From Salinivirgaceae bacterium (GTDB lineage: Bacteria; Bacteroidota; Bacteroidia; Bacteroidales; SZUA-534): a stretch of 38,261 nt of DNA. Positions 1 to 38,261 of the stretch are shown piece after piece; position 1 is the first letter of the stretch, and each line of letters starts with the position of its first letter. The stretch is from positions 1 to 38,261 of the forward strand of contig JAQICC010000357.1 in NCBI GenBank assembly GCA_027858735.1, read 5' to 3'. Both the position numbers and the translations under genes were made by a program. Under the pieces are notes generated by a model. It worked only from the letters and a program-made list of their open reading frames with translations. It was not told the origin of the DNA and did no database searches.

Positions 1-113
1 TTCACATTTTGAGTAGCCTGCCCCGATTATTTCGGGGAAACGAAAAGTATGAAAACCTTACAAGACCTCAGTCGATTGAGCAGATTTGCGATAGCGAATC
101 GCTCAATTTGGGT
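1..113 (-). repeat. Copy 1 (truncated by window edge) of the ~213-235 bp terminal-inverted-repeat element
   Basis: Reverse complement ACCCAAATTGAGCGATTCGCTATCGCAAATCTGCTCAATCGACTGAGG...CCCCGAAATAATCGGGGCAGGCTACTCAAAATGTGAA matches 38143..38255 with one visible mismatch. Confidence 0.95.
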
Positions 114-298
114 AATAATCAGTTTTCTCATTTCTTTCATTTTTATTGATTGCTATATAAACAAAACAATGTGCATTTGGTTTTAATTAAATATACAAAC
201 AACCATTATTCATTTTAGGGGTGATTTTAAATATATATTGCTTTTTATGTTTGTTGCCCCTATTTTTATGGGGGTGTTTGAATTTATATTATTTTTTT

Positions 299-330
299 CT
301 TGGAATTAGTATCATAATATTATAGTTTTG
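299..330 (+). promoter_or_regulatory. Candidate Bacteroidota-type promoter for amtB (TTGG ... TAGTTTTG)
   Basis: TAGTTTTG at 323..330 fits the Bacteroidota -7 consensus TAnnTTTG, with TTGG about 20 nt upstream; lies 34 nt before the likely ATG at 364. Confidence 0.4.
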
Positions 331-363
331 CATCGCATTTTTACAATTTATAACAGATTTATT

Positions 364-1683
364 ATGAAAAAGACCTATTTATTACTTTTAGCACTATTGG
401 GTTTTACGGTATCATCATTTGCACAAGGCACACCTGAAATTGATACAGGTGCAACAGCTTGGATGATAACGTCGACAGCCCTAGTGTTATTGATGGTACC
501 AGGACTCGCAATGTTCTATGGCGGATTAGTTCGCTCAAAAAACGTTTTAGGAACTATGATGCATAGTTTTGTAGCTATGGGCATTATGAGTATTTTATGG
601 ATTGCAGTAAGCTATAGCATGGCATTCGGAGAAAGTATTTTTGGCGGATGGTTTGGCTGGAACAGTGACTATCTGTTTCTAAGAGGTATTGATGAATCCA
701 TTATGCCAAGTGGAGTTCCAGAATTAGTATTTGTAATGTTTCAAGGCAAATTTGCCATAATTACACCCGCACTTATAGCTGGAGCATTTGCAGAACGTGT
801 ATCCTTTAAAGGATACGTGCTGTTTATTACTATATGGGGAATATTTATTTATAATCCATTATGCCACTGGGTTTGGGCTGAAGATGGATTCCTATTTAAC
901 TTAGGACCAATGGGTGCTATTGATTTTGCCGGTGGTACTGTTGTTCATATTTCGGCAGGTGTTAGCGGTTTAGTTGCGGCGATATATTTAGGCAAACGTC
1001 GAGGTTATCCGCATCGTCACTCACGTCCAAACAATTTAGTTATGACATTAATGGGTGCTGGTTTACTTTGGGTAGGTTGGTTTGGTTTCAATGCCGGAAG
1101 CAGCGTATCTAGCGGACTAGCAACTGCTCAAGCTTTAACTGCTACTCAAGTTGCTGCTGCTGCAGGTGCAATGTCCTGGATTATAATAGAAAGTCTTCAT
1201 CATGGCAAGGCAACCGCTTTAGGTTTTGTATCGGGCGTATTGGCCGGATTAGTTGCTGTAACACCAGCTGCCGGAGTTGTTCAACCATTAGGAGCTATTT
1301 CTCTTGGTATAATTGCATCGATGGTTTGTTATGGAGCAGTAATATTAAAAGACAAACTTGGATACGATGACAGCTTGGATGCATTTGGAATTCATGGTGT
1401 TGGTGGTATTGTGGGTGCATTATTACTATCATTCTTTATTAGAGACAGCTGGATGGCAGATGCCGCAATAGCCAATGGAGGTACTTGGGGTGCTTTGCAA
1501 CAATTAGGAATACAAGCTACTGCTGTTGGTATTGCAATTGCATATGCTGCCATTGGAACTATTATCATTATATTTATTGTTGAAAAAACCGTTGGCTTAA
1601 AAGCTAAAACCAGCGATGAATTAGATGGATTAGACCATGCTTATCACGGTGAACGTGGATATGGAATGTTGAATCCTAATTAA
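364..1683 (+). CDS. amtB: Ammonium transporter (Amt/MEP/Rh family)
   Basis: ORF 328..1683; ATG at 364 starts a signal-like MKKTYLLLLALLGFTVSSFAQ. Amt motifs: DTGATAWMITSTALVLLMVPGLAMFYGGLVRSKNVL, GGTVVHISAGVSGLVAA, FGIHGVGGIVGALL. Followed by a P-II gene. Confidence 0.95.
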   Translation: MKKTYLLLLALLGFTVSSFAQGTPEIDTGATAWMITSTALVLLMVPGLAMFYGGLVRSKNVLGTMMHSFVAMGIMSILWIAVSYSMAFGESIFGGWFGWNSDYLFLRGIDESIMPSGVPELVFVMFQGKFAIITPALIAGAFAERVSFKGYVLFITIWGIFIYNPLCHWVWAEDGFLFNLGPMGAIDFAGGTVVHISAGVSGLVAAIYLGKRRGYPHRHSRPNNLVMTLMGAGLLWVGWFGFNAGSSVSSGLATAQALTATQVAAAAGAMSWIIIESLHHGKATALGFVSGVLAGLVAVTPAAGVVQPLGAISLGIIASMVCYGAVILKDKLGYDDSLDAFGIHGVGGIVGALLLSFFIRDSWMADAAIANGGTWGALQQLGIQATAVGIAIAYAAIGTIIIIFIVEKTVGLKAKTSDELDGLDHAYHGERGYGMLNPN

Positions 1684-1701
1684 TCTTAAACTGAAGTAAT
1701 T

Positions 1702-2052
1702 ATGAAATTAATAGTAGCAATTATAAGAAGCAATAAGCTCGACCAAGTGCGCGAAAGCCTTATTGAAGCGGGTATTGAGAGAATTACTGTTGGACGAGTT
1801 TCTGGTCACGGAAGACATATTAAAGAAGAGGTTTATCGTGGTAAAGTAATAGTACCTGGACTAACTCCAAAAATTAGAATTGAAATTGCCGTAAACGAAG
1901 ATTTTGTTGAAACTACGGTTGATGCAATACTTAATTCGGCAAGATCAGCTGATAGCGCAGACGGAATTATCGGCGATGGTAAAATTTTCATTACTCCACT
2001 GGAAGAATGCATACGCATTAGAACTGGTGAGCGTGGTGGTGAGGCTATATAG
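1702..2052 (+). CDS. glnB: P-II nitrogen regulatory protein
   Basis: 116 aa; MKLIVAIIRSNKLDQVRESLIEAGI, T-loop EEVYRGK, DGKIFITPLEECIRIRTGERG; adjacent to amtB. Confidence 0.93.
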   Translation: MKLIVAIIRSNKLDQVRESLIEAGIERITVGRVSGHGRHIKEEVYRGKVIVPGLTPKIRIEIAVNEDFVETTVDAILNSARSADSADGIIGDGKIFITPLEECIRIRTGERGGEAI

Positions 2053-2074
2053 CAACAACAACATAACAACTATT

Positions 2075-2108
2075 AAAACCTCTTTGGCATTGCTTAAGAG
2101 GTTTTTGC
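2075..2108 (+). terminator. Intrinsic terminator after glnB
   Basis: AAAACCTCTT-tggcattgctt-AAGAGGTTTTT: perfect stem with T-tract. Confidence 0.85.
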
Positions 2109-2190
2109 TTTTTATTAAGTCTCCTAAATTAAAAAAGGCCACTCTCCAAAAGAAAAGCAGCCTTAAAATCAAACATTATTTTTTATAATT

Positions 2191-2235
2191 AAGCCCTGAC
2201 AAGTTCTAAAAACCTGTCAGAGCTCGTATTTTTTT
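2191..2235. terminator. Second stem-loop between the convergent glnB and metY ends
   Basis: AGCCCTGACA ... TGTCAGAGCT imperfect stem followed on + by CGTATTTTTTTTTC. Confidence 0.6.
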
Positions 2236-2236
2236 T

Positions 2237-3577
<1,341 letters not shown>

Positions 3578-3602
3578 TCAAAGGTATTGTTTAACCCAAA
3601 CG

Positions 3603-3735
3603 ATGCATTATATTTTAATTTTTTAGTTCTAATGCATAAGCCGTGTTTAAATTTCCTTCAGGCGAAGTTTATTTTGCGCACCGGCGTTTGATTAAAACTG
3701 AAGGTATATCAAACAGAGTGCGCTAAATCATACAC
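3603..3735 (-). ncRNA. Structured metY 5' leader: nested H-type pseudoknot plus downstream hairpin; candidate riboswitch
   Basis: On + coordinates: GCGCAC 3676-3681 / GTGCGC 3718-3723; GTTTGAT 3686-3692 / ATCAAAC 3708-3714; loop CTGAAGG 3698-3704 pairs perfectly with CCTTCAG 3655-3661 outside the stem. Second perfect stem ATGCATTA 3603-3610 / TAATGCAT 3630-3637. Lies 70-190 nt upstream of the metY start. Confidence 0.65.
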
Positions 3736-3885
3736 AAATAATCTTTAACCCAAGGCGACGAAAAGTCGCTACTAACCTTGTTAATCTGAATTCCTATATT
3801 TCCTATTGGATATGCCATGTATATTTGTTTTCGCTACAAATCTAGATAATATTTTTTAATTAGCAAATAAAAAGGTGTATTAGTC

Positions 3886-4098
3886 CAGGGCAAGCGCATC
3901 TTAATTTATATTAGGTGCTATAAATTCCCTCTCCGCCTGTCGTCACCTCTCCCAGGAGAGGACTTTGTTTGTTACACTTGATGAATGTTACCTCATTTTA
4001 CGTTTCCTTGAATACAGGATTGTAACAAGTGCTCCCACTGGGGGAGCTTTACGCAGAACTGAGGGGAATAGTTTAATAGTTTTTATGCGTTTGCCCTG
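3886..4098. mobile_element. MITE-like element with ~14 bp TIRs and imperfect 10-bp direct flanks
   Basis: CAGGGCAAGCGCAT (3886-3899) vs ATGCGTTTGCCCTG (4085-4098); flanks TGTATTAGTC (3876-3885) and TGTATTTGTC (4099-4108). No ORF inside. Confidence 0.75.
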
Positions 4099-4112
4099 TG
4101 TATTTGTCTTTT

Positions 4113-4347
4113 ACCCAAATTGAGCGATTCGCTATCGCAAATCTGCTCAATCGACTGAGGACTTGTAAGATATTAACATATTTCGTTTCCCCGAAATAAT
4201 CGGGGCAGGCTACTCAAAATGTGAACACCAACAATTCCTAGGTCAGCCTGTCCCGTACCGGAGGTCGGGAGGATTATACCTAAGTAAAGCGTCTTTTCAC
4301 TTCCCCGAATTATCGGGGCCGGCTATTCAAATCGCTCAACTTAGGTT
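4113..4347 (+). repeat. Copy 2 of the TIR element (full length, ~235 bp)
   Basis: Starts ACCCAAATTGAGCGATTCG, ends AATCGCTCAACTTAGGTTT (imperfect TIR). Carries CCCCGA-AATAA-TCGGGG, CCCG...CGGG and an extra CCCCGAATTATCGGGG hairpin absent from copy 3. Confidence 0.9.
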
Positions 4348-4378
4348 TTACTGAAAGGTTGCAATAAAAAATTCCTAA

Positions 4379-4420
4379 AACTGTGAAATCCTCAAAGCAT
4401 ACCCTGAGTATTTCACAGTT
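4379..4420 (-). terminator. Hairpin downstream of the PKD/VPS10 protein gene
   Basis: AACTGTGAAAT ... ATTTCACAGTT perfect 11-bp stem 22 nt past the stop; on - it is followed by TTAGGAATTTTTT. Confidence 0.6.
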
Positions 4421-4442
4421 AAAATTTTATGCAATCCGACAG

Positions 4443-7400
4443 CTACTCCTTTACTACACTCATAATCACTATATGAGACTCCACATTAATTCGCAATAAA
4501 TAGTTACCTGCTTCTAAATCATCAAGAGCAATTTGTTCTTTTACCAAAATATTATTCTCCGGACTTACCTTCTTTAATAGTTTTCCAAAAGTATCGAATA
4601 ACTCTATTTCAACTTGCTTATAATTTTCATTTATAAACTCAACGAATAGTATATTCTTGGCCGGATTAGGATAAACTTTCAATTTGTCTTTTAACCCCTC
4701 AGGCAAACTGTTTGGATCAACACTGATATAGGCTTCTTTTATTAGTTGGTCATTCCCGGTAGGATTGGTAACCAATAACGAAACATCATAGGTTCCTTTA
4801 GAATAAACGTGCGTTGGATTCTGGTCATTACTTGTTTCTCCATCACCAAAATCCCAACGCCATGCCTCAACATTTTCCGACATATCGGTAAAAAATACTG
4901 TAAGAGGACCAGCACCCGCAAGTGGTGTGGCTGAAAAAGCGGCAATTGGATCGGGATAGTTTACTGTAATATAACCCGCTTTTACCTTGGTATCGGAATT
5001 ATTGCTATTACTGGCGGTTAATGAAACCGAATATACACCTGTATTGGTATAAATATGAACCGGTGATTCTTCTGAACTTTCTGAATCATCTCCAAAATCC
5101 CAGCTATAAGTTGATGCGTTTTGTGAATTATTGGTAAACGTAACTTCCAATTCGATAACTCCTTCTTGAGGTGCTGCTGTGAAATTTGCCGTAGCCTCAG
5201 CTGCTGTTACAGTAATATAATCTGCTTTTAGCTCTGAGCTTGAGTTATTTACATTCGATGCCGTAAGTGTAACCGCATAAGTTCCAGCGGTATTGTAAGT
5301 GTGTACTGGATGCTCTTCAGCGCTTGTAGTTTCATCGCCAAAATCCCAACTATAAGTATCGGCATTAACCGAACTATTTGTAAAAGTAACAGTCAAAGGT
5401 AAACTACCACTGGTCGGATTCCCGGTAAACTGTGCATCAGAAATCATTACCTCATTTACTGTAATATAGTCGGTTTTACCCACACTATCGTTGCCTGTTT
5501 GATTGCTCGCTACTAGCGTAACATTGTATGTTCCATTTGTTGCATAAGTAAGGGTTGGGTTTTGTACAGATGAAGTTGCAGGAATACCCCCTTCAAAAAT
5601 CCAGCTCCAAGCTGTAGGAGTATTTTTTGAGGTATCGGTAAATACCACCGAACTACCTTCATATATTTCTGTAGCACTAGCCCTAAACCCAGCAACAGGC
5701 TTAGGTGGAACTAATACTGTAATATATCCTGTTTTAATAGTAGTATCAGTACCCATACTATTGCTGGCTACTAACGTAACTGCGTAAGTTCCTATTGAAT
5801 CGAATGATACTGTTGGGTTTTTACTTACTGATGTGTTTGGTGTGCCCCCCTCAAATGTCCAGGACCAAGCTATTGGAACATTTTTCGAGGTATCGGTAAA
5901 TTGAACCTTTTCAGCCACAAATACCTCGGTTTTTGATGCTAAAAATCCGGCTATGGGTTTTTCCAAAGGAATTACTGTAATATAGTTTTCCTTCAATAGA
6001 GTATCCGTTCCAAATGCGTTTATTGCAACTAATTGAACATTATATGTGCCTTCTGTATTATAAGCAATTTTCGGATTTTGAATGTTTGACGTATCCGGTA
6101 ACCCTCCTGCAAAAGACCACGCCCAAGAAGTGGGATCATTCGTTGATTCATCGGTAAAAACCACGCTATCACTTACCATTACTGTTTGTGTTGATGCTGA
6201 GAATTTGGCCTTAGTTGCTGAAGCCGATAAATTACTTTCCCACAATCCCCGCCCATAAGTTGAGGCTCTTAATTTGCTTTTCAACACATCGGTATCGTCG
6301 TAATAAATTTCAAGTTCGGTTACAACTACATTTGGTAAACCATTTGAATACTCAACCCAACTGTCGGTGCCGCTTTTTAAATACACACCAATATCGGTGG
6401 CAGCATACAATTGAGTGGTTGGGTTAACTTGCGTGTTTTGAACAATACACATTATCGGCAAACTAGGTAAGCCTGCAGAAACATCTGTCCAGTTAGTACC
6501 ACCGTCAATACTTTGATACACTCCTTTCCCATTATAGCCCGACAATGAAACCCATAAAGTTTGTGGATCATCATTTTTTACGGATATATATGTAAGAGAA
6601 TTTGTTGCAACCGGCAGGTTATTAGTTATTTCCGTCCAGCTACTTCCACCATTTGAAGTTTTATAAATATGTCCAAAATCGGCCACATATAAAACATCTG
6701 AATTTGATGGTGCAATGGCCATAGACCGCAGGTACTCCGCCGAATTTATATTCGATATTTTACTAAATGAATTACCCTTATCAGTTGTTTTCCATACATC
6801 GGCATAACCTACATAAAGAATGGAATTATTATTTTTATCAATTATATATGGCGTAACCCAAGCTCCATTTACATCCTCGCTAATATTATCCGAAATTGTA
6901 TTAAAATCGAATCTCCATTTATCGTTAGTTCTATAAATTACCCCATTATAATATGTAGCATATTGGGTACTTTCTTGTGTGTAATCAATTATACACTCCA
7001 TACCGTCACCACCTGTCACATCACTCCAAGTGCTGTTTTCAACTAATTTCGATCCATTATCTTGCAAACCATTAATTACCATATTAGCATTGGTTTGCGA
7101 AACTCCTAATCGATATATCTGGCTAATTACTAAATTATTACTCAAATCCGTCCATGAAGTGCCATTATTAGAAGATATATAAATACCCCCATCGTTGGTT
7201 TCAAACAAATCGCCATTTGCTCTATAAACCAACGAATGTTTATCGGCATGTACTTCAGGTGCCCCACTTGAATTATAGTCACTTCCACTTGTCCACATAT
7301 TACAAATAGTCCAAGAATTTCCGGCATCAGTTGTTTTCCATGTATTAACACCCCCAATTAACACGGTATTTTTATCACTTGGCGAAGCTGCTATGCATAA

Positions 7401-8600
7401 ATCGTAACCTCCTTGGCCTTCATTGGTTCCTGAACCATCACTATAATACCCTAAATAGCTTTTATTAGCATCATCACCGTTCACAAGTTGTGAAAATGCT
7501 GAACCTGAATCTTCAGAACGGTAAATTCCACTTAAACCACCTGTTTGATTCGAAACAAGTGCATAAACAAATTCTGGATCATTGGGAGTTACCGCAATTT
7601 CTACGCGATAATCTGTTACTGAAAATTCTTGCTCTACCATCCATGTACCACCATTATTTGTAGATTTCAGCATAAAAGCCTTTCCACTATAATCTTTGGT
7701 GCTGGCATAAACAATATCAGGTTCACCAGGTTTAAATTCCATATCAATAACATACTCACCAGAATATACGCTAACCCACGAAACTCCTGCATCGGTTGAT
7801 TTGCTAATACCATTTGATGTACCCGCAAACAAAATATTATTGTTGGAAGGATGAACCATTAACCTACCCATACGCTTATTTTGAGAAACCTCATAGCTTA
7901 AACCTGATGCCTGCCATGATTGGCCACCATCGGTAGATTTTAAAACACCAATTGAATTATTATCATTATATGAGGCTCCAAGCGCACTTAAACCTCCACC
8001 TGCATCTTTGTCTCCTGTTGCAATATATATTGTATTTGAGGTAGCGTAATCTGAGGGTATTACAATATCTGACACACCTAAAACAGCGTTATTATCCGTT
8101 AATACATTCCATGTGGTTCCACCATCAGTAGTTTTCCACAATCCACCCGATGGCGATCCAATCCAAAAAGTATTGTTATCGGTAGGATGAAAAGCAACAC
8201 AGTTTATTCTACCTATACCTGCATATCCTCCTTCAGATGTTGATGGGCCCATAGCCGTCCAATTGCCACCAGACTTGCTGGATTTTACACTTTTTTGTTT
8301 GTAATATTCATTTAAGGTTTTCCCTTGGGGGAATACTCCTGTTTCAGGGTTAACTCTTGACTCCCAATACCATTCCCAACGTTTAAACTGCTTCCAACCA
8401 GGAACTTTCACTTGTTTACCTTCGACCGCAATTTTACCTTTAACTACTCCAAGCTGATCATGGTAGTTATTAAAAGCAGCTTGAATTTCTGGTAGGGTTA
8501 ATTCTTTATCTGCAGCTTTTTGAGGTATATTTTGCATCCACGCTTGCCCATAAATAATACCCGGCATAATAAAAAGTAAGGAAATCAATAAATTTTTCAT
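4443..8600 (-). CDS. Large secreted VPS10/BNR-propeller protein with six PKD domains and a T9SS type A sorting domain
   Basis: ORF 4443..8675; likely start is internal Met at 8600 (MKNLLISLLFIMPGIIYGQ signal). Repeated STDGG/KTTDGGTTW motifs; six PKD units ending in YITV/YISV; C-terminal LKVYPNPAKNILFVEF...GNYLLRI. Confidence 0.88.
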   Translation of the reverse strand: MKNLLISLLFIMPGIIYGQAWMQNIPQKAADKELTLPEIQAAFNNYHDQLGVVKGKIAVEGKQVKVPGWKQFKRWEWYWESRVNPETGVFPQGKTLNEYYKQKSVKSSKSGGNWTAMGPSTSEGGYAGIGRINCVAFHPTDNNTFWIGSPSGGLWKTTDGGTTWNVLTDNNAVLGVSDIVIPSDYATSNTIYIATGDKDAGGGLSALGASYNDNNSIGVLKSTDGGQSWQASGLSYEVSQNKRMGRLMVHPSNNNILFAGTSNGISKSTDAGVSWVSVYSGEYVIDMEFKPGEPDIVYASTKDYSGKAFMLKSTNNGGTWMVEQEFSVTDYRVEIAVTPNDPEFVYALVSNQTGGLSGIYRSEDSGSAFSQLVNGDDANKSYLGYYSDGSGTNEGQGGYDLCIAASPSDKNTVLIGGVNTWKTTDAGNSWTICNMWTSGSDYNSSGAPEVHADKHSLVYRANGDLFETNDGGIYISSNNGTSWTDLSNNLVISQIYRLGVSQTNANMVINGLQDNGSKLVENSTWSDVTGGDGMECIIDYTQESTQYATYYNGVIYRTNDKWRFDFNTISDNISEDVNGAWVTPYIIDKNNNSILYVGYADVWKTTDKGNSFSKISNINSAEYLRSMAIAPSNSDVLYVADFGHIYKTSNGGSSWTEITNNLPVATNSLTYISVKNDDPQTLWVSLSGYNGKGVYQSIDGGTNWTDVSAGLPSLPIMCIVQNTQVNPTTQLYAATDIGVYLKSGTDSWVEYSNGLPNVVVTELEIYYDDTDVLKSKLRASTYGRGLWESNLSASATKAKFSASTQTVMVSDSVVFTDESTNDPTSWAWSFAGGLPDTSNIQNPKIAYNTEGTYNVQLVAINAFGTDTLLKENYITVIPLEKPIAGFLASKTEVFVAEKVQFTDTSKNVPIAWSWTFEGGTPNTSVSKNPTVSFDSIGTYAVTLVASNSMGTDTTIKTGYITVLVPPKPVAGFRASATEIYEGSSVVFTDTSKNTPTAWSWIFEGGIPATSSVQNPTLTYATNGTYNVTLVASNQTGNDSVGKTDYITVNEVMISDAQFTGNPTSGSLPLTVTFTNSSVNADTYSWDFGDETTSAEEHPVHTYNTAGTYAVTLTASNVNNSSSELKADYITVTAAEATANFTAAPQEGVIELEVTFTNNSQNASTYSWDFGDDSESSEESPVHIYTNTGVYSVSLTASNSNNSDTKVKAGYITVNYPDPIAAFSATPLAGAGPLTVFFTDMSENVEAWRWDFGDGETSNDQNPTHVYSKGTYDVSLLVTNPTGNDQLIKEAYISVDPNSLPEGLKDKLKVYPNPAKNILFVEFINENYKQVEIELFDTFGKLLKKVSPENNILVKEQIALDDLEAGNYLLRINVESHIVIMSVVKE

Positions 8601-8830
8601 AAAAATTATTTTAAATAAGTGGTTTATAGCTTTCAATACAAGCAACTTATAAATACTACATACACTAAACAACACTAAAAGCTTTGAAAGTTATGAAATA
8701 ATAAAAATATAAACATTTAAAATTGATAAATACTTTATAAAAATTGATTCAAAAACAGGTTTATAATTTGAATTTATGGTTTCAGTTAAAACTAAAACTT
8801 TGTATATTGGCATGCTTAATTTGAAATAAA

Positions 8831-10450
8831 ATGAAGCAGCAAATTCTAATAATATCAAGTTTAGTTTTCACTTTAAATAGTTTTTTTTGTCAAAGTCAGG
8901 ATAAATCTGATTGGCAAGGAGGAGTTCCTGAAGGTTGTACCTCAATTACTGTTGGCAAAAAGGCCTCTGCCGATGGTTCGGTAATGACATCGCATACCGA
9001 CGATAGCCACAGAACGCGTTCATGGATGGACATTGTACCCGCAAAGCAACAAAGCATTGGTTCTACTACAACCATGTATAAACGTAGCGCATTCGATTCA
9101 TTAGCAATGCCCACCTATAAACACGATTCCATAGGTACTCTTCCTCAAATTAAGGAAACATTAGGCTTCGTAAATACCGCTTACCCTTGCATGAACGAAA
9201 AGCAGTTAGCCATAGGAGAATCAACTTTTGGAGGACGTGAAGAATTACAATCTGATAACGGTTTAATTGACTGCCAACGCTTATGCCAACTTATGCTAGA
9301 AAGGTGTACCACTGCTCGTGATGCCATAAAACTAGCTGGTAAACTTACTAAGGAATACGGCTGGAATGATTATGGAGAATGTTTAACTATTGCAGACAAA
9401 AAAGAAGTTTGGCATTTTGAAATTCTAGGCCCTGGCAAAGATAAGGTGGGTGCAGTTTGGGCTGCTCAGCGCGTACCCGACAATCATATTTCTGTAAATG
9501 CCAACGCCAGCACCATTAAAGAAATCGAATTAAAAAACTCCGATTACTTTATGGCATCAGACAATGTTTTTAACCTTGCTAAAGAAAGCGGTTGGTGGAG
9601 TAAGAGTGAAACCTTCAAATTTTGTTATGCTTATGCTCCGGAAAGTCGTGAATCGGTTGCTGCCCGTCGTCGTGAATGGCGTGTTTTCGATTTATTTGCA
9701 CCTTCGCTTAAGCTTCATCCAAACGATAAAGATTATCCCTTTTCGGTAAAGCCAGACAGCCTAGTTGAACTCATTAACATGGTTCATGTTTTTAAGGATT
9801 ACTATCAGGGTACGCCCTACGATATGACTCGTAATGTTAAAACCACAAACAAAAATGGCAAAACAGTTGTTTCGCCTTTAGCAAATCCTTTTATGCCTTA
9901 CGATCAACTTGAAATACAAAACGTACAAGGCGGTTGGTATCATACCGATTCAGAAACAGGCCATATTGATTTTTTAGGAGAACGGACAATTGCACGTTGG
10001 TACACTATGTATGCCACAATTATTCAGTGTCGCGATTGGTTGCCCGATGAAATTGGCGGCGTTGTTTGGCTGGCACAAGATAATGTTGCTACATCGGTTT
10101 ATATTCCAGTTTATGCAGGAACAACCGATTTACCCAAATCATACAAAACACCCGGTAGACCAAATGGATTTACAAACGAATCGGCTTGGTGGGCTTTTAA
10201 CCGATTAGGCACTTTAACTGCTCAACGATGGGGTGATGCCAGTATCGATGTAAATAAAGTTTTTTTACCCATGCAATTGGAATTGTTTGATAAACAAAAC
10301 AATGTTGAACAACAAGCATTAAAACTTGATTCAATAGAAAAACGTAGGCAATTTCTTACTGATTATACCATAAAATGGGGTAATTTTGCAGTGAAAAATG
10401 CTTGGAAGCTAGGCGATGCATTTTGGACTAAGTACGACGAAAAATTTTAA
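8831..10450 (+). CDS. C69 family dipeptidase, secreted
   Basis: 539 aa; signal peptide then GCTSITVGKKASADGSVMTSHTDDSHRTRSW (N-terminal Cys nucleophile region of peptidase C69), GLIDCQRLCQLMLERCTTARDAI, ANAFMPYDQLEIQ-like region. Confidence 0.88.
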   Translation: MKQQILIISSLVFTLNSFFCQSQDKSDWQGGVPEGCTSITVGKKASADGSVMTSHTDDSHRTRSWMDIVPAKQQSIGSTTTMYKRSAFDSLAMPTYKHDSIGTLPQIKETLGFVNTAYPCMNEKQLAIGESTFGGREELQSDNGLIDCQRLCQLMLERCTTARDAIKLAGKLTKEYGWNDYGECLTIADKKEVWHFEILGPGKDKVGAVWAAQRVPDNHISVNANASTIKEIELKNSDYFMASDNVFNLAKESGWWSKSETFKFCYAYAPESRESVAARRREWRVFDLFAPSLKLHPNDKDYPFSVKPDSLVELINMVHVFKDYYQGTPYDMTRNVKTTNKNGKTVVSPLANPFMPYDQLEIQNVQGGWYHTDSETGHIDFLGERTIARWYTMYATIIQCRDWLPDEIGGVVWLAQDNVATSVYIPVYAGTTDLPKSYKTPGRPNGFTNESAWWAFNRLGTLTAQRWGDASIDVNKVFLPMQLELFDKQNNVEQQALKLDSIEKRRQFLTDYTIKWGNFAVKNAWKLGDAFWTKYDEKF

Positions 10451-10496
10451 TTAATTTATAATAAACACAGCTAATAAAAACTAAAATTATATTCAC

Positions 10497-11432
10497 ATGA
10501 AAGTTACAATTATTGGAGCAGGAAATGTTGGGGCTAGTTGTACTGAGTACATTGCCATAAAAAATTTCGCTGATGAGGTTGTTCTTCTTGACATAAAAGA
10601 AGGGTTTGCTGAAGGTAAAGCTATGGACTTAATGCAAACGTCATCTTTAAATGGTTTCGATTCAACAATCACAGGTACAACCGGCGATTATTCAAAAACA
10701 GCAGGAAGTGATATTGCTGTTATTACAAGTGGCATTCCTCGTAAGCCAGGCATGACACGTGAAGAACTAATTGGCATTAATGCTGGAATTGTTAAGGAAG
10801 TTTCTGAAAATTTGATCAAACACTCTCCTGATGTAGTTTTAATCATTGTAAGTAACCCAATGGATACCATGACCTATTTGGCTGCGAAAGCAACAGGTCT
10901 GCCAAAAAACAGAATTATTGGTTTAGGAGGTGCACTTGACAGCGCACGATTTAAATATCGTTTAGCTGAAGCTATGGATTGTCCAAGTTCAGAAATTGGA
11001 GCCATGGTAATTGGTGGGCATAGCGATACCGGAATGGTACCATTAATCGAAAAAGCAACACGCAACAGCGTTCCTGTTGCTGAGTTTTTATCAGCCGAAA
11101 AATTACAAGAAGTTGTTGAATCAACAAAAGTTGGGGGAGCTACACTAACAAAACTACTAGGCACTAGCGCTTGGTATGCTCCAGGAGCTGCTGTTTCTGA
11201 AATGGTTAAAGCCATTGCCTTAGATTCTAAAAAAATGTTCCCTTGTTCTGTATTGCTGGAAGGAGAATATGGCTTAAACGATATTTGCATTGGTGCCCCT
11301 GTAATTTTAGGTAAAAATGGCATTGTTAAAGTTCTAGAAATTGAGCTGTCTGACGCCGAAAAAGAAAAACTAACATCTTCGGCTGAAGCCGTAAGAAAAA
11401 CAAACGGTTTATTAGCTGAAATTTTAAAATAA
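10497..11432 (+). CDS. mdh: Malate dehydrogenase (LDH-like type)
   Basis: 311 aa; MKVTIIGAGNVGAS, GIPRKPGMTREELIGINAGIVKEV, VSNPMDTMTYLA, IGGHSDTGMVPL. Confidence 0.95.
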   Translation: MKVTIIGAGNVGASCTEYIAIKNFADEVVLLDIKEGFAEGKAMDLMQTSSLNGFDSTITGTTGDYSKTAGSDIAVITSGIPRKPGMTREELIGINAGIVKEVSENLIKHSPDVVLIIVSNPMDTMTYLAAKATGLPKNRIIGLGGALDSARFKYRLAEAMDCPSSEIGAMVIGGHSDTGMVPLIEKATRNSVPVAEFLSAEKLQEVVESTKVGGATLTKLLGTSAWYAPGAAVSEMVKAIALDSKKMFPCSVLLEGEYGLNDICIGAPVILGKNGIVKVLEIELSDAEKEKLTSSAEAVRKTNGLLAEILK

Positions 11433-11465
11433 CCTATCACTCACAAAAGGGAAATAAATATTAGA

Positions 11466-11530
11466 TTTTAGTTAACAGTAGCCAGTCCACAGTAGTTAAA
11501 TACTGAGGACTGGAGACTGAAGACTAAAAA
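11466..11530. repeat. Long imperfect hairpin after mdh
   Basis: CCAGTCC-a-CAGTA-gttaaa-TACTG-a-GGACTGG nested in TTTTAGT...ACTAAAA. No T-tract on +, so not a canonical terminator. Confidence 0.7.
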
Positions 11531-11594
11531 ATTAAAAGATACCATCTAAAATAGTTACGAAACTATTTCATTACCCTTTTCTATTCCTTTTTAA

Positions 11595-12020
11595 ATGACC
11601 CTTATCCTCCCAATTGAATTCATAAAACTAGAAGACAAAAGCTACCATTTAATGATTGAGGCCGAATTCCCAAATCACACTATGGGTGATCTTATTATTG
11701 ATACCGGAGCTTCAAAAAGTGTCTTTGATCAAGAATTTGTTAGTCCGTTCATAAAAAATCTGGAAGAAATTGACGATGAAAATTCATCCGGTATAAATGC
11801 CATGATTACGCAAGCGCAAGCAGGAATTATTCCACTAGTAAAATTCAAAACGCTTGAAATCAAAGATTTTCAAGCACTATTACTTGATTTATCACATGTA
11901 AATAATTTATACAAAAAATATACTTCAAAACAAGTAGCCGGTTTAATCGGTAGCGATTTTTTAGTTAATCATAAAGCTGTAATCGATTATGGTCAAAAGA
12001 AAATATCCTTAAAATACTAA
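11595..12020 (+). CDS. Retropepsin-like aspartyl protease family protein
   Basis: 141 aa; LIIDTGASKSVFD (DTGAS) and later GLIGSDFLVNHKAVIDY. Confidence 0.75.
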   Translation: MTLILPIEFIKLEDKSYHLMIEAEFPNHTMGDLIIDTGASKSVFDQEFVSPFIKNLEEIDDENSSGINAMITQAQAGIIPLVKFKTLEIKDFQALLLDLSHVNNLYKKYTSKQVAGLIGSDFLVNHKAVIDYGQKKISLKY

Positions 12021-12200
12021 AAATGTTCCATGACCAAGGTCAATCGGTATACTCCATAAATAGTATTTGCCAATACTAATAAAACTTTCGCAATTGCTAT
12101 TATAATTAATATACCGTTAAATTAACGCATTAATAGGTCACATTATATAACTTTTTCATAAATTCGCCACCTCAAAAATTGTTTTAAACAAAACTATATC

Positions 12201-13907
12201 ATGGCTAATAAACTAAAACGTAAATACATCAGTTCAAACCTTGAAATAAACTCATTTGAAGATATTAAATCTTATTTTGAAGACTTAAAAACCAGAACAT
12301 TAAGCACACGAAGTGAAGTTTGGAATTGGCTGGTTGATAGAAGTGAACTGGAAAGTATACTTAGTGAAGACCTAGCCTGGCGATACATTAAAATGAATTG
12401 CAATACCGCCGACAAATCACTCGCTAATAGTTTTAACAATTTCGTAGCTGAAATTGAGCCAAAAATTGCCATTGTATCGAACGAACTTGATCAAAAATTT
12501 TATACCGAAGAAGTTCTTTCAAAAGTTGACAGCACAAAACTTTTTACAGTTTTACGCGAGCTTAAAAAAGACATTGAACTTTTCAGAGAAGCGAATGTAC
12601 CCATTGAAGCAGAATTGCAACAAAAAGAGCAGGATTTTGGTGTTATTTCATCGAAAATGCTAATAGCGTACAATAACGAAGAAATTACGCTACAAAAGGC
12701 AGGCAACTTCTTAAAAGAAAATGACCGTAATGTACGTGAAGAGGTTTATAATTTAATAAATAAGCGTAGAATTGAGGATGCTGAAACACTCAATAATTTA
12801 TTGACCGAACTCATTAAACTTCGCCAAAAAATTGCTACAAATGCCGGTTTTAAAAACTTTAGAGATTATAAATTCAAAAGCATGGGACGCTTCGACTATG
12901 GAGTTGAAGACTGCAAAAGCTTTCATAAAGCCATTGCAGAAACGGTTAAACCTATTATTGACGAATTGCATAAAACGCGCAAATCAAATTTAAAGTTAGA
13001 CACATTAAGGCCTTGGGATTTAGATGTTGACACTGAAAACATGCCTCCCTTAAAGCCTTTTGAAAAAGTTGAAGATTTAATTAGAAAAACAACTTTTGTG
13101 TTTCGTGATTTAGAGCTTGAGTTTGGCATGTATCTTAATGAAATGAAAAACATGGGATACCTCGATTTAGATTCAAGAAAAAATAAGGCTCCCGGAGGAT
13201 TCAATTATCCTTTACATGAAAGCAATGTACCTTTTATTTTTATGAATTCTACTGGTAATTTACGCGATGTTGTAACGATGCTACATGAAGGTGGACATGC
13301 TGTACATGCCTATTTATGTTCTGATTTAGAACTGGTAAATTTTAAACAAACTCCTGCTGAAATAGCAGAACTGGCATCAATGAGCATGGAGTTAATAACC
13401 ATGGACTATTGGCATTACTATTTTGATGATGCTGATGAATTAAAAAGAGCTAAAAGACTACACCTTGAAGATGTACTAAGTGTTTTACCTTGGGTAGCTA
13501 CCATTGATAAGTTTCAGCATTTTTTATATGAAAATCCCAATCACACTTTTGAAGAACGAAAGGATGCTTGGCTAAGTATTTCTAAAGAATTTGGCAGCTC
13601 AATTATTGATTACTCAGGATATGAGAAATTTAAAGCGTTTCAGTGGCAAAAACAGCTGCATATTTACGAAGTACCGTTTTACTATATTGAATATGCCATA
13701 GCTCAGCTAGGAGCAATTGCAGTTTGGAAGAATTTTAAAGAAAACAAACAAGAAGCTATTATAAATTTCAAAAAAGCTTTAAAAATGGGCTACACTTCAC
13801 CCATACCTCATATATATAAACAAGCCGGTATTGAGTTTAATTTTAGCAAAGAATATATTGCCGAGCTTATGCTTTTTGTAAAAGCAGAACTTGTTAAACT
13901 GCAATAA
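12201..13907 (+). CDS. M3 family oligoendopeptidase
   Basis: 568 aa; HEGGHAVHAYL (HExGH zinc motif), PAEIAELASMSMELI, FYYIEYAIAQLGAIAVW. Confidence 0.92.
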   Translation: MANKLKRKYISSNLEINSFEDIKSYFEDLKTRTLSTRSEVWNWLVDRSELESILSEDLAWRYIKMNCNTADKSLANSFNNFVAEIEPKIAIVSNELDQKFYTEEVLSKVDSTKLFTVLRELKKDIELFREANVPIEAELQQKEQDFGVISSKMLIAYNNEEITLQKAGNFLKENDRNVREEVYNLINKRRIEDAETLNNLLTELIKLRQKIATNAGFKNFRDYKFKSMGRFDYGVEDCKSFHKAIAETVKPIIDELHKTRKSNLKLDTLRPWDLDVDTENMPPLKPFEKVEDLIRKTTFVFRDLELEFGMYLNEMKNMGYLDLDSRKNKAPGGFNYPLHESNVPFIFMNSTGNLRDVVTMLHEGGHAVHAYLCSDLELVNFKQTPAEIAELASMSMELITMDYWHYYFDDADELKRAKRLHLEDVLSVLPWVATIDKFQHFLYENPNHTFEERKDAWLSISKEFGSSIIDYSGYEKFKAFQWQKQLHIYEVPFYYIEYAIAQLGAIAVWKNFKENKQEAIINFKKALKMGYTSPIPHIYKQAGIEFNFSKEYIAELMLFVKAELVKLQ

Positions 13908-14087
13908 GAATCAGTTTCTAAAAATAAATTGAAATAATAAAAACAATTTCGATTTGGAATTGTATAGTTTAATAGACACCCAAATACAATAAAATAAAAA
14001 TTCTGCTTCAATAAGTAATTTTATTGACTAAAAATGACATTTATTTTTTAAAATACTTTAATTTTGTTCAACAAATAGGGCATTATC

Positions 14088-14750
14088 ATGGAAGAAATTA
14101 AGCAAGTCAAGCTCAAAGGGGTTAAAGACCTTGTAGAAGTAAGCGAAGATGGATCGGTAATTAAATACCTAAACAAGGTAGTTAATCAACATCTAATTAG
14201 AACTTCAAAAAATAGCAAAGGATATAAAGCTGTAAGTATTCAGGGTAAAAGTTTTTACGTACATCGCATTGTTGCCGAGGCGTTTGTATTTAATAAACGA
14301 CCCATTGCAAGCAAGTATGTTTTGCATATGAATAACGATATATCAAACAATCATTATTCAAACTTATCTTGGGGCACAAGCAAAGAATTATATGCAAAGA
14401 ACAGCAAATTACGCGAAGCCGATGGGGAGAAGTATCGTGGAAGTTCTTCTATTTCGTATGATGAAGCTGTTAAAATTGCAAAAAGGCTCGATAACGGTGA
14501 GTTTGCAAAAGACATTTGTTCTGAATATGGTGTATCGGAAATGTCAATTGCAAGAATTCGTAAGCGTTATTGTAAAGAAAAAAGTGCTTCGCCTCGATAT
14601 AATCGAGAAATAAAAACAACCGTTTTTAAGCTGGCAAAAAAATATACTGCTCCTGAAATAGCAAAAATGACAGGATTAACCTATCATACAGTATACCGTT
14701 GGTTGAAAAAAAATCAGCAAACAACTGAAAAGCCTGTTTTTTATTATTAA
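14088..14750 (+). CDS. HNH/NUMOD4-like protein with C-terminal helix-turn-helix segments
   Basis: 220 aa; VSEDGSVIKYLNK (NUMOD4-like), YVHRIVAEAFVFNKRP...VLHMNNDISNNHYSNLSWGTSKE (HNH_3-like), then DICSEYGVSEMSIARIRKRY and EIAKMTGLTYHTVYRWLKK (HTH-like). Confidence 0.7.
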   Translation: MEEIKQVKLKGVKDLVEVSEDGSVIKYLNKVVNQHLIRTSKNSKGYKAVSIQGKSFYVHRIVAEAFVFNKRPIASKYVLHMNNDISNNHYSNLSWGTSKELYAKNSKLREADGEKYRGSSSISYDEAVKIAKRLDNGEFAKDICSEYGVSEMSIARIRKRYCKEKSASPRYNREIKTTVFKLAKKYTAPEIAKMTGLTYHTVYRWLKKNQQTTEKPVFYY

Positions 14751-14781
14751 ACAAATTTCGATATAATATCGATTCAAATTA

Positions 14782-15564
14782 TTAATCCGTTGCTTTTTTT
14801 GCTTCTTGCCAAATTTTTTCCATAGCTTCTAAGGGCATGTCTTTTAGGTCAATACCCTGTTTAAGGGTTTTCTCTTCAAGATAATTAAACCTTTTAATGA
14901 ATTTTAGATTGGTGCGTTCTAAAGCGTTTTCCGGATTTATTCCATAAAGTCTGGCAGCATTTATTAAGCTAAAAAACAAATCGCCAAATTCAAGTTCTGC
15001 TTCTGGCGAACCCGGATCAGCTTTAAGTTCTACCTTAAGTTCATCCATTTCTTCTTCAACCTTGTCCCAAACCTGATCTCGCTCATCCCAGTCAAAACCT
15101 ACACCTCTTACTTTATCCTGAATTCTATGGGCCTTTATTAAGGCAGGCAATCCTTTAGGTACACCTTCTAACACCGATTTGTTACCACCTTTTTCCTTAA
15201 GTTTGAGCCGCTCCCAATTTTCTATTACTTCGCGCTCGTTTTCAACTTTAACATCGCCAAATATATGCGGATGACGGTAAATAAGTTTTTCGTTAAGATT
15301 GTCAATTACGTCAGATATGTCAAATGCCCCCTTTTCTTGTCCTATTTTAGCATAAAATACAATATGTAGTAACAAATCACCAAGTTCCTCTTTAATTTCC
15401 TGCAAATCGTTATCTACAATAGCATCAGCCAATTCATAGGTTTCTTCAATGGTAAGAGTTCGCAAACTTTCAAGAGTTTGTTCCTTATCCCACGGACACT
15501 TTGCACGAAGCTCATCCATTATATCAAGCAATCGGGCAAAATTATCTTTATGCTTTTCAATCAT
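14782..15564 (-). CDS. mazG: Nucleoside triphosphate pyrophosphohydrolase MazG
   Basis: 260 aa; RLLDIMDELRAKCPWDKEQTLESLRTLTIEETYELADAI, EELGDLLLHIVFYAKI, second half ELEFGDLFFSLINAARL. Confidence 0.95.
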   Translation of the reverse strand: MIEKHKDNFARLLDIMDELRAKCPWDKEQTLESLRTLTIEETYELADAIVDNDLQEIKEELGDLLLHIVFYAKIGQEKGAFDISDVIDNLNEKLIYRHPHIFGDVKVENEREVIENWERLKLKEKGGNKSVLEGVPKGLPALIKAHRIQDKVRGVGFDWDERDQVWDKVEEEMDELKVELKADPGSPEAELEFGDLFFSLINAARLYGINPENALERTNLKFIKRFNYLEEKTLKQGIDLKDMPLEAMEKIWQEAKKATD

Positions 15565-15670
15565 AATTTTAATTTAAAGACTCAAAGTTAATAATGATTA
15601 TGAACCCTATATGTTTATTCTATCTTGAACTATTCATAAATTTGGAAAATATGCATAAAGGTCAGGATAG

Positions 15671-15810
15671 TCCCGACTTAGATAGCCTGCCCCAGCCTGT
15701 TCCGAATTTATTTCGAAAAACTTGATTCGGGGAAGTTAAACTTTTGAAAAAAAGTTTTTACTAAATCTTAGTCGCTGTCGTAGACAGGGATTATTCGTGA
15801 ATAATCCGGT
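15671..15810. repeat. Palindrome-rich intergenic patch partly resembling the CCCCGA/TCGGGG section of the TIR element
   Basis: tagcctgccccagcctgttccgaatttatttcg resembles copy 1 (tagcctgccccgattatttcgggg); CTGTC-gta-GACAG; GGATTATTC-gt-GAATAATCC (15788-15807). Confidence 0.55.
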
Positions 15811-15939
15811 TTATAATATAAACATTTGTTGTTCTTAGTGTAAATTTTGTGTGTTTGCGACTTTGTGGCATTTTTTTTAGCCATCAAGGCAAATCTCTAT
15901 GATATCACAAAGATTTTAACCTCTGAGTCCACTCCGAAA

Positions 15940-16020
15940 AGTCACCCGATGAATACTTTTGCAAAATACCGAACCAATTCAGGTTTGTCATTCAGTCAAT
16001 TATGAATTCATCGGATGACT
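15940..16020. repeat. 81-bp inverted-repeat element
   Basis: AGTCACCCGATGAAT (15940-15954) vs ATTCATCGGATGACT (16006-16020): 14/15 complementary. Confidence 0.7.
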
Positions 16021-16029
16021 AATTAGCCT

Positions 16030-16158
16030 GTCCATAAAGTCGAGAGTTTGAGCTAAAAAGTTCAAATTCGAGGCGTGTGAAAAATTCAAACCGCAGTATA
16101 CTAGTGTATTCGAGGATTTGGATTTTGAGCGACAACGAAGAAGTTGGACTTTATAGAC
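16030..16158. repeat. ~129-bp inverted-repeat element
   Basis: GTCCATAAAGTC (16030-16041) vs GACTTTATAGAC (16147-16158): 11/12 complementary; internal ATACTAGTGTAT near-palindrome. Confidence 0.65.
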
Positions 16159-16171
16159 AAACTCTACTTAG

Positions 16172-16422
16172 GGTTTGCTGAAAAAGTCAGAAGTGATTTA
16201 GCTATAAATTAACTAGACGAAGATGTATTAATATACTTCGAGTTGAAGTTAATGAAGTAGATGAATTGCTTCTGGCTAACATATTAGGGTAAGTAAAATA
16301 GGTGAATTTAAAAATGAAGTGCAAGGAAAATGCTATAAATAATGCAAAAGCCTTGCATCTAATGATTGAAAATGCGGTTTAACTTATTGAAATATTGTAT
16401 TATATGTGTTTTTAAGCAAGCC
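16172..16422. mobile_element. MITE-like element (~251 bp) with TIRs and exact 8-bp flanking direct repeat
   Basis: GGTTTGCTGAAAAA ... TTTTTAAGCAAGCC flanked by CTACTTAG at 16164-16171 and 16423-16430. No ORF inside. If the TIR is read as GGG, the duplication shortens to TACTTA. Confidence 0.75.
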
Positions 16423-16448
16423 CTACTTAGTCTTAAGTGTTATATTGC

Positions 16449-16495
16449 AAAGGGGTTATTCATTTAATTATGGGTAACCTCTTTTAATTTTTGCA
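16449..16495 (+). terminator. Terminator-like hairpin upstream of the first GH gene, with no upstream + strand CDS
   Basis: AAAGGGGTTA ... TAACCTCTTT followed by TTAATTTTTG. Confidence 0.45.
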
Positions 16496-16588
16496 TATTA
16501 TTCTATACAATTTAAATTATATTTCATGCCAATGAGCTCTCAACAATGTAATTTTGACATATTATTTTAAATCTTTAAAAAATATTAT

Positions 16589-17941
16589 ATGCATAGGAAA
16601 TCAATACTTCGTTTATCATTTTTATTAAGTGTACTATTTGTTAGTTGCACTCAGGAAATTGATAAACCTACTGCCAAGGAAATAAGTCCATACTTATTCG
16701 GTCAAAACCTTTGGTTAACCGCTGGTGCAGAAGGTAGGTCAGGTTATATTGAACAGTCGCTTTGGCCTAAAGTGGAAGCTAGTGGCGCCAAAATAATTAG
16801 AATTGGGGGTAATGGCTACGAACATTCTTTACCCGGTTACGACACTTTGGATACATGGGTAAAATCAATAAAGGCTATTGGTGCAGAGCCTCTATTTCAG
16901 GTTTCAAGAGTTGAATCGGCAAAAAAAGCAGCAGAATTGGTAAAACATTTTAACAAGGATACCGATATGTATATCAAATATTGGTGTATAGGAAATGAAC
17001 CTTACCAACTTGGTAAGTGGACTATTGATTCTATATCGAGTTACATAAAGTCGCATTCAACGGCTATGAAATTGGTCGATCCGAAAATTAAAATTTTTGC
17101 ACCCGATGCAGCAGCATATTACAATGATTTATATGAGGCTCTTTTAATTAGTGATAGGCACAGTGTTGCTGGTCGTGATTCAAATGGAAATTGGTACATT
17201 GATGGAGTGACCTTTCATAACTACCCGAATGGTAAAAATTATTCAAGAACCGATGTAATTAACTATTCAGTAAGCAAAATGAGGGGCATGATTTTAAATT
17301 TATTGGAGGATGTTGAGGCTTCAAACAAAAAGTATCAGCGATTTGGTGATGATAAATTGTTATGGGGACTTACTGAATTTAATATAACCTATAGAAATCC
17401 TGATGATCATGGAATTGGTGGCATAGCTGTACCATCATTTATTAATGGGCAATTTTGGGCTGATGTATATGCTATGGCCATGGAGTACGATGCATTTTGT
17501 GTTACCCCTTGGTGCATTCAAGAAAGTGACAGAAAAAGTACTTATTTTGGTTATATAGGTGGTCCACCTGATTTTATACCACATTCAACATACTACCACA
17601 TGCAACTAATGGCTGAAAATTTTAGTGGTGAATTTGTAAAAATGACCACAAATAATCCATTCGTTAAAGCTTTTGCTAGTAAAAGTTCTGATGTTTCTAC
17701 AGTTATGTTAATGAATCAAAGCATGAACGAAATTGTTGAATTTGATTTAAGTAAAATAAACAAAGGAACTGATGGTTTAAATATTACGTCGGAGATCGTG
17801 TTAAAAACTTCACATAAAGGTGAGATAAAGCCAAACTCAACAATAATTTTGGTCTTTGATAATAGCGGTGCGCTTAACAAACAAATACTTTATGATATTA
17901 CTATGGCATCAGAAAATCAAGAACCTCAAATAATAAACTAA
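16589..17941 (+). CDS. Lipoprotein, clan-GH-A-like glycoside hydrolase (paralogue 1)
   Basis: 450 aa; lipobox LFVSC; FGQNLWLT, KIIRIGGNGYEH, IKAIGAEPLFQVSR, YWCIGNEPYQLG (candidate acid/base), LLWGLTEFNITY (candidate nucleophile), VTPWCIQES. Confidence 0.7.
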   Translation: MHRKSILRLSFLLSVLFVSCTQEIDKPTAKEISPYLFGQNLWLTAGAEGRSGYIEQSLWPKVEASGAKIIRIGGNGYEHSLPGYDTLDTWVKSIKAIGAEPLFQVSRVESAKKAAELVKHFNKDTDMYIKYWCIGNEPYQLGKWTIDSISSYIKSHSTAMKLVDPKIKIFAPDAAAYYNDLYEALLISDRHSVAGRDSNGNWYIDGVTFHNYPNGKNYSRTDVINYSVSKMRGMILNLLEDVEASNKKYQRFGDDKLLWGLTEFNITYRNPDDHGIGGIAVPSFINGQFWADVYAMAMEYDAFCVTPWCIQESDRKSTYFGYIGGPPDFIPHSTYYHMQLMAENFSGEFVKMTTNNPFVKAFASKSSDVSTVMLMNQSMNEIVEFDLSKINKGTDGLNITSEIVLKTSHKGEIKPNSTIILVFDNSGALNKQILYDITMASENQEPQIIN

Positions 17942-17970
17942 TTGATAAATAAATAATTAAAATAATTAAA

Positions 17971-18945
17971 ATGACTTACGTTCCAAACAAAGATAGATAC
18001 CAAAACATGGTTTATAATCGTGTAGGTAAAAGCGGATTGAAATTACCTGCAATATCAGCAGGATTATGGCAGCATTTTGGTGAAGATAATGTATATGCCA
18101 CCTGTCGTGATATCATATGTCGCTCATTCGATATGGGAATTACTCACTTCGATTTAGCCAATAATTATGGAAATCCTGCAGGATCGTCGGAAGAAATATT
18201 TGGGAAAATCCTGCGAACTCAGTTAAGCGGATACCGCGATGAAATTTTAATTACCACCAAGGCTGGGTACGATATGTGGGAAGGCCCTTATGGGGAGTGG
18301 GGTAGTAAAAAATACCTGGTAGCCAGTATGGATCAAAGCTTAAAGCGTTTAGGAGTTGATTATGTTGATATGTTTTATTCGCACCGTTTCGATCCTGAAA
18401 CACCATTGGAAGAAACCATGGCAACACTCGATTTATTTGTGCGCCAGGGTAAAGCGCTTTATGTGGGTATCTCAAATTACGATTTAGAGCAAACCAAAGA
18501 GGCCGTGTCAATTTTAAAACGATTGGGTACGCCGTGTTTAATTCATCAACCCAGTTATTCCATGTTTAATCGATGGATAGAAGATGGTTTACAAGATTAC
18601 CTTTCAGAAGAAGGTATTGGAAGTATTACTTTTCAGCCTATGCAGCGAGGTTTAATAACCAATACTTATTTAAATGGTATTCCAGCTGATAGAGCGGCTG
18701 AATTAGCTGAAATTGGAATAACAGAACCAAGAGTAGCTAAAGCACGCAAGCTAAACGAAATTGCGGAACAACGTGGTCAAACTTTGGCTCAAATGGCAAT
18801 TGCCTGGGTATTACGTGGCGGTAAAGTTTCGTCAGTATTAGTAGGGGCAAGCGAAATGAAACATATTGAAGATAATGTGGCAGCTTTAAATAATATTGAA
18901 TTTTCAAACGAGGAATTGAAACAGATAGACCTTATTTTAAAATAA
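17971..18945 (+). CDS. Aldo/keto reductase, YghZ/L-glyceraldehyde-3-phosphate reductase-like
   Basis: 324 aa; MVYNRVGKSGLKLPAISAGLWQHFG, FDLANNYGNPAGSSEE, TTKAGYDMWEGPYGEWGSKKYL, YVDMFYSHRFDPETPLEET. Confidence 0.9.
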   Translation: MTYVPNKDRYQNMVYNRVGKSGLKLPAISAGLWQHFGEDNVYATCRDIICRSFDMGITHFDLANNYGNPAGSSEEIFGKILRTQLSGYRDEILITTKAGYDMWEGPYGEWGSKKYLVASMDQSLKRLGVDYVDMFYSHRFDPETPLEETMATLDLFVRQGKALYVGISNYDLEQTKEAVSILKRLGTPCLIHQPSYSMFNRWIEDGLQDYLSEEGIGSITFQPMQRGLITNTYLNGIPADRAAELAEIGITEPRVAKARKLNEIAEQRGQTLAQMAIAWVLRGGKVSSVLVGASEMKHIEDNVAALNNIEFSNEELKQIDLILK

Positions 18946-18962
18946 CTCACCTCTGCTTACAA

Positions 18963-19015
18963 TGTCAGTTTTAGCTGGCAATTTTATAATGGCTGCCTTT
19001 TGTAAGGCGGCCATT
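18963..19015 (+). terminator. Tandem hairpins after the aldo/keto reductase gene
   Basis: TGTCAG-ttttag-CTGGCA, then AATGGCTGCCTT-ttgt-AAGGCGGCCATT; T-rich ~13 nt downstream. Confidence 0.65.
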
Positions 19016-19064
19016 GTTATTGGAATTGATTTTTTTTAAAAATTCTTATAGACCGAACGTATTT

Positions 19065-19127
19065 TTTTCTACACCAAATAAACTATAGTACATGATATAT
19101 AAACTATAGTTTATTTGGTGTAGAAAA
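19065..19127. promoter_or_regulatory. Perfect 25-bp inverted repeat, 13-nt spacer, upstream of the hybrid regulator
   Basis: TTTTCTACACCAAATAAACTATAGT (19065-19089) acatgatatataa ACTATAGTTTATTTGGTGTAGAAAA (19103-19127). No T-tract at either exit. Confidence 0.85.
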
Positions 19128-19189
19128 GTGATGCCTATATTGAAAATATTATTTGAAATGTTTTAATTCTAAAAGAAAGGGGTTTTAGA

Positions 19190-22100
19190 ATGAGTATTCG
19201 ATTTGGGAGATGTCGATTCTTATCATTCGTTTTTATGGTGCTATTAATTACAGATATAAGTGCTCAAAAACAAAATTTTAAATTCAATTATTTATCAACA
19301 GTAAATGGATTATCCAATAATTCTGTAATGGCTGTACTTGAAGATTCAAGAGGCTTTATTTGGATAGGAACTCGCGATGGCTTGAATAGGTATGATGGAT
19401 ATGAAATAATTACTTTTAAACACGAAGTAGAAAATGATAATTCCTTGCCAAATAACTTCATCAACTGTTTGGCTGAAGATAGTTCAAAGAATATTTGGAT
19501 AGGTACAAATCAAGCAGGATTGGTTCGATTTGATTTGGAAGAGGAAAAATTCTATCGATATAACCATATACCGGAAAATATTACCACAATTCCGGCAACA
19601 GTTATTCGAACAATAATGCGCGATAAAAATAACCATATTTGGTTTGGAACAGACAACGGATTGGCTCGCTATAATCCCGTAAATGATAATTTTATTAGGT
19701 ATGCTCTACCCATAAATGAACATGAATTAATTTATGATTTTGATGTGCGTGATATTATTCAAAATTCTGAAAAGGAACTTATTATACAATGCAATTATGG
19801 TTTGTATGTGCCAAACATTCAGACTAATAAAATGGAGAAATGGGATATTGAGTTAAAAGGGGTTAATAATGATATTTTAAAAGATAATTACCCCATACTA
19901 TTTGATAAGCAGAATAATTTGTGGCTCAGTAATAATAAGGTGTTAATTAAATATAATTTAACAACTGAAACCTATAAACAATATCAGAATTTAAAGGGAA
20001 TAGATAATGTGATTAGTAGCAGCAACCTTTCAATTATTTTTGAGGATAATAAAAATGTTATTTGGATTGGCACTCAGGATAATGGAGTTAGTATTTATAA
20101 TAACGAGTCGGACAATTTTACGGTGTTAAAATCATCAGATATTAAAGGCAATGGCTTATCTAACAATATTATAAATTCTATTTTCCAAGATAAGCAATCA
20201 AATATTTGGATTGCTACACAAGAAGGGGGTTTGAGTTATATAAATTCATCCAATAGCAATTTTGAGTTTTTTACCTATAACCCCTTAAATGAACAAACCA
20301 TTAGCAATAGTTCTGTGAATAATTTTTATGAAGATGAAAACGGCACTATCTGGGTTGGTACTGGTGATGGGCAAATAAACAAATTAAATGAAGGTGAGGG
20401 TTTTACAAGTTTCGGGTTGGGAAACAAACTTGGAGCATCAAGCATATTGGATATTATTCAGAATAAAGACGAGAACAATTCATTTTACGTATCGGGATGG
20501 GGGGTTGGCTTGTATGAATATAATTCGGATCTAAAACAATATAAAAATTTAATGCTTGATTATGAAAGTTACAGCAAGGTTTCAAGAAAAAATATTAAAG
20601 GTTTAGGTACCGACAAGCATGGCAATATATGGATGGCAACACATATTGAAAATGGCTTGTTGGTTTATTCACCAAAGGAAAAACGGTTTTACGATAAATC
20701 CAATCCAGGTTCATTTAATAAAGAATTGTTGTCGGTATCCTACCCTGTTGATATTGTTGAGGATAGTAAAAATAGATTATGGGTAGTATCGTATACAGGT
20801 TTATATATGTTTGATTCAATATTTCACGTGTTTAATCATGTGCCTAATGATATTAATACAATAAGTTCAGACTATTTGTATACGGTGTTTGAAGATGACG
20901 AAAATAGAATTTGGGTAGGGAGTTTAAATGGATTGGATAGAGTTGATGAAATTGATGGTCGTTTTAAATTTGAACGAATAAATAGAACTTATAAAATTCC
21001 AAATAATATTAAAGGGATACTGCAAGATGAAATAGGAAATCTATGGTTGAGCTCTAATCATGAGATCACACAATTTAGTCCAGATAGGGGTGAAATTAAG
21101 CATATGCTATTAAGTAAAGAGCTTTCGGGACAGGAGTTTTTGGAACGTAGCTGTTTAAAGGCCGCAAATGGATACATGTATTTTGGAGGAATAAATGGCT
21201 TTGTACGATTTAAACCTGATAGTGTCAATATACCGGATGTGAAAAACAGCGTTTATTTAACGAAATTTATGCTTTTTAATAAGGCTCAAAAAGCAAATGA
21301 GCAGTCGTCTCCCTTAAAAAAATCGATAATTGAAACAAAACAAATTGAATTAGAGCACCATCAGTCGGTATTAAGTTTTGAATACGCTGCATTAAATTTC
21401 AATCCGTTTAAAACTATTGAATATGCTTATAAAATGGAAGGTTTTGACAATGATTGGTATTTTGTGGGAGAAAAAAGATCGGTTACTTATACCAATTTAA
21501 AACATGGTACCTATACTTTTAGAGTAAGTTTGGTTGAAAATAATGAGCTTATTCCCAATAGCGGTACGGAGTTAAATATTGTAATTAATCCGCCATTTTG
21601 GAAAACAAAAAGCGCCTTTGTTATTTATGTGCTCTTAATGGGGTTAATGTTATACTTGTTTCGCACATCAATCTTAAATAGAGAAAAACTTAAAAATCAA
21701 TTAAAACTTGAGAAAATAAACATAAAAAATGTTCGTGAAACCAACTTAATGAAACTTAGGTTTTTTACAAATATTTCGCACGAATTTCGCACCCCTTTAA
21801 CTTTAATAAAAGCTCCAATTGAAAAGCTTAGCGATGTGAATAATAATTTCACGAAAGAAGAACAGCAATATCACTTTAATCTTATTCAAAACAATACTGA
21901 ACGCTTGCTTGGCTTGGTAAACCAGCTAATGGATTACAGAAAGCTTGAAGCTGGAAGTTTAGTTCTGGAACAATCATTTGGCGATGTTGTGGAATTTTGT
22001 AAATCCACATGGTCAAGCTTTGCTTTTTTGGCAGAAAAAAAAGGAATAAAGTATACTTTTCAATCTCAAATTAAGAGCCAAAACATGTCGTTTGATAGGG

Positions 22101-23323
22101 ATAAGCTGGATAAGATTCTGTGTAATTTACTCTCGAATGCATTTAAATTCACTCCAAAAACAGGCGAAATAAAACTCGAAATTAATTCATCGATAAATTC
22201 TATTAATGATACAAACGGAATTGAAATATCAATAAGCGATACAGGGGTTGGAATAAAGGAATCTGATTTGCCTTTTATATTTGATAGGTTTTATAGTATT
22301 TCGCAAAATAATGAAAATAGAATTGAAGGAACAGGTATCGGCCTAACTTTAGCCAAAGAGTTAGCTGAACTTCATAAAGGAAATATTTTGGTTGAATCGG
22401 TATATGGTGAAGGCTGTAATTTCACTTTGTATTTACCTATTCTTGATACATTAATGGAGAATACATGTATTAAAGAGGCATCGGTTGAGAGTGATAAGAA
22501 TTTTAAACAGGAAGTTATATTAAAGCAAGTTGATTTATTAATTGATAGTGACAAAGTTCCCATAAAGTATAAAATACTTATTGTTGAGGATGATGAAGAA
22601 CTGCGCGAATTTATAAGAAATGAATTAATTAACGATTATGAAATAGAATTGGCAAAAGATGGAGAAGAAGGATTAAGGAAAGTGTCGTTTATGATACCAG
22701 ATTTAATTTTAAGCGATGTAATGATGCCAAAACTAGATGGTTTTGAATTATGCAAAAGAATAAAGGCTGATGAACGCACCAGTCACATTCCTATTATATT
22801 ATTAACCGCCAGACATTCACATGAAAAGCATCTGGAAGGTCTTAGCGTAGGAGCGAATGATTATATATTTAAGCCTTTTAGTATTGCACTTCTAAATTTA
22901 AAAATTAGTAATATTCTTAATTCCAGGGCAGAATTTATTGAAAAGTTCAATAATGGAAATAGCTTGTATTTCAATACCGAAAATGTCGAAAATAGGGATA
23001 ATAAATTTATACAATCGGTAATTGATATTGTGTTGGAGGATGTTACGGAAGAAAGTATTAATGCTGATTTTATAGCCGAAAAATTGCTGGTTAGTCGTTC
23101 ATTAGTTTACTTGAAAATTGAGGCTTTAACAGGGCAAACAGTTAATGAGTTTGTTCGTACAATACGACTTAAAAAGTCACTACGATTATTGAGTCAGAAA
23201 AATTTGACAATAACCGAAGTTGCATATGCAGTGGGTTTTAATAGCCAATCATATTATACCCGTTCTTTTAAAAAACAATTCGGAAAATCGCCTAAAGAGT
23301 ATTTGAGTATTAATGTCTTATAG
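19190..23323 (+). CDS. Hybrid two-component system protein (Reg_prop propeller, Y_Y_Y, HisKA, HATPase, REC, AraC HTH)
   Basis: 1377 aa; repeated DxxxxIWIGT/D.NGLxRY propeller motifs; FFTNISHEFRTPLTLIKAPIEKL; NLLSNAFKFTP; ILIVEDDEELREFI and LILSDVMMPKLDGFEL; C-terminal AraC HTH TITEVAYAVGFNSQSYYTRSFKKQFGKSPKEY. Confidence 0.95.
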   Translation: MSIRFGRCRFLSFVFMVLLITDISAQKQNFKFNYLSTVNGLSNNSVMAVLEDSRGFIWIGTRDGLNRYDGYEIITFKHEVENDNSLPNNFINCLAEDSSKNIWIGTNQAGLVRFDLEEEKFYRYNHIPENITTIPATVIRTIMRDKNNHIWFGTDNGLARYNPVNDNFIRYALPINEHELIYDFDVRDIIQNSEKELIIQCNYGLYVPNIQTNKMEKWDIELKGVNNDILKDNYPILFDKQNNLWLSNNKVLIKYNLTTETYKQYQNLKGIDNVISSSNLSIIFEDNKNVIWIGTQDNGVSIYNNESDNFTVLKSSDIKGNGLSNNIINSIFQDKQSNIWIATQEGGLSYINSSNSNFEFFTYNPLNEQTISNSSVNNFYEDENGTIWVGTGDGQINKLNEGEGFTSFGLGNKLGASSILDIIQNKDENNSFYVSGWGVGLYEYNSDLKQYKNLMLDYESYSKVSRKNIKGLGTDKHGNIWMATHIENGLLVYSPKEKRFYDKSNPGSFNKELLSVSYPVDIVEDSKNRLWVVSYTGLYMFDSIFHVFNHVPNDINTISSDYLYTVFEDDENRIWVGSLNGLDRVDEIDGRFKFERINRTYKIPNNIKGILQDEIGNLWLSSNHEITQFSPDRGEIKHMLLSKELSGQEFLERSCLKAANGYMYFGGINGFVRFKPDSVNIPDVKNSVYLTKFMLFNKAQKANEQSSPLKKSIIETKQIELEHHQSVLSFEYAALNFNPFKTIEYAYKMEGFDNDWYFVGEKRSVTYTNLKHGTYTFRVSLVENNELIPNSGTELNIVINPPFWKTKSAFVIYVLLMGLMLYLFRTSILNREKLKNQLKLEKINIKNVRETNLMKLRFFTNISHEFRTPLTLIKAPIEKLSDVNNNFTKEEQQYHFNLIQNNTERLLGLVNQLMDYRKLEAGSLVLEQSFGDVVEFCKSTWSSFAFLAEKKGIKYTFQSQIKSQNMSFDRDKLDKILCNLLSNAFKFTPKTGEIKLEINSSINSINDTNGIEISISDTGVGIKESDLPFIFDRFYSISQNNENRIEGTGIGLTLAKELAELHKGNILVESVYGEGCNFTLYLPILDTLMENTCIKEASVESDKNFKQEVILKQVDLLIDSDKVPIKYKILIVEDDEELREFIRNELINDYEIELAKDGEEGLRKVSFMIPDLILSDVMMPKLDGFELCKRIKADERTSHIPIILLTARHSHEKHLEGLSVGANDYIFKPFSIALLNLKISNILNSRAEFIEKFNNGNSLYFNTENVENRDNKFIQSVIDIVLEDVTEESINADFIAEKLLVSRSLVYLKIEALTGQTVNEFVRTIRLKKSLRLLSQKNLTITEVAYAVGFNSQSYYTRSFKKQFGKSPKEYLSINVL

Positions 23324-23331
23324 TTAAGGTG

Positions 23332-23557
23332 GGCTTTAGTTTAAAATAGCGTTGATATTTTTAAATTAAAATTTCACCCTTTCCCCTTGCGGGACTTTCC
23401 CTAATAGGGAAAGGTACTTTGAATAAGCTTTTTAGCAAAAGAAATTAAATGATTGCTAAAAACTTCAATCCGTGCAATCTCCCCTAAAAGGGGAGAGACC
23501 CGACAGGGAGAGGGGTGAAACTAATAAAATAAAACATCGCCATTTTAAACTAGAGCC
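23332..23557. mobile_element. MITE/REP-like element with long imperfect TIRs between the regulator and GH paralogue 2
   Basis: GGCTTTAGTTTAAAATAGCGTTG ... TTTCACCCTTTCCCCTTGCGGG at left versus reverse complement of right arm GGCTCTAGTTTAAAATGGCGATG ... TTTCACCCCTCTCCCTGTCGGG. Starts 8 nt after the regulator stop. Confidence 0.8.
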
Positions 23558-23638
23558 TTAAGGTGCTATGGTAAAAGTATTAGAATTCATGAAACACCTT
23601 TTGGCAGAATTATTTTTTAATTATTAAATTGTCACATT

Positions 23639-25039
23639 ATGAGTAAGAATTTAAGCGTAAAAAGATTTAAAAAATATAGTAACGCAATGAAAGGTTTATT
23701 AATGCTAAGTATGGCAAGTTTTTTATTGCTTAATACGGCAGTTTGTCAAAAGCTTAATGCGGGTTTAATAGGTCTTAACTACTGGATGCCAAGCTGGGAA
23801 CACAACGGAAGGATAGAACAAGTTTGGGATCAAGTTATAGATTTAAACCCTGAGTTGATTCGTATTGGTGGTAATGCATGTAGAGGCACTTATTATGGAA
23901 TTGAGAAATATGATGAAATGTTAGATTCAATTCAATCAGTAGGGTCCATTCCTTTAGTACAAATTTCTGGTCGATGGAGCTACGAACAAAGAAGGGCGTT
24001 GCTAACTCATTTTAAAGAATCAAATAGAAATATTCTTTACTTCTCAATTAACAATGAAGATGACGACGATAAATTTGAAGGATGGTTGCAAGAAGCCGTC
24101 CAGGAACATATTACTATTTCAGAAGAAATAAGGAAGGTATTTCCGGATGCAATAATTGCAGGTCCTGCTTTTAAAGGGTTTGATCCAAGAGAGATCGCTA
24201 ATCATGAATTTTTTCTGAAGCATGTTTTAAATAAAAAAGATAAGAATGGAAAGTTTATTTTAAGTATTTATGATATGCATACTTACACTACCTCATTCAC
24301 ACCTGAAGGTGAGCCAAAATATGATATTTCAGTTTTTAAAAAAAGGATTGAGCCTATATTAGCATTGCTTGATAGCGTAAATTCTGGTCGGGAAGATGAG
24401 GAAAAAGTATCGTGGATGCTCTCTGAAATTAATATTAACTATAAAAATGAAGGTGAAATTTGGATTCATAAAGGGCGTCATAGCTTTCCAGAAACACATA
24501 AAGCTTACTCTTTTTATGCGGGACAATACTGGACTCAAATGTTTGGTTTTGGAATTGAAAAAGGAGCGTTTGCGATGGTTCCTTGGAGTGTTCACGAAAG
24601 TGAAGGTTCGCGTGTTTCATTAGATTTAGGAATGTTTGATAATGATACTGCACCTTTTATTCCTCGATCAACCTACCATCATATGAAAATGCTAAGGGAC
24701 AATTTAAAGCAAAATTCTATTAAATCTATAGTAAGTAAAGATGATGTTGAAGTGGTTGCCATGACTGATTCAACCGGAAGCACAGTGATTGTAATGAATA
24801 CAGGAATAAATGCGTATAGCTTGCAAGTTAGTTTAAATTTGAGTGCAGAAGCTAAGTCAATATGTTCAATACTTGTCGACGCAGGTATTAAGAAGCAAAT
24901 TAAAGACGTACTTGAAGGCGAAACCACCAAATGTTATGCTTTTGATCCAAATGGAAAGCTTATTTCAAAATGGAGCTATTCGCATGCCGATGCAGATGCA
25001 GAAAATCCCAGAACTATTGTCATAGAAGTGTTAAAGTAA
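23639..25039 (+). CDS. Exported clan-GH-A-like protein (paralogue 2) with altered acid/base motif
   Basis: 466 aa; signal-like N-terminus; GLNYWMPSW, LIRIGGNACRG, SVGSIPLVQISG, YFSINNEDDDD (NED in place of NEP), SWMLSEININY, AMVPWSVHESEG. Confidence 0.65.
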   Translation: MSKNLSVKRFKKYSNAMKGLLMLSMASFLLLNTAVCQKLNAGLIGLNYWMPSWEHNGRIEQVWDQVIDLNPELIRIGGNACRGTYYGIEKYDEMLDSIQSVGSIPLVQISGRWSYEQRRALLTHFKESNRNILYFSINNEDDDDKFEGWLQEAVQEHITISEEIRKVFPDAIIAGPAFKGFDPREIANHEFFLKHVLNKKDKNGKFILSIYDMHTYTTSFTPEGEPKYDISVFKKRIEPILALLDSVNSGREDEEKVSWMLSEININYKNEGEIWIHKGRHSFPETHKAYSFYAGQYWTQMFGFGIEKGAFAMVPWSVHESEGSRVSLDLGMFDNDTAPFIPRSTYHHMKMLRDNLKQNSIKSIVSKDDVEVVAMTDSTGSTVIVMNTGINAYSLQVSLNLSAEAKSICSILVDAGIKKQIKDVLEGETTKCYAFDPNGKLISKWSYSHADADAENPRTIVIEVLK

Positions 25040-25188
25040 CGATAAACCAAAGCTAATAATTGCTTTTTAAAATATTGGTTCAAGGCTCGGTGAATTATCA
25101 TCGCGCATTTTTAGGGGTATCCGACTTAAAATGGTTTTAGGCTCAACTTTGCCTACTATACAATTGACACATTTATTAGATGTGCTTT

Positions 25189-25362
25189 AACCCGGATTAT
25201 GCATTAAAAATCTAACACGATTAAAAAGCATTGAATATTAAGGTATAATATCATTTTCCATAAAACCCTATGGGTTAAGTAGTTTCTAAGGCAACGCATT
25301 AGAAACTACTTGATAATATGCATCTTACAGTTTTATTCGAAATCCTATGCATAATCCAGGTT
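25189..25362. mobile_element. MITE-like element (~174 bp) upstream of the GH5 gene
   Basis: AACCCGGATTATGCAT (25189-25204) vs ATGCATAATCCAGGTT (25347-25362), 15/16 complementary; contains AACCC-tat-GGGTT and perfect AAGTAGTTTCTAA-ggcaacgca-TTAGAAACTACTT. Confidence 0.75.
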
Positions 25363-25476
25363 TAAATATTTAATAAAAGAATAATAAGTTACTGTAAAAA
25401 GATAATAATGTATCGAGCCGGATGTGACTTCAATTAACTTTGGCGCAATTGATAATTATAAATAAGATCGAAAGAT

Positions 25477-28248
25477 ATGAGAAATGTAATGCACTTCAAT
25501 CAAAAATTAAGACCAATTATAAAACTAATTGTGGTATCCATAGTTATCTATATTTTAGGAATATTACCTATGGTAGCGCAAGGCTATCTTCGTGCGTCAG
25601 GCGATATAATTGTTGATGGCAAAAATGAAAACTTTTTATTTCGAGGTATTGGTACCGGTAATTGGATGATACATGAAGGTTATATGATGCAAACATCAAG
25701 TTTTGCAGGATCACATTTTGCACTGAAAGATAAAATTGTATCAACCGTAGGTGAAGTAAAAGCTGATAGTTTTTATAATGTTTGGCTTGATAATCATGTA
25801 ACCAAAGCCGACATTGATTCAATGAAGTTATGGGGTTTTAATACTGTTCGTGCTGTTTTGCATTATAAATGGTTCACATTACCAATTGAAGAAGAACCAA
25901 TACAAGGTGAACAAACATGGAAAGAGAAAGGCTTTAATTTAATTGATTCATTATTAAGTTGGTGTACAGATAATGAAATGTACCTTGTACTCGATATGCA
26001 TGGAACTCCAGGCGGACAAGGATTGAACTCGGGAATTTCTGATTATGATCCGTCAAAGCCTTCGCTTTGGGAGAGTGATGATAACAAACAAAAACTACTT
26101 GCATTATGGTATAAATTAGCCCACAGGTATGCTAACGAACCATATATTGGAGGTTATGATCTTATAAACGAAACCAATTGGGATTTTGAGAATAGTGGTA
26201 ACGAAAAAGGTTGTAATTGCAATCAAAATACTCCTTTGCGCGAAATGTTTGAGGCTTTAATTGATACTATAAGGCAAACCGATGCCAATCATATAGTATT
26301 TATAGAAGGAAATTGTTATGCGGGGAATTACAATGGATTAGAATCACTTGCTTCTTATGATTCAAACATAGTTTTCAGCTTTCATAAATATTGGAATTTT
26401 AATGACCAGTCATCGATAGAGAAGTTTTTGGATATGAGAGATGATTACAATGTACCTTTATGGGTAGGAGAAAGCGGTGAGAACTCAAATACCTGGTTTA
26501 CGAATGCCATTCATCTTCTGGAAAGTAATAATATTGGCTGGAGTTGGTGGCCAATTAAGAATGCCGATCCAAGCAATGTATTTCAATCGGAACTAAACCA
26601 AGACTATCTGACTTTAATTGATGATTGGAATAATAATACCACTAATTTGACCGTAGATGAAGCTTTTGCTGCTTTGTTAAAACTGGCTTATAACCAAAAA
26701 GCACAAAACTGTAAAGTTCAATATGATGTTATCGATGCCATGATGCGTCAGCCATATACCTTGGAGACAAAAGCCTTTAATATTGTTGCTGTTTACGACA
26801 CTATATACTTCACCGATTATAATTTTGGTAGAAATAATTATGCTTATTTTGATGCAGATACAGGTAACTACAGGGTGTCAATAGATGAAGATATTGATTG
26901 GAATAAAGGTAACAAATATAGAAACGATGGAGTTGATATACAGGAATGTACCGACACCTTAACTAATGGTTATAATGTAGGCTGGACAAATGAAGGAGAA
27001 TGGATGAAGTATACGATCTATTCAGATTCAATTGCAGCCTATACGCTTAACATCCGATATGCGTCAGGAAATGGTGGCGCAATATTAAATTTACTACAAA
27101 ATGGAGTTAGTTTGATAGCTCCCCTTGAATTGCCATCAAATAATGGGTGGCAAGCATGGGAAACAATTAAGGTGACCGATGTTATTTTACCAGCTGGAGA
27201 TATCGAATTGGTCTATAAATTTAGCAAAGGAGGAGCGAATTTCAATTACTATAGTTTTGATAATCCTAAAACGGTTTCGGAAGTAGATTTTCAAGCCCTT
27301 ACAGGCGAAACGGGCACGGAGAGCAGCAATATTTTACTTCACCTTAATAAAGCAATCATAAACATAGAAAGTGCATTTCAAAACTCAGATTTTCAGGTGT
27401 ATGTTAATGATTATGAAGTAGATATTGTAGGAGTTGAGATCAGCAATGTAAATGACAAGATTCTTGAAATATTATTGGATGCTAAGGTTTATTACGATTC
27501 AGAAATTAAGGTTAGCTATACAGGTACTAGCATTCTTGGCACTGAACAATCATTGTTAAGCTTTACTGAATTAGCCATTCAAAACAACCTGCCAACTCGA
27601 CATATATTGCCAGGTAAAATCCAGGCAGAAGATTTTTTCAATATGGAAGGACTTGAGCTTGAGGCATGCAGCGATGTGGGCGGAGGAATGAATACAGGAT
27701 ATGCATCGACAAGCGATTATTTAGAGTATTTAGTGCATGTTACGGAAAGCGGAACCTTTGATTTAAACTGCCGAATAGCAACCACAAGTACAAATGCACA
27801 ACTTGAGCTTTTAATTGCTGAAGATAGTATTTTTGAATCGTTGAATACAATTATTTTTGAATCAACAGGGGGGTGGCAAAATTGGGAAACACAATCAAGT
27901 AGTATATTTCTTGATAAAGGTTACTATACATTACGTTTGCTTGTTAAAGCTAAAGCGCAAAACTTAAACTGGTTCCAAGTTGTCGAACCTAGCCCAATAG
28001 ATATTAATTACCATAATGGTTTGTGGAAACTATATCCCAATCCTGCAAAAACACATATTAATTTGCAAACCAATAGCAATACTGTATTTGACTATGAATT
28101 ATTTGATTCCTTTGGCAGATGCACAATGAAGAAAAAAAATGTTCAAAATGGTTTTAAAATAGATATTTCTTACTTGGTTAAAGGGATCTATATTGTGCGT
28201 ATTAGCGGCAATGGTAATTCTGAATTTTTTAGATTTGTCAAGATTTGA
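25477..28248 (+). CDS. GH5 family glycoside hydrolase with two CBM6-like modules and T9SS sorting domain
   Basis: 923 aa; FLFRGIGTGNWM, WGFNTVRAVLHYKW, YLVLDMHGTPGGQ, YDLINETNWD (acid/base), PLWVGESGENSN (nucleophile), NIGWSWWPIK; CBM6-like DGVDIQECTDTLTNGYNVGWTNEGEWMKYTI and KIQAEDFFNMEGLELEACSDVGGGMNTGYASTSDYLEY; C-terminal LYPNPAKTHINL. Confidence 0.88.
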   Translation: MRNVMHFNQKLRPIIKLIVVSIVIYILGILPMVAQGYLRASGDIIVDGKNENFLFRGIGTGNWMIHEGYMMQTSSFAGSHFALKDKIVSTVGEVKADSFYNVWLDNHVTKADIDSMKLWGFNTVRAVLHYKWFTLPIEEEPIQGEQTWKEKGFNLIDSLLSWCTDNEMYLVLDMHGTPGGQGLNSGISDYDPSKPSLWESDDNKQKLLALWYKLAHRYANEPYIGGYDLINETNWDFENSGNEKGCNCNQNTPLREMFEALIDTIRQTDANHIVFIEGNCYAGNYNGLESLASYDSNIVFSFHKYWNFNDQSSIEKFLDMRDDYNVPLWVGESGENSNTWFTNAIHLLESNNIGWSWWPIKNADPSNVFQSELNQDYLTLIDDWNNNTTNLTVDEAFAALLKLAYNQKAQNCKVQYDVIDAMMRQPYTLETKAFNIVAVYDTIYFTDYNFGRNNYAYFDADTGNYRVSIDEDIDWNKGNKYRNDGVDIQECTDTLTNGYNVGWTNEGEWMKYTIYSDSIAAYTLNIRYASGNGGAILNLLQNGVSLIAPLELPSNNGWQAWETIKVTDVILPAGDIELVYKFSKGGANFNYYSFDNPKTVSEVDFQALTGETGTESSNILLHLNKAIINIESAFQNSDFQVYVNDYEVDIVGVEISNVNDKILEILLDAKVYYDSEIKVSYTGTSILGTEQSLLSFTELAIQNNLPTRHILPGKIQAEDFFNMEGLELEACSDVGGGMNTGYASTSDYLEYLVHVTESGTFDLNCRIATTSTNAQLELLIAEDSIFESLNTIIFESTGGWQNWETQSSSIFLDKGYYTLRLLVKAKAQNLNWFQVVEPSPIDINYHNGLWKLYPNPAKTHINLQTNSNTVFDYELFDSFGRCTMKKKNVQNGFKIDISYLVKGIYIVRISGNGNSEFFRFVKI

Positions 28249-29434
28249 TATAGCCGTGTAAATTCATTATTGTAAACATGTGTTTTCGTTTTAGTGGTAG
28301 TTTCAATATTTTTAAAGAGTATTGTTTATTTGTTGTTCATTCGAAGTTATTTCTAAAAATTGAAGGCAGTAGTTTTTAATATGTTTTATATTACCTCGAA
28401 TTCTTTCTAAGTTGTTTTGGATGCATTATGCATATCTAGAAAGCATTGATTCATATAGCAAAATGCATATGTTTGTCATTCATGTAGTGTTAACAAATTG
28501 AATATGCCCTCAGGAATTGGTTATTATAAAGTCGAGGAAATTATCATGTGCAAATGAACGCTAATTACTTCATTTGCGTTTTGGTACTTCACTTTGTGAA
28601 AAACTTATTCGCTTAACTGAAGCTACTTTTCCCTTTGGGGATAATTAAGCAAGTGGTTGAAGATTCATTAACCAAACTTCCCAAAATACGATACAATACA
28701 TAACATTTGTGTTGCTTCGTATCCTATCTATTAAAATATCTGCAAATTTTAAATATGCTTGTCTAACAACGATAGAAATATTGTTTGACTTAAAACTTTT
28801 TTTGTGGCATAATTGTTTTGGTTGATAAAATAAAATGGGGAATAATAGATGTAAAATCTCAGATAATAGATGATGAAATATTTGATTTTTAAAGCATTAT
28901 TTTTATCAACAGATAACATACATATAGCAGTTATTTAACATAAAAATATGTTGGTTTGTAATAAACCGACTTTTTCTTCTGTTTTTAGACGGAAAAGCAA
29001 AATGTAAGAAAAAAAGTCAAGAGAAATATCCTTATTCCACTTGGATCAAAGGCTTTTAGTGCAAAAGTACATTTGTTATGGACAATATTATATGACAATA
29101 TTGCAAATAAAATTCACCTTTCAATAAAAAAAGTTCTACAAATTTATATGCAAACGTATGTGTGATTTTTTAAAATGCATGCAAAACGAAAATCATATTA
29201 AAAAAGGGTAAACGTTAAAGCAAATTGTAGGACAATCAGATTATTTATAATTATACTGAGCAGCTCAAAATGAATAGTCTAAAAACAGGGATCGTGTATT
29301 TCTTAATTGAAAAATAAATAGCGTCTGGGGAGAGCAATAGTCTATTGAATTCCAATTAATAAACGCATCCTTATTATAAAGTCCTTAAACCAGGGATAAA
29401 TTAAATTAATATTAACATATTAAAAATTTATAGT

Positions 29435-31552
29435 ATGGAACAAACGATTACAAAAACACTAGAAAAAGCGAGAAAGTTAGTGATTGTAGTAGCCATTTTA
29501 ATGGTTAGTTACTTAAGTTTAGATGCCCAATCAACGGAAACATTTTTCGGGCTAAATTACTGGGAATATCAATATAGTACCGATTTGTTTGAAGAATACA
29601 TGCCAGAAACAACAACTTGGAATACATCTTTTATTAGAATTGGTGGTAATTACCCGAATAACAATAAATATGGTGACAATGATAAAGACTGGTATGTAAA
29701 AGCGATACAAAATGTAAAATCAATGGGAGCAATTCCATTGGTACAATTATCAATTCACTTAAGTGCAACTGAAGCTGGTGAATGGTATGACTATTTTAAT
29801 TATACCAAAAACTTAGGAATTGTTTACTGGGCAATTGGTAACGAACCCGATCCGAGCGGAGGCCAAGAATGCATTGATTGGTTTAAGGATAAAACTACCC
29901 CGGATGCTGACAATGGAATGGGTTATTATGAGTTTAGGGGACAATTTAGAACCATTGCTAAAAAGATAAAAGAAAAAGATGCTAATAGCATAGTTGTTGG
30001 CCCTGATTTTAGACATTGGTGGGGTGAGTATGATGGTAATTATGAAAATCCTTTTAACACTTTTTATTCAGATTTTCTTTTTGAAGGCGATAATCCAGTT
30101 GGTACGGATACCTATAACGGTGATCCTATCATTGATATTTTTGCTTTTCATTATTATGGTGATGCAAATGAGAACGATATGCAGGATAATTTTGCTGAAA
30201 TTCAGTCTCTTTTAGATAAAACTAATGCTTTACGACCTTATAATCAGCCTATTAAGATAGCAATTGGTGAGTATAATACCGATGGTGATATTAGTCCTTC
30301 ATCGCATAAAGCCGGTCAATATATGGCAACTATGGCAAGAAAAGCGTTGGCTTACAATGCTGTGTTCTTTTGTCCCTGGTCGGTAAGTGAGGGTTGGAAT
30401 TTCAAAATGATTGATGATGAATCTGGATATATATATTCAACTGGCAATCATTGGAAAATGCTTAGTATAAATAAGCGTGATGATTATATGAAAGGGCAAA
30501 TAAACAATAATGTTGGAAGCGCCATTATGCAGTTTGGTATGAGCGACAATTCTGGTTATACCATTATGCTTATGAATTCTACAGGTACAAACTATTCTGC
30601 ATCGGTAAATTTTTCAACTAACGATGGGGACTATTCGAATGCAAATGGAACCATTAAATTTAGATTTAATGCTAATGTAGCTATCGATTTCGGAGATATA
30701 GATCTTACAAAAAATACTACACTGATGTATACTTTCGATGCTAACGGTAATATGTTGAAGAAATATGTATACGATGATAACGATAATGAACCTACTATAA
30801 CAACATATAACGGATCATCAGACGATCCATTAACCAGCAACTATTATAATATTCAGAATTTAAATACTTCAGATTATTTAAGACCAAGAGACAGTGAAAA
30901 AGATCTTGATGGTGGTGCATTAGTGCAATATGAAAATCCAGATCTTGGTTGGAGTTCTATTCAATGGTCGTTTGAACCGGCTAGCATTGATGGATATTAC
31001 AATATTGTAAACAAATACAATGGCTATTGCTTACGTCCTAAAGATGGTGGAACCGCAGATAATACTGAAATAGGGCTTGTTGATTTAACTGGTAAAGAAA
31101 TCTGGAGTACTTGTATGTGGACCGTTGAAGAAACAGGAGATGGTTATTATTGGATAAAAAACAAGACGGCAGGAAAATATCTGCGTCCGCTTAATTATGC
31201 GAATGGAACCGATGTAAATATTGTTCTTTATGCATTTGATGCAACTTGGTCTTCCATAAAATGGGATTTAACAGCTCAAAGTGCAAAATCGGCTGAGATT
31301 GTAACGAAAGTTGAGGATAATGCAATGGACAATGTTTTACTGTACCCTAATCCTGCAAATAACAGTATATCGGTAAAAGCAAATGATACTTATCATACGG
31401 CAATTATTTATGGTGTTACTGGTAAGCTAATTAAACAGGCCAATCTAAATGAATCAAAAACCATAAACATTGAGAACTTAAATAATGGTTTGTATATAGT
31501 AAACGTGATAGGAAACGGAAATGTAAAAACGATTAAGCTCTTTAAAGAGTAG
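29435..31552 (+). CDS. Clan-GH-A-like glycoside hydrolase (paralogue 3) with ricin-type beta-trefoil lectin domain and T9SS sorting domain
   Basis: 705 aa; FGLNYWEYQY, SFIRIGGNYPNNN, SMGAIPLVQLS, YWAIGNEPDPSGG, IAIGEYNTDGD, FFCPWSVSEG; three ricin-like repeats ending IQWSF / CMWTV / IKWDL; C-terminal LLYPNPANNSISV. Confidence 0.78.
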   Translation: MEQTITKTLEKARKLVIVVAILMVSYLSLDAQSTETFFGLNYWEYQYSTDLFEEYMPETTTWNTSFIRIGGNYPNNNKYGDNDKDWYVKAIQNVKSMGAIPLVQLSIHLSATEAGEWYDYFNYTKNLGIVYWAIGNEPDPSGGQECIDWFKDKTTPDADNGMGYYEFRGQFRTIAKKIKEKDANSIVVGPDFRHWWGEYDGNYENPFNTFYSDFLFEGDNPVGTDTYNGDPIIDIFAFHYYGDANENDMQDNFAEIQSLLDKTNALRPYNQPIKIAIGEYNTDGDISPSSHKAGQYMATMARKALAYNAVFFCPWSVSEGWNFKMIDDESGYIYSTGNHWKMLSINKRDDYMKGQINNNVGSAIMQFGMSDNSGYTIMLMNSTGTNYSASVNFSTNDGDYSNANGTIKFRFNANVAIDFGDIDLTKNTTLMYTFDANGNMLKKYVYDDNDNEPTITTYNGSSDDPLTSNYYNIQNLNTSDYLRPRDSEKDLDGGALVQYENPDLGWSSIQWSFEPASIDGYYNIVNKYNGYCLRPKDGGTADNTEIGLVDLTGKEIWSTCMWTVEETGDGYYWIKNKTAGKYLRPLNYANGTDVNIVLYAFDATWSSIKWDLTAQSAKSAEIVTKVEDNAMDNVLLYPNPANNSISVKANDTYHTAIIYGVTGKLIKQANLNESKTINIENLNNGLYIVNVIGNGNVKTIKLFKE

Positions 31553-31579
31553 TGTTAGGTTTTAATAATTAGTTTTAAG

Positions 31580-31612
31580 CTGCCACTGGTAAAAACTAGT
31601 GGCAGTTTTATT
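31580..31612 (+). terminator. Intrinsic terminator after GH paralogue 3
   Basis: CTGCCACT-ggtaaaaact-AGTGGCAG followed by TTTTATTT. Confidence 0.85.
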
Positions 31613-31806
31613 TGGTCTAATCGCGCATGTTTTGGTATTGTAATGAGCATCTTTTAGAGCTATTTATAGCCATTCATTAGCATTCGGTTTTTATGTTGAA
31701 ATGATTACCTCGGCATAATAAGGAAATGAACTCGAACTAAACTTGAACTTACCTCAGTCTTGTTATTTTTTTTGAGCATAGATTAAACTGCATTTTTAGC
31801 AACAAA

Positions 31807-31875
31807 AATGGCTGCCTTCAAAGACAGCCATTAAAAAAGGGTTCAACTTTAAAAAGTCAAACCCTCGGTTATTTT
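31807..31875. terminator. Tandem terminator hairpins between convergent genes
   Basis: AATGGCTGCCTTcaAAGACAGCCATT then AGGGTTcAACTTT..AAAGTcAAACCCT with A/T tracts around. Confidence 0.75.
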
Positions 31876-31933
31876 TATTTACACACTTTTTGAAACAGTG
31901 TCCATTAAAATGTTCAATTATCTAAAAAAAACA

Positions 31934-32923
31934 TTACTCTCCATAAATATCTTGGTTAGAATGAAACCCATCTTTAATTACTGTTTCTTTTAAATTTGTT
32001 TTATCAACAACAACGGGTTCAAGTAGAATTGAAGGAACTTTTTTAGCCCCATTATCAATTTCACTATTTATACCTTCTATTTTACTCCCATCCGTTAAAC
32101 TTAAAGCGAGCTTGGCCGTTGTTTTTGCCAATAGCTTTATAGATTTGTAAATGGTCATGGTTTGCTTCCCGCTTAATAAGTTTTGGCAAGCTTCTAAAGT
32201 TGCATCCTGCCCGGTAATTAAAGTTTCAGTAAATCGATCATCACCTTCAAATGCCATTATTGCACCGGCTGCTAAATCATCGTTTGAAGCGATTACGGCA
32301 TCAATTTGTTCACCAGTTTCAATAACGCTACTTGTTTCAACAAAACTTTCCATTTTATCCCATTCGTTCATGTTATTTTCATAGAGTATTTTAATTGAAT
32401 TATTATTAACAAATGGTTTGAGTACTTTTTTTTGTCCCTTTAAAAAGTTTACTGCGTTATTGTCCTTGGTGGGACCAGCAATTAAAACATAATTTCCTTT
32501 GGGCTTAAGTTTGGTTATATATTCGGCTTGCAGTTCTCCCACTTTTTCTGCGTCAAAGGACACATAATAATCAATATCGCAGTTTTTTATTAAGCGATCA
32601 TAGGCAATAACCTTGATGTTAGCATTTTTGCAAATATCAACCGAGTTATTTAATGCTTCAGCATCCGATGCAACAATTATCAATACTTTTACACCACGAT
32701 CAATTAGAGATTCAATTTGTTTTATTTGAGTTTCAGCATCTCCGTTTGCATACTCTAATAATAGTTTTCCTCCAAGATCACTTACACTTTTAGTAAGATA
32801 TTCGGCATCGTTATACCATCGGTCTCTTAAATAAGCCAGGCTTAAACCAATTAAAGTAGAATCTTGCGCCATTGAGGGCAAACAATTGGCAATTACAAGT
32901 GCAATTAAAATTAATTTTTTCAT
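31934..32923 (-). CDS. Periplasmic sugar-binding protein (XylF-like, type 1 PBP fold)
   Basis: 329 aa; signal MKKLILIALVIANCLPSMAQ; LIGLSLAYLRDRWYNDAEYLTK, GVKVLIIVASDAEALN, IKVIAYDRLIKNCDIDYYVSFD, AVIASNDDLAAGAIMA, ITGQDATLEACQNLLSGKQTMTIYK. Confidence 0.88.
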   Translation of the reverse strand: MKKLILIALVIANCLPSMAQDSTLIGLSLAYLRDRWYNDAEYLTKSVSDLGGKLLLEYANGDAETQIKQIESLIDRGVKVLIIVASDAEALNNSVDICKNANIKVIAYDRLIKNCDIDYYVSFDAEKVGELQAEYITKLKPKGNYVLIAGPTKDNNAVNFLKGQKKVLKPFVNNNSIKILYENNMNEWDKMESFVETSSVIETGEQIDAVIASNDDLAAGAIMAFEGDDRFTETLITGQDATLEACQNLLSGKQTMTIYKSIKLLAKTTAKLALSLTDGSKIEGINSEIDNGAKKVPSILLEPVVVDKTNLKETVIKDGFHSNQDIYGE

Positions 32924-33433
32924 AGAAATTAGTATTTATGGTTATATGTTATGAATTGTTTTCCAAAATAAATAACTCCAATTAAACTCCATGTTGTGGT
33001 TTATTTCCCATAATTGCTGGGTGCTATTTTAACTTTTGCAGAGCCACCGCTGCGTATTTAAAAAAGTGTTTTAAACCGTGAAATTTGTTCAATTTGCTCT
33101 GTTTATTGTTATGTCGGTTTCGTACTACTATCTCGATATAATGTTTCTTTTTTACTCAACAATAGAATTCCCCATAGAGGGAATTGAAATTATGTCATGC
33201 TAACCTTGTCTTCCTTTTTAAACCAATCTCAATTTGAATGGTTGTTCTGATTTTTTTAGAAAGGAGTAGCTTAAAATTAAGATAATAATTTTACTAAAAG
33301 AAAGGTTTTGCTGCAATTGCATGAATAAATAGTGTATTTGTTTATATTTATTGGTCTCATTAGTAGTTAAAACTATGTACTTTAGTGCATCTCGCTTTAG
33401 CTTCTAAAAATTTTACGTGATATTAGAGCTTAG

Positions 33434-33647
33434 ACCCCAATTGAGCGATTCGCTATCGCAAATCTGCTCAATCGACTGAGGTCTTGTAAGGTTTTTATAC
33501 TTTTCGTTTCCCCGAAATAATCTGGGCAGGCTACTCAAAATGTGAAAACCAACAATTCCTAGGTCAGCCTGTCCCGTACCGGAGGTCGGGAGGGTTATAC
33601 CTAAGTAAAGCGACTCTTCACTTTGTTCGAATCGCTCAACTTAGGTT
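33434..33647 (+). repeat. Copy 3 of the TIR element (full, ~213 bp), abutting the TonB receptor stop codon
   Basis: CCCCAATTGAGCGATTCGC...CCCCGAAATAATCTGGGCAGGCTACTCAAAATGTGAAAACC...GAATCGCTCAACTTAGGTT; near-identical to copies 2 and 4. Confidence 0.92.
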
Positions 33648-36366
33648 AAAAGTACACTCTATACATGATGTTCGGAAGAAGAAACATTTGTTTCTCATAG
33701 CCAATATTATCGGGTTGACTTTCGTCGTAATATTCCGATAATTTTGCATCGCTGTTAGCAATATTCATTAAATCGAGAAAAAGTTCATGGGTTGAGTTTG
33801 GTCGGTTTATTTTGTAGCTGATCGATAAATTTACGTTGCAAACATGAACCAAATCATTGTCATAGGCTTTTGCATAATCCCAATACTTGTTGTTTGCAGG
33901 GTCAACGGCAACAACTCCATCAGCGTCTCTCAAAAGAGGAATATATCTTTGACCACCTCCGATATAGGCTTTTGTATTAATAGCCAATGTTTTATTCTGC
34001 TTTTTGCCTAAGTTTTTAAATTCTTTACCCCAAAGCAAATTAACGATGTAATTCCCATTGTACATAGTATTTCGCCAAACGCCCTCAAGTGTTTTATATT
34101 TCGATTCGTACAAGCTACTATTTAATACGAAATAGTAATTGTTATCGAAGAATCGTTCCATAGTAAATTCAATGCCATAATTTTTACCAACACCTTCATT
34201 AACCAGCGGAACGTAATGATAATCAACCCCTTCGTTTATGGTTGCATAATAGCTGGTATCATTATCTTCAACCGGCAAATTATAAAGATCCTGATAATAA
34301 AGTTCTAGTTTAACCTTTAAATATTCCGTAAAGCGTTTTTCATAACCAAGCACATAGTGATCAGCCATTAGCAAATCGAGATTTTTATTGGGTTCAGTAT
34401 AGCTACCATCGGGTTGTAGAACTTTTGTGAAATAATTGTGTGTTTTTTCACTGGTACTATGTTTACCATATCCCAAGCTTAGCGAATTGGTTTTATTCAA
34501 CTTCCAGTTCAAGGCAATTCGTGGTTCCAAAGTACTTTTCTTGTTTAGCAATACGTTCATGTTGTGAACCCCTGATACCATAGTTATATTGTCGGTTACA
34601 TTAAATTTCCAGCTCATAAAATTGCTTATGGAATTTACACGATTATTAAAATCGGTGGCATTTAACAAGCCCTTTGCATCTTCATTAAAAATATCCTGGT
34701 AATAATCACTAAAATTTACCATATATTTTGTGCCAATTTGAATTTTGTTTCGGGCATTTATTCGCTTACTATAGGTTGAGGCTGCCTGATAAGTCGAATT
34801 TTTCACACGACTTTTGAAGGTTTGAATGCGGTTGCCAACCGAATCATATAAATTTTCACCAATACCAGAATTAATTTTAAAAATGTTTTTTTCGTACAGA
34901 TCATCGTTAAAACCATTGGCTGAATATGATAGCGATGTTTTAACATAGCTGTCGTTTGTAATGGTAAGCGTGTTAATTATTCCAAGATTTAATAAGTTTG
35001 CTGTTTTATCATAATCTTTTACAATGGAAGCATTGCTTACTCTTCCTGGGGTGCCTACACCATCGGCACCAACATTTTTAAAATTACACCCACTTAAGCC
35101 GGCTAAACCAAAAACGGAAAAAGTTCCGGCTTTTTTTGTTGGCAAAACAGCCTTAAATGTAGCATCCTGATAATCTAGAACACCTTCCACTCCATCTAGC
35201 AAACCTAACTTGTCAATTAAAGATATGTTAGAATACCTGTAATTAATCAGGTATGAACCGGTATAGTCTTTTTTGAAAGGTCCTTCAACAGTAATATCTG
35301 TTCCCATTAAACCAAAGCCAACTGTAGCTTCAAAATTTTCGTTATTTCCTGTGCGTAATTTCATATCCATAACATTTGAAAGTACATTGCCATATTCAGG
35401 TGAAAAGGCTCCGGTATAAAAATCAGATGAAGTGAGCAAGTATTTGTTTAATGCTGTTAATGCGCCAAACGAAGCATTTTGATCATCTATATGGTAGGGG
35501 CTTGATATTTCAACACCATCCAATCGCCATTGCATGTATTTTGGTGAATTTCCCCTTACAACAATATCGCTACTGCCACCAGGTGTTTGTGCTACGCCAG
35601 CATAACTTGTCACCATGCGGGCCGGGTCGTCCATTCCACCAGTGTAGCGTTTGCTTTCATCGATAGATATTGATCGGGCACTGAGTAATGCTAATTCGTT
35701 AATGGCCTCGCCTCTTTTACGACCTGTTGTAATGGTAATTTCGTCGAGTTTTAATACCGATTCCCTCATATTTAAATTCAAAACAACCTCCTTGCCTGAA
35801 TTTACCTCAATATTTGGAATAAAGTTCTCATCGTAGCCCATGTATGAAAGATGCAGGTTAATTCTACCAACGGGGATGTGCTCTAACCTGAAATTACCTT
35901 GAACATCGGTTGAGGTTCCTATAATCGGATTTGTGCCGGGTATAATCACAGTTGCTCCAATTAAAGGCATTCTGCTGTCTTCATCAATAATTGCACCTCT
36001 GACTGTTTGGGTAAATTTAACACCCTCATTAACTTTATCATCAGTGTATAAAATAACTTTGTTCCCGTTTGTTTTATAGCGAATAGATTTGCCATGAAAA
36101 ACAAGCTCAAGAAAATCGCCAAGTTTCATTTGTTTGTTCTTGAAATTAACTTCAAAGTCTAACGAAACATTGCTTGAATAAGAAAAAACAATGTTATTAC
36201 TTTCCCCAATTTGCTTAAAAAGGTCTTTAGCAGTTCCTTTATAATTGGGAATGGTAATATTTTTTTCAAAAATGCTTGCCTGTGAAAAACAGAATATGCT
36301 ATATACCGATATAGCAATAAGAAGTAAGCCTTTTTTAATTGTTGGATTTAAAAATAATCGTGTCAT
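33646..36366 (-). CDS. TonB-dependent receptor with STN and carboxypeptidase-like regulatory domains
   Basis: 906 aa; STN-like ITIPNYKGTAKDLFKQIGESNNIVFSYSSNV; GAIIDEDSRMPLIGATVIIPGTNPIIGTSTDVQGNFRLEHIPVG; plug ARMVTSYAGVAQTPGGSSDIVVRGNSPKYMQWRLDGVEISSPYH; ends in YRVYF. Confidence 0.93.
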   Translation of the reverse strand: MTRLFLNPTIKKGLLLIAISVYSIFCFSQASIFEKNITIPNYKGTAKDLFKQIGESNNIVFSYSSNVSLDFEVNFKNKQMKLGDFLELVFHGKSIRYKTNGNKVILYTDDKVNEGVKFTQTVRGAIIDEDSRMPLIGATVIIPGTNPIIGTSTDVQGNFRLEHIPVGRINLHLSYMGYDENFIPNIEVNSGKEVVLNLNMRESVLKLDEITITTGRKRGEAINELALLSARSISIDESKRYTGGMDDPARMVTSYAGVAQTPGGSSDIVVRGNSPKYMQWRLDGVEISSPYHIDDQNASFGALTALNKYLLTSSDFYTGAFSPEYGNVLSNVMDMKLRTGNNENFEATVGFGLMGTDITVEGPFKKDYTGSYLINYRYSNISLIDKLGLLDGVEGVLDYQDATFKAVLPTKKAGTFSVFGLAGLSGCNFKNVGADGVGTPGRVSNASIVKDYDKTANLLNLGIINTLTITNDSYVKTSLSYSANGFNDDLYEKNIFKINSGIGENLYDSVGNRIQTFKSRVKNSTYQAASTYSKRINARNKIQIGTKYMVNFSDYYQDIFNEDAKGLLNATDFNNRVNSISNFMSWKFNVTDNITMVSGVHNMNVLLNKKSTLEPRIALNWKLNKTNSLSLGYGKHSTSEKTHNYFTKVLQPDGSYTEPNKNLDLLMADHYVLGYEKRFTEYLKVKLELYYQDLYNLPVEDNDTSYYATINEGVDYHYVPLVNEGVGKNYGIEFTMERFFDNNYYFVLNSSLYESKYKTLEGVWRNTMYNGNYIVNLLWGKEFKNLGKKQNKTLAINTKAYIGGGQRYIPLLRDADGVVAVDPANNKYWDYAKAYDNDLVHVCNVNLSISYKINRPNSTHELFLDLMNIANSDAKLSEYYDESQPDNIGYEKQMFLLPNIMYRVYF

Positions 36367-37345
36367 TTTTTTTTACATTTTTAGTGTTCAATAAAAGATT
36401 TAACTCTTCCAGAACAGCTTCAATGCTTTGATTGTCAAAGGTAGTGGTAATATTGAGCCCTTTGCCTTTTTCATCATCGAATAAAAGGGTTTTTGAGTAG
36501 TGCTTGTTTAGCAAATCAAAAACATCATTAACCGGTGTTTCGTTAAACTTCATAATGCCGGTTTTCCACGATTGAAAATTCAAATCGTTGATAATATCCT
36601 TCTTAAGACTCTTTTTAAAAGGGTCAAAGATTCCCTGTTCACCTGCATGAAGTTCAACTATATTGCTTTTGTCTGTAAAAAAAGTAACAACTCCCCTAAC
36701 TACTGAAACTTTTACATTTCCCGACAAATCTGAAAAAACATTGAATGAGGTACCAAGCACTTTGGTGGTAGTTTTGTTCGATGTAATTTGAAAAGGCAGT
36801 TTTTCGTTCCGTTGAACCTCAAAAAATGCTTCGCCTTTAAGTTCAAGCTTTCGGTTTTTAGCACCAAAGTGCTTTGAGAACGAAATCTCAGCATCACTAT
36901 TCAAATACACCATCGAACCATCTGCCAATAGGTAAGGCTCATTGTTTTTTAGATCGTTGCCAGAAACAATTAGCTGTTCTGAATTGAATACGACGTTCTT
37001 AAACAGAAAGGTTAATCCAATAACAAGGGCTACTAATGCTGCTACACGTAATAGTGAATTTAGCCTTATTATTTTTCGAGCAGTTTGAGGTTCAGGTAGT
37101 TCGATAAAATCAGGAACACTGTAGCCTGTCTTAACTTTATCAACAACCTGTTGCCAGTTTGCTTGTGTGGAATGTTTATCGAACGACGATAATTCATAGG
37201 TCTTTTTTAATTGAGCAAACAAGGCTGCATTTTCTGCAGACTCGTTATGCCATTCCTTAAAAAGAGCAACTTCTGAATCATCTGCCTTGTACTCAATAAT
37301 CCTGAGTAACAAAGTTTCGTCGATATTTTTCTGTTTGCTTTTCAT
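36335..37345 (-). CDS. FecR-family anti-sigma factor
   Basis: 336 aa; LADGSMVYLNSDAEISFSKHFGAKNRKLELKGEAFFEVQRNEKLPFQI, TTKVLGTSFNV, C-terminal ITTTFDNQSIEAVLEELNLLL. Overlaps the receptor start by 32 nt. Confidence 0.92.
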   Translation of the reverse strand: MKSKQKNIDETLLLRIIEYKADDSEVALFKEWHNESAENAALFAQLKKTYELSSFDKHSTQANWQQVVDKVKTGYSVPDFIELPEPQTARKIIRLNSLLRVAALVALVIGLTFLFKNVVFNSEQLIVSGNDLKNNEPYLLADGSMVYLNSDAEISFSKHFGAKNRKLELKGEAFFEVQRNEKLPFQITSNKTTTKVLGTSFNVFSDLSGNVKVSVVRGVVTFFTDKSNIVELHAGEQGIFDPFKKSLKKDIINDLNFQSWKTGIMKFNETPVNDVFDLLNKHYSKTLLFDDEKGKGLNITTTFDNQSIEAVLEELNLLLNTKNVKKNDTIIFKSNN

Positions 37346-37394
37346 CGTGTTTCAACTATTTAACACCAAAAATATTTTTTCCCTACACCTTAGT

Positions 37395-37925
37395 TTAAAA
37401 AAATAGTGTGATTATACGTATTAAATGTTTTAATTCATTGCGTAATTGCTTAAGCGCCTTTGATATATACTTCTCGACAGTTTTATCTGAAATTTTCATT
37501 TGCTCGGCTATTTCATAATATTTAAATTTTTCGTACTTGCTTAGTATGAAAGCTTTACGCCAGTTTGGAGGAAGATTGTCAACTGCCTGGTGTAAGCTTG
37601 TTAGTACATCATCCTTTTTAAAATCTAAAGAATCTGCATCATCAGTTTCAAGGTTTGCATTTTCAATGGGCATCTTATTATTTTCAAATTTATGATCGCG
37701 CAAATAATTCAGGCTCGAGTTATGTACCGTTTTAGCAAGGTAGGGAGCCAGATTATCAATGTGTTTTACTTTTTCAAAGTTTTGCCAAATTTTAATAAAT
37801 ACATTTTGGACAATATCTTCAGCAAGCTCATAATCATTAACAATGCGGAATGATTTAAAAACCAAGGAATGAAAATTTTCATTGAAAAGTTTATTAATTA
37901 CCTGTTCCGCATTAAAATGTTTCAT
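37395..37925 (-). CDS. ECF RNA polymerase sigma-70 factor (Bacteroidetes FecI-like)
   Basis: 176 aa; YELAEDIVQNVFIKIWQN (region 2), LPPNWRKAFILSKYEKFKYYEIAEQMKISDKTVEKYISKALKQLR (region 4). Confidence 0.93.
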   Translation of the reverse strand: MKHFNAEQVINKLFNENFHSLVFKSFRIVNDYELAEDIVQNVFIKIWQNFEKVKHIDNLAPYLAKTVHNSSLNYLRDHKFENNKMPIENANLETDDADSLDFKKDDVLTSLHQAVDNLPPNWRKAFILSKYEKFKYYEIAEQMKISDKTVEKYISKALKQLRNELKHLIRIITLFF

Positions 37926-38142
37926 TATATCTGCTTAATTTTCAGACTTGTCGCTTTGGTTATTTATGTCAGGCTCAATTCTCAAATATAACTGAATTAT
38001 TTTTATATCGATATATATTACTTAAACCAGAATTATACCTTTGATTAAACTAACTTGATTGATGCTTTAAACAATACTAAGATGAAAAATATCAAAAGAC
38101 TTTAATGGTTAGGGGAATAAACTGCAACCATAGTTGACTTAT

Positions 38143-38261
38143 ACCCAAATTGAGCGATTCGCTATCGCAAATCTGCTCAATCGACTGAGGTCTTGTAAGG
38201 TTTTTATACTTTTCGTTTCCCCGAAATAATCGGGGCAGGCTACTCAAAATGTGAAAACCAA
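38143..38261 (+). repeat. Copy 4 (truncated by window edge) of the TIR element
   Basis: ACCCAAATTGAGCGATTCGCTATCGCAAATCTGCTCAATCGACTGAGGTCTTGTAAGG...CTACTCAAAATGTGAAAACCAA. Confidence 0.95.

Follow-up and report, generated by a model that had tools for sequence, protein, structure and literature searches.

The structured repeats dispersed through a 38,261-nt Salinivirgaceae contig are very probably a MITE family that owes its movement to a transposase of the IS1380 family supplied in trans: an IS of that family has matching ends and a matching 5-bp TNNNA target duplication. The element as such belongs to an ordinary class of mobile parasites; its interest is raised by an internal hairpin in which pairing has survived sequence change across several bacterial families.

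The window, by which we mean the whole 38,261-nt stretch analysed here, is the complete contig G000:C173 of a draft genome (5.99 Mb, 452 contigs). Both of its ends fall within repeat copies and are thus assembly breaks inside the repeat. All four copies listed by an earlier note on this DNA are present, with near-identical shared parts, although the ends given there were off by about one base. The corrected features are as follows.

1–112, reverse strand: MITE copy 1, left part only; the contig begins inside the copy
95–112: left TIR of copy 1
113–117: flank of copy 1, TAATA (TATTA read towards the element), fitting TNNNA
4109–4113, forward strand: left target duplication of copy 2, TTTTA
4114–4345, forward strand: MITE copy 2, complete, 232 bp, with TIRs CCCAAATTGAGCGATTCG / CCTAAGTTGAGCGATT
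4189–4211, reverse strand: nested small hairpin AGCCTGCCCCGATTATTTCGGGG in the central hairpin loop; absent from compact copies (e.g. L064, L127)
4245–4270, forward strand: nested small hairpin AGCCTGTCCCGTACCGGAGGTCGGGA between the central and right hairpins; absent from compact copies
4303–4325, reverse strand: third nested small hairpin CCCCGAATTATCGGGGCCGGCTA in the right hairpin loop; in copy 2, not in copy 3
4346–4350, forward strand: right target duplication of copy 2, TTTTA, identical to the left one
33435–33645, forward strand: MITE copy 3, 211 bp, with flanks TTAGA / TTAAA
38144–38261, forward strand: MITE copy 4, left part only; the contig stops inside the copy; left flank TTATA, fitting TNNNA

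Two further observations concern the surroundings of these copies. Another dispersed palindromic repeat, TTAAAACTATGYACTTTAGTGCATCTCGCTTTAGCTTCTA (window ~33366–33405; also L024, L027 and L066), repeatedly adjoins MITE copies. Between 33650 and 37930 the window carries consecutive genes for a TonB-dependent receptor, a FecR-like anti-sigma factor and an ECF sigma factor (assigned by eye), an arrangement typical of Bacteroidota and in no way unusual.

The true element ends read CC(C/T)AA(A/G)TTGAGCGATTCG..., with CC..GG as the outermost bases, and carry the terminal inverted repeats expected of a MITE (CCCAAATTGAGCGATTCG / CCTAAGTTGAGCGATTCG). The imperfect TIRs proposed earlier were thereby confirmed, and a comparison of ends among copies left the family standing. 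Immediately outside CC...GG, 15 of the 19 copies compared in related genomes (G002, G004, G009, G058 and G032) had identical left and right 5-mers (shuffle mean 1.5), whereas 3-, 4- and 6-mers at the same boundary did not match. The earlier note had called for a search for target duplications, and these relatives supply one of fixed length, 5 bp. The target itself is a strict TNNNA, with T at position −5 and A at position −1 each present in 50 of 51 copies. An alternative reading of the relatives' flanks as 3-bp duplications was replaced: the bases beside the 3-bp match are an invariant A and T, which places the element ends at CC..GG and makes the duplication 5 bp long. For almost every genomic copy compared, the flanks are unrelated.

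To locate a source of transposase, we scanned the genome contigs for the end motif and then identified IS1380 genes by a PF13701 profile search and a protein search. This yielded the autonomous transposase with matching TIRs that the earlier note had proposed to look for. An intact IS of 1741 bp in another Bacteroidales genome (G071:C94; L182:136-1876) has CCTAAATTGAGCGATT at both ends, is flanked by TTGAA/TTGAA, a 5-bp duplication fitting TNNNA, and carries a 462-aa ORF that scores 181.5 bits against NF033539 transpos_IS1380 (cut-off 180). Between the MITE and this IS, 15–16 of the 18 terminal bases are common, and the 16-mer is exact within the Y/R positions. The similarity is limited to the ends, and a check on whether the repeat belongs to a larger coding element did not overturn its separate status.

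The same end adjoins IS1380 transposase genes or remnants at seven further loci: L158, G002:C193, G001:C76, two places in G186, G254 (1 mismatch) and G345:C872. G002, from the family of the window, retains a broken IS1380 copy with one intact end, and the window's own genome has a decayed IS1380 transposase at C441 beside an end with 3 mismatches. In the scan for the exact end motif, two of the settings outside the Salinivirgaceae had a transposase beside the end, the Cyclobacteriaceae contig L158 and the Gemmatimonadetes contigs L155 and L169. Matches of 19-mers across phyla (Acidobacteria, Planctomycetota and others) occurred in about the number expected by chance and were excluded unless beside an IS1380 transposase. 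No intact IS1380 with these ends was found in the own genome or in G004, G009, G032, G058, G360 and G376, all of them MITE carriers and drafts that may miss a multicopy IS. Two other parent families were tried and rejected. The IS982 profile PF13612, searched owing to the ACC ends and the apparent 3-bp duplication, had no matches in six genomes. PF13936 for IS30 returned one IS30 fragment in the own genome without a matching end, the other matches being LacI-type or other regulators.

From these shared ends and targets we infer that an IS1380 transposase would act on the MITE in trans. In the proposed mechanism, a separate IS sharing these ends would supply the transposase. This enzyme would recognise CCYAARTTGAGCGATT at both ends of the element, which would be excised or copied and joined into TNNNA sites with a 5-bp stagger, leaving a 5-bp direct repeat around each insertion. 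The internal hairpins would travel as cargo and may fold as single-stranded DNA or RNA.

Published IS1380-family elements (e.g. ISPsp9, IS1247 and ISPa33a) measure 1.56–1.72 kb, with 16–21 bp inverted repeats and 4–5 bp duplications (PMC4133298, PMC3281130). The system described here resembles them in its 16-bp shared end starting with CC, its 5-bp TNNNA target and its 1741-bp partner IS; unlike them, the repeat itself has no transposase and spans 43–234 bp. In being multicopy, of this length and without a transposase gene it conforms to a generic MITE, and a protein of more than ~77 aa is impossible at such a size.

Three hairpins make up the basic layout. In compact copies (L064, L127; 164 bp between the outer CC and GG), the left hairpin is CCCAAATTGAGCGATTCG..CTGCTCAAT, the central one CGACTGAGG..TTGTAAGGTTTTC..GAAAACCAACAATTCCTAGGTCG, followed by GGGTTATA, and the right one CCTAAGTAAAGCG..CGAATCGCTCAACTTAGG. 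Solo left and right hairpins also exist (L065, L066, L070), as do short two-hairpin forms (L062, L063). The standard 211-bp copy adds two small hairpins and window copy 2 (232 bp) three. The internal hairpins described in the earlier note are therefore real, including the extra CCCCGAATTATCGGGG hairpin of copy 2 (4303–4318) that copy 3 lacks. Its view that the family varies in modules held as to the variation, while the modules themselves are members of a second, small hairpin family that inserted into the MITE later. This independent family, AGCCTGCCCCGA(N)TCGGGG, has 111 exact matches genome-wide in several loop variants, is found beyond the element as well, there with other loops, and occupies different positions in the elements of G058 and G032. 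It is a candidate for REP/RAYT-type movement.

The 15-bp end motif, allowing at most 1 mismatch, matched the genome 226 times against 0 for the reversed control, a difference far beyond chance that implies at least about a hundred copies. At least 40 genomic copies could be aligned, a lower bound because 40 of the 229 candidates were scored. Many contigs of the source genome start or stop ~100 bp from an end motif. Among own-genome copies of standard length (212–214 bp), the flanking 5-mers matched in only 4 of 25; in the other 21 they disagreed, with the T..A rule kept on each side. This is the pattern expected if the two flanks stem from different insertions, through assembly chimerism or recombination. 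Most full-length copies in the draft genome, including window copy 3, are thus recombinant or misassembled. The two flanks of copy 3, TTAGA and TTAAA, each fit TNNNA but mismatch one another, and mark a recombinant or chimeric join. Sequence to the left and right of such mismatched copies, copy 3 among them, may not be truly neighbouring in the genome.

The same ends and three-part layout recur in G002, G004 and G009, from the same family as the source, and in G058, G032, G345, G360, G376 and probably G320, from other families of the order. Within the own genome, 24 of 25 copies in a single cluster lie 0.8–3.1% from their consensus, whereas copies from different genomes differ by about 30%, so each lineage has amplified its own version.

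Only about 1 in 60 copies falls inside a called gene, though ~82% of the sequence is coding, and such intergenic placement is the pattern expected from purifying selection against insertions in genes. The median distance of copies is 80 bp to gene 3' ends and 223 bp to 5' ends; genes were called by a simple ORF script, which makes individual distances rough. With respect to flanking genes, 30 copies sit in co-directional, 10 in divergent and 6 in convergent contexts (background 79/18/20), and no preference for convergent gene pairs was found in these contexts.

The earlier note had also raised a possible RNA-level function. Single-strand folding was stronger than in dinucleotide shuffles (z = −4.5 for copy 2 as DNA and −5.6 for copy 3 as RNA). 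In an alignment of 22 divergent copies drawn from 8 genomes, 28 cells of the central and right hairpins had changed on both sides yet still paired, against a shuffle mean of 10.9 (0 of 500 shuffles as high); the covariation score of these hairpins was 0.110 versus 0.054, with all slid controls and shuffles lower. Covarying columns include 68/166 (AU:7 CG:5 GC:2) and 78/154 (CG:7 UA:5 GC:4). The copies in this set are related, so that shuffles overstate the significance, and the compensated pairs go back to a small number of changes between lineages. This covariation supports a maintained fold, and in the central hairpin it is compatible with a putative function at the RNA level.

One reading of these data adds to the transposition mechanism: the IS1380-moved MITE would have a three-hairpin core kept by selection, either as RNA, for instance an element of transcript ends or stability, or as folded single-stranded DNA. 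We regard this as possible but doubtful. The doubly changed pairs and the covariation above shuffles and slides speak for it, as does the closer spacing of copies to gene 3' ends than to 5' ends. Against these stand the kinship of the copies with its few lineage changes, the mere 7 pairs that RNAalifold returned on the gapped alignment, an orientation relative to genes close to background, and Rfam, which gave 0 matches within the window at the gathering score. Gene conversion between inverted repeats could, moreover, preserve the complementarity of the arms without any function. We offer as a tentative suggestion that an activity of the folded RNA or single-stranded DNA accounts for the retention of the multi-hairpin core, with its compensatory changes, in several Bacteroidales families; such an activity could benefit the element itself (e.g. 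in transposition) or its host (e.g. at the 3' ends of transcripts).

The earlier note had left the choice between a MITE and a REP-like family undecided. The MITE half is upheld by the TIRs, the 5-bp TNNNA duplication and the IS1380-family partner with the same ends; the REP-like half is not. A REP/BIME-like repeat moved by a RAYT (a Y1 HUH transposase), with hairpin ends cut and joined as single strands, would fit the facts that each element end is a hairpin and that solo hairpins occur (L065, L066, L070), and in G000:C338 a distance of 12 bp separates a copy from the end of a RAYT gene, whose NF047646 score of 79.2 bits falls slightly short of the cut-off (80). HUH transposases, however, are not known to make 5-bp target duplications, which are present around this element. 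RAYT orthologs in G002, G011 and G009 and a second RAYT of the own genome (C214/C290) have another hairpin family, GGAC/GGAACTC..GAG, on their flanks, and relatives of that family also lie upstream of the C338 RAYT gene (by eye). In addition, G004, G058, G032 and G376 have the MITE without a close RAYT (the close-RAYT search covered G004, G058 and G032). On account of the target duplication and the different hairpins around the orthologs, RAYT was ruled out as mover of the main element, and we consider this reading very improbable. Least likely of all, to the point of being negligible, is the reading in which recombination, and not transposition, has dispersed a structured regulatory RNA or an attC-like recombination site: it would suit the stable conserved structure and high copy number but is refuted by the target duplications, and the transposase with matching ends and the unrelated flanks of almost every copy also contradict it.

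Several RAYT-related features of these genomes were recorded alongside. The RAYT orthologs with their own cognate hairpins GGAC/GGAACTC..GAG constitute a REPtron in this Bacteroidales family (L089 G000:C338; L090 G002:C231; L091 G011; L093 G009; L107/L111 G000:C214/C290). A RAYT pseudogene at G000:C277:1979-2713 (L115, L117) appears to be interrupted by a MITE copy. The REP-like small hairpin family AGCCTGCCCCGA..TCGGGG also occurs near a broken Y1 gene at G000:C41, and G031 has multiple copies of a matching GCCTGYCCCG hairpin.

To our knowledge, the Correia, ERIC and bcr1-3 elements are unrelated in sequence and transposase to the IS1380-type MITE described here. RNA effects have been reported for those elements, whereas an RNA role of this one is putative. 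The Correia elements of Neisseria, ERIC of Yersinia and bcr1-3 of B. cereus are MITE-like repeats of intergenic regions; they are transcribed and capable of altering mRNA (PMC10969869, PMC3446304). REPtrons share with our element the hairpin units, the intergenic location, the high copy number and a RAYT adjoining one copy, but differ in two respects: our element is flanked by a target duplication, and the hairpins belonging to the RAYT are unlike those of the element. Also comparable is MITECca01 of Cardinium, a high-copy, mainly intergenic MITE of ~240 bp in a Bacteroidota genome, likewise with a named IS family as mover (PMC9769881). Its parent, however, is IS982 rather than IS1380, and it was reported from a single strain without structural conservation across families. 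Neither IS1380 nor Bacteroidetes features in a review of prokaryotic MITEs from 2024 (PMC10969869), and openly accessible papers naming both IS1380 and MITE do not seem to contain an earlier description of an IS1380-derived MITE. The kind of element, a MITE with IS1380-type ends and targets, is known; the new points are IS1380 as parent and the conserved core.

This high-copy repeat fragments Bacteroidales draft genomes, and the transposase family behind it can now be named. Contigs joined through identical copies of the element can be false joins and call for caution. If the covarying core is functional, the element would allow selection on the non-coding interior of a MITE to be put to the test.
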